64,000 nucleotides of DNA from Flavobacterium dauae. Lineage in GTDB: Bacteria > Bacteroidota > Bacteroidia > Flavobacteriales > Flavobacteriaceae. How positions within the stretch are numbered: position 1 is the first letter of the stretch; each line of letters opens with the position of its first letter. Where the stretch lies: contig NZ_CP130821.1 in the NCBI RefSeq assembly GCF_004151275.2, positions 310,001-374,000 on the forward strand, written 5' to 3'. Shown piece after piece: positions 1 through 64,000 of the stretch. The position numbers and the translations under genes were made by a program. The notes beneath the pieces are model-generated. The model did not search any database and had not been told where the DNA came from. It saw only the letters and a list, made by a program, of their open reading frames with translations.

Positions 1-2
1 AT

Positions 3-179
3 TTTAAATTTGAAAATTGCGACGACAACGGAAAAGATTCTGTAAAACATTTCTGTATAAAACTGCATTTTAATAATGTGGTAATTGCCCGTGCCCGTGC
101 TACCAGCAAAAAAAAGGCAGAAGAAAAAGCAGCACAACGAGCCTATTTTGTTCTGCAAAATGAAATGCAGCATCATTAA
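3..179 (+). CDS. rnc: Ribonuclease III, C-terminal fragment (cut by window edge)
   Basis: Only the last 58 codons lie inside the window. They match the end of a double-stranded RNA-binding domain: a beta strand (FCIKLHFNNVVIARARATS) followed by the Lys/Ala-rich helix with KKKAEEKAAQRAYFVL, the part that grips the phosphate backbone of dsRNA. RNase III processes rRNA precursors and other structured RNAs in the cytoplasm. The nuclease domain would be upstream. In Flavobacteriia rnc is commonly followed by an IPExxxVDY gene and pyk, exactly the order here, which supports the call although the catalytic half is not visible. Confidence 0.85.
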   Translation, partial: FKFENCDDNGKDSVKHFCIKLHFNNVVIARARATSKKKAEEKAAQRAYFVLQNEMQHH

Positions 180-227
180 AAAATGATTAAATATTTGGTT
201 TAATTCATTAAATCTGTTTATATTTTG

Positions 228-235
228 TATTTTTG
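228..235 (+). promoter_or_regulatory. -7 box (TATTTTTG) of the IPExxxVDY-pyk unit
   Basis: This matches the Bacteroidota -7 element TAnnTTTG. The expected start of transcription, three to five bases after the G, falls at or just before the ATG at 241, so the message would be leaderless or nearly so. No TTG element at the usual 19-base spacing is seen. Confidence 0.5.
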
Positions 236-240
236 TTAAA

Positions 241-759
241 ATGGCACTACAAAGAAAAAATACAAACGAGATAATCTATAAATTAGATGAAATGGGTGAT
301 TGCAACGAAGATATTGTCTTGGTTGCCATAAAATCTAATATGCCCGATTATAAAATGGCGTATTGTTTAAACAGGTATTTAGGTGTTCATTTTCATAAAG
401 TAAGCCCGGAAATTTCGCTAACAGATAACGGAACTACTTTTTTTAGAAGTTTTAAATACGAAGATCAAAAAAATCATTTAACATGGCGGTTGTTTGAAAA
501 CAAATCAAATTTTTCTGAAAATAATGAAGATGTCAATCATTCGTTGTTTCATACAGACGACGAAGTGTTTAATGCAACAAATTATCTGATTCCGGAATGG
601 AAAAATATCGACTTTTTTATGTTGATCGAAAATGCCGACTTGTTATTTAATACCGATGAATTATTGGAAAAGCTTCAAAATATAAAGAATATATCTACAC
701 AGTTTATTGTTGATATGGATTCTTTAAGTATAAAATCACAAAAAAATTTAATTTTTTAA
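241..759 (+). CDS. IPExxxVDY family protein
   Basis: The 172-residue protein carries IPEWKNIDFFMLIE near residues 118-131, the signature after which this Bacteroidota family is named. No signal peptide or membrane segment is seen, so it is probably cytoplasmic. Its biochemical role is unknown. It lies between rnc and pyk, with only one base between its stop and the pyk start, so the two are almost certainly co-transcribed and perhaps translationally coupled. The family's conserved link to pyruvate kinase suggests a housekeeping role, but that is inference from position only. Confidence 0.85.
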   Translation: MALQRKNTNEIIYKLDEMGDCNEDIVLVAIKSNMPDYKMAYCLNRYLGVHFHKVSPEISLTDNGTTFFRSFKYEDQKNHLTWRLFENKSNFSENNEDVNHSLFHTDDEVFNATNYLIPEWKNIDFFMLIENADLLFNTDELLEKLQNIKNISTQFIVDMDSLSIKSQKNLIF

Positions 760-760
760 T

Positions 761-2191
761 ATGTTACCAAGAAAGAAAACAAAAATAGTCGCGACCTTAG
801 GTCCGGCTTGCAGCACCAAAGAGATAATTAAACAAATGATTGAGAGCGGTGTGAATGTTTTTAGAATCAATTTTTCGCATGCAGATTATTTTGATATCGA
901 AGATAAAGTAAAGACCATTCGTGAATTAAATGATGAATTTAATTATAACACATCGATATTAGCCGATTTACAAGGTCCAAAATTACGTGTAGGCGTAATG
1001 AAAGACGAAGTTGTTCTTAAAAAAGGCGATATCATTACTTTTTCTACCAAAGAAGAATTTTTAGGAACAGCCGAAAAGGTTTACATGACTTACAAAAGTT
1101 TTCCTCAGGATGTAAATCCGGGCGAAAGCATTTTGTTAGACGATGGTAAACTTATTTTTACAGTTTTAGATACAGACGGTATTCATGAAGTAAGAGCCGT
1201 GGTGGTTCAGGGTGGACCTTTAAAATCTAAAAAGGGAGTTAACTTGCCAAATACAAAAGTTTCGTTACCGGCATTAACCGAAAAAGATATAAAAGATGCC
1301 ATTTTTGCCATTAAATTACAGGTAGATTGGATTGCCTTGTCTTTTGTTAGAACTCCTGAAGATTTAGAAGATTTACGCTTATTGATTGAAGAACACAGCG
1401 ATCACAAAATTCCGATTATTGCAAAAATTGAAAAACCCGAAGCGGTTGCGAACATCAACAAAATTGTTTCGCATTGCGATGGTTTAATGGTTGCACGTGG
1501 CGATTTGGGTGTTGAAATCCCTGCACAGGAAGTTCCGTTGATTCAAAAACAATTGGTTCACAAAGCAAAATACGCGCGTATTCCCGTAATTATTGCCACA
1601 CAAATGATGGAAACCATGATTACCAGTCTAACACCTACCCGTGCCGAAGTGAACGACGTTGCAAACTCTGTAATGGATGGTGCCGATGCAGTTATGCTTT
1701 CAGGAGAAACATCGGTTGGTAATTATCCGGTTCAAGTTATCGAAAAAATGACACAGATCATTAACAGTGTAGAAAATTCAGATTTAATTAAACTACCTGT
1801 TAACGACCCTAAAATTAAAACCAAGCGTTTTATTACTAAATCTATTTGTTACCATGCTGCTGTTATGGCAAACGATATCGAAGCAAAAGTTATCAATACG
1901 CTCACCAATTCGGGTTATACCGCTTTTCAAATTTCGGCTTGGAGACCTAATGCACATATTTTAGCCTATACATCAAATAAACACATGTTAACGCAGTTAA
2001 GTTTGCTTTGGGGAGTTACTGCTTTTTGGTACGATAAATACGAAAGCACCGATATTACCATTGAAGACATTAACCAAATGGCAAAAGACAATAATTATGT
2101 AACTACTGGCGACTACACCATTAACTTGGCTTCGATGCCTTTAAACGAAAAAGGTATGGTAAATACTATTCGGGTATCGGAAATTGAATAA
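761..2191 (+). CDS. pyk: Pyruvate kinase
   Basis: Pyruvate kinase transfers phosphate from phosphoenolpyruvate to ADP in the last step of glycolysis. The 476-residue length is normal. Visible motifs are the N-terminal TIM-barrel start (KTKIVATLGPA), the catalytic-lysine strand IIAKIEKPEA at about 219-228, the metal/substrate site ARGDLGVEIP at about 245-254 and ATQMMETM at about 279-286; a B domain occupies roughly 70-165 and the C-terminal domain begins near 350. It starts one base after the stop of the upstream IPExxxVDY gene. Nothing appears truncated. Confidence 0.98.
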   Translation: MLPRKKTKIVATLGPACSTKEIIKQMIESGVNVFRINFSHADYFDIEDKVKTIRELNDEFNYNTSILADLQGPKLRVGVMKDEVVLKKGDIITFSTKEEFLGTAEKVYMTYKSFPQDVNPGESILLDDGKLIFTVLDTDGIHEVRAVVVQGGPLKSKKGVNLPNTKVSLPALTEKDIKDAIFAIKLQVDWIALSFVRTPEDLEDLRLLIEEHSDHKIPIIAKIEKPEAVANINKIVSHCDGLMVARGDLGVEIPAQEVPLIQKQLVHKAKYARIPVIIATQMMETMITSLTPTRAEVNDVANSVMDGADAVMLSGETSVGNYPVQVIEKMTQIINSVENSDLIKLPVNDPKIKTKRFITKSICYHAAVMANDIEAKVINTLTNSGYTAFQISAWRPNAHILAYTSNKHMLTQLSLLWGVTAFWYDKYESTDITIEDINQMAKDNNYVTTGDYTINLASMPLNEKGMVNTIRVSEIE

Positions 2192-2345
2192 AAGTCAAAT
2201 GTCTTAAAGACGAAAGTTTATAACGTAAGTTAGAGTAACGGAGTGTTCCGATAGTTATTGACGGAGCATTTCGGCAAGCTCAAGACAGACTTCTCGGGAA
2301 CTTCTTGATATAATTTTTTGTAATGAAATAAAGAAAAATTACTCG
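2192..2345. repeat. Dispersed intergenic repeat, family B (copy 1)
   Basis: This stretch has no open frame. The part at about 2288-2350 (ACTTCTTGATATAATTTT ... ACTCGAAGTAAC) matches the reverse complement of 10505-10580 (ACTTCTCGATACAATTTT ... TCGAAGTGAC), 16 of 18 bases in the first block. It is probably an old copy of a non-coding repeat, here in inverse orientation to the other copy. Confidence 0.5.
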
Positions 2346-2392
2346 AAGTAACAGACGACTATTTTTAATTGACCTGTCTAAAATAAAAGATA

Positions 2393-2436
2393 AAAAAAAT
2401 AAGTTTACAATACGTAAACTTATTTTTTTATCTTTG
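2393..2436 (+). promoter_or_regulatory. higBA promoter and operator palindrome
   Basis: A perfect inverted repeat with 16-base arms (2393-2408 and 2414-2429, core AAGTTTAC / GTAAACTT) around a 5-base spacer ends on the first base of a consensus -7 box TATCTTTG (2429-2436). The palindrome covers the -33 region, where binding of a repressor would block RNA polymerase. The HTH antitoxin encoded downstream is the obvious candidate ligand. The same sequence could also terminate upstream transcription. The toxin ATG at 2441 follows the box by four bases. Confidence 0.6.
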
Positions 2437-2440
2437 TATA

Positions 2441-2773
2441 ATGAAAGTTTTGGTTAAAAGAACCCTACATTATTATATCGCTAAATATCAATTAGCCGAA
2501 AAATCCTTAATTGCTTGGGAAAACGAGTTCTCTAAAACAACATTTAAAAATTTCAATGAAATTAAAAATGTCTATCGAAATGCAAGTATCGTAGGTAGTA
2601 ACAGGGTTGTTTTTAATATAAAAGGCAATGATTTTAGACTTGTTGTTTCGGTTAATTTTACACAACAAGCTTGTTATGTTATTTGGTTTGGAACACACAA
2701 TGAATACGACCAAATTAATGTAGAAACAGTGAAATATGATGTAAATATCAATAACTTCAAACAAAACAAATGA
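2441..2773 (+). CDS. higB: HigB-type toxin (mRNA interferase), type II toxin-antitoxin
   Basis: The 110-residue protein has the layout of HigB toxins of the RelE superfamily: an N-terminal helix with ALxxW-like spacing (EKSLIAWENEF), NFNEIKNVYRNASIV, the core strand VVFNIKGNDFRLVVSVNF and the C-terminal GTHNEYDQIN. HigB cleaves mRNA on the ribosome. The basic residues in the core strands are typical of the active face. It overlaps the antitoxin gene by four bases (ATGA, 2770-2773). Toxin-first order is characteristic of HigBA. There are signs of neither decay nor truncation. Confidence 0.88.
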   Translation: MKVLVKRTLHYYIAKYQLAEKSLIAWENEFSKTTFKNFNEIKNVYRNASIVGSNRVVFNIKGNDFRLVVSVNFTQQACYVIWFGTHNEYDQINVETVKYDVNINNFKQNK

Positions 2774-3129
2774 TTATGAATTGGACTATTTTAAAAACAG
2801 AAGAAGATTATAACAAAGCAAACGAACGATTAATGGAATTGTTTGATGCAGATTTAAATACAGCTAAAAATGACGAGCTTGCGCTACTTATTTTATTGAT
2901 CGAAGATTATGACAACAAACATTATGTGTTGCCGCAAATGGATATTTTGGATATTATAAAAGAAAAAATGCAAGAACAAGGACTTAAAAACAAAGATTTA
3001 GAGCCAATTATTGGCAGTAAAGGCTATGTTTCTTCTATACTTTCAGGCAAAAGAGAATTAACGCTTAAAATAGCCAAACGCTTACGAGATTATTTTAATT
3101 TACCCGCAGAATTATTTTTACAAGCTTAA
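2770..3129 (+). CDS. higA: HigA-type antitoxin with XRE-like helix-turn-helix
   Basis: This 119-residue acidic protein should neutralise HigB and repress the operon. The C-terminal half (about 57-117) is a helix-turn-helix: MDILDIIKEKMQEQGLKNKDL, then IGSKGYVSSILSGKRELTLKIAKRLRDYFNLPAELFL, as in XRE-family antitoxins. The first 55 residues are acidic and probably bind the toxin. The ATG at 2770 overlaps the toxin stop as ATGA; another ATG at 2776 is possible. A terminator follows at 3131-3167, which makes the two genes a closed transcription unit. Confidence 0.88.
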   Translation: MIMNWTILKTEEDYNKANERLMELFDADLNTAKNDELALLILLIEDYDNKHYVLPQMDILDIIKEKMQEQGLKNKDLEPIIGSKGYVSSILSGKRELTLKIAKRLRDYFNLPAELFLQA

Positions 3130-3130
3130 A

Positions 3131-3167
3131 TACAAAAGACCATTTTTTATCGGAATGGTCTTTTGTA
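3131..3167 (+). terminator. Terminator of the higBA operon
   Basis: Perfect 14-base arms (TACAAAAGACCATT / AATGGTCTTTTGTA) with a 9-base loop start two bases after the antitoxin stop. Confidence 0.75.
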
Positions 3168-3260
3168 TGTAGATTTCACTCTATTTTTTTAACATTTTTT
3201 TTGCGTAAATTTTTTTATAAAATTGTAGATTAGATTTCTTACTAGCGATTTATTTGACGA

Positions 3261-4082
3261 ATGAAAAAAACAATTTTATTATTCTTAACAACTGTATTTT
3301 TAAGCTTAGGATTTTCTGCCAACGCCCAGCCAATTGAACTTAAAGAACTTTTAACAAAAGCCGAAGAATCACTTAACAACATAAATACCGTTGTTTACAA
3401 AGTAGATTATTTCAATAAATATTTAGCAAAGAACGACACATTGCATTCAACAGCTATTTGCTCTTTATATCGAATGCCCAAAGACAAAATGCAGTCCTTC
3501 CACAGAATAGAATTTGAAGTTGAAAAAGACGCTCCTAAATATTTTGGACAAAGAATGTACAACGGAGAAAAAGTTCTTTGGTACAGTAATTCGGTAGATT
3601 CTTTAACAACAAATGAAACCCCCGAAATATACAGCGAGAAAAAAATGAAATATTCTGTAGTGGAAAATTACAGTAATTTTTTGCTTAAACAATATTTTGG
3701 CAGAAAAGATAATTTCTCTATTTATGGTACAAAGCTTGCTAAAATACGTATGAAAGATATAAATGTTACAGAAGAGAATCTTCACAATACACCTGTTTAT
3801 GTATTAAATATTGCTTATAAAGACCAAAAAGATGCCACCAGAGATGAAGTTACAAAACATTACATTAGAAAATCAGATTTTTTACCAATAGCCCATTATT
3901 CTTTCTTAAGGTGGGAAAATATGGAACAATACAATTATTACGAAATTGAATATTTGACTATTAATAGTGGTGTTTCTCTTGATGATTTTAAAATTGAAGA
4001 AAACCAGCAGTTGAACGCTGTTGAATTATACAAAGATTTTAAAAACCAATTAAAAAAGATAAACATTGCTACTACAAACTAA
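3261..4082 (+). CDS. Secreted protein of unknown function paired with a TlpA-like thioredoxin
   Basis: The 273-residue protein has a Sec signal peptide (MKKTILLFLTTVFLSLGFSA, cleavage near NAQ). The mature part is rich in beta-type sequence (YVLNIAYKDQ, KHYIRKSDFLPIAHYSFLRW) and resembles the LolA-like N-terminal domains that precede thioredoxin domains in many Bacteroidota TlpA proteins; this is a judgement from pattern, not a search. It overlaps the next gene by 17 bases, so the two are translationally coupled and probably act together in the periplasm. It could be the split-off first half of such a two-domain protein. Confidence 0.6.
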   Translation: MKKTILLFLTTVFLSLGFSANAQPIELKELLTKAEESLNNINTVVYKVDYFNKYLAKNDTLHSTAICSLYRMPKDKMQSFHRIEFEVEKDAPKYFGQRMYNGEKVLWYSNSVDSLTTNETPEIYSEKKMKYSVVENYSNFLLKQYFGRKDNFSIYGTKLAKIRMKDINVTEENLHNTPVYVLNIAYKDQKDATRDEVTKHYIRKSDFLPIAHYSFLRWENMEQYNYYEIEYLTINSGVSLDDFKIEENQQLNAVELYKDFKNQLKKINIATTN

Positions 4083-4581
4083 ACGATTTTTATTTATTTG
4101 TTTTACGTTTATATGTACAACATCAGTTTTGGCACAAGAAAACGAAGGCATACAAAAAAATCTTCCAAAAGAAATTCAATTAAACAACGGTAAGACTGTT
4201 AAACTAACCGATTTAAAAGAGAAAGTTGTTTTATTGGATTTCTGGTATCGTGGTTGCTATCCTTGTTTAAAAGCAATCCCCGAATTAATAGAATTACAAG
4301 AAGAGTTTAAAGATGATTTAGTAATTATTGGCATAAACGATTCTGACAACAGAGAAGATGTAACAGATTATTTTGCTTATAAAAAAGTAAATTATTTTTC
4401 AACATATAAATCAGAAGCTAATATTTCAAAGAAATTAAAAATAAACGCTTTTCCAACCACAATAATTATCAATCAAAATGGCGAAGTGGTCAGTGTAGAA
4501 TCGGGGTATCAAAAAGGTACTTTTAAAAAGGTACTTAGAAAAACCATAAAAAAAATAATTAAAGACAAAAGTCATTCTTAA
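4066..4581 (+). CDS. TlpA-like thiol-disulfide oxidoreductase, periplasmic
   Basis: A signal peptide (RFLFICFTFICTTSVLAQ) is followed by a thioredoxin fold: VVLLDFWYRGCYPCLKAIPEL has the redox motif C-Y-P-C at about 64-67, and the cis-proline segment is INAFPTTIII. Such proteins exchange disulfides with envelope substrates, for example in cytochrome c maturation. The only start giving a complete signal peptide is a TTG at 4066, 17 bases inside the upstream gene, so translation probably depends on coupling. The tail is very lysine-rich. The substrate is unknown. Confidence 0.8.
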   Translation: MLLQTKRFLFICFTFICTTSVLAQENEGIQKNLPKEIQLNNGKTVKLTDLKEKVVLLDFWYRGCYPCLKAIPELIELQEEFKDDLVIIGINDSDNREDVTDYFAYKKVNYFSTYKSEANISKKLKINAFPTTIIINQNGEVVSVESGYQKGTFKKVLRKTIKKIIKDKSHS

Positions 4582-4604
4582 CATAGAATGGCTTTTTTGC
4601 TTGC

Positions 4605-4690
4605 AAAAGGGATTAAAGTGAAAATCCTTTTTGTGAGGAACGAACAAAAAGATTGCAACGTAAAGCCCGACCCGAAGGGATTTGCCCAAA
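4605..4690. repeat. Intergenic repeat-like element with stem-loop
   Basis: The segment holds a perfect inverted repeat CTTTTTGT (4627-4634) / ACAAAAAG (4644-4651) and G/C-rich blocks (AGCCCGACCCGAAGGGATTTGCCC) unlike the surrounding sequence. It resembles a non-coding element I recall from other flavobacterial genomes, but only one copy is present here. No protein is supported. Confidence 0.35.
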
Positions 4691-4708
4691 TAAAAAATAG
4701 ATCAATAA

Positions 4709-4734
4709 AAAAGCCCCGAATAATCGAGGCTTTT
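4709..4734 (-). terminator. Terminator of the prs-rplY operon
   Basis: The arms AAAAGCCCCGA / TCGAGGCTTTT pair fully only in the minus-strand transcript (one G-U wobble); on the plus strand the same position is a C-A mismatch. The signal therefore serves rplY. Confidence 0.75.
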
Positions 4735-4755
4735 GTTTTGTATAAAAAGAATAAA

Positions 4756-5358
4756 TTATTTTTTCTTTTTTGCTCCTTTTTCAGCTTTAGCAGCTTCCTG
4801 AGCAGCTTTCATTGCAGCACGAGAAATACGAACTTGAGCAACTACGGTATTATCTGGTTGTAACAATTTAAAGTTGTTTGTTGGCAACTTAGTAATGTAC
4901 AATTTGTTACCCATTTCTAAGTCTGTAATATCAGCTTCAACGAAATCAGGTAAGTTAGCCGGTAACGCACGTACTTTTAATTTACGTTGGTTTAAACGTA
5001 AAACACCACCTGCCATAACACCTTTACTGTTACCTACAACTTTTACAGGAACATCCATAGTAATTTCTTTGTCAGCGTGTAACTGGTAGAAATCGATGTG
5101 TAAAATTCTGTCTGATACCGGATCGAATTGGATGTCTTGTAAAATAGCATCCACTTTTTTAGCGCCTAAATCAATAGCAACTGTGTGTACGTTTGGAGTG
5201 TACACTAAGCTTTTAAATGCTTTTTCTTCAGCTGTAAAATGTACTGGTTGTTCTCCTCCGTAAACTACGCAAGGAACCAATCCAGCATTACGTGCGGCTT
5301 TAGTAGCTACTTTACCCACGCTTTCTCTTTCTTGTCCTTTAATTGAAATTGATTTCAT
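4756..5358 (-). CDS. rplY: 50S ribosomal protein L25 (Ctc-like long form)
   Basis: L25 binds 5S rRNA in the large subunit. The 200-residue protein has the N-terminal 5S-binding domain ([20 protein letters not shown] ... [23 protein letters not shown]) and the C-terminal TL5/Ctc domain ([21 protein letters not shown]), ending in a Lys/Ala tail. This long form is normal in Bacteroidota. It follows prs by 27 bases, an order also common elsewhere (prs-rplY/ctc), so the two are probably one operon ending at the terminator at 4709-4734. Confidence 0.96.
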
Positions 5359-5385
5359 TTTAAATATATAAAAATTAATAAAAAA

Positions 5386-6327
5386 TTACATGATAAATTT
5401 ATCACTGATTGATGTGTTGTTTTGTACCATATGCATTACATCTGCAAACAACTCGGCACAGCTTAACACACGTATTTTGCTGCTTTCTTTTTTCAACGGA
5501 ATAGAATCGGTTACGATTAATTCTGTTAATGATGAGTTTTCTATTTTATCAACAGCGTTGCCTGATAAAATGGCATGTGTACAGATTGCACGTACGCTTA
5601 ATGCACCACGTTCCATCATCACATCGGCTGCTTTTGCTAATGTTCCTCCGGTATCAATCATATCGTCAACTAAAATAACGTTTCTGCCTTGTACATCACC
5701 AATCAATTCCATGGTATCAATAACATTTGCTTTTTTACGTTGCTTGTAACATACCACAACTTCGCTTTCTAAATACTTAGCATACGCATACGCACGTTTA
5801 GACCCACCCATATCTGGTGATGCAATGGTTAAATTCTCTAAACCTAATGATTGTACATAAGGTAAGAAAATAGTTGATGCGTACAAATGATCTACCGGTT
5901 TCTCAAAGAATCCTTGTATTTGATCGGCGTGTAAATCCATAGTCATTACTCGAGTTGCACCAGCGGTTTCTAACATTTTAGCTACTAATTTAGCCCCTAT
6001 CGGCACACGTGGCTTGTCTTTACGATCTTGACGTGCCCAGCCAAAATAAGGAATTACAGCGGTAATGTGACGAGCAGATGCACGTTTTGCAGCATCGCAC
6101 ATTAACAATAGTTCCATTAAATTATCGGCACTTGGAAAGGTAGAACACACTAAAAACACCCGTAATCCGCGTATAGATTCTTCAAACGATGGCTGAAATT
6201 CACCATCGCTGTAATGCGAAAATGTTACCTTACCTAGCTCTACACCATAATGCTTGGCAATTTTTTCTGCTAATTCTTTACTCTGCGAACACGCAAACAC
6301 TTTTGCTTCAGGTTCAAAGTAACTCAT
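5386..6327 (-). CDS. prs: Ribose-phosphate pyrophosphokinase (PRPP synthetase)
   Basis: This enzyme makes phosphoribosyl pyrophosphate from ribose-5-phosphate and ATP for nucleotide, histidine and tryptophan synthesis. The 313-residue chain shows the ATP-side motif YFGWARQDRKDKPR, the metal/ribose histidine region MDLHADQIQGFF and the PRPP-binding loop VILVDDMIDTGGT near residue 220. Length is typical. A TAAATTTG box on the minus strand (6373-6380) lies about 45 bases upstream of the start and is the likely -7 element. Confidence 0.97.
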   Translation of the reverse strand: MSYFEPEAKVFACSQSKELAEKIAKHYGVELGKVTFSHYSDGEFQPSFEESIRGLRVFLVCSTFPSADNLMELLLMCDAAKRASARHITAVIPYFGWARQDRKDKPRVPIGAKLVAKMLETAGATRVMTMDLHADQIQGFFEKPVDHLYASTIFLPYVQSLGLENLTIASPDMGGSKRAYAYAKYLESEVVVCYKQRKKANVIDTMELIGDVQGRNVILVDDMIDTGGTLAKAADVMMERGALSVRAICTHAILSGNAVDKIENSSLTELIVTDSIPLKKESSKIRVLSCAELFADVMHMVQNNTSISDKFIM

Positions 6328-6421
6328 TGTTGCTTAGTTTAGTAATTATTATTGTTAGTTGTATTGTGGGTGCAAATTTAAAAATAATTTTGAAGCTTAT
6401 TACATTTTTTTAATTTTTTAT

Positions 6422-6451
6422 TTGTTTTAATTGAAAATGTCTTTACATTTG
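6422..6451 (+). promoter_or_regulatory. Promoter of tRNA-Leu
   Basis: TTG at 6422-6424 and TACATTTG at 6444-6451 are separated by exactly 19 bases, the spacing described for Flavobacterium promoters. Transcription should start near 6455, about 19 bases before the mature tRNA. Confidence 0.75.
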
Positions 6452-6473
6452 CAACCACAATTTCAAGCAAAAA

Positions 6474-6553
6474 GCCTGAGTGGCGGAATTGGTAGACGCG
6501 CACGACTCAAACTCGTGTTCTTCGGAGTGTGGGTTCGATTCCCACCTCAGGTA
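6474..6553 (+). tRNA. tRNA-Leu (anticodon CAA)
   Basis: The 80-base sequence folds as a class II tRNA: acceptor GCCTGAG / CTCAGGT (one G-U pair), anticodon stem CACGA / TCGTG with loop CTCAAAC giving anticodon CAA (reads UUG), a long variable arm with a TTCG loop, and a T arm GTGGG-TTCGATT-CCCAC. The discriminator is A and CCA is not encoded. A hairpin terminator follows. Confidence 0.95.
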
Positions 6554-6556
6554 CAT

Positions 6557-6592
6557 AAAATAGCTCTTAATCATTTGATTTTGAGCTATTTT
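6557..6592 (+). terminator. Terminator after tRNA-Leu
   Basis: AAAATAGCTC pairs with GAGCTATTTT and is followed by a long T run. Internal AATCA / TGATT pairing extends the stem. Confidence 0.7.
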
Positions 6593-6633
6593 TTTTATTT
6601 TTTACTTTTTATTACCAGTTTAAATTATTGTTT

Positions 6634-6641
6634 TATCTTTG
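6634..6641 (+). promoter_or_regulatory. -7 box before the TPP riboswitch
   Basis: TATCTTTG, a consensus -7 element. Transcription starting just after it would include the complete riboswitch. Confidence 0.6.
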
Positions 6642-6643
6642 CC

Positions 6644-6722
6644 CCGTCTCAAAGGGGTGCCATTCGGCTGAGATCATACCCGTAGAACCTGGGCAGGTAA
6701 TGCTGCCAAGGGAAATGAACAA
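6644..6722 (+). ncRNA. TPP riboswitch (THI element)
   Basis: The conserved core is present in order: GGGGTGCC, the invariant CTGAGA (within CGGCTGAGATCATACCCG), then GAACCTGGGCAGGTAATGCTGCC and the closing AAGGGAA. These are the pyrimidine- and pyrophosphate-sensing helices of the thiamin pyrophosphate aptamer. It lies about 100 bases before a TonB-dependent receptor gene, so the receptor should be expressed when thiamin pyrophosphate is scarce. No thiamin biosynthesis gene follows in the window. Confidence 0.95.
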
Positions 6723-6823
6723 ATTACTTTATGAGTGCACGCATAAATAGCTGTTCATAGCGAAAACATTTTTATTAATCACAACAAGATAATGACCCCT
6801 TTTATTTGTAAATATTTTTACGA

Positions 6824-9001
6824 ATGAAATTCAATTTTTTGTTAACCGCTCTTTGTCTGTCGGCAGTTTCAATGCAGGCACAAAATGCGAATGAAGTGCC
6901 AAAAGATTCTATTACGTCAGAAGTTTTAGACGAAGTTTTGGTTCAAGCTGTTCGGGCAAACAGCAAAACACCTGTTGCATTTAGCAATCTCAACAAAAAA
7001 GATCTGGCAAAACGCAATCTTGGACAGGATATTCCTGTTTTAATGAACTTTATGCCATCGGTTGTAACAACCACCGATGCCGGAAACGGGGTAGGATACA
7101 CGGGAATAAGAGTGCGTGGAAGCGATGGAACTCGTGTAAATGTAACTATTAATGGGGTTCCTTATAACGATGCCGAGTCACACGGAAGTTTCTGGGTAAA
7201 TATGCCCGATTTTGTTTCAAGTGTTGAAAACCTGCAATTGCAACGCGGTGTTGGTACATCAACTAATGGATCCGGAGCGTTTGGAGCCAGTTTAAATTTA
7301 TTGACCGATGCTTATTCTTATGATGCAAATGGTGAAATATCTAATTCCGTTGGAAGCTTCAATACAAGAAAACATACCGTGAAATTTTCAACCGGATTGG
7401 TCAATAACACTTTTGAATTAACCGGAAGGTTATCTAATCTTTATTCAGACGGTTATATTGATCGTGCCTCATCTAAATTAAATTCCTATTTTTTGCAGGG
7501 AACTTTTGTGAACGAAGGAACCTTGATAAAGGCTTTAGTTTTTGGTGGAAATGAGAAAACGTATCAAGCGTGGAATGGGTTAGAAGAGAGTGATATTACA
7601 AAGTACGGACGCCGTTTTAATACATCGGGAATGTATTTTGACAATGACGGAAAAATGCAGTTTTACAACAACGAAACCGATAATTACAAACAAGACCACT
7701 ATCAGTTACATTGGAGCGAAAAGTGGAATGACTATTGGAATACCAATGTGGCTTTGCATTACACTAAAGGTTTTGGATATTATGAAAACTATAAAGCAGA
7801 CGAAGATTTAGCAGATTACAATATTACTCCGGTTGAGGTAAATGGCGAAACCAAAGAAAAATCAGATGTAATTCGTAGAAAATACCTAGACAATCAGTTC
7901 TACGGTGTTACGTTCTCGGCACAATATGCGAAAAATAATTTGGAATTGTTGTTTGGCGGAGCGGCAAATACGTATGAAGGAGATCATTTTGGAGAGGTTT
8001 TATGGGTAAGATCGCAACCACAAACCAAATTTCCACAAGAATATTACCGTGATAATTCTACTAAAAATGATATAAACGGTTATGTAAAAGCGACTTATGC
8101 GTTTGATAACCGATGGATTTTGTACGGAGATTTACAATTGCGAAACGTGTCTTACAAAGCTAACGGCAACGATACAGGTTTGGTAAACGATACGTTTAAT
8201 TTCTTTAATCCAAAAGCGGGATTAACATATAAAATCAACCCGAATAATCAGACTTATTTCTCGTATGCCCGTGCACATCGTGAACCGAACCGAACCGATT
8301 ACGAAAACGGTAACCCAAAACCTGAAAAGCTAAACGATTTTGAAATAGGGTGGCGTTACGCGTCAGAAAAATTGTCATTAAATGTAAACGGATATTATAT
8401 GTTGTACAAAGACCAGTTGGTTTTAACCGGAGCATTGAACGATGTGGGATCTGCCATTCGTGAAAACAGCGGTGACAGCTACCGTTTAGGTTTGGAAATT
8501 GACGGAATGTGGCGGTTTGCCAAAAAATGGCAAATTAATCCAAGTGTAACTTTTAGCTCTAATAAAAACGTAGATTATAAAGCACAAATTAATGGTGAAA
8601 TGAAAAATTTAGGAAATACCAATATTTCGTTTTCACCAAATGTAATTGTTGGAAACGCTTTAACGTTCAGTCCAAAAAACAATTTCAATATTTCGTTGTT
8701 AACTAAATTTGTAGGTGAACAATTTATGGGCAACACCGATTCCGATTATTCAAAACTAGATTCGTATGTAACTAATGATATTAATATAGTTTATGAAATG
8801 CCTTTAAAAAAATGGTTTAAAAGCATTTCGTTTAGTGTATTGGCAAACAATATTTTTAATGTAAAATATATATCTAATGGATATTATTACACTTATGACG
8901 ATGATTATTCGGTGCCGGGAAGTATTATAACTAAAGAAGGTGCCGGTTATTACCCACAAGCCCAGTTTAATATTTTAGGCGGTGTTTCGCTGAAGTTTTA
9001 A
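6824..9001 (+). CDS. TonB-dependent outer-membrane receptor, TPP-riboswitch controlled (probable thiamin uptake)
   Basis: The 725-residue precursor has a signal peptide (MKFNFLLTALCLSAVSMQAQ), a plug domain from about 38 to 155 (PVLMNFMPSVVTT, GIRVRGSDGTRVNVTINGVPYNDAESHG, VENLQLQRGVGTSTNGSGAFGASLNL) and a 22-strand-type barrel ending in ILGGVSLKF with a terminal phenylalanine, as expected for BAM insertion. It takes a ligand across the outer membrane using TonB energy. There is no N-terminal carboxypeptidase-like domain. The riboswitch immediately upstream makes thiamin or a precursor the likely substrate; comparative work has proposed such TPP-regulated receptors in Bacteroidota. No inner-membrane transporter lies alongside. 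Confidence 0.9.
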   Translation: MKFNFLLTALCLSAVSMQAQNANEVPKDSITSEVLDEVLVQAVRANSKTPVAFSNLNKKDLAKRNLGQDIPVLMNFMPSVVTTTDAGNGVGYTGIRVRGSDGTRVNVTINGVPYNDAESHGSFWVNMPDFVSSVENLQLQRGVGTSTNGSGAFGASLNLLTDAYSYDANGEISNSVGSFNTRKHTVKFSTGLVNNTFELTGRLSNLYSDGYIDRASSKLNSYFLQGTFVNEGTLIKALVFGGNEKTYQAWNGLEESDITKYGRRFNTSGMYFDNDGKMQFYNNETDNYKQDHYQLHWSEKWNDYWNTNVALHYTKGFGYYENYKADEDLADYNITPVEVNGETKEKSDVIRRKYLDNQFYGVTFSAQYAKNNLELLFGGAANTYEGDHFGEVLWVRSQPQTKFPQEYYRDNSTKNDINGYVKATYAFDNRWILYGDLQLRNVSYKANGNDTGLVNDTFNFFNPKAGLTYKINPNNQTYFSYARAHREPNRTDYENGNPKPEKLNDFEIGWRYASEKLSLNVNGYYMLYKDQLVLTGALNDVGSAIRENSGDSYRLGLEIDGMWRFAKKWQINPSVTFSSNKNVDYKAQINGEMKNLGNTNISFSPNVIVGNALTFSPKNNFNISLLTKFVGEQFMGNTDSDYSKLDSYVTNDINIVYEMPLKKWFKSISFSVLANNIFNVKYISNGYYYTYDDDYSVPGSIITKEGAGYYPQAQFNILGGVSLKF

Positions 9002-9007
9002 TAGACT

Positions 9008-9037
9008 AAATTGCCAAAGTTTTAACTTTGGCAATTT
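9008..9037. repeat. REP-like palindrome, also the likely terminator of the receptor gene
   Basis: A perfect stem of 14 base pairs (9008-9021 with 9024-9037, core TTGCCAAAG / CTTTGGCAA) is followed by T residues. It is closely related to the two palindromes flanking the RAYT transposase gene at 53826-53858 and 54558-54593, differing by a C-G for T-A swap on both arms. Confidence 0.7.
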
Positions 9038-9040
9038 TTT

Positions 9041-9466
9041 TTAATTAATAACCGTAATCATATTGCCGCTTTGATTTACCCGATATTCTTTTAACGGATA
9101 TTGTGCATCGGTAGTTGCTAAGCCTAAAAACAGATTGTAAACTAAATTGTCGTTGCAACTGCATTTTGCTTCCACACCTTCTAAGGTTAATTTAGAACAA
9201 GAACTTACTGCGTGATTGGCACACGTGGCATCAAAAGCCCGGATACCTGTTCCTGTATTAATTACCAAAATTCCGTTAATACCATATCCGCCAATATAAA
9301 CCGCATTCCCCGGATAATTTAGCGTATTGTAAGTAGGTAACGAAGTGTTGATAGGGACATTTACCGCGATTTCGGGCAAATAAGGATTTCGGTTGTCCCA
9401 ATCGTCTTTAGAACAGGAAGTTGAAAAAACAATACTACATATAGTTAAGGCGATAAACTTTTTCAT
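9041..9466 (-). CDS. Lipoprotein with degenerate Rieske-like domain
   Basis: Starting at the ATG at 9466 gives a 141-residue protein with a lipoprotein signal (MKKFIALTICSIVFSTSCSK, lipid-anchored Cys near 18). The remainder follows the order of a Rieske domain: GIRAFDATCANHAVSSC, then VEAKCSCNDNLVYNLFLGLATTDAQYPLKEYRV. In a true Rieske centre the two boxes are CxH and CxxH; here the first is CANH and the second CSCND, without the second histidine. A normal [2Fe-2S] cluster is thus unlikely. Related short lipoproteins occur in Flavobacteriia. The longer frame extending to 9547 would destroy the signal peptide. Confidence 0.7.
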   Translation of the reverse strand: MKKFIALTICSIVFSTSCSKDDWDNRNPYLPEIAVNVPINTSLPTYNTLNYPGNAVYIGGYGINGILVINTGTGIRAFDATCANHAVSSCSKLTLEGVEAKCSCNDNLVYNLFLGLATTDAQYPLKEYRVNQSGNMITVIN

Positions 9467-9484
9467 TATAAAACATTTGGAAAA

Positions 9485-9506
9485 CAAATTTAAATAATTA
9501 ACTTTG
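9485..9506. promoter_or_regulatory. Divergent -7 boxes between the Rieske-like lipoprotein gene and greA
   Basis: TAACTTTG on the plus strand (9499-9506) points to greA, and TAAATTTG on the minus strand (9485-9492) points to the lipoprotein gene at 9466. They are six bases apart, so the two promoters probably interfere with each other. Confidence 0.55.
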
Positions 9507-9553
9507 ACTAAATAATTGAAGCGAAAAATATTAACAAATAAACGCATAAGAAT

Positions 9554-9580
9554 AAAATCCCATACAAACGGGATTTTTTC
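9554..9580 (+). terminator. Intrinsic-terminator-like hairpin in the greA leader
   Basis: AAAATCCC (9554-9561) and GGGATTTT (9570-9577) around an 8-base loop, followed by TT. It lies between the likely greA promoter (9499-9506) and the greA ATG at 9603, so it should make part of the transcripts stop before the gene. Confidence 0.55.
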
Positions 9581-9602
9581 TGTTTTATAAATTGAATTGA
9601 AA

Positions 9603-10079
9603 ATGAGTAAGGTATCATATTACACGGCAGAGGGATTAAAAAAATTAAGAGACGAAATTGAATATCTAAAAGGCATTGAACGTCCAAAAGCATCGCAGGC
9701 AATTGCAGATGCACGTGATAAAGGCGATTTATCTGAAAATGCAGAATACGATGCTGCTAAAGAAGCTCAAGGTTTATTAGAATTAAAAATTGCTAAAATG
9801 GAAGAAGTTTTGGCAAACGCCCGTTTAATTGATGAGTCGCAGTTAGATACATCGAAAGTATTGGTTCTTTCTACCGTTCGCATTAAAAACCAAACCAACG
9901 GAATGGAAATAAAATACAAATTGGTTGCAGAAAGTGAAGCCGATTTAAAGGCAGGGAAAATATCGGTAACATCTCCAATTGGTAAAGGTTTGTTGGGCAA
10001 GTCAGTTGGCGAGATTGCAGAAATAAGTGTGCCAAACGGTACGTTGAAATTTGAAATTTTAGAAATTACCAGAGATTAA
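9603..10079 (+). CDS. greA: Transcription elongation factor GreA
   Basis: GreA enters the secondary channel of RNA polymerase and stimulates cleavage of backtracked RNA. The 158-residue protein has the N-terminal coiled coil (YYTAEGLKKLRDEIEYLKGIERPKASQAIADARDKGDLSENAEYDAAKEAQ) with the acidic tip DxxENAEYD, and the C-terminal FKBP-like domain (ISVTSPIGKGLLGKSVGEI). The ATG at 9603 gives the usual N-terminus MSKVSYYT; a TTG two codons upstream is ignored. The HIT gene follows after 12 bases, suggesting an operon. Confidence 0.96.
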   Translation: MSKVSYYTAEGLKKLRDEIEYLKGIERPKASQAIADARDKGDLSENAEYDAAKEAQGLLELKIAKMEEVLANARLIDESQLDTSKVLVLSTVRIKNQTNGMEIKYKLVAESEADLKAGKISVTSPIGKGLLGKSVGEIAEISVPNGTLKFEILEITRD

Positions 10080-10091
10080 TTATTTTAAGTT

Positions 10092-10478
10092 ATGAGTATT
10101 TTTACTAAGATTATCAGCGGTGAAATTCCATCGTACAAAGTAGCAGAAAACGATGAATTTATTGCTTTTTTAGATATTAATCCCAATACAAAAGGACATA
10201 CTTTATGTGTGCCTAAAAAAGAAGTGGATAAAATTTTTGATTTAGACAAAGAATTGTACAATCGATTGATGGCTTTTTCGTACGATGTTGCTAAAGCTAT
10301 AGAAAAAGCCATTCCGTGTAAACGCATCGGAATGTCGGTAGTTGGTTTGGAAGTACCGCACGTACATGTACACCTGATTCCGTTACACGATATGGAAGAC
10401 ATTCGATTTCAACGGAAAACATCATTAACACCACAAGAATTTGAAGAAACAGCTGCGCAAATTGCAGTTAAGTTATAA
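10092..10478 (+). CDS. HIT-family nucleotide hydrolase/transferase
   Basis: The 128-residue protein has the histidine triad HVHVHLIP at about 108-115, the active site that hydrolyses nucleoside phosphoramidates in HinT-type enzymes. Other conserved features are the opening SIFTKIISGEIPSYKVAE, the strand FLDINPNTKGHTLCVPKKE and the C-terminal helix. It is close behind greA and probably co-transcribed. The family match is clear; the physiological substrate is not known for most bacterial members. Confidence 0.93.
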   Translation: MSIFTKIISGEIPSYKVAENDEFIAFLDINPNTKGHTLCVPKKEVDKIFDLDKELYNRLMAFSYDVAKAIEKAIPCKRIGMSVVGLEVPHVHVHLIPLHDMEDIRFQRKTSLTPQEFEETAAQIAVKL

Positions 10479-10793
10479 TAAAATTTTAGTTTAATTGACT
10501 GTTATTCACTTTACACTCGTCACTTCGATTTCGTAAGTTTTTCGTAATGAAATGGAGAAAATTGTATCGAGAAGTTTTTGAATTATAAGTTCTTGACAAG
10601 CTTCGGTTCTCGACAAGCTCGAACTGACGGAAATTTTAATTATATTTTGGTTTGGTATAAATTTCGTGATAATCATTTATTATTATTTAAGTGTGACTTT
10701 TTTTTGAAACTGTTGTCTTAATTATATAAACGATTTAACCGTTTTTTTTAATTAAAAAATTGGATTAGAAAAAGAAAGAAATTATTGGGCAAG

Positions 10794-10830
10794 AAAAAGC
10801 TGTTGGGAAACCAACAGCTTTTTTTATTCT
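10794..10830. terminator. Strong hairpin terminator
   Basis: AAAAAGCTGTTGG and CCAACAGCTTTTT are perfect 13-base arms around a GAAA tetraloop, with T runs usable in the plus direction and A runs for the minus direction. Confidence 0.75.
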
Positions 10831-10885
10831 GTAAAACTTGATTTATCCTCTTATAACGTTAAGTGCATAACAAAGAGTATAAATA

Positions 10886-10914
10886 AAAAGACCGTTCAAA
10901 ACGAACGGTCTTTT
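10886..10914 (-). terminator. Terminator of the giant T9SS protein gene
   Basis: AAAAGACCGTTC and GAACGGTCTTTT, perfect 12-base arms, 18 bases beyond the stop of the minus-strand gene. Confidence 0.8.
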
Positions 10915-10931
10915 ATTATTAAACGTTTAAT

Positions 10932-13900
10932 TTACTTTCTAACAATTTTAATAAACTGGCTGCTGTCTTTGGTTTTTACGTTCAGCATATAAGTGCCTGA
11001 ACTTAATGTACCAAAATCTAACCGCACTGTTTCACTTTCAAAATCACGTGTCATTACCAAACGTCCGTTTAAATCAAACACTTCAACTTTAGTAATAGTT
11101 TCACTGTAATTGATCGTTAATAAATCGCTTGTAGGGTTTGGATAGTAATTTAATTTGCTTAAATCAAAATCATTTACTCCTAAAACAATCTCCACTTCAA
11201 CCGGTGTTGGTAAACTTGGGCATCCGTTAGTTCCTATAACAACAGCGTAATAAGTGCTGCCATTTATCATTGGCATGTTTTGCTGTAACGGATTGTTGCC
11301 GTTCATTGCATCTTCATAGGTTGCGTACCAAACCACATTTGGTTCGTTCATCACTAGATTGCTTATCTCTGCATAGTTCGTAAATATTTGTGGTGAAGCT
11401 CCGGTTGGACTGTTTGGTCGGCTGTTAATTGTGATCTGTACCTGAGTACGTGCCGATTCGCATCCGTTTTCAACACGTGTTACAAAATAGTATCCGCTTT
11501 TTAAAATGTCGGTTACCGGTAAAGCTGTTGTTGAAGTACTGTTTAAATACCAGCTGTATGATACTCCCGAAGGCATCGGTAAATCAATATCTCCCACCTT
11601 AGCTCCATCGCATAATACAATTGGTGTTACCGCCGGAGCACTTGTGCTGGTTATGCGTACTGCAACAGGTACTTTTACAGAGATACAGTTACTTACTCTT
11701 TGAGATAAATAATAAGTTCCGCTTGTTAATGGTGTGGTTAATGCCAACGGTGTTGTTGATGTGGCATTGCTGTACCATTCTGCTGTAGCATTTGGCAATA
11801 TCTGTGCGGTTAATTGTGCAACAGTTCCGCTACCACATATATTTTGAATAGTAGCAGTAGGTGCCGGAACACTGCCTTGGGCTGTCACGATTATTTGTGC
11901 ACGTTGCGATTCACATCCATTTATTTTTTGTGAAACATAATAGGTTCCTGTTACAACCGATGAGGTATTAGGTATCGGGGTTTGTGATGTTGATGAAGGA
12001 TACCATACCAGTTCTGAACCGGCAATTTGATTCAGATTTGCATTTCCGTAGTTCAATGCACCACAAACAGAAATTGTTTGAGGAGTTAATGAAGCCGGTC
12101 CTTGACCTACACTTACCAATACGGCTATTCTGCCCGATTCACAATTTCCTAATGTTTGTGAAGCGTAATAAGTGGTGTTGTTTACCAATGGTGTTGTTAA
12201 TGACAATGGTGTTGTTGAAGTTGCTGAATCATACCAATTAATTTGTGCTCCACTAGTTCCGGTAGCAACTAAATCGGCTACAGTACCACTACTACACGAA
12301 TATTGTGTTGACTGTGCATTTGGCATTGTCAATGTTGTTATTGTTACAGCAAAAGCTACACGTGTTGATTTACAATCTCCCTGAACCGCTTCTACATAAT
12401 ACGTTCCTGTTTTAGAAACGGTGGTTACTGGTGTAGTTGCAGTTGCCGAATCGTAAAAATTATACGTGGTAGAACCTGTTCCGCCTGTTACAACAATGTT
12501 GCTTACAGGTGTTGTTTGGCAAAATGTTTGGTTTTGTACAACAGGTGTTGCTACATCGGTTACGTTTATTGTAACGGGAATTGCAGCTTCACAACCTGTA
12601 GGTGCTGTTATTGTTGCATTATATATTTGATTCATTGTTCCACTTGATATAACATAAACGGTTGCAGCATCTGTACCAGAGATATATTGTACTGTGGTTG
12701 CAGCATCTAAATATAAATTAGTTGCCGGACTCCATGTTACTTTTGCCTGGGTTAAACCAAACTTCACATTTAATCGGTCATTAGTTACTGTTCCCGTTAA
12801 CGGATCTGGATCTGTTTCGCTTGTAGTATAGATACCTACATTGTTTCCTGCAACAGTATTATAATACGTTTGTGCATTGTTTGTTCCTGTGGTTGCACCA
12901 CCTTCTTGGGTAATTTCTATCAATATGTTTGATTGACCATCCCAATAGAACGGACTGTCTAAGGTCATTGTTTGAAGTCCTTGGAACGTATGCGGATGGT
13001 TTGTTCTTGAAAATACCGTTACAAAATTTCCTGTTTCAAAATTAGTAGTGCCAAAAGTAGTATTCGGCGTTAACATCATTTTTACGGTATATTCTGTACT
13101 TGTTAAACTCGCTCCGGAATTAATTGTTTCGAAAGATAATTCGTCTATATAACCCGCTACAGTAACTCCTTGGGCAATTAATTCGGCTGCACTGTAGATA
13201 TATTGTTGCTTTGAATAAACTTCACTATATACATATGCCGACATTTCACTGGTTGCACTGGTTGTTGTGGTAGGCATACCTATTGTTGCATCTGCAGGAA
13301 TGGCTTCAAGGACTTTAAGTTCGGCTACTTCGTTTTTACATAAATCATACGAACTTGCCAATGTTGCATCCGCTTGTGGGATTTCGCTTGCAAAAACACG
13401 AACTGTTTTTAAATGCTCGCAAATACCGTTTGACTGGCTTGCTGATAAAACATATTCTTGTTCTTGTGTGGTGTTGAATGTCCAACCGTTTACTTCATCA
13501 CCGCTTACTCCTGTACTTGGTGTCCATACAAAGGTATCGTAGCCACCTAAATTGGTTGTAATGGTTACAACTTCTGAATTACCTCCTGCACATGAAGTTA
13601 CCATATCGGTTGATAATTCAAAGGCAGGTTTGGGTTCTACGGTTACTTTAACTTCTGTACGTCCTGAATTACAAGAAGTCACAAAAACCGTATTTGGGCG
13701 GTCATTACTTGTACCTGTATTTCCGCTACCATTAACAGAACCTGTATTGGTTGTTAAAAATGAAGCAGCAGATTGATTATCACCATGAGTTTCAGTAGTC
13801 ATTGGAGAAGATGTAGTATGATACATTATAGATCCGCTATTACCTCCTCCATTCTGGTTGCTCCAATTGGTCTGTACTACCAAATTACTAATACCATCCC

Positions 13901-16187
13901 AGAAATAAGGTGTGGTAAAGGTAAAAGTGTGGATTCCTACGGCAAATGTTTCACTTGTGTTACTGTAAACTTCTGTTAAAAGGCTATTGTCTATATGAGT
14001 AGTAGTTGCATTATTTTGTGTAGTAGTTCCTAACGAAATGCTAAAATCATTTCTGTTTGCTGTTCCTTGTGAAACAATTTCAAACTCAAGTCCCTTTATG
14101 TCCCCTGCTGTCAGTCCTGCTGCTTTAAGCTCAGCTACTGTAAAGATATATTGATGTTTATAACCTCCCCAACTATGAAATAAAAAAGTACCGCTGGTTG
14201 TACCTGTTGAAGTTCCTTCACCAATATTAGCTTTAGCTTCTATAGATGAGTTTTCTGCGGTTACCCAATAACTGGTGTCTACTGTTAATAAAGGAGTTGT
14301 AAAGTTTGCTCCGGTATGTACCAAATTACCACCTATTTCTTTATCGTACCATAATACTGTACCCGCATCATAAATAGCCGTTAAATCTACTTCTTGTTCT
14401 CCACAAACTGTAACACTTGGTGCTGTAATTAATTCTGGATAATCACACATAGTGTTAAATGAAGTACCGTCTGTCCATATACTATTGTCGGTAGATGAGC
14501 AAATGGTTTTTACGTATATCTTATATTTTATTAATGGTTGTAATCCGTTAACTGTGAAGATACTCGTAGAGGAGGTTCCTGCTGTTGCTAGTCCCGTAGT
14601 TCCGCTTCCCGGATTCCCGGATTCCCGAACTTCATATGCGTATGTAACATTTGTAGCACTTTTTGGATTAGGAGTTACAGTTACTGTGGCAGCATCTTTT
14701 GTAACATCTGATATTTGTACATCAATTGGTCTGCTGCAAGTTATAGGGGTTATTTCTATATTATCTATAGCACCTCCAGGCATGGTACCAACCGAACCAT
14801 CATTTCTCCATTCAAAAATAATTCGAAAAGAGCCTGTGAAATTTGTTATATCCTGAATTAGCTGTTCTCTTTTAAAAGTTGCATCCATATTAAGATTTCC
14901 AAATAAATCAATTCTATCACTAGCTGCTGTAATCTGGGTGCCAGCTATGGGAATGAATGATGAAGGAACCAACCATACTCTTATATAATCACAACAACTT
15001 TCTGCTAGTGCCCTCCAATCAAACCCCAATGTAATCTCTGATATATTTGCTGGAATTGCAAAATCTTTATAGGCATGAACTACAGAAGAAGACGAAGTGT
15101 TATAATCATTGCTTGTGCCATTATCATCGGAGATGTACATGCCTTTTGTTCCGCCATTTGATGTGGCACTTCCAACTACCCACTGATTTGTTTGTGTACC
15201 ATTTGAAAGTTCCCAATCATGAGTTGCTCCTTCAAAGTCTTGAGTGTAAGGTATAGGAGTAGGGTCATGTATAAATTGATATGAAGAATAAATACTTTTA
15301 TCGGTAGGACCACACACCGTTCTTATATAAATAGTATAGATGGTACCCGACTGTAAGCCAGCTACTGTGAAGTTTGCTGTGGTTGAACTTCCTGAAGTTA
15401 CAAAACCAGTAGTACCGCTACCTTGGGCACCTGATGTTCTAACTTCGTATTCATAACTAACACCAACAGAATTTGCTGGATTTGGCGTAACTGTAACATC
15501 GACAGACGTTTGTGAAGCTTTAACGATTGAAACCCCTATAGGTTGATAACATGTTACTTGATTAATTGATACATTATCAATAGCACCGCCTGGCATAGTG
15601 CCTACCGAACCATCGTTTCTCCATTCAAAAACCAATCTAAAAGACCCCAAAGCTGCATAAGCTGAAACATCTTGGATTAACTGTTCTCTTTTAAATGAAG
15701 CATCCATATTTAGATTGCCAAATAAATCAATGCGATCTGTAGCACCTCCTATTTGTGATCCAACAGTGGGGGTAAATGAAGTTGGCACGAGCCATACTCT
15801 TAAATAGTCACAACAACTTTCTGCTAATGCTCGCCAATCAAATTCTAAGCTAATCTCTTGAGCAGTGGGTGTCAGTGCAAAATCTTTATATGCGTGAACA
15901 ACACTTGTTGACGTGTTTGTATAATTATTAGTTACACCATTGTCATTAGAAATATATAATGATTGACTTCCGCCATTTGCAACAGCAGTACCTACGACCC
16001 ATTGATTTACTGCTGTTCCGTTAGAAAGCGTCCAGCCATGCGTACCTTCAAAACCTTGCGTATAAGGTAAAGCAGTTTGTGCTTGTGCATTTAAAGCCGG
16101 TAAAAACAAACCTAAAAATATCAACATCAAAGTCTGGGTGTTTAACCACCGTATCTTAAACCTTGAGTGTATTGTAGTTTTTTTCAT
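10932..16187 (-). CDS. Giant secreted multidomain protein with T9SS C-terminal sorting domain
   Basis: The 1751-residue precursor begins with a signal peptide (hydrophobic stretch about 19-34, then NAQAQ). Two similar modules of about 170 residues follow (about 40-210 and 310-480), each starting PYTQ-FEG and ending GSVGTMPGGAIDN, with the jelly-roll look of MAM/adhesin domains; each is followed by a fibronectin III-like domain (TYEVR..GSGTTG..). From about 585 there are many Ig-like units with the pattern WY(D/N)SATSTTPL..TTYY, typical of Ig-like domains in Bacteroidota surface proteins. The last 80 residues (YYPNPTSDLLTINY ... GTYMLNVKTKDSSQFIKIVRK) are a type A T9SS sorting domain. It is probably an adhesin or surface-layer component; no catalytic motif is seen. 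Confidence 0.88.
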   Translation of the reverse strand: MKKTTIHSRFKIRWLNTQTLMLIFLGLFLPALNAQAQTALPYTQGFEGTHGWTLSNGTAVNQWVVGTAVANGGSQSLYISNDNGVTNNYTNTSTSVVHAYKDFALTPTAQEISLEFDWRALAESCCDYLRVWLVPTSFTPTVGSQIGGATDRIDLFGNLNMDASFKREQLIQDVSAYAALGSFRLVFEWRNDGSVGTMPGGAIDNVSINQVTCYQPIGVSIVKASQTSVDVTVTPNPANSVGVSYEYEVRTSGAQGSGTTGFVTSGSSTTANFTVAGLQSGTIYTIYIRTVCGPTDKSIYSSYQFIHDPTPIPYTQDFEGATHDWELSNGTQTNQWVVGSATSNGGTKGMYISDDNGTSNDYNTSSSSVVHAYKDFAIPANISEITLGFDWRALAESCCDYIRVWLVPSSFIPIAGTQITAASDRIDLFGNLNMDATFKREQLIQDITNFTGSFRIIFEWRNDGSVGTMPGGAIDNIEITPITCSRPIDVQISDVTKDAATVTVTPNPKSATNVTYAYEVRESGNPGSGTTGLATAGTSSTSIFTVNGLQPLIKYKIYVKTICSSTDNSIWTDGTSFNTMCDYPELITAPSVTVCGEQEVDLTAIYDAGTVLWYDKEIGGNLVHTGANFTTPLLTVDTSYWVTAENSSIEAKANIGEGTSTGTTSGTFLFHSWGGYKHQYIFTVAELKAAGLTAGDIKGLEFEIVSQGTANRNDFSISLGTTTQNNATTTHIDNSLLTEVYSNTSETFAVGIHTFTFTTPYFWDGISNLVVQTNWSNQNGGGNSGSIMYHTTSSPMTTETHGDNQSAASFLTTNTGSVNGSGNTGTSNDRPNTVFVTSCNSGRTEVKVTVEPKPAFELSTDMVTSCAGGNSEVVTITTNLGGYDTFVWTPSTGVSGDEVNGWTFNTTQEQEYVLSASQSNGICEHLKTVRVFASEIPQADATLASSYDLCKNEVAELKVLEAIPADATIGMPTTTTSATSEMSAYVYSEVYSKQQYIYSAAELIAQGVTVAGYIDELSFETINSGASLTSTEYTVKMMLTPNTTFGTTNFETGNFVTVFSRTNHPHTFQGLQTMTLDSPFYWDGQSNILIEITQEGGATTGTNNAQTYYNTVAGNNVGIYTTSETDPDPLTGTVTNDRLNVKFGLTQAKVTWSPATNLYLDAATTVQYISGTDAATVYVISSGTMNQIYNATITAPTGCEAAIPVTINVTDVATPVVQNQTFCQTTPVSNIVVTGGTGSTTYNFYDSATATTPVTTVSKTGTYYVEAVQGDCKSTRVAFAVTITTLTMPNAQSTQYSCSSGTVADLVATGTSGAQINWYDSATSTTPLSLTTPLVNNTTYYASQTLGNCESGRIAVLVSVGQGPASLTPQTISVCGALNYGNANLNQIAGSELVWYPSSTSQTPIPNTSSVVTGTYYVSQKINGCESQRAQIIVTAQGSVPAPTATIQNICGSGTVAQLTAQILPNATAEWYSNATSTTPLALTTPLTSGTYYLSQRVSNCISVKVPVAVRITSTSAPAVTPIVLCDGAKVGDIDLPMPSGVSYSWYLNSTSTTALPVTDILKSGYYFVTRVENGCESARTQVQITINSRPNSPTGASPQIFTNYAEISNLVMNEPNVVWYATYEDAMNGNNPLQQNMPMINGSTYYAVVIGTNGCPSLPTPVEVEIVLGVNDFDLSKLNYYPNPTSDLLTINYSETITKVEVFDLNGRLVMTRDFESETVRLDFGTLSSGTYMLNVKTKDSSQFIKIVRK

Positions 16188-16330
16188 AAATTTATAATAA
16201 TTACAATTAGTCGTTTGAACGATAAACTTAATTATTTTTTTTTAATTCTTTAATATTAAATTATATTATTTTTAACTTTTAACAAATTACAACGAGCTGT
16301 CATAGGTGTAGAAAATAAAAAACAAACTAA

Positions 16331-16361
16331 TTTGTATAGTAAAATAAATTGTTTAATTTTG
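16331..16361 (+). promoter_or_regulatory. Promoter of rplM-rpsI
   Basis: TTTG at 16331-16334 and TAATTTTG at 16354-16361 have the consensus 19-base spacing. Transcription should start near 16365, giving a leader of about 43 bases with a small TCCC / GGGA hairpin (16365-16378). Confidence 0.8.
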
Positions 16362-16407
16362 CACTCCCTTTATTGGGAATGGAATGTTTAATTAAAAATA
16401 ATTTATT

Positions 16408-16863
16408 GTGGAAAGTTTAAGCTACAAGACAGTATCAGCAAACAAAGCAACTGTTCAGAAAGAATGGGTTGTTGTAGACGCTGAAGGTCATAACTTAGGA
16501 CGCCTTGCATCAAAAGTAGCAATGTTACTTAGAGGTAAGTACAAACCAAGTTATACACCTCACGTAGACTGTGGTGATAACGTAATTGTTATCAACGCAG
16601 AAAAGATCAACTTAACAGGTAACAAGTTGAATGACAAAACGTACATTCGTCACACAGGTTACCCAGGTGGTCAAAGAGAATTAACAGCTAAAGTAATGCA
16701 ACAAAAAAATCCTGCATTATTGGTAGAAAAAGCTGTAAAAGGAATGTTACCTAAAAACAAATTAGGTGCGCAATTATTCCGTAATTTAAATGTAAATGTT
16801 GGTTCAGAGCACAAACACGAGGCTCAAAAACCTAAAACCGTTAATTTAAACGAAATTAAGTAA
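16408..16863 (+). CDS. rplM: 50S ribosomal protein L13
   Basis: L13 is an early-assembling protein of the large subunit. The 151-residue chain contains [27 protein letters not shown], the typical [16 protein letters not shown] and [13 protein letters not shown]. The best start is a GTG at 16408, since the resulting N-terminus ([20 protein letters not shown]) matches the usual flavobacterial form and no ATG is available in frame before the conserved region. The stop overlaps the rpsI start by one base (TAATG), so S9 translation is coupled to it. Confidence 0.97.
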
Positions 16864-17249
16864 TGGCAGTTATTCACAAAATCGGTAGAAGAAAAACCGC
16901 AGTAGCTCGTGTTTATGTTACAGAAGGTTCTGGTAACATCACAGTGAACAAAAAAGAATTCGCAACTTATTTCCCAACGGCAACGTTACAGTACAAAGTT
17001 ATGCAACCACTTTCTATGACAGAAAATGCAGAAAACTTTGACGTGAAAGTAAATGTTTACGGTGGTGGAACAACAGGGCAGGCAGAAGCTGTTCGTATGG
17101 CTATTGCACGTGCAATGTGTGAAGTTGACGCTGAAAACAGAGCAATCTTAAAACCAGAAGGTTTATTAACGCGTGATCCACGTATGGTTGAGCGTAAGAA
17201 ATTCGGTCAGAAGAAAGCTCGTAAGAGATTCCAATTCTCTAAACGTTAA
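16863..17249 (+). CDS. rpsI: 30S ribosomal protein S9
   Basis: The 128-residue protein opens with [16 protein letters not shown] and ends in the universally conserved [18 protein letters not shown], whose C-terminal arginine contacts P-site tRNA. It forms the usual rplM-rpsI pair, with its ATG sharing one base with the L13 stop codon. Confidence 0.98.
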
Positions 17250-17405
17250 TATTTTATATTATTATTTAATAAAAAATCTAAGTTTTTGTTGTCGCTGGCT
17301 GCGGTCAGAGGTAGTTTAGCATCTAAATGAGGCCTAATAGCAGAAGGCTTACAGCTTACAGCTTTATGGAACATTGCTAACACAAGAACGTAAACTATTA
17401 CAAAA
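17250..17405 (+). promoter_or_regulatory. Candidate structured leader of rpsB
   Basis: This gap is richer in G and C than its surroundings and has no open frame. TAGTTTA (17312-17318) is complementary to TAAACTA (17391-17397) just before the rpsB ATG. The same upstream bases can instead form a local hairpin TTTAG-CAT-CTAAA (17315-17327). A tandem direct repeat CAGCTTA CAGCTT lies between. Mutually exclusive pairings of this kind fit a regulated leader, but this is inference. Confidence 0.4.
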
Positions 17406-18149
17406 ATGACAAACAAAGTAGAAGTTAAAGAATTACTAGAAGCAGGTGTACACTTTGGACACATGACTAGAAAATGGGATCCAAATATGGCTCCTTACAT
17501 CTATATGGAGCGTAATGGTATTCACATTATCAATCTATATAAAACAGCAGCTAAGATCGAAGAAGCGAACGAAGCTTTAAAGAAAATAGCAGCATCAGGT
17601 CGTAAAGTATTATTCGTAGCGACTAAAAAACAAGCAAAAGATATCGTTGCTGAAAAAGCAGCAGCAGCAAACATGCCTTACATTACTGAGCGTTGGCCAG
17701 GTGGTATGTTAACTAACTTCGTTACTATTCGTAAAGCTGTTAAAAAAATGGCTTCTATCGATCGTATGAAGAAAGACGGTACATTTATGACTCTTTCTAA
17801 AAAAGAGCGTTTACAAGTTGACCGTTTACGTGCTAAATTAGAAAAGAACTTAGGTTCTATTGCTGATATGACACGTTTACCGGCTGCATTATTTGTAGTT
17901 GATATCAAAGCTGAACACATCGCAGTAAAAGAAGCTCAAAAATTAAACATTCCAGTATTTGCAATGGTTGATACAAACTCTGACCCACGCGAGGTTGATT
18001 ATGTAATTCCAGCAAATGACGATGCTTCTAAATCAATCGATAAAGTATTATCTTTAGTAACTACAGCTATCATTGAAGGAAATTCTGAAAGAAAATCTGA
18101 GAAAGAAGAAGCTGTAAAAACTGAAGCACAACCTACTGCACAAGAGTAA
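17406..18149 (+). CDS. rpsB: 30S ribosomal protein S2
   Basis: The 247-residue chain has the family opening VKELLEAGVHFGHMTRKWDPNMAPYI, the central KQAKDIVAEKA ... YITERWPGGMLTNF, and NIPVFAMVDTNSDPREVDYVIPANDDASKSI. The C-terminus is a short acidic tail. rpsB-tsf order with a hairpin between them is the standard arrangement. The ATG follows a possible structured leader. Confidence 0.98.
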   Translation: MTNKVEVKELLEAGVHFGHMTRKWDPNMAPYIYMERNGIHIINLYKTAAKIEEANEALKKIAASGRKVLFVATKKQAKDIVAEKAAAANMPYITERWPGGMLTNFVTIRKAVKKMASIDRMKKDGTFMTLSKKERLQVDRLRAKLEKNLGSIADMTRLPAALFVVDIKAEHIAVKEAQKLNIPVFAMVDTNSDPREVDYVIPANDDASKSIDKVLSLVTTAIIEGNSERKSEKEEAVKTEAQPTAQE

Positions 18150-18164
18150 TCTTAACAGTATCTT

Positions 18165-18222
18165 AAAGTCGTTATGCTGATGGTTTCATATCTTTGAATC
18201 TATCACTAACGACTTTTTTCTT
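18165..18222 (+). terminator. Hairpin between rpsB and tsf
   Basis: AAAGTCGTTA (18165-18174) pairs with TAACGACTTT (18207-18216) and a T run follows, with a 32-base loop region. It probably acts as a partial terminator that lowers tsf relative to rpsB. Confidence 0.6.
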
Positions 18223-18252
18223 TTTAATAATAATTCATTTAATTCTTATACA

Positions 18253-19218
18253 ATGGCAAATATTACTGCTGCAGACGTAAATAAATTAAGACAAGTTACA
18301 GGTGCCGGAATGATGGACTGTAAAAAAGCTTTAGTTGAAGCTGAAGGAGATTTTGATAAAGCAATCCAAATCTTACGTGAAAAAGGACAAAAAGTTGCTG
18401 CTAACCGTTCAGACCGTGAGTCTAGCGAAGGTGCTGCTGTTTCTTTTATCAACGCAGATAACACTAAAGGTGCTATTATTACTTTAAACTGCGAAACTGA
18501 TTTCGTTGGTAAAAACGAAGCATTCGTTGCTTTGGCTAAAGAATTAGTTGAAAAAGCAATCAATTTCGATTCTAAAGAAGCTTTCTTAGCTTCTCAATAC
18601 AACGATTCAATGACAGTTGCTGAGAAATTAATCGAGCAAACTGGAGTTATTGGTGAGAAAATCGAAATCGGTGGTTTCGAAATCTTAGAAGGTGCTTTCG
18701 TTGGAACGTACGTTCACGGAAACAAAATTGCTGCTTTAACAGCTTTATCTTCTAAAATTGATGGTGCAGAAGCGTTAACAAAAGATATTTCTATGCAAGT
18801 TGCTTCTATGGGTGCAGATACATTATCTTACAAAGATTTTGATCCTACATTTGTAGCAAACGAAACAGCTGCACGTATTGCTGTAATCGAAAAAGATAAC
18901 GAAGAATTAGCTCGTTTAGGTAAAACATTAAAAAATGTACCTAAATACATTTCTTATGCTCAAATTACCGATGCTGTTTTAGCACAAGCAGAAGAAGATG
19001 CAAAAGCTGAGTTAAAAGCAGAAGGTAAACCAGAGCAAATTTGGGATAAAATTTTACCAGGTAAAATCGCTCGTTTTATTTCTGATAACACTACGTTAGA
19101 TCAAGAAAAAGCGTTATTAGATCAAAACTTTATTAAAGACGATTCTAAAAAAGTTGCTGATTATGTAAAAGGATTTGGTGTTGAAATCGCTGGTTTCAAA
19201 CGTGTTTCTTTAGGATAA
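18253..19218 (+). CDS. tsf: Elongation factor Ts
   Basis: EF-Ts recycles EF-Tu by exchanging GDP for GTP. The 321-residue protein has the N-terminal UBA-like domain (ITAADVNKLRQVTGAGMMDCKKALVEAEGDFDKAIQILREKG), the nucleotide-exchange core beginning NCETDFVGKNEAFVALAKEL, and the coiled-coil and C-terminal domains. It lies 103 bases after rpsB across a hairpin and ends before a very strong terminator. Confidence 0.98.
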   Translation: MANITAADVNKLRQVTGAGMMDCKKALVEAEGDFDKAIQILREKGQKVAANRSDRESSEGAAVSFINADNTKGAIITLNCETDFVGKNEAFVALAKELVEKAINFDSKEAFLASQYNDSMTVAEKLIEQTGVIGEKIEIGGFEILEGAFVGTYVHGNKIAALTALSSKIDGAEALTKDISMQVASMGADTLSYKDFDPTFVANETAARIAVIEKDNEELARLGKTLKNVPKYISYAQITDAVLAQAEEDAKAELKAEGKPEQIWDKILPGKIARFISDNTTLDQEKALLDQNFIKDDSKKVADYVKGFGVEIAGFKRVSLG

Positions 19219-19240
19219 TTTACAATTTTTATTGATACTA

Positions 19241-19272
19241 AAAACCCCAAATTCATTTGAATTTGGGGTTTT
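19241..19272 (+). terminator. Terminator of tsf
   Basis: Perfect 14-base arms AAAACCCCAAATTC / GAATTTGGGGTTTT around an ATTT loop, 22 bases after the stop codon. Confidence 0.9.
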
Positions 19273-19353
19273 GTTTTATTTATTATTTCTGAATATGTAT
19301 TTTTATTAAAACCAATAGCTATTTCTACAAACAACTCTACCTTTTAAAACAAA

Positions 19354-19650
19354 TTAATTTTTAGTTTTGATTAATGTATTAAAAATAAATTGAATTAGTA
19401 AGCAAACAGGTGTCATAACAATTGTATTGCCCATGATTATTGCAAATTCTGGATTAAAACATTTTACAGTTCTTGGGTTTAATAAACCATCGATCCAAAA
19501 TACTAAAAAAGGATACAGAAATACTATTAAAGAAGTTAATAAATAAGTAAACCCAATGTGAAATAAAGTTTGTTTTTTAGCCAGATAAACTAAAAATAAA
19601 GGAATTAGTAAGTATGGTAAAAACAAAAGTATTAATCTAACAGCTATCAT
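19354..19650 (-). CDS. Small membrane protein of unknown function
   Basis: The 98-residue protein is mostly hydrophobic, with about three membrane segments (4-24, 30-53, 70-92) separated by short polar loops. No family was recognised. It lies alone between the tsf terminator and the divergent tag gene. Its strongly hydrophobic, ordered pattern suggests a real gene rather than chance, but no start signal could be confirmed. Confidence 0.5.
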   Translation of the reverse strand: MIAVRLILLFLPYLLIPLFLVYLAKKQTLFHIGFTYLLTSLIVFLYPFLVFWIDGLLNPRTVKCFNPEFAIIMGNTIVMTPVCLLIQFIFNTLIKTKN

Positions 19651-19697
19651 AATATGGTTTGTTTAAATAAAAATACTAATATAAAAAATTAAGCAAT

Positions 19698-19705
19698 TAT
19701 ATTTG
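19698..19705 (+). promoter_or_regulatory. -7 box of tag
   Basis: TATATTTG. It contains the GTG at 19705 that would otherwise be a possible start, which argues for the ATG at 19720 as the true start. Confidence 0.6.
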
Positions 19706-19719
19706 TGAAAAATATATTT

Positions 19720-20280
19720 ATGAATCAAACACGCTGCAATTGGGTAACCACCGATGAATTATATATTAAATACCACGATGAAGAATGGGGAAAACCTGTT
19801 TATGATGATAAAGTTTTGTTTGAATTTTTAGTATTGGAATCTTTTCAGGCGGGTTTAAGCTGGATTACTATTCTAAAAAAGCGTGAAAATTTTCGCTATG
19901 CTTTTGATCAATTCAACTATAAAGAAATAGCTACTTATTCCGATGAAAAAATCGAAGAACTAATGAACAATGCCGGTATTGTTCGCAATCGGTTAAAAAT
20001 TCTGGCAACAATAAATAATGCACAACGTTTTATGGAAGTCCAGAAAGAATTTGGTAGTTTCTCTAAATATATTTGGGGTTTTGTGAATCATACCCCTATT
20101 GTAAATACGTTTAAAACAATAAAAGAAGTACCGGCAACAACCAATATTTCTGACGCACTGGCAAAAGATCTTAAAAAACGTGGTTTTAAATTTTTAGGTT
20201 CTACTGTTATGTACGCACATATGCAGGCAACCGGTATGGTTAACGATCACATAACATCGTGTATTTGTTACAATAGGTAA
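19720..20280 (+). CDS. tag: DNA-3-methyladenine glycosylase I
   Basis: Tag removes 3-methyladenine from alkylated DNA. The 186-residue protein shows the family opening RCNWVTTDELYIKYHDEEWGKPVYDDKVLFEFLVLESFQAGLSW, where the E of LESFQAGLSW is the conserved acid, plus the HxH region and terminal cysteines (MVNDHITSCICY) of the structural zinc site; the first Cys is in TRCNW. The ATG at 19720 is chosen because the alternative GTG at 19705 lies in the promoter. The transporter gene follows after five bases. Confidence 0.94.
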   Translation: MNQTRCNWVTTDELYIKYHDEEWGKPVYDDKVLFEFLVLESFQAGLSWITILKKRENFRYAFDQFNYKEIATYSDEKIEELMNNAGIVRNRLKILATINNAQRFMEVQKEFGSFSKYIWGFVNHTPIVNTFKTIKEVPATTNISDALAKDLKKRGFKFLGSTVMYAHMQATGMVNDHITSCICYNR

Positions 20281-20285
20281 GTAGT

Positions 20286-20930
20286 ATGAAATTAACCAAA
20301 AAACAAACGGTTTTTGTACTGTTAGGCGGCATTTTTATAACCAATGCTATTTTAGGGGAACTTATTGGAGGTAAACTAATTAACATAGGCCCTTTTTTAA
20401 TGAGTGTGGGAATTTTGCCTTGGCCTATTGTTTTTGTTGCCACCGATTTAATTAACGAATATTTTGGAAAAGAAGGCGTAAAAAAACTTACCTTTTTAAC
20501 AACCGCTTTGGTGGTATATAGTTTTGTTATTCTTTTTGGTGCTATGGTGATTCCTGCAGCAAGTGCCTCGGTAGTAACCAACGAAGCGTTTACACAAGTA
20601 TTTGGACAAAGTATGTGGATTATTGTTGCCAGCGTTATTGCATTTGTTTGTTCGCAGTTGTTAGATGCTTCATTATTTACCTTTTTTAAAAAGAAAACCG
20701 GCGATAAAATGATTTGGTTACGCAGCACAGGCTCTACCGTTATTTCGCAGTTGTTCGACAGTTTTATTGTATCGGGTATTGCATTTTGGCTTACCGGTAA
20801 ACTTGGTTTTCAAGATTATGTAAATATGGCAGTAACGGGCTATTCGTTTAAATTGATGGTAGCTATTTGTTTAACGCCGCTTATTTATTTAGGACACGCA
20901 GTTATTTCAAAGTATTTAAAAAATAATTAA
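20286..20930 (+). CDS. Queuosine precursor transporter, YhhQ (DUF165) family
   Basis: The 214-residue protein has about six membrane helices. Family marks include NAILGELIGGKL near the start, PWPIVFVATDLINEYFGKEGVKK and QLFDSFIVSGIAFWLTG. YhhQ proteins import queuosine precursors (preQ0/preQ1) for tRNA modification. It follows tag by five bases and was probably transcribed with it, though no functional link is known. Its last four bases overlap the end of aat on the other strand. Confidence 0.85.
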   Translation: MKLTKKQTVFVLLGGIFITNAILGELIGGKLINIGPFLMSVGILPWPIVFVATDLINEYFGKEGVKKLTFLTTALVVYSFVILFGAMVIPAASASVVTNEAFTQVFGQSMWIIVASVIAFVCSQLLDASLFTFFKKKTGDKMIWLRSTGSTVISQLFDSFIVSGIAFWLTGKLGFQDYVNMAVTGYSFKLMVAICLTPLIYLGHAVISKYLKNN

Positions 20931-21586
20931 TCTTTATACACAACCTTTACATCCTTATTTAAAATTTGCATAAACAAATCGCGCGGAATTTCTTCGCAAC
21001 CCAATTGTGCCAAATAATCATTATAAACCTGACAATCAATAAGCTGACAATTCTCTGCTTTTAATTTATTGGTTAAATGTATAAAAGCAATTTTAGAAGC
21101 GTTTGATACTTTAGAAAACATACTTTCTCCACAAAAAATATGTCCCAAATCAATGCCGTATAATCCGCCAACCAATTCGTTTTCTTGCCACACTTCAATC
21201 GATTTTGCATAACCCAATTCGTGTAATTTTGTGTAGGCTTCCAACATTTCATCGGTAATCCAAGTACCTAATTGTCCGTTGCGTTTTGTTTGCTGACAGT
21301 TCGTAATCACGTCTTTAAAAGCAGTATTGAATGTTACTTTAAAGATATTTCTATTGATGATATTTCGGGTCGATTTTGATATCTTCAACTGATTTAAAAA
21401 CAAAACCATTCGTTCTTCGGGAGCAAACCAGGTAATTTCTTCTCCGTCTTCAAACCAAGGAAAAATACCGCTTTTGTAGGCAAGAATTAATCGTTCGGTT
21501 GATAAATCGCCGCCAAAAGCCACAATGCCCGAAGAATGGGCTGTTTCAACATTTGGGAAATAGAGTTCTTTGGTAAGTTTGTACAT
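20927..21586 (-). CDS. aat: Leucyl/phenylalanyl-tRNA-protein transferase
   Basis: This enzyme adds Leu or Phe to N-terminal Arg/Lys of proteins, marking them for ClpS-ClpAP degradation. The 219-residue chain has FPNVETAHSSGIVAFGGDLSTERLILAYKSGIFPWFEDGEEITWFAPEERMVL and later GTWITDEMLEAYTKLHELGYAKSIEVW and GGLYGIDLGHIFCGESMFSKVSNASKIA, all characteristic. Length is normal. It ends tail to tail with the YhhQ gene. Confidence 0.96.
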   Translation of the reverse strand: MYKLTKELYFPNVETAHSSGIVAFGGDLSTERLILAYKSGIFPWFEDGEEITWFAPEERMVLFLNQLKISKSTRNIINRNIFKVTFNTAFKDVITNCQQTKRNGQLGTWITDEMLEAYTKLHELGYAKSIEVWQENELVGGLYGIDLGHIFCGESMFSKVSNASKIAFIHLTNKLKAENCQLIDCQVYNDYLAQLGCEEIPRDLFMQILNKDVKVVYKD

Positions 21587-21626
21587 TTAATAAGATATTT
21601 GAAACCACATAGCCGCATAGCTTTTG

Positions 21627-21739
21627 CCACAGATTCACAGATGTATATTTAATAATTACCTTAAACTTATTTTAATTAAGTAATACGTCGCATTTAATTA
21701 TTTGTAAGATCTTTAAATTAAAAATCTGTGCATCTGTGG
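21627..21739. repeat. Dispersed repeat, family C (copy 1)
   Basis: The element starts CCACAGATTCACAGAT and ends ATCTGTGCATCTGTGG, near-perfect 16-base inverted ends (15 of 16) around about 80 AT-rich bases. Its right end is identical in two other copies (39076-39216 and 48285-48341). Confidence 0.75.
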
Positions 21740-21787
21740 TATATTAATGTTCAATGCTTTAAAATGTTATGTGGTTTAGATAAAAAA

Positions 21788-21815
21788 AATCCCGATTACC
21801 AATGTAATCAGGATT
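21788..21815 (-). terminator. Terminator of the DUF3127 gene
   Basis: The arms AATCCCGATTAC / GTAATCAGGATT are complete only in the minus-strand RNA (one G-U pair), which then runs into U residues. This assigns the terminator to the minus-strand gene. Confidence 0.7.
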
Positions 21816-21840
21816 CAAAATTATCGTTTTTATTTCAATA

Positions 21841-22350
21841 TTAAAAAGGCAAATCGTCTTCTGCTTCTTGATTTTGATTAAAATTTGGAGCAGGAGGGAA
21901 GCCTGAATTGTTGTTATTCGCATAACCACCGCCTTGGTTTTCAAACGGATTTGGTTGCCCGTATCCTTGACCTTGCTGTGGTTGTTGATTGAAACCTTGT
22001 TGCGGTTGCCCATATCCTCCGCCTTGCGGTACACCATAACCTTGTTGTGGCTGGTTGTAACTTTGTTGTTGCATTTGTTGCGGACGATCAATTCTCCAGC
22101 CTTGGATCGAGTTAAAGTAACGTGTTTCTCCCTGCGGATTAACCCATTCTCTACCTCGCAAATTAATACCTACACGAACTTGCTCGCCTGGTTGAAAACT
22201 GTTTAATAAATCGCATTTATCTTGTGTAAATTCGATTAAAATATGCTGTGGATATTGCTCTTCGGTTGTTACAACCACTTCTCTTTTTCTGAATGTTGGA
22301 CTAACATCTTGTACATTTCCAATCATTTTAATTCTTCCTAAAACTTCCAT
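21841..22350 (-). CDS. DUF3127 protein with Gln/Gly-rich linker and SSB-like acidic tail
   Basis: The 169-residue protein has an N-terminal domain of about 80 residues (MEVLGRIKMIGNVQDVSPTF, then KREVVVTTEEQYPQHILIEF and VNPQGETRYFNSIQGWRI) that I recognise as DUF3127. Residues 85-160 form a low-complexity linker with many QQGYG- and QPQQG-type units. The chain ends EAEDDLPF. This three-part plan, with a small beta domain, disordered linker and acidic DDLPF tip, copies that of single-stranded DNA-binding protein, whose tip recruits repair enzymes. DNA binding is not shown here. The flavin reductase gene is three bases upstream, so they share an operon. Confidence 0.8.
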   Translation of the reverse strand: MEVLGRIKMIGNVQDVSPTFRKREVVVTTEEQYPQHILIEFTQDKCDLLNSFQPGEQVRVGINLRGREWVNPQGETRYFNSIQGWRIDRPQQMQQQSYNQPQQGYGVPQGGGYGQPQQGFNQQPQQGQGYGQPNPFENQGGGYANNNNSGFPPAPNFNQNQEAEDDLPF

Positions 22351-22353
22351 TTG

Positions 22354-23232
22354 CTATTTTTTTATTGCTAAAATTGTTTTCCAAGCCTTTGATACTTGAT
22401 TCAAACTTAAAAATGCCTTAGCTTTTTTATAAATTAATTCTCTGTTATTATTGTTAACCCAATTTGTAATTTCAGGGTTTTCGTTTAAAAATGCTTCAAC
22501 TTCATCGGCAGTTGGCAGTACTTCTACATTGCCTAAAATACCTAAATCGTTCCCTGCAAATATACCACTTTTTTTGGCATCGTCGGGTATGGCATCAACG
22601 CCAATTCCTAAAGTGGTTAGTGGTTTCTCTACTTCAAACAATCCAGGTGTAGCGCGTGTGTACCAGTTGCCGCCCATACGGGCAATTAAATCAATTTTAT
22701 GCTGATCGATACCACCTTTACCATCTAAAACATCTTCAGAAATATGAATTTTTACTACTTCGCAAATAATCATATTTCCGGCACCACCCTGATCGCCCAA
22801 AGCAATAATATCGTTCACTTTACATTCTAACTGTACCGGACTTTCGGCAACACGGAATGGTTTCACAACATCAGAAGGCAGTTTCGTGAAGCCCGATTTT
22901 ATAAATTCATCAACTCCGTCACCATATTCTGTAGAGGCTAACGAAAGTTGCTGCACCATATCGTAATTTGCAATGTTTACCACCACTTCTTTAGTAGCTT
23001 TGCAGTTTAACAACGTATGTTTTACGGTGTTGTTACGCACACGACGCGCCGGCGAAAAAACCAGAATAGGCGGGTTGGAACTAAACAGATTAAAAAAACT
23101 AAAAGGCGATAAATTCGGATTTCCCTCTTCATCAACCGTACTTGCAAATGCAATTGGGCGTGGGCCAACGGCTCCCTGAAGATATGCTTGTGTTTGTACT
23201 GCTGTTAGTTCTTTTGGGTCAATGCTTAACAT
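22354..23232 (-). CDS. Flavin reductase family protein (FMN-binding split barrel)
   Basis: The 292-residue protein begins with the split-barrel pattern QAYLQGAVGPRPIAFASTVDEEGNPNLSPFSFFNLFSSNPPILVFSPARR, typical of the DIM6/NTAB-like FMN-binding flavoproteins, followed by NTVKHTLLNCKATKEVVVNI. The C-terminal 90 residues (after about 205) are an added helical portion of unknown role. A TATATTTG box on the minus strand (23252-23259) lies 20 bases upstream. The substrate cannot be told from the sequence. Confidence 0.87.
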   Translation of the reverse strand: MLSIDPKELTAVQTQAYLQGAVGPRPIAFASTVDEEGNPNLSPFSFFNLFSSNPPILVFSPARRVRNNTVKHTLLNCKATKEVVVNIANYDMVQQLSLASTEYGDGVDEFIKSGFTKLPSDVVKPFRVAESPVQLECKVNDIIALGDQGGAGNMIICEVVKIHISEDVLDGKGGIDQHKIDLIARMGGNWYTRATPGLFEVEKPLTTLGIGVDAIPDDAKKSGIFAGNDLGILGNVEVLPTADEVEAFLNENPEITNWVNNNNRELIYKKAKAFLSLNQVSKAWKTILAIKK

Positions 23233-23355
23233 AATTCAATTTTGATTGAAACAAATATAGGTATTGCATTTGGAGTTTTTAAACCAATTTTCAAAATATT
23301 ATCAACAAAATAACGTTATAAAATAGTATCTTGTCATTTGCAATCTATTTATTAA

Positions 23356-23727
23356 ATGAAAAACGTTGTTCTAATTTTTGTTTCTTTTTTTGTGATGTCT
23401 TGTACTAAAGTATCTAATAAACCTGTTTCTTTCAATACAATTTCTTTTGAATGGATAGGTAATATGGATAAACCTTTGTATAAGCTTATTTTATGTGTTG
23501 ATTGTATTTCTGAGAAGGACTTTCTTTTACGTAAAATTAAAATATCAGAAGTATCTATGAAGGAAATTAATGCAATTGGTTTTGATAATAATCAAATAAA
23601 AATTGATAACAAGAATAAAGAAGTTATTATAAAAAAATTAATACAGATTGATAAAATTCTTGATAATGATTTATGTTCTCAAGAAGATCGTGATGATGTA
23701 AAAATATTTATAAAAAGAATTCCCTAA
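23356..23727 (+). CDS. Small lipoprotein of unknown function
   Basis: The 123-residue protein starts with a lipoprotein signal: MKNVVLIFVSFFVMSCTK, with the lipobox Cys at 16. The mature part is charged, Lys/Asp/Asn-rich, and holds a pair of cysteines in LCVDCISEKD and another near the end (DLCSQED). No family was recognised. It precedes the histidine kinase by 24 bases on the same strand and might be transcribed with it. Confidence 0.6.
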   Translation: MKNVVLIFVSFFVMSCTKVSNKPVSFNTISFEWIGNMDKPLYKLILCVDCISEKDFLLRKIKISEVSMKEINAIGFDNNQIKIDNKNKEVIIKKLIQIDKILDNDLCSQEDRDDVKIFIKRIP

Positions 23728-23751
23728 TTTTATTGATTATAAAAAGTAAGC

Positions 23752-24900
23752 ATGTCAATACTTAAAAGAAGTTTGTACACCCGTTGGTTTCTGTTGATTT
23801 TTTCGTTGGGAATTTTAATTTTAATTCTTTGGAATACCTATTTGCTTTTCCAGACATTTAAGCATGAAGAACGTGTAAAAATGGAGATTTGGGCAGAATC
23901 TTATAAGAGCATAAATAACGCAGACAAAAATACCGATATAAGTTTACCTTTAAGCGTTTTAAGTAAAAATACCACGATACCTATTATTTTAACATTTGAT
24001 ACAGACAGTATTAGCAATACTTCAAATCTGCCAGAAGAAACCGCAACAGATAAAACGTTACAGCGACGATTACTTAATGATTTGAAATCGCAAAATACTC
24101 CCATTGAAATCCAGCACCCCAGCGGAAATCAATATGTTTATTACGGAAATTCGTCTTTAATTACCAAGTTAAAGTATTATCCATTGGCACTTATAGCAAT
24201 ATTATCACTTTTTGGTTTGTTGGTTTACAGTTATTTTCGTGCTACAAAAATGTCGGCAGAAAGTAAATTGTGGGCGGGTATGGCAAAAGAAACGGCACAT
24301 CAAATCGGTACACCGCTTTCGTCGCTTTTAGGTTGGATCGAAATTATGAAGTTAGACAATGTTGATGAAAATATTGTTGATGAAATTCAAAAAGATGTAG
24401 ATCGTTTACAGACGATTGCCGACCGTTTTTCTAAAATTGGATCTGAACCTAATCTGGAATTGCTGAATATTGTAGAAGAAACCAAAAAATCGTTTGATTA
24501 TTTACAATCGCGCAGTTCTAAACAAATTGAATTTGAATTTGAAACCAATACGGATATTGTTAATTTGATGTTGAACCCTACTTTACACAGCTGGACTATT
24601 GAAAATTTGATTAAAAACGCCATTGATGCCATTAAAGGCAAAGGAAAAATTAAAGTGGAAATTAAAAACAACGAAAATAATTTGCAGATTTTAGTAAGCG
24701 ATACCGGAAAAGGAATTCCTAAAAATCAATTCAAAAAAGTTTTTGAACCCGGTTTTTCGACCAAAAAACGCGGCTGGGGATTAGGACTTTCACTTACCCG
24801 ACGAATTGTTGAAAAATATCATAAAGGATCAATCCGAGTTTTAAAATCTGAAATTGGTAAGGGAACCGTTTTTTCGGTTTTGTACAGAAAATTAATTTAG
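23752..24900 (+). CDS. Membrane sensor histidine kinase (orphan)
   Basis: The 382-residue protein has membrane helices at about 12-34 and 142-162, flanking a periplasmic sensor region of about 105 residues. The H box is MAKETAHQIGTPLSSLLGW with the phosphoacceptor His at 183; the ATPase part shows the N box (IENLIKNAIDAIKGKG), G1 (VSDTGKGIPKNQF) and G2 (KKRGWGLGLSLTRRIVEKY). It should autophosphorylate and pass phosphate to a response regulator, but none lies nearby. The sensed signal is unknown. Confidence 0.9.
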   Translation: MSILKRSLYTRWFLLIFSLGILILILWNTYLLFQTFKHEERVKMEIWAESYKSINNADKNTDISLPLSVLSKNTTIPIILTFDTDSISNTSNLPEETATDKTLQRRLLNDLKSQNTPIEIQHPSGNQYVYYGNSSLITKLKYYPLALIAILSLFGLLVYSYFRATKMSAESKLWAGMAKETAHQIGTPLSSLLGWIEIMKLDNVDENIVDEIQKDVDRLQTIADRFSKIGSEPNLELLNIVEETKKSFDYLQSRSSKQIEFEFETNTDIVNLMLNPTLHSWTIENLIKNAIDAIKGKGKIKVEIKNNENNLQILVSDTGKGIPKNQFKKVFEPGFSTKKRGWGLGLSLTRRIVEKYHKGSIRVLKSEIGKGTVFSVLYRKLI

Positions 24901-24961
24901 TTTACCGCTACATTTTATCTGTTTACCTTGATTTTTAATAAATTTTATTTGATTTTAAACT

Positions 24962-24978
24962 TTGGCACGGCAATTGAG
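24962..24978 (+). promoter_or_regulatory. Candidate sigma-54 (RpoN) promoter
   Basis: TTGGCACG, then TTGAG after four bases, places the GG and GA dinucleotides ten bases apart, the exact -24/-12 spacing of sigma-54 promoters; only the final C of the -12 GC is missing. It precedes the gene at 25025 by about 47 bases, and no TAnnTTTG box is present there. Confidence 0.5.
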
Positions 24979-25024
24979 ATTCACTAACCAAACAACAAGT
25001 TTAAAACAGTAAAAAATAGAAATC

Positions 25025-25405
25025 ATGAGAACAATAATTACACTAGCAGTATTAGCTTTAGGATTAAGCGGATTTGCACAGCAACGACAAATGGTAAGAA
25101 CAGATAAAAATTATCAAACAAACCATTATCAACAAAATTATAATGGCAAATACGGAAACTATAGTTTTTCTCGTTTAGATTTATCAAACCGCCAAGAGCG
25201 TATGTTGGTTAATCTGTTAAAAGACAAACAAAACGAAGAACGTTATATTGTTAGAAAATACAGAAAACCAGAGCAAAAGCTGCGTATGTTAGACCGTGAG
25301 TACGATCGTAAAATTCAAAATCTGTTAAGTAGATCTCAATACGATAAATGGAGTAGAATTTACGCATACCAATACAATGCTTATGGAAACAAACGCTGGT
25401 CATAA
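25025..25405 (+). CDS. Small secreted basic protein of unknown function
   Basis: The 126-residue precursor has a signal peptide (MRTIITLAVLALGLSGFAQ). The mature part begins with a Gln/Asn/Tyr-rich stretch (about 20-50), then a charged helical region, LDLSNRQERMLVNLLKDKQNEERYIVRKYRKPEQ ending SRSQYDKWSRIYAYQYN. The helical pattern and the phrase LLSRSQYDKW recall Spy/CpxP-type periplasmic proteins, but the match is weak. A sigma-54-like element lies upstream and a terminator at 25430-25470, so it appears to be transcribed alone and possibly under stress control. Confidence 0.65.
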   Translation: MRTIITLAVLALGLSGFAQQRQMVRTDKNYQTNHYQQNYNGKYGNYSFSRLDLSNRQERMLVNLLKDKQNEERYIVRKYRKPEQKLRMLDREYDRKIQNLLSRSQYDKWSRIYAYQYNAYGNKRWS

Positions 25406-25429
25406 TATAACTATTTATTTTTTAAGTTG

Positions 25430-25472
25430 AAATCCCGATGCTAATTAAGATTAATCATCGGGATTTTTTGTT
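25430..25472. terminator. Bidirectional terminator between the small secreted protein gene and pepP
   Basis: AAATCCCGATG (25430-25440) pairs with CATCGGGATTT (25456-25466), followed by T residues. It lies between converging genes. Confidence 0.7.
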
Positions 25473-25493
25473 TGAACTATTAGAAATCAAAAA

Positions 25494-26786
25494 TTATCTA
25501 TTCATCAACTCTTCAATTTCATCCGCTTCCAACGGAATGTTTTTCATTAAATTTAGCGGTAAACCTTGATTTTGAATCACATAATCATCTTCTAAACGAA
25601 TGCCAAAACCTTCGGCAGGAATATAAAAACCAGGTTCGTTTGTAAACACCATACCTTCAACAAATTTATCGGTTAAAATGCCGTAATCGTGCGTATCTAA
25701 TCCCATGTGGTGCGAAGTTCCGTGCATCATATACTTTTTATAAGCCGGCCAGTCCGGGTTTTCGTTTTGTACATCGGCTTTGTCTAACAAACCTAAACCT
25801 AATAATTCAGAAGTGTATACTTTGCCTAATTCTTTATGATAATCGTACCAATTGTTTCCAGCAACTAACATAGTTTCGGCAGCTTTTTTACAACGTAAAA
25901 CCGCATCGTACACTTCGCGTTGACGAGCTGTGTAACGACCGCTTACAGGAATGGTTCTCGACAAGTCTGATGCGTAATTTGCATATTCTGCCGCAACATC
26001 AAACAAAATTAAATCGCCGTCTTTACACTGTTGGTTATTTTCAATGTAATGCAACACATTCGCGTTGTTTCCTGAAGCAATAATCGGCGTGTACGCAAAA
26101 CCTTTTGAACGGTTGCGTAAAAATTCATGTGCAAACTCGGCTTCAATTTCGTATTCCCAAATGCCGGGTTTAACAAAACCTAAAATTCTGCGGAAACCTT
26201 TCTCGGTAATATCGCAAGCCTGCTGAATTAAAGCGATTTCCTGTGGTTCTTTTACCGAGCGCAAACGCTGTAAAATGGGATTTGATCTTAAATATTGATG
26301 TCCCGGAAAATCATTCTTCATTTTTTTGATAAAACGATCTTCTCGAGTTTCCGTTTCAACCGATGCACGATAATGTTCGTTATTATTAATGTACACATTT
26401 TCGGCTTCCACCATCATTTTTCTAAAAATCGCAGGAAAATCCGATAACCAATAAACGGTTTTAATACCCGAAACTTCAAAAGCACGTTCTTTAGTCAGTT
26501 TTTCGCCTTCCCAAATGGCAATGTGTTCGTTGGTTTCACGCAGAAACAATACTTCACGGTGTTTTTCTTCATAAGCATCCGGGAAAAGTACCAAAATAGA
26601 TTCTTCTTGATCAACGCCTGATAAATAAAAAATATCGCGATGTTGTGCAAAAGGTAACGTAGAATCGGCAGAAACCGGATAAATGTCGTTTGAATTAAAT
26701 ACGGCTAAACTTTGCGGAGCCATTTGAGCGACAAACTTTTTACGGTTTTTTATAAAAAGATTTCGGTCTATTTGATGATATTTCAT
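25494..26786 (-). CDS. pepP: Xaa-Pro aminopeptidase (aminopeptidase P, M24B)
   Basis: Starting at the ATG at 26786 gives 430 residues beginning MKYHQIDRNLFIKNRKKFVAQM, the usual N-terminus. An AMP_N domain (about 1-140) precedes the pita-bread M24 domain with metal ligands in LILFDVAAEYANYASDLSRTIPVSG (two Asp), the His of MMHGTSHHMGLDTHD, and the Glu residues in FTNEPGFYI and GIRLEDDYVI. It removes N-terminal residues before proline. The longer frame up to 26861 would reach the end of the neighbouring regulator gene and adds nothing conserved. Confidence 0.95.
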   Translation of the reverse strand: MKYHQIDRNLFIKNRKKFVAQMAPQSLAVFNSNDIYPVSADSTLPFAQHRDIFYLSGVDQEESILVLFPDAYEEKHREVLFLRETNEHIAIWEGEKLTKERAFEVSGIKTVYWLSDFPAIFRKMMVEAENVYINNNEHYRASVETETREDRFIKKMKNDFPGHQYLRSNPILQRLRSVKEPQEIALIQQACDITEKGFRRILGFVKPGIWEYEIEAEFAHEFLRNRSKGFAYTPIIASGNNANVLHYIENNQQCKDGDLILFDVAAEYANYASDLSRTIPVSGRYTARQREVYDAVLRCKKAAETMLVAGNNWYDYHKELGKVYTSELLGLGLLDKADVQNENPDWPAYKKYMMHGTSHHMGLDTHDYGILTDKFVEGMVFTNEPGFYIPAEGFGIRLEDDYVIQNQGLPLNLMKNIPLEADEIEELMNR

Positions 26787-26860
26787 TGATATAAGTTTTT
26801 TAGAATTACTATATTTCAAAAGTACGCAAATATCAAAAAGTAAGAACCAGCCAAATGGCA

Positions 26861-27442
26861 TTATTTTATGTTTTTGCGAATCCGGCTCATGTGGCGGTCA
26901 GATATTCCCAAAAGCGACGACAAGTAATGTAACGGAATGTCGTGTATTAATTTAGGTTCGTTTTCTAATAATTTCTGATAACGTTCTTCGGGCGAAAGTG
27001 TAAGTAAATCCAAGCGGTATTCATCAATCAAACACAATTGTTTTTCAATAAGATTGTAATAAAACTTGTGAAAATTAGGGTTGTTTTCACGCAATTCTAA
27101 AAAAGTGTTGCGATCAATAATCCATAAACGGCAATTAAAAAGTGCTTTGATGCTTTTTCGCGAAGCTTGTTGAAGTAAAAAACTATTCAATGCCACCGTT
27201 ACCGTATTTTGCATACCTAAATAGGTGGTTTTTTCGTGCCCGTCAATTTCAATAGTATGCCGTAAAACACCTTCATCTATAAAACAGAAATATTTACAAA
27301 TTTCACCTTGTTTTACTAAGAAATCATTTCTTTTTAAAGTGATTTCCTGAAATGATGATTTAAAAGGTTTTAAAGTATCTCTTAAATTTTCAGAAGAAAA
27401 CCCGAATGGTTCATTAAGAAACAAGTTAGAATGATGGTGCAT
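26861..27442 (-). CDS. Crp/Fnr-family transcriptional regulator
   Basis: With the ATG at 27442 the protein has 193 residues: a cyclic-nucleotide-binding-like beta barrel (about 25-115; KRNDFLVKQGEICKYFCFIDEGVLRHTI) and a C-terminal helix-turn-helix (LSPEERYQKLLENEPKLIHDIPLHYLSSLLGISDRHMSRIRKNI). There is no cluster of N-terminal cysteines as in Fnr, nor the RxS cAMP site of Crp, so the ligand is open. It is divergent from the ChaN-like gene at 27520, a plausible target. Confidence 0.85.
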   Translation of the reverse strand: MHHHSNLFLNEPFGFSSENLRDTLKPFKSSFQEITLKRNDFLVKQGEICKYFCFIDEGVLRHTIEIDGHEKTTYLGMQNTVTVALNSFLLQQASRKSIKALFNCRLWIIDRNTFLELRENNPNFHKFYYNLIEKQLCLIDEYRLDLLTLSPEERYQKLLENEPKLIHDIPLHYLSSLLGISDRHMSRIRKNIK

Positions 27443-27489
27443 TTCTGTGAAAGAATTAAAATAAATATAAACATGATAAAGATAAAGAA

Positions 27490-27497
27490 TACCTTTG
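27490..27497 (+). promoter_or_regulatory. -7 box of the ChaN-like gene
   Basis: TACCTTTG, 22 bases before the ATG, in the 77-base divergent gap with the Crp/Fnr-family gene. Confidence 0.55.
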
Positions 27498-27519
27498 TGT
27501 TTTAAAATAAATATTCTGT

Positions 27520-28380
27520 ATGAAATTTCTATTAAGTTTATTGTTATTAACAACATCGGTTGTTTCGGCTCAAGCTCAACCTTATAAAATATTCAATTCT
27601 GAAGGGAAAGAAGTATCGTTTAAAAAAATGAGCAAAAGTCTTCAAAAAGCAGATGTTGTTTTATTTGGCGAATTGCACAACAACGCCATTGCGCATTATC
27701 TTCAGGTAAAAGTTGCGAAGGAGATGGTTGAAAATTCGTCTAAAAAACTGATTGTCGGAGCAGAAATGTTTGAACGTGATCAGGCAGAAATTCTTCAAAA
27801 CTATGTAAAAGGAAATCTTGACGAAAAAGAGTTTGAAAAAGAAATGCGTTTGTGGCCAAATTATAAAACGGATTATAAGCCGTTGTTAAATTTTGCCAAA
27901 GAAAACAATATTAATTATGTAGCAACGAATGTGCCGCGACGTTATGCAAGTTTAGTTTATAAAAAGGGAGTAGAAGCTTTGGATACCTTATCGGCAGAAG
28001 AAAAATCGTGGATTGCACCTTTACCTTTTCCGTATGATAAGAATTTGCCGGGCTACGTAAAAATGATGGATATGTTTAAAGACAGCAACCACTCCAATGA
28101 AAATTTCCCGAAATCGCAGGCTATAAAAGATGCTACAATGGCTCATTTTTTAGTTACAGCATGGCAGTCAAACAGTATCTTTTTACATTTAAACGGATCG
28201 TACCACAGCGATAATTTTGAAGGAATTGGCTGGTATATCAATCAATACAATAAAAATCTACAAGTAAAAACAATTAGCGTTGTGGAGCAAAAAAGCGTAG
28301 AAAGTCTTGATAAAGAGTATCTTAATAAATCCAATTTTATCATTGTTGTTGATGCCGATATGCCTAAAAGTTACGAGTAA
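27520..28380 (+). CDS. ChaN-like (DUF399) haem/iron-related protein
   Basis: The 286-residue precursor has a signal peptide (MKFLLSLLLLTTSVVSAQAQ). The body shows ADVVLFGELHNNAIAHYLQ, LIVGAEMFERDQAEIL and LWPNYKTDYKPLLNFAKENNINYVATNVPRRYASLV, the pattern of ChaN-like proteins, some of which bind haem and are iron-regulated. It lacks the lipobox of classical ChaN lipoproteins, so it is probably soluble in the periplasm. No haem operon genes adjoin; the divergent regulator may control it. Confidence 0.85.
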   Translation: MKFLLSLLLLTTSVVSAQAQPYKIFNSEGKEVSFKKMSKSLQKADVVLFGELHNNAIAHYLQVKVAKEMVENSSKKLIVGAEMFERDQAEILQNYVKGNLDEKEFEKEMRLWPNYKTDYKPLLNFAKENNINYVATNVPRRYASLVYKKGVEALDTLSAEEKSWIAPLPFPYDKNLPGYVKMMDMFKDSNHSNENFPKSQAIKDATMAHFLVTAWQSNSIFLHLNGSYHSDNFEGIGWYINQYNKNLQVKTISVVEQKSVESLDKEYLNKSNFIIVVDADMPKSYE

Positions 28381-28385
28381 GTTTT

Positions 28386-28430
28386 AAAGGCAAATGACGT
28401 TCGACATTAAGACATTCGACTTTGGACTAT
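28386..28430. repeat. Family D repeat fragment
   Basis: The segment includes ACATTCGACTTTGGAC, related to ACATTCGACTTTAAGAC in the sdhA-sdhB gap (31457-31473). It is probably a decayed copy of a short intergenic repeat. Confidence 0.35.
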
Positions 28431-28499
28431 TATAGTTTAAACTGATTATAAATAGCAAAATAAACCAATTAACATTTTTTTTGTTTTTATAATTAGCCG

Positions 28500-28507
28500 T
28501 ATTTTTG
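28500..28507 (+). promoter_or_regulatory. -7 box of sdhCAB
   Basis: TATTTTTG, 38 bases before the sdhC ATG. A TTG lies 16 bases upstream, shorter than the usual spacing. Confidence 0.5.
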
Positions 28508-28545
28508 TGTGATTTTTTAAGAAGAAAAACTAGTAACATTACATT

Positions 28546-29388
28546 ATGGCAAAATCTGCACTATTAAAGTCGTCACTTGGTAAAAAATACTGGATGGCAC
28601 TTACGGGGTTATTTTTATGCTTGTTTTTAGTAGGTCACTTAGCGGGTAACTTGCAGTTGATTTTTGGAACTGATCTTCAGTTCAATCAATATGCGTACTT
28701 TATGACCTCTAATCCGGCAATTAAAATTTTATCGTACTTAACGTATTTTTCAATCTTATTTCACGCGGTAGATGGTATCATGTTAACCATCCAAAATAAA
28801 AAAGCGCGACCGGTAGGATACGTAAAAAACAATGCAGCGGCAAACAGTACTTGGCAATCAAGAAATATGGCGATTTTAGGAACGCTGTTGTTGGTTTTCA
28901 TTGCAACGCATATGGTGAATTTCTGGGCTAAAATGCACTTTTCAGAAATGCCTTTGCAACAACAAACGGTTTCTCAGCCGGTTCCAATGACAGGGCAAAC
29001 TATTGATGTAGTTGTTTACAATACTACAACGGGAAGCTTTATTGCAAAACAACAAGTAGAAGGCGGAGAATTTGAAGTAAGAAACAATAAAGAATTCTAC
29101 ATTAAAGGTTCTGATGTTAAATTTGCCGAAGGTTATAAAGATTTGTACAAAATCACGGTAGATTTCTTTAAAGACCCTCAGTACGGATTAATTTTTACAA
29201 TTTTCTATGTGTTCTCAATGTGTGTATTGGCATTCCATTTATTACACGGTTTTGCAAGTGCGTTTCAATCATTAGGGGCTAATAATCCTAAATACAACGG
29301 ATTAATTAAAGGATTAGGTAAATTATTTGCAATCATTGTGCCTTTATTGTTTGCAATTATCCCGATTTACATTCACTTCATTAAATAA
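28546..29388 (+). CDS. sdhC: Succinate dehydrogenase / fumarate reductase cytochrome b subunit
   Basis: This is the haem-b membrane anchor of complex II. The 280-residue chain has five membrane helices, with haem-ligand candidates His31 (GHLAGN), His73 (LFHAVDG), His122 (ATHMVNFW) and the pair in FHLLHGF near 220. It heads sdhCAB. Compared with the roughly 220-230 residues I expect for this family, it has about 50 extra residues in the loop from about 130 to 200 (rich in Gln, Val and Thr), which would lie between helices 3 and 4. No separate sdhD is needed in this class. Confidence 0.93.
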   Translation: MAKSALLKSSLGKKYWMALTGLFLCLFLVGHLAGNLQLIFGTDLQFNQYAYFMTSNPAIKILSYLTYFSILFHAVDGIMLTIQNKKARPVGYVKNNAAANSTWQSRNMAILGTLLLVFIATHMVNFWAKMHFSEMPLQQQTVSQPVPMTGQTIDVVVYNTTTGSFIAKQQVEGGEFEVRNNKEFYIKGSDVKFAEGYKDLYKITVDFFKDPQYGLIFTIFYVFSMCVLAFHLLHGFASAFQSLGANNPKYNGLIKGLGKLFAIIVPLLFAIIPIYIHFIK

Positions 29389-29409
29389 TCATATAAAGTA
29401 AGATTGATT

Positions 29410-31410
29410 ATGGCATTAGATAATAAAATTCCACAAGGTCCAATTGCAAGCAAATGGACAGACTATAAAAATCACATCAACCTGATCAACCCGGCAAACA
29501 AGCGTAACATCGATGTTATTATTGTTGGTACTGGTTTGGCAGGTGGTTCGGCAGCAGCCACTTTAGCAGAATTAGGATATAATGTAAAAGCATTTTGCTA
29601 TCAGGATTCTCCTCGTCGTGCACACTCTATTGCGGCACAAGGAGGAATCAACGCAGCTAAAAATTATCAGGGAGACGGCGATTCTATCTACCGTTTATTT
29701 TATGAAACAGTAAAAGGGGGCGATTACCGTTCACGCGAAGCAAACGTTCACCGTTTGGCTGAGGTTTCTGTAAACATCATTGACCAATGTGTGGCACAAG
29801 GTGTGCCGTTGGCTCGTGAATACGGTGGTTTGTTAGACAACCGCTCATTTGGAGGAACACAGGTTTCACGTACATTCTACGCTAAAGGTCAAACAGGTCA
29901 GCAATTATTATTAGGAGCTTATTCTGCAATGAACCGCCAAATTGGTCGTGGAAAAATCAAAATGTACAACCGTCACGAAATGTTAGATGTTGTAATCGTG
30001 AACGGAAAAGCACGCGGAATCATTGCACGTAACTTGGTTACAGGAGAAATTGAACGTCACTCTGCACACGCTGTAGTTATTGCAACAGGTGGTTACGGAA
30101 ACGTATTTTTCTTATCAACAAATGCAATGGGTTCTAACGTAACAGCAGCCTGGAAAGCACACAAACGCGGAGCTTACTTTGCAAACCCTTGTTACACACA
30201 AATTCACCCAACGTGTATTCCGGTTACTGGTGATCATCAATCGAAATTAACATTGATGTCTGAATCATTACGTAACGACGGACGTATTTGGGTTCCAAAA
30301 AAATTAGAAGATGCGCAGGCAATCCGTGAAGGAAAATTAAAAGCGACACAAATTGCCGAAGCTGATAGAGATTATTACTTAGAACGCCGTTATCCGTCAT
30401 TTGGTAACTTGGTACCACGCGACGTTGCGTCTCGTGCAGCTAAAGAGCGTTGCGATGCCGGTTTTGGTGTAAACGCCACAGGCGAAGCTGTTTATTTAGA
30501 TTTTGCTTCGGCTATTGACCGTTACGGAAAAGAACAGGCACGTATTCACCATTTAGATGAAAACGATGCAAAATTAGTTTACGATTTAGGTAAAAAAGTA
30601 GTAGAGAATAAATACGGAAACTTATTCCAGATGTACTACAAAATCGTTGACGAAGATCCATATACAACACCAATGATGATCTATCCGGCGGTACACTATA
30701 CCATGGGTGGCGTTTGGGTTGATTACAACTTAATGACTACGATTGAAGGTTGTTACTGTTTAGGCGAGGCAAACTTCTCTGATCACGGAGCAAACCGTTT
30801 GGGAGCTTCGGCTTTAATGCAAGGTTTGGCAGACGGATACTTTGTGTTGCCTTACACTATTGGAGATTATTTGTCAAAAGATATTCGTACAGGTAAAATT
30901 TCGACTGATACACCTGAATTTGAGGAAGCTGAAAACAATGTCCGTTCAATGATTGATCACTTAATGAACAATAAAGGAGAACATTCAGTTGACTACTTCC
31001 ATAAAAAATTAGGTAAAATCATGTGGAATAAGGTTGGAATGGCTCGTAACGCACAAGGTTTAACAGAAGCTATGGACGAAATTGCTGCATTGCGCGAAGA
31101 CTTCTACAAAAACGTAAAAGTATCCGGAAAAGCCGAATCATTCAACCAAGAGTTAGAAAAAGCCTTGCGTGTAGCCGATTTCTTAGAATTAGGTGAGTTA
31201 TTTGCTAAAGATGCGTTACATCGCGAAGAATCTTGTGGAGGTCACTTCCGTGAAGAACACCAGACAGAAGAAGGAGAAGCAAAACGCGACGATGAAAACT
31301 TCTCGTACGTAGCAGCTTGGGAATACAAAGGAAATCCGCGTGAAGCAATTCTTCACAAAGAATCTTTAGTATATGAAAATATTAAAATGGTAACCCGTAG
31401 TTATAAGTAA
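29410..31410 (+). CDS. sdhA: Succinate dehydrogenase flavoprotein subunit
   Basis: The 666-residue subunit oxidises succinate to fumarate with covalent FAD. It shows the dinucleotide fold [21 protein letters not shown], the flavin-linking histidine segment [20 protein letters not shown], the active-site HPTCIP region and [19 protein letters not shown]. It follows sdhC by 21 bases. The ATG at 29410 is preferred over an in-frame TTG six bases earlier. The C-terminus ends [20 protein letters not shown] ... as usual for this branch. Confidence 0.97.
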
Positions 31411-31480
31411 TTTAGTCGAAAGTCACCAGTCAAAAGTCATAATGTCCGACTTTTGACATTCGACTTTAAGACTTTAAAAA
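31411..31480. repeat. Hairpin repeat (family D) in the sdhA-sdhB gap
   Basis: A perfect inner stem GTCAAAAGTC (31429-31438) / GACTTTTGAC (31448-31457) is enclosed by AGTCGAA (31414-31420) / TTCGACT (31459-31465). Similar AAGTCGAAAGTC sequence occurs at 61443-61455. The element sits inside the operon. Confidence 0.6.
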
Positions 31481-31489
31481 CTAGATAAG

Positions 31490-32233
31490 ATGAATCTTAC
31501 ATTAAAAATTTGGCGTCAAAAAAACGCAAAAGATAAAGGTCAAATGGTCGATTACAAAATCGGCGGAATTGAACCTGATATGTCATTCCTTGAAATGTTA
31601 GACGTTTTAAATAACGAATTAGTTGAAAAAGGAGATGACCCAGTAGCTTTTGATCACGATTGTCGTGAAGGAATTTGTGGTATGTGTTCTTTGTTTATCA
31701 ATGGTGAAGCACACGGACCAGATCGCGGTATTACAACTTGCCAGTTACACATGCGTAAGTTTAAAGATGGCGATACTATTTATATAGAACCGTTTCGTGC
31801 AAAAGCATTTCCGGTAATTAAAGACTTGGTAGTTGATCGTTCATCGTTTGACCGCATTCAGCATGCCGGTGGATTTATTTCGGTAAATACTTCAGGAAAT
31901 ACGCAGGATGCTAACAACATTCCAATTAAAAAACACGATGCAGACCGTGCGTTCGATGCAGCAACCTGTATTGGTTGTGGTGCGTGTGTGGCTTCTTGTA
32001 AAAACTCTTCGGCTATGCTATTTGTTTCTGCAAAAGTTTCTCAGTTTGCTTTGTTGCCGCAAGGTCGCGTTGAAGCTACAGAACGTGTGTTAAATATGGT
32101 AGAAGCAATGGATCAGGAAGGATTTGGTAACTGTACCAATACCGGAGCTTGTGAAGTAGAATGCCCTAAAGGAATTTCTTTAGAGAACATTGCCCGTATG
32201 AACCGCGAATATTTAGCTGCTTCTGTTAAGTAA
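31490..32233 (+). CDS. sdhB: Succinate dehydrogenase iron-sulfur subunit
   Basis: The 247-residue subunit carries electrons from FAD to the haem. Its N-terminal ferredoxin domain has the [2Fe-2S] ligands in CREGICGMC and GITTCQLH; the C-terminal part has [13 protein letters not shown] and [15 protein letters not shown] for the [4Fe-4S] and [3Fe-4S] clusters. It is the last gene of sdhCAB, ended by a terminator at 32260-32287. Confidence 0.97.
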
Positions 32234-32259
32234 TAGATATAATAAAATATTTTAATAAA

Positions 32260-32287
32260 AATCCGGACTTATGTTCGGATTTTTTTA
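32260..32287 (+). terminator. Terminator of sdhCAB
   Basis: AATCCGGAC and GTTCGGATT pair with one G-U in the plus-strand RNA around TTAT, followed by seven T residues. Confidence 0.75.
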
Positions 32288-32314
32288 TTTTAGTAAAAAT
32301 TATAAACTTATAAA

Positions 32315-33130
32315 ATGAAACATTTTTACACATTATTACTGCTTTTTGTTGCTAATGCAGCTTTTTCTCAATTTACACATTTAAAACCCAATGAAGAAGT
32401 TCCGGAAGAAGTACTTCTTGTAAAAACAGATGGTAGCTCTATGACAGGTCATGTTAGAAATAACAAAATGGATTATGTGTTACTTCGTATATTATCTCAA
32501 GATGTAAGCTCTTTTAAGCATGCAAATGTAGAAGTTGATAAAATACGTTTTAAGCCCGAGGGTAACACAGATTACCAAGAAATTCCAATAAATGAAATTA
32601 AATATATTATACTACAAACAGAAAAACCTCAAAGGTATGACAGGATAAATGTTTATAGATTTAAAAGAAAAACGTTAGAATTAAAGGATAAAGAACCGGC
32701 AATGATGATGCAAACTCCGTTGGTTGATGATTTTATTGTAATGTATGCCAATTTTTATTTTAATATGGGACAGAATGGAGCCGTACACGACAAATATAAT
32801 ATTTTTGTACGTTTAAAGGATAGTGATAAAACCTATTATATGAACTTTATGCCTGTGGTTAAAAATCATCATAACTTTCCATTACTAAAAATACTGGCAC
32901 CAAATAATAAGAAATTTACCGATTATATTGATAAATTAAGCAATAAAAAATCTGCTGAGAATAAAGAATACCACGTATTAGAAGATGCTTTGATGGAAGA
33001 ATTAAAAGCGTATTTCAAAGCAGAAAGAAAAAATCTGTCAATATTAGATCAAAAATCAATTACTGCAAATGAAAAATATAAGCTAATGTTTAGCTTCATT
33101 AGCAAGAAATTAGAATCATTTTCTGATTAA
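32315..33130 (+). CDS. Secreted protein of unknown function
   Basis: The 271-residue precursor starts with a signal peptide (MKHFYTLLLLFVANAAFS). The early mature part (VLLVKTDGSSMTGHVRNNKMDYVLL ... IPINEIKYIIL) looks like a small beta-barrel domain, a pattern seen where proteins describe 'conversion' of a value by strand-rich folds. The later half is helical and lysine-rich (residues 200-271). No family, catalytic motif or lipobox was recognised. It stands alone between sdhB and the amidase gene. Confidence 0.6.
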   Translation: MKHFYTLLLLFVANAAFSQFTHLKPNEEVPEEVLLVKTDGSSMTGHVRNNKMDYVLLRILSQDVSSFKHANVEVDKIRFKPEGNTDYQEIPINEIKYIILQTEKPQRYDRINVYRFKRKTLELKDKEPAMMMQTPLVDDFIVMYANFYFNMGQNGAVHDKYNIFVRLKDSDKTYYMNFMPVVKNHHNFPLLKILAPNNKKFTDYIDKLSNKKSAENKEYHVLEDALMEELKAYFKAERKNLSILDQKSITANEKYKLMFSFISKKLESFSD

Positions 33131-33163
33131 TTATCCTGTTTTATAATGAAATTATTTTTTTAA

Positions 33164-33931
33164 ATGAAAATCGCTCTATTACAATTCAATACCCTTTGGG
33201 AAGATAAAGCCGCTAATTTAGAAAAAGTTGCCAAGCTAATAAGATCATTACCTAATGATGTAGATTTAGTTGTTTTGCCCGAAATGTTTACCACGGGTTT
33301 TACCATGAATCCCGAATTGGTTGCTGAAGACGAACAAGGCAAAACATTACAAATTATTCAAGAATTAGCTTTAAATAAACAAACTGCTATTACAGGCAGT
33401 TGGGTTGTAAAAGAAGAAAATAATTATTATAACCGCTTGTATTTTGTTTTTCCCGATGGATCTTTCCAAACCTATAACAAACGCCATTTGTTTACATTAG
33501 CTGGCGAGGAAAAAGTTTATAACCCGGGTAATAAAAAATTAATTGTTAGCTATAAAGGCTGGAATATTTGTCCGTTGGTTTGTTACGATCTGCGTTTTCC
33601 GGTTTATTCGCGAATTGTCAACCAAAATTACGATTTATTGATTTATGTAGCTTCGTGGCCTGATCGCCGAATTGATGCTTGGGATGCCTTGCTAAAAGCC
33701 CGTGCCATTGAAAATATGAGCTATGTGATAGCCGTAAACCGTTGCGGAACCGACCCTAACAGTGTGTTTTATTCTGGGCATTCACAAGCGTTAGATTATA
33801 TGGGCAGTTACTTACAACCGCCAATGACCAACGAAAACGTTAAAATAATAACTATAGAAAAAGAACCGCTTTTAAAAGCCCGGACCAAATTTGCTTTTTT
33901 AAACGATGCAGATAATTTCGAGATAAAATAG
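33164..33931 (+). CDS. Nitrilase-family amidohydrolase (omega-amidase like)
   Basis: The 255-residue enzyme has the complete carbon-nitrogen hydrolase triad: Glu40 in VVLPEMFTTGF, Lys106 in YNKRHLF and Cys140 in CPLVCYDLRFPVYSR. The sequence around these (AITGSWV, VYNPGNKK, VASWPDRRIDAWDALLKARAIEN) is closest to the YafV/Nit2 omega-amidases, which hydrolyse alpha-ketoglutaramate in methionine salvage and metabolite repair. The exact substrate is inferred. It is cytoplasmic and complete. Confidence 0.9.
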   Translation: MKIALLQFNTLWEDKAANLEKVAKLIRSLPNDVDLVVLPEMFTTGFTMNPELVAEDEQGKTLQIIQELALNKQTAITGSWVVKEENNYYNRLYFVFPDGSFQTYNKRHLFTLAGEEKVYNPGNKKLIVSYKGWNICPLVCYDLRFPVYSRIVNQNYDLLIYVASWPDRRIDAWDALLKARAIENMSYVIAVNRCGTDPNSVFYSGHSQALDYMGSYLQPPMTNENVKIITIEKEPLLKARTKFAFLNDADNFEIK

Positions 33932-34048
33932 TAAAAACTATCTTTTAAAAAACAACATTTCATAAAAACAATTTTTTTAATAAAATTAACATCGTGTTAA
34001 TTTTTTTTGTTATATTTACAATTCAACTAATTAAAAAAATAAGTATTT

Positions 34049-35145
34049 ATGAGCAATTTTACTAAAATTTTGTGGGGGGGGTAATTGCCCTAAGCCTTAC
34101 AGCGTGTAGTAGCGACAGTGTTTTTGAAGAACAAAATACTGATGAAGAACTGCCAATGACCACCAACAGTTTTAATAATAACAACAGTGGGCAATATGGA
34201 CCTAACCCTACACCTAATTTTTATGGAAAAAATTATATTTCGCCATGGGATATTTGGTATAGAAAAAGTATTGTTAACGGTCAACAAGATTTGCAACCAT
34301 TTTATTACTTTACCAACGGAAATATGGAAGATGTTACCCCTTATGATATCAGGGCTTTTGCGTATGCAGGTTTGGCGTATTTTGACAGTGATAATGATGG
34401 AACATATAACGATCCTAAAAAATTACAGGATACAGGCAATGGATTTGTTGCAGCGTTGAATAACGGTAATTACCCTAACTTATATGCACCACTAAGTAAT
34501 CCGCAAGAAGTAGGTAACTTGATAAGAATACCTGTTCCAATTGATGTACCTGCTTATCCAAATCCTAATTCCTCATTTCGTATAGAAGATAAAATTAACC
34601 ACTTGCCTGTAATTGGGGCAACTAATGCCGCTCCAAAATATACTACTCCTTATTCGGGATTTAATTTTGGCGGAACCATAACGCCGCAAGAAAGAGATTT
34701 ATTAGCCAATTACGGTAAAATATTCTTTTACGAAGTACATGTGTACAATAAGGTTACCGGTGCATTAGTGTTAAGTACGATGATGCACCCTAAAATTCAA
34801 ACACTTCCTAATGGAATAACACTTCCTAGTGATGTGGATCCGGGTTGGAAACCGGTTACGGATTTGTCGGGAACAAATCATCTTACCGGTAACGTACCAG
34901 GCTTTGGTAATTTTCCTTTATACTATTTTAATGCGAATATTAGCGGGGGAACACAGTGGGATTTTTCTGCTTCGTACAATGTTAATAAGTGTGACTCTCG
35001 CGAGGTGGTTTTTGATGTGCCTGCGGCGGTTGCCCCTTATGAGGTACAAATTGATCCCGTATTCAAGGTTACTTTAGATTTTTTTGCAACCGGACATACA
35101 GGCTGGGTTAACTCGGCACTGTATTTAAACCTGCACAGTAAATAA
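34049..35145 (+). pseudogene. Lipoprotein gene interrupted by a one-base shift in a G8 tract (possible phase-variable gene)
   Basis: From the ATG at 34049 translation reads MSNFTKILWGG and stops at 34082 because the tract at 34074-34081 has eight Gs. One more G would continue into VIALSLTACSSDS, giving a textbook lipoprotein signal (MSNFTKILWGGVIALSLTAC) and a protein of about 365 residues. The downstream frame (open from a GTG at 34072 to 35145) is intact: an Asn/Pro-rich stretch, then PYDIRAFAYAGLAYFDSDNDGTYNDPKKL, NYGKIFFYEVHVYNKVTGALVL and two late aromatic stretches. I recognise no family. GTG initiation would give a signal without its positive charge, so it is unlikely. Slipped-strand phase variation, a recent mutation or a sequencing error are all possible; the otherwise undamaged frame argues against long-standing decay. 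Confidence 0.75.
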
Positions 35146-35155
35146 ATCGTTTTAT

Positions 35156-35183
35156 AAAAAGGCTGTGAAATTGCAGCCTTTTT
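35156..35183 (+). terminator. Terminator after the G-tract lipoprotein gene
   Basis: AAAAAGGCTG and CAGCCTTTTT, 10-base arms, 11 bases past the stop. Confidence 0.75.
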
Positions 35184-35202
35184 AAATTTTAAAAATACAA
35201 TT

Positions 35203-36282
35203 ATGAAAAAGTATATATTCTTTTTAATACCGTTATTGTTTATAAACACGGTGTACAGCCAGGTTTTATATAGTGACGATTTTGACAATTACACCTTAGG
35301 CAATTTAGGAACCGACCCCACCGGTATAATACCCGGACAAGGTGGCTGGTTAACAAAAACCTATTATACAGCTCCTAATAATAGTTATTTTACAGTTACT
35401 ACTGAACCAAACAAAGGCAAGGTACTTACTTTATCTGCTCCTGTTTCCCATTCTTCGGGTAACTATTTTTCATACATATCTAAACCGGGTATAGATACCT
35501 TTATTGATCAACGTACAAACGGAAACAATGTTATTAAATTTGAAATAGATTATTATACAGGACCACAATATTATATGAGTGGGTGGAATGGTAGCGTTCC
35601 TGATAGTCAAATAAGTTTAATGAGTGAAACAGGTAAATTGTTTATGTACTATCATACATTACTTTCCCAAGCTGAAGCTATCACTGTTAGATATTCTACT
35701 AATGGAGTATCTACAGACGCAGGTGTATTAGGCAATGACCCTTGGGGCGATTTGTTACCTGTTGATACTTGGATTACTTTTATAGTGTATATGGATTATA
35801 CCAATAAAAAAATATATTTTGAAACACCTTATCTTGGAACTGTTGTTTCTGGCGATTTTTTAAGTCAAAGTACCTCAACCAATTTAATAGAAGATTTTAA
35901 ACCTGTTGAAATAATATTTGATATTGATGCAAATACAAATAGTAATGTACAGTACATAATTAATAGGTATGATAATATTAAAATAACGGCATTAAAAAAA
36001 GTGCCACAAAGTGTAATTGACTTAGGTACAAATGATTTTCTTTCAGAAAAATTTAATTTATACCCCAACCCGGCAAACAACATAGTAAACATAACAAATA
36101 ACGAAAATATGTTTGTTAAAGAGGTTGCAGTTTACGATGTTACAGGTAAGTTAATCAATACTCAAAACTTTAATGAACAAGCAGAAATACAGTTAAACGT
36201 AGAAAACTTGGCAAGCGGTACCTATTTATTGCATTTGCAAACCAATGAAGGCACAGCGGTTAAAAAGCTGGTGAAGAAGTAA
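35203..36282 (+). CDS. Secreted protein with T9SS sorting domain
   Basis: The 359-residue precursor has a signal peptide (MKKYIFFLIPLLFINTVYSQ). A central region (about 20-265; LYSDDFDNYTLGNLG at its start, KFEIDYYTGPQYYMSGW, VDTWITFIVYMDYTNKKIYFE) has the strand pattern of LamG/concanavalin-like carbohydrate-binding folds. The C-terminus (FNLYPNPANNIVNI ... ASGTYLLHLQTNEGTAVKKLVKK) is a type A T9SS sorting domain, so the protein should be exported through SprA/Sov and anchored or released at the surface. Its ATG is only 20 bases after a terminator, and no consensus promoter is visible. The G-tract lipoprotein precedes it. Confidence 0.85.
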   Translation: MKKYIFFLIPLLFINTVYSQVLYSDDFDNYTLGNLGTDPTGIIPGQGGWLTKTYYTAPNNSYFTVTTEPNKGKVLTLSAPVSHSSGNYFSYISKPGIDTFIDQRTNGNNVIKFEIDYYTGPQYYMSGWNGSVPDSQISLMSETGKLFMYYHTLLSQAEAITVRYSTNGVSTDAGVLGNDPWGDLLPVDTWITFIVYMDYTNKKIYFETPYLGTVVSGDFLSQSTSTNLIEDFKPVEIIFDIDANTNSNVQYIINRYDNIKITALKKVPQSVIDLGTNDFLSEKFNLYPNPANNIVNITNNENMFVKEVAVYDVTGKLINTQNFNEQAEIQLNVENLASGTYLLHLQTNEGTAVKKLVKK

Positions 36283-36322
36283 AACAAAGAAGGTGTCTAA
36301 AAAGTAAAACAATTAAGTATAA

Positions 36323-36402
36323 TTGTCATTCCGACGAAGGAGGAATCTTATATAATCAACACTTTAGATTTTTCGACTTCACTCCGTTTCGCTCAAAATG
36401 AC
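36323..36402. repeat. Dispersed repeat, family A (copy 1)
   Basis: The element begins TTGTCATTCCGACGAAGG and ends CTTCACTCCGTTTCGCTC followed by AAAATGACA. An inverted copy lies at 52804-52865, with 24 of 27 bases matching in the right-hand block. Confidence 0.7.
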
Positions 36403-36425
36403 ACTTTTTGGACAACCTCTTCTTT

Positions 36426-38033
36426 TTAATTTGGCATTACCAAGGTTTCGTTTAATTCCCAGTTGGCTCTAATGTCAAATTCTTTTTGAAACCAAATTAC
36501 GTTTTCGGGCTGACGTTTTTCTAAATAATTTCCGGTATCCCATTTTTGGTTGCCGTTGGCATCTTCAATAATCCGTACAAAATATTTTGCCGGTTCAATA
36601 GCCCTAAATTCAATGGTGCTGTCTCCGGTAAGGTATAAATAATCATACACTTTTTCGTCTTTGTTCAGCAGTTCAAAAATAATGGGATAATGTACCAAAC
36701 CTTCTAACGTAAACGAGATATTTCCATAATCGGTAAGTTTATTGGTTTGAAAACGCTGAATTAGTTCGGTTTTTAATGAATTGTCATAAAAATCGGTCAC
36801 GCTGTTTGGTTGTAAATACACGGTGTATTTTTCCTCTTCGGTTTTATCAAACAAGATTTTTACTGTGTTGTTGATAGAGTCTAATTTCAAATCAAACGGA
36901 ATTTGCAAAGAATCTTTTCCAATCAGCTGTATTAAATTCTTGTCAATGGTTTTAACAGGCGTATTGGTGGTAAAAGTAACGGTATCTCTGTATTGAAGGA
37001 TACCACTTTTTGTAAATTTAACCTGTAACGTATCGATCAATTTTACGTTTCGCTGGGTTACCGTATGAATTTTTTCATACGCATCGGCTTTGAAACGGAA
37101 TTGCAATGAATCATATTTGTCCATTGGTGTAAAAATGTAAATAGAATCTTTATCGGGTACTTTTACAAAATGCGATGCAATGGGCTGATTGTTACCTGAA
37201 ACCGTAAGTTGTAATTTTTTCACATCGCCTTCAAAACCTGCAAGCCACTTGTTTTGGCTAACCATTGACGGTCGGTAAGCAGTAGCCGATTTTTCTTCCT
37301 GAAATAATTTTAAGCTGTAAATACTGTCGGTTGGTAAAGTGATCGGGGTAGAATAAAAACCAATTTTATCTGATTTTGGATCGAACTTATAATTGCTGCT
37401 TTTTTCTTGTAAAGCAACAAGGTAATAACTGCCTCTTTTTAAATTTTCTAAATCAACAGAAGTAATACTGTCGCGAGAACTGGCTACGTACAGCGGCTTT
37501 TTCTTGTAAATGGTCGAATCTGTAAAACCTTCGGTTTCATACAACAACATATTTACCAAACCTGATGTTTTTTTGTTGTAAGCATCTTGATAAGAGGTTG
37601 GAACTTTTAACGAATCAATATACGTTCCGGTCGAAAAAACATATTTGTAATTCGTGTACGGATTACCTTCGTTATTGTCCTGGATGCTTTCGCCAAAATT
37701 AAAACTATAGGTGGTATTGGCTTTTAGCGTATCAAAAATCTTGATTTTTATAAATTTGCTTGGATACCCCATAGGAATAATTTCAGGCTGTGTTTCCATT
37801 GGAGGCGAAATAATCAACTGCTGGTTTACTTTATTCAGCTTTACATATTCGTCAAAATTAATCTGAATCTCTTTTTTGGTAAACGACGTACTAAAGTTTT
37901 CGGGTAAAGTTGATAAAATCACCGGAGGCAACGTGTCTTGTGGACCACCCGTTATGGTTCCGCGTTTCGCACAGTTTGTAAACAGCACCAAAGTTAGTAT
38001 CAATAAAAAACTAAAATATCTTAAAAATCTCAT
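36426..38033 (-). CDS. Ig-like (Big_5-type) domain lipoprotein
   Basis: Starting at the ATG at 38033 gives 535 residues with a lipoprotein signal (MRFLRYFSFLLILTLVLFTN, Cys just after). Residues 25-125 (RGTITGGPQDTLPPVILSTLPENFST then KKEIQINFDEYVKLN) are the bacterial Ig-like Big_5 domain found in a widespread Bacteroidota lipoprotein family. The rest contains strand-rich repeats and a late ARIIEDANGNQKWDTGNY-like phrase (YFVRIIEDANGNQKWDTG) suggesting calcium or cell-surface domains. The role is unknown. comF lies directly upstream on the same strand, a frequent arrangement in this group. Confidence 0.85.
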   Translation of the reverse strand: MRFLRYFSFLLILTLVLFTNCAKRGTITGGPQDTLPPVILSTLPENFSTSFTKKEIQINFDEYVKLNKVNQQLIISPPMETQPEIIPMGYPSKFIKIKIFDTLKANTTYSFNFGESIQDNNEGNPYTNYKYVFSTGTYIDSLKVPTSYQDAYNKKTSGLVNMLLYETEGFTDSTIYKKKPLYVASSRDSITSVDLENLKRGSYYLVALQEKSSNYKFDPKSDKIGFYSTPITLPTDSIYSLKLFQEEKSATAYRPSMVSQNKWLAGFEGDVKKLQLTVSGNNQPIASHFVKVPDKDSIYIFTPMDKYDSLQFRFKADAYEKIHTVTQRNVKLIDTLQVKFTKSGILQYRDTVTFTTNTPVKTIDKNLIQLIGKDSLQIPFDLKLDSINNTVKILFDKTEEEKYTVYLQPNSVTDFYDNSLKTELIQRFQTNKLTDYGNISFTLEGLVHYPIIFELLNKDEKVYDYLYLTGDSTIEFRAIEPAKYFVRIIEDANGNQKWDTGNYLEKRQPENVIWFQKEFDIRANWELNETLVMPN

Positions 38034-38078
38034 CAACTTAAATTTACCTTGCAAAGTAACTATTTTTATTTGATTTTT

Positions 38079-38765
38079 TTAGCGTGTATATGCCATTGTT
38101 AATACACTTATTTTGTTGGTCGAATTTTTTAAGATGCACTTACCTGCAATTTCTAACGTAGATCCCGTAGTCATTACATCGTCAATAAGCAAAATGTTTT
38201 TGTTTTGCAGGTTTTCATATTTTGCATTCACAATAAATTCGCTTTTGCTTTCGGCACGTTGCCACATACTTTTCTTGGTTTGCGTTTTGGTTTTTGTGGT
38301 TTTAATAAGATAATCTTTGTAAAACGGAATGTTTAGCTGTTTGCTTAATTCGTTTCCAAAACCGTCTAACTGATTGTAACCGCGTTTTTTTTCTTTTGAT
38401 TGATGCAACGGAATGCAAACAACGAAATCAATCCAGTTAAAAACTTCGTGATTTTTTAAATGCTGTAAAGTCAGCGTAGCAAAAAAGGCAGAAATTTTCT
38501 GCTGATTTTTATATTTAAGTTCGTGCAGTAATTTTTGTACGATACTTTTTTCAGAAAAATATAAAGTTGCCAAACAATGTTCTGTCGAAAGTTTTCCATA
38601 AAAGCGTCGTTTCATTTCGGTATTATTGTTTAACGTTAGCGGAATAAAATCCAAATTCATCAAACAATTGCTGCACAAAATATCATTCCCGTTGTGCAGA
38701 ACTTCATCGCAACCATAACAAAAATGCGGATAAAATAAATCAAATACATTTTTAATCCAGTCCAT
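38079..38765 (-). CDS. ComF-family phosphoribosyltransferase-like protein
   Basis: The 228-residue protein has an N-terminal zinc-ribbon (CYGCDEVLHNGNDILCSNCLMNL) and a PRTase fold with the PRPP loop ILLIDDVMTTGSTLEIAGKCI and the HELKYKNQQKIS hood segment. ComF proteins take part in DNA uptake for natural competence, although competence in this organism is not shown. Downstream is the Big_5 lipoprotein gene; upstream a divergent small membrane protein begins at 38832. Confidence 0.9.
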   Translation of the reverse strand: MDWIKNVFDLFYPHFCYGCDEVLHNGNDILCSNCLMNLDFIPLTLNNNTEMKRRFYGKLSTEHCLATLYFSEKSIVQKLLHELKYKNQQKISAFFATLTLQHLKNHEVFNWIDFVVCIPLHQSKEKKRGYNQLDGFGNELSKQLNIPFYKDYLIKTTKTKTQTKKSMWQRAESKSEFIVNAKYENLQNKNILLIDDVMTTGSTLEIAGKCILKNSTNKISVLTMAYTR

Positions 38766-38777
38766 AATTTGCTTTTG

Positions 38778-38806
38778 TTGAAATTACAAAAAATATTTTA
38801 AATTTG
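38778..38806 (+). promoter_or_regulatory. Promoter of the 55-residue membrane protein
   Basis: TTG at 38778-38780 and TAAATTTG at 38799-38806, 18 bases apart. It starts transcription near 38810, about 22 bases before the ATG. Confidence 0.6.
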
Positions 38807-38831
38807 TAGATAAAACACAAAGTTTATTGCA

Positions 38832-38999
38832 ATGAAACCTATTTATAAACAGTTACTATTTGCTTTAGTTGGATTTTTTTTATTGTTTTTTGCACTCTAT
38901 TTTTTAACGGATTTTAGTTTTGGATCTTCACTTTTCATTTCTTTTTGTACCGGTTTAATTATCTTTTGGAACAATAGAAAAGGCTTAAAACTTAATTAA
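38832..38999 (+). CDS. 55-residue membrane protein of unknown function
   Basis: The short frame starts MKPIYKQLLFALVGFFLLFF and ends IFWNNRKGLKLN. It forms two hydrophobic helices (about 8-25 and 31-47) with positively charged ends inside by the positive-inside rule. A good promoter precedes it at the proper distance, which is the main argument that it is expressed. No family is recognised, though two-helix proteins of this kind are common in Flavobacteriia. Confidence 0.6.
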   Translation: MKPIYKQLLFALVGFFLLFFALYFLTDFSFGSSLFISFCTGLIIFWNNRKGLKLN

Positions 39000-39288
39000 A
39001 AATACAAAAGCTTAACCCGTAGTGCATTAACAATTTAGTTTTAATGATTTGATATTCAGTAATTTATTTTTTTTACCACAGATATACGGTATCATTTTAT
39101 AGATTGATTTTACTAATAATTAAATTTTCACAGATATTGAATACGTTAAATTCAATAAGTTACGATAACTTTTTTGTTTAGCTTAGGGCAATTCGTAATA
39201 ATCTGTGCATCTGTGGGAATTCTATAAATACGGTACAGTAAAAGCTTATTAAAAATCCGCAAATCAACAAAATGTGCGGAATTTTAGT
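39000..39288. repeat. Intergenic region holding a family C repeat (copy 2, 39076-39216)
   Basis: The gap contains no gene. The unit begins CCACAGATATAC at 39076 and ends ATCTGTGCATCTGTGG at 39201-39216; its 16-base right end is identical to the copies ending at 21739 and 48341. The middle differs in length and sequence. The last 80 bases lead to the glyS promoter. Confidence 0.7.
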
Positions 39289-39296
39289 ATTTTTGC
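39289..39296 (+). promoter_or_regulatory. -7 box of glyS
   Basis: TATTTTTG ends three bases before the ATG at 39300, so transcription should start on or very near the A of the start codon, giving a leaderless message. Confidence 0.55.
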
Positions 39297-39299
39297 ACT

Positions 39300-40844
39300 A
39301 TGGCAAAACAAGACGACATTTTTAAAAATGTAATTTCGCACGCAAAAGAATACGGATATATTTTTCCGTCAAGCGAAATTTACGATGGATTAAGCGCGGT
39401 TTACGATTATGCGCAAAACGGTGTAGAATTAAAAAAGAATATTCGTGAGTACTGGTGGAAATCAATGGTACAAATGCACGAAAATATTGTGGGGATCGAT
39501 GCGGCAATCTTTATGCACCCAACCACCTGGAAAGCATCGGGGCACGTTGACGCCTTTAACGATCCGTTGATTGACAATAAAGATTCTAAAAAAAGATATA
39601 GAGCCGATGTTTTGATCGAAGATTATTGCGAGAAATTATGGCAAAAGGCTCAAAAAGAAATCGAAAAAGCTAAAGGTCGTTTTGGCGATGCTTTTAACGA
39701 AGAAGAATTTATCACGACCAATCCACGTGTGGTAGAATATCTTTCAAAAAAGAAAGAAATTTTAGAACGAATGGCGTCTGGTTTAGATTCGGGCAATTTA
39801 GAAGATGTAAAAACCTTGATTGAAGAATTGGGGATTGCCGATCCGGAAACAGGTTCTAAAAACTGGACCGATGTTCGTCAGTTCAATTTAATGTTCGGAA
39901 CAAAATTAGGAGCATCGGCAGATACCGCTATGGATTTGTATTTGCGTCCGGAAACTGCACAAGGAATATTCGTGAACTTTTTAAACGTTCAAAAAACCGG
40001 ACGTATGAAAATTCCGTTCGGAATTGCACAAACCGGAAAAGCCTTCCGCAACGAAATCGTAGCACGTCAGTTTATTTTCCGTATGCGTGAATTTGAACAA
40101 ATGGAAATGCAGTTTTTTGTAAAACCGGGCGAAGAAATGACCTATTACGAATACTGGAAAGAAACCCGTTTAAAATGGCATTTGTCGTTAGGTTTAGGAA
40201 AAGAAAACTACCGTTTTCACGACCACGAAAAATTGGCACATTATGCAAACGCAGCAGCAGATATCGAATTTAACTTCCCATTCGGATTTAAAGAATTAGA
40301 AGGAATCCATTCAAGAACCGATTTCGATTTAAAAGCACACGAACAACATTCGGGTAAAAAACTACAGTTTTTCGATAACGAAACAAATTCATCTTACGTG
40401 CCTTATGTTGTAGAAACATCGGTAGGATTGGATCGTATGTTTTTATCGGTTTTCTCAAAAGCTTTGCAAGAAGAAACCTTGGAAGACGGTTCAACACGTA
40501 CCGTTTTAAAACTACCTGCGGTTTTAGCACCAACAAAAGCAGCGGTATTGCCATTGGTTAAAAAAGACGGCTTACCGGACGTTGCCCGTGAAATCATTGA
40601 AGAGTTGAAATGGGATTTCAACGTAGCTTATGATGAAAAAGATGCAGTTGGTCGCCGTTACCGCCGCCAGGATGCTTTGGGAACGCCGTTCTGCATCACA
40701 GTAGATCATCAAACATTAGAAGACAAAACCGTAACCATTCGCCACCGCGATACCATGAAGCAAGATCGTGTGGCAATTGCAGAATTGCGAAACATCATCA
40801 ATGAAGAAGTTTCTATGCGTAACTGGTTACAGAAGATGAAGTAA
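39300..40844 (+). CDS. glyS: Glycyl-tRNA synthetase (single-chain, dimeric type)
   Basis: This class II enzyme charges tRNA-Gly. The 514-residue chain opens MAKQDDIFKNVISHAKEYGYIFPSSEIYDGLSAVYDY as in relatives, then has motif 2 (FRNEIVARQFIFRMREFEQMEMQFF), the glycine-site SRTDFDLKAHEQHS, motif 3 (SVGLDRMFLSVF) and a C-terminal anticodon-binding domain (KAAVLPLVKKDGLPDVAREIIEELK). It is the eukaryote/archaeal-like dimeric form, not the alpha2-beta2 glyQS type. The conserved N-terminus supports the start despite the promoter being so close. Confidence 0.97.
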   Translation: MAKQDDIFKNVISHAKEYGYIFPSSEIYDGLSAVYDYAQNGVELKKNIREYWWKSMVQMHENIVGIDAAIFMHPTTWKASGHVDAFNDPLIDNKDSKKRYRADVLIEDYCEKLWQKAQKEIEKAKGRFGDAFNEEEFITTNPRVVEYLSKKKEILERMASGLDSGNLEDVKTLIEELGIADPETGSKNWTDVRQFNLMFGTKLGASADTAMDLYLRPETAQGIFVNFLNVQKTGRMKIPFGIAQTGKAFRNEIVARQFIFRMREFEQMEMQFFVKPGEEMTYYEYWKETRLKWHLSLGLGKENYRFHDHEKLAHYANAAADIEFNFPFGFKELEGIHSRTDFDLKAHEQHSGKKLQFFDNETNSSYVPYVVETSVGLDRMFLSVFSKALQEETLEDGSTRTVLKLPAVLAPTKAAVLPLVKKDGLPDVAREIIEELKWDFNVAYDEKDAVGRRYRRQDALGTPFCITVDHQTLEDKTVTIRHRDTMKQDRVAIAELRNIINEEVSMRNWLQKMK

Positions 40845-40860
40845 TTATATTTAAGCAAAA

Positions 40861-40890
40861 AAAAATCGCCGAAAGGCGATTTTTTTTACG
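40861..40890. terminator. Bidirectional terminator between glyS and the UspA gene
   Basis: AAAAATCGCC and GGCGATTTTT around a GAAA loop, with A and T runs on both sides, between converging genes. Confidence 0.8.
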
Positions 40891-41715
40891 TTACAACTTA
40901 AAAGTAATAATCGATTTTGGCGAATGGTTCATTAAATCTTCGCTGATGCTGCCGTTTAACAGTCGGGCAAAGCCTTTTCTGCCGTGCGTTCCCATGGCAA
41001 TTAAATCGGCGTTTACGCGTTCTGCAAAATTTAAAATACCTTTTTCAATATCTAAATCGTTGTAGATAGAAAATTCGTACGCATCTAAATTATATTGTTT
41101 TAAAAAGTCGTGTGCCATTTGTTCGGCAATGTGCGTAGGTTTAAAATTATTAGGGGTGTTAATCATTAAAAAATGTGGATTGGCGCCGTTCAACTTTAAG
41201 AAATTGATAATTTTTTCAAATCCTTTTGCCGATTCTTCAGAGAAATCATTCGCAAAAACAACTTTGTTAAAGCTTACTTCACTGTTGTTTCCTTTTATTG
41301 CCAACACAGGAATATCAGACATGCGGATGACCTTTTCTGTATTTGAACCAACGAAGAATTCTTTAAAACCGCTGGCTCCGTGCGATCCCATAACAATCAA
41401 GTCAATATTATTTGCTTTGGCAACATTGATTACCTCGTGAAACGTACGTCCTAAAATCAAAATTTGCGAAACGTTTAATCCGTTTAATTCTTCAGACATT
41501 GATGTTTGAGTCAGTTTTGCTTCGGCACCTTCTTTAAAAAGCATAATCTCAGGAATGTCATAACCCGGTTTAATCATATCCATAGTTTCCTGAGGCATAT
41601 CAATTATATGTAATAAAATAATTTCAGCGTTCGATTTTCTTGCAATACCAGCTGCGGCTTTTAAGGCAACAAATGCCTGTTCGGAAAAATCGGTTGGTAC
41701 TAAAATTTTTTTCAT
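40891..41715 (-). CDS. Universal stress protein, two UspA domains
   Basis: The 274-residue protein has two Usp domains (about 1-140 and 145-274). Each shows the phosphate-binding GxxGxxG-type loop: MGSHGASGFKEFFVGSNTEKVI in the first and MGTHGRKGFARLLNGSISEDLM in the second, together with N-terminal KKILVPTDFSEQA. Such tandem forms bind ATP or related ligands and support survival under stress. The ATG at 41715 is used; a TTG nine bases earlier is less likely. Confidence 0.92.
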   Translation of the reverse strand: MKKILVPTDFSEQAFVALKAAAGIARKSNAEIILLHIIDMPQETMDMIKPGYDIPEIMLFKEGAEAKLTQTSMSEELNGLNVSQILILGRTFHEVINVAKANNIDLIVMGSHGASGFKEFFVGSNTEKVIRMSDIPVLAIKGNNSEVSFNKVVFANDFSEESAKGFEKIINFLKLNGANPHFLMINTPNNFKPTHIAEQMAHDFLKQYNLDAYEFSIYNDLDIEKGILNFAERVNADLIAMGTHGRKGFARLLNGSISEDLMNHSPKSIITFKL

Positions 41716-41817
41716 ATTGGTCAAATTTATTAGGTTAGTAAATCTTTATGTTAAATGTATAAATATATCATATTATCGAATAATAACCAAAAAAAACAAT
41801 TACTAAAATAAAATTTG

Positions 41818-41825
41818 TATATTTG
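41818..41825 (+). promoter_or_regulatory. -7 box of the rimP-nusA-infB operon
   Basis: TATATTTG, which should start transcription near 41829 and give a leader of about 62 bases that includes the hairpin at 41855-41876. Confidence 0.6.
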
Positions 41826-41854
41826 CAACGTTATTTATTGTTAAACTAAATAAT

Positions 41855-41883
41855 GAGGGGACATAATTGTCCCCTCTTTTTAT
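41855..41883 (+). terminator. Leader terminator (attenuator) of rimP-nusA-infB
   Basis: GAGGGGAC and GTCCCCTC, perfect 8-base G/C-rich arms around ATAATT, followed immediately by TTTTTATA. It is a complete intrinsic terminator lying between the promoter and the rimP ATG at 41891. Confidence 0.75.
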
Positions 41884-41890
41884 ACAAAAG

Positions 41891-42355
41891 ATGGATTTTA
41901 AAACTCAAGTTAAAGATTTGTTAGAACAAGGACTGGCAGAACATCCCGAACTTTTTTTGATAGATTTTTCTATTTCGCCCGATTATAAAATTTCTGTGGT
42001 AATTGACGGCGATAACGGTGTGAATTTGCAGGATTGTATCGATGTAAGTAGAAGTATCGAGCACAATTTAGATCGCGAAGAACAAGATTTTTCGTTAGAA
42101 GTAGCATCGGCAGGGGCAACAGCACCTTTAAAATTCCCACGACAGTATAAAAAAAATATCGGTAGAACTTTAGAGGTAACAACCGAAAACGAGAAGATAG
42201 AAGCCAAGTTGACAGATGCAGACAATGAGGCAATAAAATTAGAATGGAAAGCCCGCGAACCCAAAAAGATTGGCAAAGGCAAAGAAACAGTTGTTAAAAC
42301 TGTTGAAATTCCGTACATTAGCATCAAAAAAGCAGTTGTAGTTATATCATTTTAA
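41891..42355 (+). CDS. rimP: Ribosome maturation factor RimP
   Basis: RimP assists maturation of the 30S subunit. The 154-residue chain has [73 protein letters not shown], the usual alpha/beta domain followed by a C-terminal Sm-like barrel. Starting at 41891 (MDFKTQV) is preferred to a longer frame from 41867, which would begin inside the leader terminator. nusA follows after 17 bases. Confidence 0.93.
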
Positions 42356-42372
42356 ATAATACAGATAATTTC

Positions 42373-43617
42373 ATGGATAATATTGCATTAATTGATTCGT
42401 TCTCTGAATTTAAAGATTTTAAGCATATAGACAGAGTTACCCTTATGGCAATTCTGGAAGATGTTTTTAGAAATGCACTGAAAAAAAGATTTGGGTCAGA
42501 CGATAATTTCGACATCATCATCAATCCTGATAAAGGAGATATGGAGATATGGAGAAACAGAATCGTTGTAAACGACGGAGAAGTAGAAGATGAAAATTCA
42601 GAAATATCCTTAAAAGACGCACAGAAAATTGAACCTGATTTTGAAGTAGGCGAAGAGGTTTCGGAAGAAGTAAAATTGTTTCAGTTAGGTCGCCGTGCCA
42701 TTTTAGCATTGCGTCAAAACCTAATTACAAAGATACAGGAACACGACAGTACCAATCTTTACAAACAGTTTAAAGATATGGTAAACGAAGTTTATGCTGC
42801 CGAAGTGAGCCACGTACGTCCAAAAGCTGTAATTTTGATTGACGAAAACAACAAAGAAATTATTTTGCCAAAAGAAAAACAAATCCCATCAGATTATTTC
42901 AAAAAAGGCGAAACAGTTAAAGGAATTATCGAAAGCGTTGAACTAAAAGGAAACAAGCCGCAAATCATTATGAGCAGAACATCAGAACTGTTCCTTGAGA
43001 AATTGTTTGAGCAAGAAATTCCTGAAATTGCAGATGGTATTATTACTATTCACAAAGTAGTGAGAATCCCAGGCGAAAAAGCAAAAGTGGCTGTTGACAG
43101 TTACAACGAAAATATTGATGCGGTTGGGGCGTGTGTTGGTGTTAAAGGGTCAAGAATTCACGGGATTGTACGCGAATTAGGAAATGAAAACATTGATGTA
43201 ATCAGCTATACAAACAATGCCGAATTATACATTCAGCGCGCTTTAAGTCCGGCTAGAATTAACAATATATCAATTAACGAAGAGGCTAAACGTGCAAACG
43301 TGTTGTTAGACATCAACGAAGTCTCGAAAGCAATTGGTAAAGGCGGGCAAAATATTAAATTGGCAAGCTTGCTAACAGGTTACGAAATTGATGTTATTAG
43401 AGAAGGAACACAGGTTTTAGAAGAGGATGATGTAGAATTACGCGAGTTCTCTGATGAAATTGACGCTTGGGTAATAGATGAATTCATAAAAATTGGTTTA
43501 GATACCGCGAAAAGTGTATTAAAACACGGGGTAGAAGAATTGGTACGAAGAACCGATTTAGAAGAAGAAACAGTTGAAAATGTTTTAAACATTTTAAATG
43601 CAGAATTTGAAGACTAA
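42373..43617 (+). CDS. nusA: Transcription termination/antitermination factor NusA
   Basis: The 414-residue protein has an N-terminal RNA-polymerase-binding domain (about 1-125), an S1 domain (FKKGETVKGIIESVELKGNKPQIIMSRTSELFLEKLFEQEIPEI at about 175-215), and two KH domains with the GxxG-type loops GVKGSRIHGIVRELGNENIDVI and IGKGGQNIKLASLLTGYEIDVI. It modulates pausing and intrinsic termination, which fits with the terminator in the leader of its own operon. It lacks the C-terminal acidic repeats of enteric NusA. Confidence 0.97.
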   Translation: MDNIALIDSFSEFKDFKHIDRVTLMAILEDVFRNALKKRFGSDDNFDIIINPDKGDMEIWRNRIVVNDGEVEDENSEISLKDAQKIEPDFEVGEEVSEEVKLFQLGRRAILALRQNLITKIQEHDSTNLYKQFKDMVNEVYAAEVSHVRPKAVILIDENNKEIILPKEKQIPSDYFKKGETVKGIIESVELKGNKPQIIMSRTSELFLEKLFEQEIPEIADGIITIHKVVRIPGEKAKVAVDSYNENIDAVGACVGVKGSRIHGIVRELGNENIDVISYTNNAELYIQRALSPARINNISINEEAKRANVLLDINEVSKAIGKGGQNIKLASLLTGYEIDVIREGTQVLEEDDVELREFSDEIDAWVIDEFIKIGLDTAKSVLKHGVEELVRRTDLEEETVENVLNILNAEFED

Positions 43618-43666
43618 CTAAACACAACAAACAACACAACGCACAAAAATATACTAAAAGGATCGT

Positions 43667-46591
43667 ATGTCTGATAAAAGAGTAATAAGAATAAACAAAG
43701 TTTTAAGAGAATTAAATATTTCTCTCGATAGAGCCGTGGAATTTTTGAAAACGAAGGGATTTGAAATAGAAGCCTCTCCAAACGCAAAAATTTCCGACGA
43801 CGAGTATGCTGCTTTGGACAAGCAGTTTTCGGCTGATAAGGGAAAGAAAGAAGCTTCGAAAGAAGTAAGTGAAGAGAAGAAAAAAGAAAAAGAAGAATTG
43901 CGTTTAGAACGCGAACAGGAAGAAAAGCGTAAAAAAGAAGAGGAAGATAAACGTAAACGCGAAGAAGAAGAAAGCCGCAGAAAAGAAGAGGAGAAACGCA
44001 AAAAAGAAGAAGAAGCAAAACGCGAGCAAGAAGTTATAAAAGCTAAAGCCGCTAATGTAACCTCTATAAAAACAGTTGGTAAAATCGATTTGGAAAGTCC
44101 ATCCAAAAAAGAAACTGTTGTTAATTCTAAAACTACGCCAGAAGACAAAAAAGCACCTGTAAGTACAACCAAAAACAAAGCAGAAGCAACTGAAAAATCT
44201 TTTGTGAAAGCTGAGAAAAAAATAAAGGCTGAGGTTAAAGAAAAACCTAAAGAAGTAGTTGAAGAAAAAAATGTTGCTAAAAAAGCTGATGAAAAACCAG
44301 CAAAAAGCACTGAATCTTCAACAGAAGTAAATGCCGAGCCAGAGATCATAAAAACCCAATATCAAAAACTTTCGGGAGCCACTTTTACAGGACAAAAAAT
44401 TGATTTATCTCAATTCAACAAGCCTAAAAAGAAGAAAGAAGACCCTAAGAAAGAAAATAACAAACCGGGCAACAACGCTGCAAATAATAAAAATAAGCGT
44501 AAACGTATAGAAAAGCCAAATCCGGCAGGACAAAACCAACAAGGTGGTGGTGCAAACAAGCCAAACCAAGGAAACGGACAAAACCGTCCGGGACAAGGTG
44601 GTAACCGTGGTGGAAATTCTAATTTTGCAAACCGCAACGGTGGTAACAATAAATTTGGAAACAAAAAACAACCGGTTGTAAAAGTTGAACCAACTGACGA
44701 GGAAGTAAAAAACCAAATCAAGGAAACTTTAGAGCGTTTACAAGGAAAGCAAAACAAATCAAAAGCAGCTAAATATCGTAAAGATAAACGTGATTTACAC
44801 CGTAAAAAAGAGGAAGAAGCACGCGCTGATGACGATTTAAAAATATTGAAAGTTACCGAATTCGTAACAGTTGGCGAGGTGGCAACAATGATGAATGTGC
44901 CAATTACACAAGTAATTGGTACTTGTATGTCATTAGGAATTATGGTAACAATGAACCAGCGTTTAGACGCCGAAACATTAACCATTGTTGCAGATGAATT
45001 TGGTTACGAAGTACAATTTACAACAGCTGATATTGAAGAAGCTATTGTAGAAGAAGTTGACGCACCGGAAGATTTGGTTAGCCGTGCACCAATTGTTACC
45101 GTTATGGGACACGTTGATCACGGTAAAACATCGTTGTTAGATTACGTTCGTAAAGCAAATGTGATTGCAGGTGAATCAGGAGGAATCACACAGCACATTG
45201 GAGCGTACGGGGTAACATTGGAAAACGGACAAAAGATTACGTTTTTAGATACACCTGGGCACGAGGCGTTTACAGCAATGCGTGCTCGCGGGGCACAAGT
45301 TACCGATATTGCTATTATTGTGGTAGCTGCCGATGACGATATTATGCCACAAACAAAAGAAGCAATTTCGCACGCACAGGCAGCCGGGGTCCCAATCATC
45401 TTTGCGATTAACAAAGTGGATAAACCAACGGCAAATCCTGAAAAAATTAAGGAGAAATTAGCAGCAATGAACTTCCTTGTTGAAGAGTGGGGAGGAACCT
45501 ATCAGTCACAAGATATCTCTGCGAAATTTGGACAGGGAATACCTGAATTGTTAGAAAAAGTATTGCTTGAAGCAGAAATGTTAGAATTAAAAGCAAATCC
45601 TAACAAATCGGCATCAGGAACAGTGGTAGAAGCCTTTTTAGATAAAGGTCGCGGATATGTATCTACCATTTTAGTTCAAAGCGGTACCTTGAAAATTGGC
45701 GATTATGTTTTAGCTGGTAAAAATCACGGAAAGGTTAAAGCAATGCACGATGAACGTGGAAACTCTGTAAAAGAAGCGGGACCATCACGTCCAATCTCAA
45801 TTTTAGGTTTAGATGGAGCACCAACAGCAGGTGATAAGTTTAGTGTGTTTGAAGATGAGCGCGAAGCAAAAGCTATTGCAGCAAAACGTACGCAGTTAAT
45901 CCGTGAGCAATCGGTACGTGCACAACGTCATATTACATTGGCAGAAATTGGTCGTCGTATTGCTTTAGGTGAATTTAAAGAGTTGAACATTATCTTAAAA
46001 GGAGACGTAGATGGATCGGTAGAAGCATTATCTGACTCGTTCTCTAAATTATCAACAGAAGAAATTCAAATCAATATCATCCATAAAGGAGTAGGTGCAA
46101 TTACCGAATCGGATGTATTGTTGGCGTCGGCTTCAGATGCGATCATTATTGGATTTAACGTTCGACCTATGGGTAATGCGAAATCAATTGCCGAGAAAGA
46201 AGAAATCGATATTAAAACCTATTCGATCATTTACGATGCGATTGATGATATTAAAGATGCGATGGAAGGAATGTTGTCTCCGGAATTGAAAGAAGAAGTT
46301 ACCGGTACAGCAGAAATCCGTCAAACATTCAAAATATCTAAAGTGGGTACCATTGCTGGATGTATGGTTACCGATGGTAAAATCTACCGTAACTCAAGAA
46401 TTCGCTTAATCCGCGAAGGAGTTGTAATTTACACAGGTGTTCTTGACGCATTGAAACGTTTTAAAGACGATGTAAAAGAGGTTTCTAAAGGATACGATTG
46501 TGGTATCCAGATTAAAAACTACAACGATATTAAGGAATACGATCTTATTGAAGCGTTCCAGGAAGTTGAAGTGAAAAAAACACTGAAATAG
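43667..46591 (+). CDS. infB: Translation initiation factor IF-2
   Basis: The 974-residue GTPase brings initiator tRNA to the ribosome. The N-terminal 400 residues include a small IF2N helical domain, then long charged low-complexity segments (Glu/Lys/Arg-rich about 60-130; Gly/Asn/Gln-rich about 280-335). The G domain begins near 475 with [12 protein letters not shown], later [15 protein letters not shown] and NKVDKP. C-terminal barrels and helices close the protein. The minus-strand frames opposite the N-terminus are artefacts of its repeats. A terminator follows. Confidence 0.97.
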
Positions 46592-46610
46592 TTTTTTATA
46601 CAGATAGATA

Positions 46611-46638
46611 AAAGGAGTCCTAAATAGGGACTCCTTTG
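46611..46638 (+). terminator. Terminator of the rimP-nusA-infB operon
   Basis: AAAGGAGTCC and GGACTCCTTT around seven bases, 20 bases after the infB stop. Confidence 0.7.
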
Positions 46639-46717
46639 TCATTTTGGCATATTTTGTTTCACAATAAGTTTTGGCTTGGATTTTGATTGAACTATAAAAA
46701 CACATACAAAATAAATT

Positions 46718-47392
46718 ATGGGATTATTATTAATGGGAATCATTGCACTTGCCAGCTGGTTGGTAGGTTTGCAATTAAAAAATAAATTTGAAAAATACTC
46801 TAAGGTTCATTTACGAAACGGAATGAGTGGGGCTGAAATTGCTACAAAAATGTTACACGATCACGGTATTTACGATGTAAAAGTAATTTCTACGCCAGGA
46901 AGATTAACCGATCATTACAACCCTGCCGATAAAACAGTAAATTTAAGCGAGGCTGTTTATAACCAACGTAACGCCGCTGCAGCCGCAGTTGCCGCTCACG
47001 AGGTGGGGCACGCCGTACAGCACGCTACGGCTTATAGCTGGTTAACCATGCGTTCTAAATTGGTGCCGGTGGTAAACATAGCTTCTCGTTTTATATCAAT
47101 TGCTTTAATAGGCGGAATTTTATTACTTAATACTTTTCCGCAATTATTACTGATAGGTATTGTATTGTTTGCAGTAACCACGGTGTTTTCGGTTATTACA
47201 TTGCCGGTTGAGTACGATGCAAGTAACCGTGCTTTAAAATGGTTGCAGGTAAAAAATATGGTAACCCAAGAAGAATTATACGGAGCGAAAGATTCTTTAA
47301 AATGGGCTGCCCGTACGTATTTGGTTGCTGCTTTATCGTCTATCGGAACCTTATTTTACTACCTTATGATTTATATGGGAAGAAGAGAATAA
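46718..47392 (+). CDS. Membrane zinc metallopeptidase (YugP-like, DUF2268-type neutral peptidase)
   Basis: The 224-residue protein shows a membrane helix at the N-terminus (about 2-20), the zinc motif AAHEVGHAVQHA with HEVGH near residues 93-97, and two further membrane helices (about 120-160 and 200-220). A third ligand could be a downstream Glu of the PVEYDASNRALKWL segment. This matches the YugP-type putative neutral zinc metallopeptidases of bacteria; the substrate is unknown. It stands alone between two terminators. Confidence 0.85.
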   Translation: MGLLLMGIIALASWLVGLQLKNKFEKYSKVHLRNGMSGAEIATKMLHDHGIYDVKVISTPGRLTDHYNPADKTVNLSEAVYNQRNAAAAAVAAHEVGHAVQHATAYSWLTMRSKLVPVVNIASRFISIALIGGILLLNTFPQLLLIGIVLFAVTTVFSVITLPVEYDASNRALKWLQVKNMVTQEELYGAKDSLKWAARTYLVAALSSIGTLFYYLMIYMGRRE

Positions 47393-47418
47393 AAAATCGG
47401 GCAATTGCCCGATTTTTT
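47391..47418. terminator. Terminator after the zinc peptidase gene
   Basis: A perfect palindrome AAAAAATCGGGC-AATT-GCCCGATTTTTT overlapping the peptidase stop codon, able to work in both directions. Confidence 0.75.
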
Positions 47419-47455
47419 TATAAGAATTTCTCATTTATAAAAAGAGAAGTGCGTT

Positions 47456-47866
47456 TTAAATAAATTTACAGAATTTCAATACCTTTTTTAGATAGAAAAT
47501 AGAAATGATAAAGGTTATTGAATAAACTAAAGGTAATATTACAATTTGAATATTAATATCGAAATAATAATTTCTATCAGTTAATAAAAAAGAAAGAAAT
47601 ATAAATAATGAAGCAATAAAACTTATTGTGATTTTATTCCAGTAAGGATGTTTTTCTGCAAAGAAATTAATTAAAATTAAAAGTATCAAACAGGGTATAG
47701 CATTCAACATTTCTATAAAAATAAACAAAAAATAAAAAGTTAAAATATCTTCGATAAACACTCTATTTGTATCTGAGTAAAAGAATAATGATGCTAAAAT
47801 AAAAAACAAGGGGCTAATAATCAATGTAATAAGCCAAGAAGCTAATATATTTAATCCTTTTCCCAT
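47456..47866 (-). CDS. Membrane protein of unknown function
   Basis: The 136-residue chain has four hydrophobic segments (about 8-28, 42-66, 78-96 and 106-128), separated by short charged loops, and a lysine-rich C-terminus. No family was recognised. It is the gene directly downstream of arfB (3-base gap), so the two are probably co-transcribed. The codon use is like the AT-rich surroundings. Confidence 0.55.
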   Translation of the reverse strand: MGKGLNILASWLITLIISPLFFILASLFFYSDTNRVFIEDILTFYFLFIFIEMLNAIPCLILLILINFFAEKHPYWNKITISFIASLFIFLSFLLTDRNYYFDINIQIVILPLVYSITFIISIFYLKKVLKFCKFI

Positions 47867-47869
47867 AGC

Positions 47870-48268
47870 TTAAAACCTAAACTTTCTATTCTCTTTTTTC
47901 TCTGCGTTTTTCTGTTTGTCTTCTAAACGTTTTTTGATAACTGATTTAGGAATCTTCGTTGCGATACGTTTTTTATCTTTCTTTAAAGCATTTTCTAACA
48001 ATAGAAACAAGCGTTGGGTACACAATTCTTTATTTTTAAGTTGACTGCGGGTTTCACTACACTCAACCATAATAAAACCGTCTTTGGTAATGCGGTTGGC
48101 TAATTCTGTGGTTAATATTGCTTTCTCATCAGCAGTTAAGCCATTGCTTTGTCCCGCAAAAAACTGAATCTGCACTTTGGTAGCTACTTTGTTTACGTTT
48201 TGTCCTCCGGCACCCGAACTGCGAACGGCTTTGTATAGTATTTCGGTTTGTATAATTTCTTTATTCAT
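47870..48268 (-). CDS. arfB: Alternative ribosome rescue factor ArfB (peptidyl-tRNA hydrolase)
   Basis: The 132-residue protein has the release-factor motif GGQ at residues 21-23 (VRSSGAGGQNVNKVATK) and a basic C-terminal tail (KKRIATKIPKSVIKKRLEDKQKNAEKKENRKFRF), the ArfB/YaeJ layout. It hydrolyses peptidyl-tRNA on stalled ribosomes that lack a stop codon; the tail enters the empty mRNA channel. The absence of codon-recognition domains separates it from RF1/RF2. Confidence 0.93.
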   Translation of the reverse strand: MNKEIIQTEILYKAVRSSGAGGQNVNKVATKVQIQFFAGQSNGLTADEKAILTTELANRITKDGFIMVECSETRSQLKNKELCTQRLFLLLENALKKDKKRIATKIPKSVIKKRLEDKQKNAEKKENRKFRF

Positions 48269-48284
48269 AGTTTAATGTTTTTGC

Positions 48285-48341
48285 CACAGATTTTATCTAT
48301 AATTAATAAAATTGATCACTAAATTATCTGTGCATCTGTGG
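48285..48341. repeat. Dispersed repeat, family C (copy 3)
   Basis: Begins CCACAGATTTTA and ends ATCTGTGCATCTGTGG, identical over 16 bases to the right ends at 21739 and 39216. It is the shortest copy, only 57 bases. Confidence 0.75.
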
Positions 48342-48351
48342 GAAAGAAAAA

Positions 48352-48987
48352 TCATTCATTTTCTAATGCGTAAACTAAGGTGTAATTTTCAAAATTCTCG
48401 AAATGAAACGTAAATTTATTTGAAAAATCTAACTCTTTGCAATCAACTAAAGCAGTTCCTTTGTCTTTATTTTGTGTGAAATCTTGCACATGCATATCCT
48501 GTTTAAAACTTAAACTGCGTGAGTTGCACATTTTGTATAAAGCTTCTTTAGCTCCCCAAATTACACTTAAATGTTCAATGTATCGATTGTTTTTGTCTAA
48601 GTAATCAAATTCTGAACCTATAAACTTATCGGCAATTTTTACGATCTTTTCGCGCTGTTTTTCAATATCAATTCCTACATTTTTTGAAGAGATAATAATT
48701 GCCGAAAATTCAAACGAATGCGTAATAGAAATGTGCTTGCCATCTGCCAAATGTGGCTTTCCGTTGGTGTCGTAATTCAAATCAAAATCGGAATAACCTG
48801 CCTGTTGAAGCAACTTCCGCACACTTAAAAAACCTTTTCTGTGTTGTTCAGAAAGCATTCCGTTTAATCTTTCCTGATGTTTTTTTTGTAAAACGATACT
48901 TTCTCTGAGTTCGTTCTCTGTTTCAGTGATTTTCCAGAAAAGAATCTGAGTGTCAGTGTTATGAGAGATAATTTTGTATAATGACAT
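48352..48987 (-). CDS. 4'-phosphopantetheinyl transferase superfamily protein
   Basis: The 211-residue enzyme attaches phosphopantetheine to carrier proteins. It is of the Sfp/EntD-like size and shows NGKPHL at 75-80, SITHS at 87-91, the metal/CoA motif GIDIEK at about 105-110 and WGAKEALYK at 144-152. In Flavobacteriia a second, separate holo-ACP synthase may exist elsewhere; which carrier protein this one serves cannot be judged. It is divergent from ahcY. Confidence 0.92.
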   Translation of the reverse strand: MSLYKIISHNTDTQILFWKITETENELRESIVLQKKHQERLNGMLSEQHRKGFLSVRKLLQQAGYSDFDLNYDTNGKPHLADGKHISITHSFEFSAIIISSKNVGIDIEKQREKIVKIADKFIGSEFDYLDKNNRYIEHLSVIWGAKEALYKMCNSRSLSFKQDMHVQDFTQNKDKGTALVDCKELDFSNKFTFHFENFENYTLVYALENE

Positions 48988-49035
48988 AAATGGTTGCTTT
49001 ATGATTTCGTTTGCAATGATTTAAAAGGAATTGTT

Positions 49036-49043
49036 TAACTTTG
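49036..49043 (+). promoter_or_regulatory. -7 box of ahcY
   Basis: TAACTTTG, 32 bases before the ATG. An upstream TTG lies 22 bases away. Confidence 0.5.
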
Positions 49044-49075
49044 CCAAAAAATTAGATATACAAATATACTGATAG

Positions 49076-50392
49076 ATGAGTACAAAAACGATACCTTACG
49101 TACCTTATAAAGTTAAAGATATTTCATTAGCGGCTTGGGGAAGAAAAGAAATAGAATTAGCAGAAGCCGAAATGCCGGGTTTAATGGCTTTAAGAGCCGA
49201 ATATAAAGACGAACAACCTTTAAAAGGTGCACGTATTGCTGGGTGTTTGCACATGACTATACAAACGGCAGTGTTAATTGAAACATTGAAAGCTTTGGGT
49301 GCAGAAGTTACCTGGAGTTCTTGTAACATTTTTTCTACGCAAGATCAAGCGGCTGCGGCAATTGCCGAAACCGGTATTCAGGTGTACGCTTGGAAAGGTT
49401 TAAATGAAGAAGAATTTGACTGGTGTATTGAACAAACATTGTTCTTTGGTGAAAACCGTGAACCGTTAAATATGATTTTAGATGATGGTGGCGATTTAAC
49501 AAATATGGTTATTGATCGTTATCCGGAGTTGGTTGCGGGAATCAAAGGTTTGTCTGAAGAAACAACAACGGGTGTGCACCGTTTATACGAGCGTGTAAAA
49601 GCAGGAACATTACCAATGCCGGCTATCAATGTGAACGATTCGGTTACCAAATCTAAATTCGATAATAAATACGGATGTAAAGAATCGGCTGTTGATGCTA
49701 TTCGCCGTGCAACTGATTTAATGTTAGCTGGTAAACGCGTGGTTGTTTGTGGATACGGCGATGTTGGTAAAGGTACAGCGGCATCTTTCCGTGGAGCAGG
49801 ATCTATTGTTACAGTTACCGAAATTGATCCAATTTGTGCGTTACAAGCAGCTATGGACGGTTACGAAGTAAAGAAATTAGATACTGTTGTTGGTAATGCA
49901 GATATTATTATTACAACTACCGGAAATAAAGACATCGTTGTAGGTCGTCATTTCGAAAAAATGAAAGATAAAACGGTTGTTTGTAACATTGGTCACTTTG
50001 ATAACGAGATTGATATGGCTTGGTTAAACAAAAACCACGGTGCTTCTAAAATTGAAATAAAACCTCAGGTTGATAAATATACAATCAATGGAAAAGACAT
50101 CATCATTTTAGCCGAAGGTCGTTTGGTAAACTTGGGTTGTGCAACAGGGCATCCATCATTTGTAATGAGCAACTCGTTTACAAACCAAACATTGGCTCAA
50201 ATTGAATTATGGAATCATTCTGATAAATACGAGAACAACGTTTATATGTTGCCTAAGCATTTAGATGAAAAAGTGGCGGCTTTACACTTGGCAAAATTAG
50301 GTGTCGAGCTGGAAACATTGTCAACCGAACAAGCAAATTACATTGGTGTAACGGTTGAAGGTCCGTTTAAACCGGAATATTACAGATACTAA
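49076..50392 (+). CDS. ahcY: S-adenosyl-L-homocysteine hydrolase
   Basis: AhcY cleaves S-adenosylhomocysteine to adenosine and homocysteine, keeping methyl transfer running. The 438-residue chain has [40 protein letters not shown], the NAD-binding loop [17 protein letters not shown] near 222-238, and the C-terminal NAD-contacting tail ([10 protein letters not shown]) ending Lys/Tyr-rich as usual. The tail KPxHYRY-type ending helps dimer partners bind NAD. The protein is complete and of normal length. Confidence 0.98.
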
Positions 50393-50438
50393 TTTGATAT
50401 TTAATAAAACTAAAAGCAACTCAAATCGAGTTGCTTTT

Positions 50439-51554
50439 TTATTCTGACAAGGTACTGATTTCAGGGTCATTCCAAAATTCGGTATTGTATAATGTACCTC
50501 GGCGATATAATGTTGTGGATGAGGAGGCATTGATTTTAGAACCTGTTAATTTATTAGTTTCCAATGTATAAAAAGAAGATTGACTGTGTAATTTGATTGT
50601 TTTTAAATCGTTACTTTTTGGTGTTATAAATAGTTTTACATTATATTTTGCATAGGTAGGATAATATAAATTATCTGTAACCAGATATTTAGACTCAAAA
50701 CTATCTTCAATCGGTTCCATTTTTATTAAAATAGAATTTACAGGTTTGTTGTATTTTAATTTTTCCTTGGCGAAAGCAAAATTTGTTTCTAATATCAGTT
50801 TTTTTTCTTCATCAAATGTGAAATAACCACTATATAAGAAACGTTTTTTACTTTTTTCTTTAGGTGTAATGTAACAAGTATGAATTTTTTTATTTCCTAC
50901 TAATTTTGCAGTTACAGAAAACTCGTAATTTTTATCTTTAATAAGGACTTTGATGAAATTAAATAACATACTACGTTTTGCTAAATTAGCAGGACTTGTA
51001 TTAAATTGTCTGCTAAATTCATCAGTAGGGTCAATATATTCTTTAACTCTCGATTGCTTAATAGAACTTTGTACATCTTCTACGCTATTTATACTGAAAT
51101 CTACCAAACCGTCAGCAAGACAAGCTAATTGATTATTTTCTAAATAGTTTTCGCGACAATACGTTTTTAATATAATATCTCTGCTAAACGATTTTATGGA
51201 GTTATCTATAACCTCTTTTAAAAAACTTTTTAAATTGTCGTAAATCACAATTTCTTCTAATGTTTCCGAATTGGGTGTTAATTCCCAAACAAAATTTTGT
51301 GAGGCGTTAAATACCTTTTCGCTGTAAACATATTCGTAATCGTTAATAAACAATTTTTTGTTTAAAACAGTATTTGGTAAAACAACTTCGCCTTTCTCGT
51401 TACTTGTAACAAAAAAAGATTGATCTTCACTTATAATTGTTATTTGAGTAAGAACTTCTTTGGTTTCACTGTTTTTAATAACGCCTTTAAAGGTTTGTGC
51501 TTTTAAGTTTTTGAAATTCAAAAGTATAAAAATAATTGTAAGGGTATTTTTCAT
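50439..51554 (-). CDS. Secreted protein with carboxypeptidase-like regulatory (CarboxypepD_reg) domain
   Basis: The ATG at 51554 gives 371 residues with a signal peptide (MKNTLTIIFILLNFKNLKAQ). Residues 21-95 (FKGVIKNSETKEVLTQITIIS ... TSNEKGEVVLPN) form the beta-sandwich regulatory domain common before TonB receptors, here without a receptor. The remaining 275 residues contain YTYCRENYLEN-type and SVTAKLVGNKKIHTCYI strands with no known motif. It is the third gene of an operon headed by an ECF sigma factor, so it may be part of an envelope signalling or stress response unit. Confidence 0.75.
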   Translation of the reverse strand: MKNTLTIIFILLNFKNLKAQTFKGVIKNSETKEVLTQITIISEDQSFFVTSNEKGEVVLPNTVLNKKLFINDYEYVYSEKVFNASQNFVWELTPNSETLEEIVIYDNLKSFLKEVIDNSIKSFSRDIILKTYCRENYLENNQLACLADGLVDFSINSVEDVQSSIKQSRVKEYIDPTDEFSRQFNTSPANLAKRSMLFNFIKVLIKDKNYEFSVTAKLVGNKKIHTCYITPKEKSKKRFLYSGYFTFDEEKKLILETNFAFAKEKLKYNKPVNSILIKMEPIEDSFESKYLVTDNLYYPTYAKYNVKLFITPKSNDLKTIKLHSQSSFYTLETNKLTGSKINASSSTTLYRRGTLYNTEFWNDPEISTLSE

Positions 51555-51573
51555 TTTTGTTTTGTTATTTTTG

Positions 51574-52206
51574 TTACTCTTCAAACTCATCCATTAATTC
51601 TTTAAGTTGTTTCAGGTATCTGCCATAAAATTTCTTAATCATCCATTCTGAAAAAAGAATAAGGAGCACTACTGATATAATACCAATAATTAAAATAGAG
51701 TAAATAAATGCCGGATCGGTTTGCAGCGTGTGGCTAAAATGATAAAATTTATCTACAATTTCCGCGGTTTTACCTTTGCTTGACGTAATTACAAGTAGTG
51801 CAATTGCCGTGGGTAATAGCACGTACATAGACGAACGGTAGGTTTCAATAGCAAAGTGAAATTCATAATACAAACGCATAATACTTTCGCGGCTGTTAAA
51901 GGTATTAGGTTGTTTAATCATTTTACTGATGGTGTAAAACCGGCGGTAATAGTACAAGCCAAAAATGATAAACTGAAACACCAAAAAATAATAGATAAGG
52001 CTGATAACCCCATTAATCTGATAAAGATCTATAAAAGGTACAATAAAAAGAAAAATAATACTTGATAGCCACAAAATTGCTTCTCTGCGGAAACTTTTAA
52101 TGATCTTTTCTGCAAGCGATTTGGTTTTTGTTAAATATTCGGGTTTTATTTTTATGTCTTGTTCCGGTTGTTTGTCCCACTGTTTTTTTAACTCATCAAA
52201 ATTCAT
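51574..52206 (-). CDS. Membrane protein encoded with an ECF sigma factor (candidate anti-sigma factor)
   Basis: The 210-residue protein begins MNFDELKKQWDKQPEQDIKI, with about 43 cytoplasmic residues before membrane helices at about 44-63, 67-88, 128-145 and 165-190, and an acidic C-terminal tail. It overlaps the sigma gene by 11 bases, so translation is coupled, which is the usual arrangement of sigma/anti-sigma pairs. No zinc-binding anti-sigma motif (HxxxCxxC) is seen, so the function is inferred from context. Confidence 0.6.
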   Translation of the reverse strand: MNFDELKKQWDKQPEQDIKIKPEYLTKTKSLAEKIIKSFRREAILWLSSIIFLFIVPFIDLYQINGVISLIYYFLVFQFIIFGLYYYRRFYTISKMIKQPNTFNSRESIMRLYYEFHFAIETYRSSMYVLLPTAIALLVITSSKGKTAEIVDKFYHFSHTLQTDPAFIYSILIIGIISVVLLILFSEWMIKKFYGRYLKQLKELMDEFEE

Positions 52207-52699
52207 ATCCGTTCTTTTTTATGATGGTTTGTAATTTTTCTTTTGTTCTGTTTAATTTTACACGTGCATTCACTTCGCTGATACCAAGATTTTCAGAAAT
52301 TTCTTTATGATTCATTCCTTCTAAAAACAAAAAAATCAACGCTTTTTCTACTTTGTTCAACTCTTGCACGGCATTGTAAAAATAGTTAAGCTGTTCTTCT
52401 TTTTGGTAATTGTTATCGTCGTCAATCCGGTCAAAGTTTTCGTGCAGTTCGTATTTGTCTTGCTTTTTATCTTCTTTTTTAAAGAAGGTTAAAGCGGTAT
52501 TTAAGCAAACACGATACATCCACGTAGAAAACTGGCTGCCACCTTTAAAGTTATCGTACGATTTCCATAACTGGTAAGTCATCTCCTGAATCAGGTCTTC
52601 TTGATCTTCCGTATGATCAAAATACATCCTTGAAATTTTATATAAAATTCCCTTGTGCTTTTGCATCAGATTTAAAAACTCTTTTTCAGTAGCTCTCAA
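52196..52699 (-). CDS. ECF-type RNA polymerase sigma factor
   Basis: The 167-residue protein has region 2 (ILYKISRMYFDHTEDQEDLIQEMTYQLWKSYDNFKGGSQFSTWMYRVCLNTAL) and region 4 (LNKVEKALIFLFLEGMNHKEISENLGISEVNARVKLNRTKEKL) with a short acidic linker, and no region 3. This is the group IV layout used for extracytoplasmic responses. It heads a three-gene minus-strand operon with a membrane protein and a secreted protein. Confidence 0.93.
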   Translation of the reverse strand: MRATEKEFLNLMQKHKGILYKISRMYFDHTEDQEDLIQEMTYQLWKSYDNFKGGSQFSTWMYRVCLNTALTFFKKEDKKQDKYELHENFDRIDDDNNYQKEEQLNYFYNAVQELNKVEKALIFLFLEGMNHKEISENLGISEVNARVKLNRTKEKLQTIIKKNGYEF

Positions 52700-52755
52700 C
52701 GTGTGTAATTTTCTGTAAGGTTAGTATGAAAGAATACGATTTGTTACACAAAAAT

Positions 52756-52788
52756 AAAAAACTCGTTAGAATTTCTAACGAGTTTTTT
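52756..52788 (-). terminator. Terminator of rpoD
   Basis: AAAAAACTCGTTAGAA and TTCTAACGAGTTTTTT form a nearly unbroken palindrome between the rpoD stop and the ECF sigma gene. Confidence 0.8.
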
Positions 52789-52803
52789 ATCAATTGCTGA
52801 TTT

Positions 52804-52865
52804 TGTCATATTGAGCAAAACGAAGTGAAGTAGAAATATCTCTATTCCTTTTTCGCCGAATGACA
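52804..52865. repeat. Dispersed repeat, family A (copy 2, inverted)
   Basis: TGTCATATTGAGCAAAACG and the following AAGTGAAG are the reverse complement of the right end of the copy at 36323-36402 (24 of 27 bases), and TCGCCGAATGACA matches its left end. The copy is shorter than the first. Confidence 0.7.
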
Positions 52866-52869
52866 AAAA

Positions 52870-53733
52870 TTATCCTAAATACGTTTTTAAGATTTTACTA
52901 CGAGATGTATGTTTTAATCTACGGATTGCTTTCTCTTTGATTTGACGAACACGTTCGCGCGTTAAATCAAAAGTTTCGCCAATTTCTTCCAATGTCATTG
53001 GGTGTTGGTCGCCTAAACCAAAATATAAACGAACTACATCGGCCTCGCGAGGTGTTAATGTTTCCAATGCACGTTCAATTTCGGTACGCAACGATTCGTG
53101 AATTAACGTACGATCCGGATTTGGTGATTCGCCCGAACGCAATACATCATATAAGTTTGAATCTTCTCCTTCAACCAAAGGTGCATCCATTGATAAATGA
53201 CGTCCCGAATTTTTCATCGATTCTTTTACGTCGTTTACCGTCATATCTAATTCTTTAGCGATTTCTTCTGCCGATGGCGGACGTTCGTTAGATTGTTCTA
53301 ACAACGCGTACATTTTGTTGATTTTGTTGATCGATCCAATTTTATTCAGCGGTAAACGAACAATACGTGATTGTTCTGCCAATGCAGATAAAATAGATTG
53401 ACGAATCCACCAAACAGCGTACGAAATAAATTTAAAACCACGTGTTTCATCAAAACGTTGTGCGGCTTTAATTAAACCTAAATTTCCTTCGTTAATTAAA
53501 TCGGGCAATGTTAAACCTTGGTTTTGATATTGTTTTGCTACCGATACTACGAAACGTAAATTAGCTTTTGTTAATTTCTCTAAAGCACGCTGATCGCCAG
53601 CTTTAATGCGTTGTGCCAATTCTACTTCTTCGTCGGCTGTAATTAAATCTACCTTACCAATTTCTTGTAAATATTTGTCTAATGATGCTGTTTCACGATT
53701 AGTTACCTGCTTGGTAATTTTAAGCTGTCTCAT
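52870..53733 (-). CDS. rpoD: Primary RNA polymerase sigma factor RpoD/SigA (short Bacteroidota type)
   Basis: The 287-residue sigma factor holds regions 1.2 ([31 protein letters not shown]), 2 ([57 protein letters not shown]), 3 and 4 ([49 protein letters not shown]). It lacks region 1.1 and the non-conserved insert, as usual in Bacteroidota, and it is the factor that reads TAnnTTTG promoters. No -7 consensus is seen upstream of its own start. Confidence 0.97.
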
Positions 53734-53825
53734 TTTTAATAACCCCTTTCTTTGTTGTTAGTTTTAGTTATACGCACAAAGTGGTAAAAGGTTACAACAA
53801 TTTTAAAAATTTTTTTATTTTAATC

Positions 53826-53858
53826 AGCTTTGTCAAAGTTTTAAACTTTGACAAAGCT
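53826..53858. repeat. REP-like palindrome downstream of the RAYT gene
   Basis: A 33-base palindrome whose 16-base arms (53826-53841 and 53843-53858; core TTTGTCAAAGTTT / AAACTTTGACAAA) are perfectly complementary. It ends 23 bases beyond the RAYT stop and is related to 54558-54593 and 9008-9037. Confidence 0.75.
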
Positions 53859-53881
53859 TTTAAGCTATTTTGTTTTTAAAA

Positions 53882-54490
53882 TCAGAAATTAAAATCTTTT
53901 ATTTTGTTATGACAAATAGTAAAGTTTTCTTTAGAATTAAAAAGAGCTATAATTTCATTTCTCATTAAACTTGTTTTAGCATCTGATAAAATTGATTTGT
54001 ACGATGAATGTTTATATTCCTTAAAATCAACTTTTAAATCTTTTGGATTTTGATGTATGTAGATGATTACGTTTCTTAAGTATTCTTCTGAATCTATTTT
54101 AATTCTTTTAAAAGGACTTTCGAATAAGCTACCATGTCGATTTTGTGTTTTGTTGTATGATTGAGTGTAAGAACTGATAAATTTACTAATCTGTTTACTT
54201 GCGATATTTTTAATAGAATGTAAGCCTTCATTAATAGTTGAATTTATTGGTTTTGAGTTTTCTAAAAATTCTTCTATTTCTTCTCTCGTTTTTATTTTAA
54301 GTAAAATATGAAAATGATTAGGCATTAAACAATAGGCATAAACATCTGCAATATTTAAAATATATTTTGAAAGTTGTTTTAAAAAGTAGTTATAGTTTTC
54401 ATCGGTTTGAAAAACTTTACCACTGTTTATTCCTCTGTTATAGATATGATAATAATTATCGGCTTCTAAATTTAGAATTCGTATATCCAT
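53882..54490 (-). CDS. REP-associated tyrosine transposase (RAYT, Y1_Tnp family)
   Basis: The 202-residue protein has the HUH motif HFH at residues 59-61 in YCLMPNHFHILLKIK, the opening ADNYYHIYNRGINSGKVF and the catalytic tyrosine Y144 in NVIIYIHQNPKDL. RAYT proteins are single-strand endonucleases, related to IS200/IS605 TnpA, that cut and rejoin REP palindromes. The gene has no partner tnpB and no IS ends, but REP-like palindromes flank both sides (53826-53858 and 54558-54593). The frame is complete, and the sequence is more AT-rich than its neighbours. Confidence 0.9.
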   Translation of the reverse strand: MDIRILNLEADNYYHIYNRGINSGKVFQTDENYNYFLKQLSKYILNIADVYAYCLMPNHFHILLKIKTREEIEEFLENSKPINSTINEGLHSIKNIASKQISKFISSYTQSYNKTQNRHGSLFESPFKRIKIDSEEYLRNVIIYIHQNPKDLKVDFKEYKHSSYKSILSDAKTSLMRNEIIALFNSKENFTICHNKIKDFNF

Positions 54491-54557
54491 CTTTTTATTT
54501 CTTTGTTTTTAGGTATTACCTATAGCAAATGTAATTTTTTGCGTTTTATCTTTGTTT

Positions 54558-54593
54558 ATCTTTGTCAAAGGTTTAATAAACTTTGACAAAGAT
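54558..54593. repeat. REP-like palindrome upstream of the RAYT gene
   Basis: ATCTTTGTCAAAG (54558-54570) and CTTTGACAAAGAT (54581-54593) are perfect 13-base arms with a 10-base AT loop. The arms share TTTGTCAAAG with the copy on the other side of the RAYT gene, 68 bases upstream of its start codon. Confidence 0.75.
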
Positions 54594-54612
54594 TTTTTAT
54601 TAAGTCTGTAAT

Positions 54613-55464
54613 TTATTCGTACGAATCTACAGTGATGTAAAAAGGGAAATTCATAGGGATTTTTTGCCAATCGTCGAATTCAGAATCCTTAAAAACAAAA
54701 GTATTTGCTGTAGCAAAACCTACATTGGTTAAAAGATAATTTTTTTGGTCTTTATTTATTTCTACTTTTAATGTTTTAAAAATTGCCGCTACTTTTTTAT
54801 GCCCATCAATGTAAATATCTAAGTCATTAACATTTACAATAATCCAACCTTTACTTTTATTTGTAACAATAAAATGAATATCTGCATGTGGAATGCGTTT
54901 GGTTGGCTTGCCGTTTTCAACTTCAAAAAATTCTATTCCATAAATTGCTTTTTTAAAATCTATTCCTGTTAAATACCAATGAATCTCTTTGATTTTCTTT
55001 AATTTATTGTTGGTGTTTAAAATCATCCCGAATTTTAATCCCGAATCTTTGTTGTTTTCATTGTAACTTCTAAAAGATCCTTTTATATTTCCCGAACCTT
55101 CGTTAGTTCTACCATAAATTCGTTCTTTAATTTTGGCGTTTGCCGGCGGAATAATGATTTCGCGTAATATTTCGGAAGAAGGGGTAAGGCTGATATTGTA
55201 AATATTGGTGGTATTTTGTAGCGTAATTTCCTTTTGTTCAAACCCAAATTGTTCGACAATTACTTTAAGCGGTAGTTTGTATTGTTCGGTATCAATGACA
55301 AATTTTCCTTTTTCATCGGTAACAAAACTCTTTTTGTAATCTGGCAGTAAAATGGTGGCGAATTCAATGTTTTCTTTTGATTCTTGATTAGAAAGCTGAA
55401 GGGTAACTTGTGCTTGAACAAAGCTTGATACTGTTACAAAGAAAAAAAGTATAGAGTTTTTCAT
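54613..55464 (-). CDS. Secreted protein with carboxypeptidase-like regulatory domain
   Basis: The 283-residue precursor has a signal peptide (MKNSILFFFVTVSSFVQAQ) and a regulatory-like domain at about 20-95 (LQLSNQESKENIEFATILLPDYKKSFVTDEKGKFVID), then SEILREIIIPPANAKIKERIYGRTNEGSGNIKGSFRSYNE, typical of a family of Bacteroidota proteins with this domain and a 200-residue unknown part. It resembles the protein at 50439-51554 in plan and may be a distant relative. The role is unknown. Confidence 0.75.
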   Translation of the reverse strand: MKNSILFFFVTVSSFVQAQVTLQLSNQESKENIEFATILLPDYKKSFVTDEKGKFVIDTEQYKLPLKVIVEQFGFEQKEITLQNTTNIYNISLTPSSEILREIIIPPANAKIKERIYGRTNEGSGNIKGSFRSYNENNKDSGLKFGMILNTNNKLKKIKEIHWYLTGIDFKKAIYGIEFFEVENGKPTKRIPHADIHFIVTNKSKGWIIVNVNDLDIYIDGHKKVAAIFKTLKVEINKDQKNYLLTNVGFATANTFVFKDSEFDDWQKIPMNFPFYITVDSYE

Positions 55465-55489
55465 AAAATAGATTTTATCAAAAATAAAA

Positions 55490-55516
55490 AAACCGATGAG
55501 TAAATCTCATCGGTTT
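55490..55516 (-). terminator. Terminator of pnp
   Basis: AAACCGATGAG and CTCATCGGTTT around five bases, with a run of U in the minus-strand RNA, 20 bases past the pnp stop. Confidence 0.75.
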
Positions 55517-55535
55517 AAAATACATTTAACAAAAA

Positions 55536-57740
55536 CTAGTTGTTGTCTTCTTTTTTGTCGTTAGAAGGTTTGTTTTCGTTGTTTCTGTTTTGTGGTTTAC
55601 CTTCGCCTTTATTTTCTGGTTTGCCTTCCGGTTTTGGCGGACGTGGCAATAACGCTTTACGAGATACTTTTGGTTTTTTGGTTTTTGGATCCAAACCTAA
55701 ATATTTCACGTCTAAAACATCACCTTCTTTTAAAACATCTGACGGATTTTCAATGCGTTTCCAGTCAAATTCTGATACGTGTAATAATGAATCTTTACCC
55801 GGAACAAATTCTACCACTGCACCAAATTCTAACATTTTAGTAACTTTCACTGTGTAAACTTCGCCTTCAACCGGAGAGAATGTTTGGTTTTGGATTGATT
55901 GAATTGCTTTGTCCATTCCTTCTTGCGAAACACCTAATATTTCAATAATTCCAAAATCGCCTTCCTCTGTAATCACAATAGTAGTTTGGGTTTCTGCTTG
56001 TAATGCCTGAATGTTTTTACCACCTGGGCCAATAACCGCACCAATAAAATCTTTAGGAATTTCAAATTTAATGATTTTAGGAGCGTGTGCCTTAACAGTT
56101 GTTTTTGGAGCAGCAATAGTTTCGGTAATTTTTCCTAAAATGTGCATACGTCCTTCATGTGCTTGTTTTAAAGCTTGTTCCATAATGTCGTAACGCAATC
56201 CATCAATCTTAATATCCATTTGGCAAGCCGTGATACCGTCTTTTGTACCTGTAACTTTAAAGTCCATATCACCTAAGTGATCCTCGTCTCCTAAAATGTC
56301 AGATAAAACAGCAAAACGATTCCCATCGGTGATTAATCCCATTGCAATTCCCGAAACCGGTTTTTCAATTTGAATACCAGCATCCATCAACGCTAATGTT
56401 CCGGCGCAAACGGTTGCCATAGACGATGATCCGTTTGATTCTAATACGTCTGATACTAAACGAATAGTGTAAGGGCAATCGGCAGGAATCATGTTTTTTA
56501 ATGCACGTTGTGCCAAGTTTCCGTGACCCACTTCGCGACGCGATACTCCACGTAATGGTTTTGCTTCACCTGTAGAGAAAGGAGGGAAGTTGTAGTGTAA
56601 GTAAAAACGCTCTTCGCCTTGTTCGCTTGGTAAATCAATAATATTTGCTTCACGCGATGTTCCTAAGGTTACAGTAGCTAAAGCTTGTGTTTCACCACGT
56701 GTAAATACCGATGATCCGTGTGCTGATGGTAAATAATCTACTTCGCTCCAAATGTTACGGATTTCTGTAGTTTTACGTCCGTCTAAACGTAAACCTTGAT
56801 CTAAAACCAGGTTACGAACAGCTTCTTTTTGTGTTTTAGAAAAATATTTAGAAATTAATTCTTTTTTCTCTTCTATGGTTTCTTCAGAAAAATTAGCTAA
56901 TAATTCTTCTTTCAAAGTAGCAAATTTTTCGCTGCGTTCGTGTTTTGCACTTGCTTCGGCAGCAATGGCGTAAAATTTATCGTAAGCAAAAGTATGTATT
57001 TCTGCTTTTAACGTATCGTCATTTTCTTCAGGTTCGTATGTTCTGTAATCTAAAGATAATGCGGCACGCATTTTTTCCTGAGCTTCAATTTGAACGATAA
57101 TTGCTTCGTGTGCAAATTTAATAGCTTCTACCATTTCGGCTTCTGAAATTTCTTTCATCTCACCTTCTACCATACAAACCGAATCTTTAGAAGCACCAAT
57201 CATCATATCGATGTCTGATTGATCCAATTGTTGTTTGCTTGGGTTGATGATTAATTCGCCGTTTACACGACCAACGCGAACTTCTGAAATAAGGTTGTAG
57301 AAAGGGATGTCTGAAACAGCTAAGGCTGCCGATGCTGCTAAACCAGCCATTGCATCAGGCATTACATTTTCATCAAACGACATTAACTGCAACATAATTT
57401 GAGTTTCGGCGTGATAATCGTCCGGGAAAAGCGGACGCAAACAACGGTCAACCAAACGCATTGTTAAAATTTCCTGATCGCTTGGGCGTGCTTCTCTTTT
57501 AAAGAATCCGCCTGGGAAACGACCTGCAGCCGAGAATTTTTCGCGATAATCAACCGTTAATGGTAGAAAATCTACACCCGGGTTTGCGGTTTTTGCAGAT
57601 ACTGCCGTTGCTAAAATCATACAGTTACCTGAACGAACTACAACAGAACCATCGGCTTGTTTGGCTAATTTGCCTGTTTCGATTGAGATGGTTCTACCAC
57701 CACCTAAATCAATAATTTCTTGGGTTACTTTAGGAATCAT
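55536..57740 (-). CDS. pnp: Polyribonucleotide nucleotidyltransferase (PNPase)
   Basis: PNPase degrades RNA 3' to 5' by phosphorolysis. The 734-residue chain has two RNase PH-like domains ([55 protein letters not shown] signature in the first; [45 protein letters not shown] in the second), a KH domain ([26 protein letters not shown]) and an S1 domain ([35 protein letters not shown]). The tail after about 705 is a disordered Lys/Pro/Asn-rich extension. rpsO lies upstream, the usual order. Confidence 0.98.
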
Positions 57741-57837
57741 AATTTTTTAATTCTTAATTAAACAAAGGGTTGTGTTGTTGTGTTGTTGTTTAGTACCCCA
57801 ATGAAAAACCAAGCTTTTATGCTTAAATATAAATGAA

Positions 57838-57865
57838 AAAGAGGTGCACATGCGCACACCTCTTT
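57838..57865 (-). terminator. Hairpin between rpsO and pnp
   Basis: AAAGAGGTG and CACCTCTTT with an inner GCGC-containing stem, nine bases beyond the rpsO stop. In other bacteria the rpsO-pnp gap also holds a partial terminator. Confidence 0.7.
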
Positions 57866-57874
57866 GTAAATGGA

Positions 57875-58144
57875 TTATTTTCTAATACCCAATTCTTTGA
57901 TAATTTCACGATATCTGTTAATATCTTTTTTCTTTAAATAGTCTAAAAGGCTTCTTCTTTTACCTACTAAAAGAACTAATGAACGCTCAGTGTTATAATC
58001 GTGACGATTCTTTTTTAAGTGCTCTGTTAAATGTGAAATTCTGTAAGTAAATAATGCAATTTGCCCTTCTGCAGAACCTGTGTTTGTTGCAGAACCTCCG
58101 TGTTTAGCGAAGATTTCAGCTTTTGTTTCTTTAGATAAATACAT
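57875..58144 (-). CDS. rpsO: 30S ribosomal protein S15
   Basis: The 89-residue protein (MYLSKETKAEIFAKHGG ... GKRRSLLDYLKKKDINRYREIIKELGIRK) has normal length and sequence; S15 binds the central domain of 16S rRNA early in assembly. The ATG at 58144 is chosen because the longer frame, up to 58258, adds sequence unlike any S15. pnp follows after a hairpin. Confidence 0.97.
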   Translation of the reverse strand: MYLSKETKAEIFAKHGGSATNTGSAEGQIALFTYRISHLTEHLKKNRHDYNTERSLVLLVGKRRSLLDYLKKKDINRYREIIKELGIRK

Positions 58145-58229
58145 TCCAATATTATTTAAATGATTATTATGTAATGTTTTGAATTGAAAAATTCTGTGCA
58201 AATATACAGTTTTTTTTGAAAGTACAATT

Positions 58230-58691
58230 TTAATTCTGATAAACTTTTGCAATTTCATTGGTCAACCATTCCAATAATTCACGGTCTTCTTTACCAAAGG
58301 CATTTAATGTATTAGAGTCAATATCAATTTGCCCAATGTTAATACCATTTGTTATAATAGGAACAACAATTTCGGATTTTACGTTGATGTTGCACGAAAT
58401 ATAATTGTCCTGAGCCATAACATCGCTTACCAGAAAAGTTTTGTTACTTTCAGCTACTTGCCCGCAAATGCCTTTGCCAAACTGAATGGTTGTGTGGTCG
58501 GTAGGTAATCCTGCAAATGGTCCTAAGTGTAATTCTTTTTTATTGGCATCGGTAAAATAAAATCCAACCCAATCATAATAAGAAATGTTTTCCTTTAGAA
58601 ATACGCATATTTCCTGTAATTTCTCGTTGTTGGTTTTATCTGTTGATAAAAGCTTTGTTAAAGTATTCTTTAATTGTTCTTTTTTCATCAT
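58230..58691 (-). CDS. GAF-domain protein, free methionine-(R)-sulfoxide reductase like
   Basis: The 153-residue protein is a single GAF domain: YDWVGFYFTDANKKELHLGPFAG, then FGKGICGQVAESNKTFLVSDVMAQDNYISCNINVKSEIVVPI, and a late DIDSNTLNAFGKEDRELLEWL. This is the pattern of fRMsr enzymes, which reduce free Met-(R)-SO. The cysteines that correspond to E. coli Cys94 and Cys118 are present (Cys76, Cys100); where Cys84 would be there is His66. The enzymatic call is therefore probable, not certain. Confidence 0.75.
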   Translation of the reverse strand: MMKKEQLKNTLTKLLSTDKTNNEKLQEICVFLKENISYYDWVGFYFTDANKKELHLGPFAGLPTDHTTIQFGKGICGQVAESNKTFLVSDVMAQDNYISCNINVKSEIVVPIITNGINIGQIDIDSNTLNAFGKEDRELLEWLTNEIAKVYQN

Positions 58692-58738
58692 CTTTTTTTA
58701 GTAAATTTACAAAAAATTAAAACGCATCAAAATTAAAT

Positions 58739-59158
58739 ATGTTGCCACGTTATTTTTATAATTTAATGTTAACAGCCGCCTTGCTTTTTTCAAACTTAGG
58801 CTTGGCTGTCAATATTCATTATTGTGGTAATGTTATTGAAAAAATAGAATTGGGTTATGCGTCTTCTATGAACTGTGCAGAAGGAACGCACGAAAAATCT
58901 TGCTGTAAAGAAAAAAAAGAAATCAGTAAAAAGGATTGTTGTAAAGATCAAACAATCAAACAAAAAACAGACGAGGTTGTTGTAAAAGTATTCCAATCAC
59001 AACAGTTTACCGATTTTTTGGCACCTGCAGTATATAAATTTCAGCCGGTTGTTCTTACAGAAATTAATCTTCCAAAAAAGATAGATGTTGCTTTTTGTTT
59101 TGAAAGTAACGCACCACCTTTATACAAACTATACAGCCAGTACCTGCTCTATGCATAA
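58739..59158 (+). CDS. HYC_CC_PP family protein (Cys-rich, secreted; probable metal handling)
   Basis: The 139-residue precursor has an N-terminal hydrophobic signal-like region (about 9-22). The motifs that name the family are present: HYCGN (about 27-31), paired cysteines in KSCCKEKK and KDCCKDQ (about 53-70) and APPLYKLYSQYLLYA at the end. His/Cys-rich sequence of this kind fits metal binding in the periplasm. It precedes a TonB receptor by 47 bases and belongs to a three-gene locus ending in a heavy-metal-binding protein. Confidence 0.8.
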   Translation: MLPRYFYNLMLTAALLFSNLGLAVNIHYCGNVIEKIELGYASSMNCAEGTHEKSCCKEKKEISKKDCCKDQTIKQKTDEVVVKVFQSQQFTDFLAPAVYKFQPVVLTEINLPKKIDVAFCFESNAPPLYKLYSQYLLYA

Positions 59159-59205
59159 CAAACATTTTTTTATTAAAAAGAATGTTTAATTAGTTATGCA
59201 ATTTT

Positions 59206-61437
59206 ATGAAATATACATTATTAGTAGTGTGCGTTTTAGCTATGCACACCCTTTATGCCCAAGATACTTACAAGGGCAAAATTTTAAATACTTACAATCA
59301 ATCAATAGAAGACGCGAAAATTTCGGTTAACGACAGCGTTGTTGCCACTACGGATAAATTCGGAATGTTCGAAGTTACTTTAAACGAACCAAATGTGGTT
59401 TATGTGTATGCCGAAGGATACGAAGTTTTAGAAGCCGAATTAACAGATAAAGACCAATTTTACACGTTTCAAATTCAACCCGAAGCCAGTTTAAACGAAT
59501 TGGTTGTTAACGTAAACAAGAAAAATACCGAACGCAATAAAGGTATAACCAACTCGCAAACTATGAACAGTGGTGAGTTGTTAAAAGCAGCTTGTTGTAA
59601 TTTGGCAGAATCGTTTGAAACCAATCCATCTATTGATGTGAATTTTTCAGATGCCATTTCCGGATCAAAACAAATTAAAATGTTAGGCTTAACAAGTCCG
59701 TATATTTTAATTGCCGAAGAAAATATTCCGAGTGTTCGCGGAGCTTCGCAGGCTTATGGATTGTCGTTTACACCCGGAACTTGGGTAGAAAGTATTCAGG
59801 TTACAAAAGGTGCCGGAAGTGTTGTAAATGGTTTTGAAAGTATTTCCGGACAAATTAATACCGAACTGATCAAACCTGCAAACGATATTCCGTTTTATCT
59901 GAATTTATATGGATCTACCGATGCCCGTTTTGAAATGAATGCGCATTTTAATGAAAAGATTTCTGATAAATGGAGCTCTTCGTTATTTCTTCACGGTAAT
60001 ACACGTGTAAAGAAAAATGATATGAATCACGATGGATTTTTAGACAATCCGTTGGGAAGCCAGATCAATATAATGAACCGTTGGCAGTATCAAAATCTGG
60101 AAAAAGGCTGGATTGCTTTTTTAACTGCACGTTATATGAAAGACGAAAAACAAACCGGCGAGGTCGATTTTGATAAAAACATCCATAAATTAACTACCGA
60201 TAAATGGGGGTCTGAATTAAATACCGATAAGTTTGACGTTAGTTCAAAAGTGGGATATGTTTTCCCCGATCAACCTTACAAAAGCTTTGGTTGGCAAAAC
60301 TCGTTTAGCTATCACAAACAAAATTCGTATTTTGGATTGAATCAGTTTGATATTACACAACGCAGCATTTATTCCAACTTGTTGTATAGTTCTATCATCA
60401 GTAATACGTTACATAAATTTTCAACCGGAGCAAGTTTTATGTACGATGATTATTCAGAATTTGTATATAATTACACCGCTCAGAATTACGATCGAACCGA
60501 TACAAGCTACGGAGCATTTTTTGAATATACGTATGATAACGCCAATAATTTGGCTTTGATTTTAGGTGGACGGATTGATAATTCTAACCGATTGGGAACG
60601 TTTGTAACACCGCGTATGCACTTGCGTTATACTCCGTTTGAAAAAACAACGGTTCGTGCATCGGCAGGTCGCGGAAAACGTTTAGCAAATATTTTTGCAG
60701 AAAATCAATATTTGTTTGCAAGTTCGCGTGAATTCAATATTAAAAACGACGGAGGAAAAGCCTACGGAATGGATCCTGAAATTGCTTGGAATTACGGTGT
60801 AAGTATTTCGCAAGATTTTACTTTTTTAGGAAAAAATGCCAGCTTAACGCTTGATTTTTACAGAACCGATTTCCAAAACCAGATTGTGGTAGATTTAGAT
60901 CAGTCTGCTCGTTCAGTTAATTTCTATAATTTAGATGGAAAATCGTATGCGAATTCTTTTCAAGCCGAATTAAATTACAACATCATCAAACATTTAAATT
61001 TAAGAACGGCTTATAAATATTACGATATTAAAACAACATATAACGGTAACAATTTAGAACGTCCGCTACAGGCAAAACACCGCTTGTTTGCAAATCTTGA
61101 GTTTATGACGCACGAACACAACGGCAGTTACTGGAAATTTGATGCCACGTGGAATTGGTTAGGAAAACAACGTTTGCCATATACCGGAGATAATTCGCAA
61201 GAAAATCAATTGCCAGCATATACCAGTTCGTTTTCTACGATTAACGCACAGGTAACAAAAGTGTTTTCTGATACATTTGAAGTGTATGTTGGTGGCGAAA
61301 ACATTGGGAATTACCAACAACACCGCGTGATTTTAGGTGCCGATGATCCGTTTGGCAATGAATTTGATAGTACTATTGTGTACGGACCTATTTTTGGACA
61401 AATGTATTATGCCGGATTGCGATTTAAAATTAAATAG
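59206..61437 (+). CDS. TonB-dependent receptor of the Cys-motif metal locus
   Basis: The 743-residue precursor has a signal peptide (MKYTLLVVCVLAMHTLYAQ), a carboxypeptidase-like regulatory domain (about 20-95) and a plug at about 105-225 (GELLKAACCNLAESFETNPSIDVNFSDAISGSKQIKMLGL, then ILIAEENIPSVRGASQAYGLS and ITVTKGAGSVVNG-like). The barrel ends GLRFKIK. The AACCNL dicysteine at the head of the plug is unusual in ordinary receptors. Its neighbours are two secreted Cys-rich proteins, so a soft metal such as copper is the likely ligand, but this is inference. Confidence 0.85.
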   Translation: MKYTLLVVCVLAMHTLYAQDTYKGKILNTYNQSIEDAKISVNDSVVATTDKFGMFEVTLNEPNVVYVYAEGYEVLEAELTDKDQFYTFQIQPEASLNELVVNVNKKNTERNKGITNSQTMNSGELLKAACCNLAESFETNPSIDVNFSDAISGSKQIKMLGLTSPYILIAEENIPSVRGASQAYGLSFTPGTWVESIQVTKGAGSVVNGFESISGQINTELIKPANDIPFYLNLYGSTDARFEMNAHFNEKISDKWSSSLFLHGNTRVKKNDMNHDGFLDNPLGSQINIMNRWQYQNLEKGWIAFLTARYMKDEKQTGEVDFDKNIHKLTTDKWGSELNTDKFDVSSKVGYVFPDQPYKSFGWQNSFSYHKQNSYFGLNQFDITQRSIYSNLLYSSIISNTLHKFSTGASFMYDDYSEFVYNYTAQNYDRTDTSYGAFFEYTYDNANNLALILGGRIDNSNRLGTFVTPRMHLRYTPFEKTTVRASAGRGKRLANIFAENQYLFASSREFNIKNDGGKAYGMDPEIAWNYGVSISQDFTFLGKNASLTLDFYRTDFQNQIVVDLDQSARSVNFYNLDGKSYANSFQAELNYNIIKHLNLRTAYKYYDIKTTYNGNNLERPLQAKHRLFANLEFMTHEHNGSYWKFDATWNWLGKQRLPYTGDNSQENQLPAYTSSFSTINAQVTKVFSDTFEVYVGGENIGNYQQHRVILGADDPFGNEFDSTIVYGPIFGQMYYAGLRFKIK

Positions 61438-61500
61438 TAATTAAGTCGAAAGTCATAAAGTCAAAAGAATTGTCACTACGAGCGTAGTTGAGACACGAGA
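61438..61500. repeat. Intergenic repeat fragments (families D and A-like)
   Basis: AAGTCGAAAGTC at 61443-61455 matches the sdhA-sdhB gap; TGTCACTACGAGCGTAGTTG and GAGACA form a second, imperfect block like family A. Both are decayed. Confidence 0.35.
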
Positions 61501-61552
61501 AACTAACAAATTATTTCAATAGAAATAACTAACAATTTAAAAATAAAGAAAA

Positions 61553-61900
61553 ATGAAAAAATATTTAGTAGTACTATTAGCTGTTTTAGGTGTTACATTT
61601 ACAACTACAGCACAAGAAAAGAAAAGTAAAAACGCAAAAGTTGATGTTGAGGTAAAAGGGAATTGCGATATGTGTAAAAAGCGTATTGAAAAAGCTGCTT
61701 TTGGTGTTAAAGGTGTGAAATCGGCAGAATGGCATTCAGACGACCAAATGCTTCATTTAATTATCGATGAAAATAAAACCGATGCTTTAAAAGTTGAAGA
61801 AGCCGTTGCTAAAGCCGGGCACGATACCAAAGACGTTAAAGCAACACAAGATAATTACGATAGTTTACACGGTTGTTGCCAATACGATCGTGAATCGTAA
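61553..61900 (+). CDS. Secreted heavy-metal-associated (HMA) domain protein
   Basis: The 115-residue precursor has a signal peptide (MKKYLVVLLAVLGVTFTTTAQ) and an HMA fold (about 30-98): VEVKGNCDMCKKRIEKAAFGVKGVKSAEW, in which CDMC is the CxxC metal site, then LIIDENKTDALKVEEAVAKAGHDT. The C-terminus adds another cysteine pair, LHGCCQYDRES. It should bind copper or a similar soft metal in the periplasm, possibly receiving it from the TonB receptor encoded 115 bases upstream. Its operon with that receptor is plausible but the gap contains repeat sequence. Confidence 0.85.
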   Translation: MKKYLVVLLAVLGVTFTTTAQEKKSKNAKVDVEVKGNCDMCKKRIEKAAFGVKGVKSAEWHSDDQMLHLIIDENKTDALKVEEAVAKAGHDTKDVKATQDNYDSLHGCCQYDRES

Positions 61901-61911
61901 TTAAGGTCAAC

Positions 61912-61946
61912 AAAAAAATCCGACTAATTTTAGTCGGATTTTTTTG
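61912..61946. terminator. Bidirectional terminator between the HMA gene and groL
   Basis: ATCCGACTAA and TTAGTCGGAT around TT, flanked by A and T runs, between converging genes. Confidence 0.8.
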
Positions 61947-61964
61947 TTTTATATTGAAATGATT

Positions 61965-63692
<1,728 letters not shown>

Positions 63693-63968
63693 CTATATAA
63701 TTGCCAAAATATCTTCTTCGCGCATGATTAAGAAATCTTTGCCTTCAAATTTTAAATCGGTACCTGCATATTTTCCGTATAAAACAGTGTCGCCAACTTT
63801 AACGGTTAACGGCTCGTCTTTTTTACCGTTACCAACAGCAACAACAGTCCCTTTTTGTGGTTTCTCTTTTGCTGTGTCTGGAATAATGATACCTGAAGCC
63901 GTTTGAGTTTCTGCAGCAGCTGGTTCAATAATAACGCGGTCTGCTAATGGTTTAACGTTTAATGCCAT
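63693..63968 (-). CDS. groES: Co-chaperonin GroES (10 kDa)
   Basis: The 91-residue protein begins [21 protein letters not shown] and contains the mobile-loop region [21 protein letters not shown] and the [30 protein letters not shown] end. It caps the GroEL ring. The promoter region lies partly beyond the window; the 32 bases after the start codon up to the edge show no heat-shock inverted repeat. Confidence 0.98.
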
Positions 63969-64000
63969 ACTATTTTAAGTTTATTTTTTATAATTGATTT

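Follow-up and report, generated by a model that had tools for sequence, protein, structure and literature searches.

A poly-G tract of varying length in the signal-peptide code of a multigene family of predicted lipoproteins of Flavobacterium dauae and related genomes

RESULTS

The predicted lipoprotein locus

The window, meaning the whole stretch of 64,000 nucleotides that was analyzed (Flavobacterium dauae, assembly GCF_004151275.2, contig NZ_CP130821.1, positions 310,001 to 374,000), carries a predicted lipoprotein gene followed by a gene for a cargo protein of the T9SS. Features are given in window coordinates.

33999..34048, + strand: AT-rich conserved 5′ leader of the cassette (from paralog identity)
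34049..34073, + strand: start codon (ATG at 34049-34051) and signal-peptide n-region, MSNFTKIL(W), with T at 34073 (direct read)
34074..34081, + strand: poly-G tract, n=8, proposed slippage switch, out of register (direct read and family comparison)
34082..34084, + strand: TAA closing the ATG frame directly 3′ of the tract (direct read)
34084..34107, + strand: h-region and lipobox, IALSLTAC, in the long register, Cys codon at 34105-34107 (direct read)
34072..35145, + strand: lipoprotein long ORF, 357 aa from GTG, body predicted to be beta-rich, stop at 35143-35145
35203..36282, + strand: partner gene, T9SS type A cargo with C-terminal sorting domain (PF18962, TIGR04183)

The frame of the ATG at 34049, read directly from the assembly, yields MSNFTKILWGG and then a stop, ending before the lipobox. 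The long register, entered from the GTG at 34072, opens with VGGVIALSLTAC and includes the lipobox LTAC. An earlier note on this DNA had described the ATG, the eight Gs, the immediate stop and the intact frame to 35145 in another register, and direct reading confirmed all of these. In the syntenic P. aquimaris ortholog (L077), whose DNA aligns with the window in pieces of 83.6% and 88.6% identity, the tract has nine Gs and the gene is open from the same ATG. Its lipobox region is thus in frame with that ATG, and n-region, h-region and lipobox are visible by eye (MSNFTKILWGGVIALSLTAC). LPAM_1 matched four of 37 aligned family members at E ≤ 0.01 (best, 0.0011). The lipobox Cys begins CSSDSVFEE in the window member and CTTDSVFED or CSEDVYQE in other members, which bears only a loose likeness to SDDFE, the consensus for surface-lipoprotein export in F. 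johnsoniae, where a polar residue and then acidic residues follow the Cys (PMC5080379, in the part available).

The partner gene. The next gene had been called that of a T9SS surface protein, and its C-terminal sorting domain indeed scores well above cut-off (64 bits against 27 for PF18962, 58.8 against 23 for TIGR04183). Its residues from about 19 to 266 are predicted to form a ConA-like jelly roll (beta-sandwich), and the test for a concanavalin-A-like fold was positive. At 28 of 40 family loci a T9SS gene follows within 200 bases; this adjacency is new beyond the first finding. At three loci without a close T9SS neighbour (L061, L097, L081), transposase-like frames lie beside the family member. 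Most of the N-terminal half of the window's partner gene (35351-36021) has no DNA alignment with the P. aquimaris locus, and its flanks do align. One partner gene (G027:C23:94838-94846, L070) itself contains an in-frame G9 tract.

How rare is the tract? The earlier note held that a run of eight Gs is rare in DNA of this composition. Apart from the run at 34074-34081, no tract in the window reaches seven Gs, and GGG makes up 12 of the 206 glycine codons in ten window genes. Shuffled windows, however, gave a mean of 0.98 G7 matches, and the two overlapping matches observed were reached in 24 of 100 shuffles. Across the genome, tracts of at least eight Gs number 12, where the window's GG frequency predicts about 6.2. 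G8 positions number 22 in the F. dauae genome against a median of 1 across 58 genus genomes (61 searched, minus F. dauae, G022 and G027), two of which have 19 and 20. In view of the shuffles and of these two G8-rich genomes, rarity alone is weak evidence. Since it does not exceed chance by itself, the argument must rest on comparison.

A multigene family of predicted lipoproteins

Searches of Pfam and NCBIfam gave no match to the window member at E ≤ 0.1. A family profile was built from 37 proteins (the window member and 36 database relatives); it matches no solved-structure sequence at E up to 1. When the long frame was searched against 60 related genomes, three had matches (the F. dauae genome, G022 and G027). 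Among 398 genus genomes, drawn from a larger group, the profile matches 11 at E 1e-6 or better. Strong matches come from seven genomes, which appear to fall in the Paenimyroides/Myroides group; full scoring finds seven family matches in F. dauae (G000), six in G022, seven in G027, five in G130, nine in G197, three in G229 and one in G299. The window gene is one member of a multigene lipoprotein family, with several copies in most of these genomes. The earlier note had proposed a phase-variable surface lipoprotein; its proposal gained support, but it had missed the family, the shared cassette described next and the usual T9SS partner.

The shared 5′ cassette. Family members of the first cassette type share one layout: AT-rich leader, ATG, short peptide ending in KILW, G tract, hydrophobic stretch and lipobox. 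The ATG with its KIL peptide is present in all 23 copies. In 22 copies it stands at exactly -25 from the tract, with an extra ATG at -35 in one of them, and in the remaining copy, which has an extra A ahead of the Gs, at -26; this conserved start does not bear out the possibility that relatives initiate downstream of the signal peptide. If the 5′ part is taken as the 75 bases preceding the tract together with the segment between tract and lipobox, the window gene and its tract-bearing paralog G000:2545852 are 86% identical in this part and 58% in their bodies, and the 46 within-genome pairs of tract-bearing copies average 86% and 61%. A 15-base cassette core, AAAATTTTGTGGGGG, occurs at 23 places in eight of the 398 genus genomes, 22 of them in the seven family genomes; the match in G169 has different surrounding sequence, and the reversed pattern, used as control, has two matches. 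Six copies, whose tracts range from 6 to 10 Gs, belong to a second cassette type (e.g. MKKLLFLL, tract, VTLTAC). Two tract-free family members in F. dauae encode the same Gly-Gly-Val by other codons.

The seven genomes have 53 tracts of at least eight Gs. By hand count over both cassette types, 23 of these fall within the family's signal-peptide code, where about 0.004 would be expected; three of the 23 precede decayed bodies. The position of the tract in the signal peptide exceeds chance.

Tract length and intact bodies. The earlier note had proposed comparing the tract in relatives, where a uniform nine Gs would have pointed to error in the assembly. Six genomes hold 17 intact first-type copies with an uninterrupted tract, having 7 Gs (one copy), 8 (seven), 9 (three), 10 (five) or 11 (one). 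These lengths span all three registers, and only the three copies with nine Gs are open from the ATG. After the tract, 314 to 356 codons are open in the 17 copies. Length also differs between near-identical paralogs of one genome: a G197 pair has 10 and 8 Gs at 99% amino acid identity (pS 0.014), and a G022 pair has 8 and 10 Gs at 96% (pS 0.060). Another G197 pair, at 100% amino acid identity, sets 10 Gs against an interrupted tract of seven Gs then A (G197:C1:2249338, L159). That interrupted copy is in frame, with the protein body of the ten-G copy and a 5′ part 85% alike; it may be a product of recombination that is stably expressed. In F. dauae, the window tract at G000:C1:344074-344081 and that of its paralog at 2545849-2545856 both consist of eight Gs, and both copies are out of register.

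Among the closest 45 of 253 pairs, dN/dS is at most 0.47 in every pair where it is defined, a ratio that reads alike under selection while on and under recent silencing, and that gene conversion between paralogs blurs. The highest value is that of the window copy and its P. aquimaris ortholog. Not all copies are whole. A TAG precedes the tract in G022:2151545, the open frame past the tract is just 22 to 31 codons long in G197:2246962 and in three G299 copies, and an internal TAA interrupts G130:C48.

Database relatives. A database search gave 76 related proteins at E ≤ 0.001. Of these, 26 carry a complete signal peptide of the MKK type, with Gly-Gly in 19 of them. Nine begin (M/V)GGV(I/V)(A/G)L, as a GTG start at eight Gs would give, among them two of F. 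dauae's own and P0046, whose second-type peptide makes the reading uncertain. One begins as 11 Gs would give, two are read in from upstream, out of frame, and 38 lack an N-terminal signal peptide or are of another form. The P. ummariense proteins P0056 and P0064, which begin at internal methionines, match two copies that are out of register, one of the second type with 9 Gs and one with 10. None of 96 database proteins, in which each 90% cluster is represented by a single sequence, has the in-frame peptide KILWGG near its N-terminus; this argues against frequent on states in the first cassette type.

Other poly-G loci in these genomes

In a second poly-G family the tract lies mid-gene, after ...CDGQVRWSQAI (in L120 also ...RWNQAI). 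Its loci are L051, L120, L125, L130 and L138. The F. dauae member (G000:C1:877264-877275, L051) has 12 Gs, in frame, within a 656-codon frame with Por_Secre_tail; elsewhere the tract is in frame in G197 (12 Gs) and G299 (10), and out of frame in G022 (9 and 11) and G229 (9).

Three further G8 tracts were observed. At G000:C1:1008907-1008914 (L054) a DegT/DnrJ-type aminotransferase gene shifts frame at the tract and again about 170 bases on; this may be a pseudogene, assembly indels or a disabled switch. A small membrane-protein-like frame is apparently broken at G000:C1:903251-903258 (L052). At G299:C1:597440-597447 (L132) a lipoprotein-like frame of more than 400 codons (...LLTSCSND...) has a signal-peptide tract out of frame with the nearby ATG.

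DISCUSSION

Proposed phase variation and its alternatives

The cassette and its conservation, the variation in tract length, the intact bodies and the partner gene are observed, and their best explanation, which we hold with considerable confidence, is slippage-driven phase variation of a multigene lipoprotein family whose members would switch independently. As in repeat-tract contingency loci, length alters the frame and differs both among relatives and between near-identical copies. Counting against phase variation are the small share of intact copies in frame and the equal length of the two F. dauae tracts.

That equality would also fit a homopolymer error in the assembly, with the true tract in frame and the gene always expressed, and the two frame changes of the aminotransferase gene indicate that this assembly may hold some indels. 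The window copy alone may be such an error. The family pattern is beyond it, with lengths that vary across several assemblies and even within one genome, between near-identical paralogs, and we reject assembly error as the general cause; the database relatives P0003 and P0004, moreover, begin as the eight-G state would give, 59 frames of at least 100 aa cover 88% of the window, and genome completeness is 99.97%. On balance we regard this explanation as unlikely. Polymerases and ribosomes can slip on long homopolymer runs, and transcriptional or translational slippage on the G run would give some full-length protein at any length, so that the tract would tune expression and not switch it. This would account for the intact bodies of copies that are mostly out of frame, and it is the least unlikely of the rivals; against it, lengths occur in all three registers, the in-frame one included, and G197:2249338 holds an interrupted in-frame version.

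The nine database proteins that begin (M/V)GGV(I/V)(A/G)L could instead mark the GTG at 34072 as the true start of a gene that does not switch. Only 8 or 11 (or 5) Gs would put that GTG in the frame of the body, whereas the tract is 7, 9 or 10 long in nine of the 17 intact copies; the product of such a start would have no charged n-region, and the ATG with its KIL peptide would be left to persist in all 23 cassette copies. We give this explanation the least credence of all. Barely more probable is a decaying pseudogene family, to which the broken copies point; 17 copies have intact bodies, and dN/dS in the closest pairs is below 0.5.

Proposed mechanism

Under slippage-driven phase variation, slipped-strand mispairing at the G tract in replication would alter its length. 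A length that aligns the ATG with the frame of the body would yield a full signal peptide with lipobox, and the lipoprotein would be exported and lipidated; in the other two registers translation from the ATG would stop at or soon after the tract, and no exported protein would result. Each unit probably shows a different pair of lipoprotein and T9SS protein of predicted lectin-like fold at the surface, which would make the population a mosaic of combinations. The benefit would most likely be escape from phages or grazers, or varied attachment. Of the ‘phase-variable surface lipoprotein’ first proposed, phase variation is supported by the varying tract lengths and the conserved ATG, while surface exposure and actual switching are what we infer.

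A broader reading, for and against which we find the case evenly balanced, is combinatorial surface variation in Flavobacteriia. Each genome would have several interchangeable two-gene units of poly-G lipoprotein and T9SS lectin-like protein, reshuffled by recombination around the common 5′ cassette, and the second poly-G T9SS family would also switch in these genomes. This would be a slippage counterpart of Opa, possibly driven by phages or grazers, in a phylum whose known variation is based on inversion.

If phase variation is right, Flavobacteriia, too, gamble with their surface through slippage, and the frequent absence of the signal peptide from database copies is explained. The family would also lend itself readily to testing, since any sequencing run shows the switch state.

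Comparison with known systems

Contingency loci that work by slippage are familiar mainly from host-adapted pathogens in other phyla, and Mycoplasma, with which we also compare the family, are wall-less bacteria not known to have a T9SS. Titles and abstract openings of open-access papers, among the matches listed, contain no report of tract-slippage phase variation in Flavobacteriia. In Bacteroides, phase variation proceeds by DNA inversion through recombinases or invertases, according to the available part of a review (PMC11868660) whose main text, to that extent, has no word starting with Flavobact. Those systems resemble the one proposed here in varying surface structures within the same phylum and differ in mechanism, which here would be tract slippage and not recombinase inversion (PMC11868660). 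The Mycoplasma Vlp and Vpma systems consist of lipoprotein families expressed in combinations, as is proposed here, but Vpma depends on site-specific recombination (PMC11868660). The G/C-tract contingency loci of Campylobacter share with our family an intragenic G tract whose length sets the frame of the gene, as far as the source at hand describes them; here the tract lies in the signal peptide of a Bacteroidota lipoprotein multigene family, and no sequence relation is claimed (PMC8355987).

The closest parallel we draw is to opa of Neisseria, described in the part of the source available as several paralogous surface-protein genes with a CTCTT slippage repeat in the leader-peptide code and recombination between copies (PMC3960869). 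Both systems have multiple paralogs per genome and, in the code for the leader peptide, a repeat that is proposed here to slip as well; recombination among copies would be a further common trait. They differ in the repeat, a mononucleotide G tract and not pentamers; in the products, predicted lipoproteins and not outer-membrane barrels; and in setting, another phylum with a T9SS partner gene and with switching that we infer. Membership of Opa is not claimed; by analogy, the family would work like Opa.
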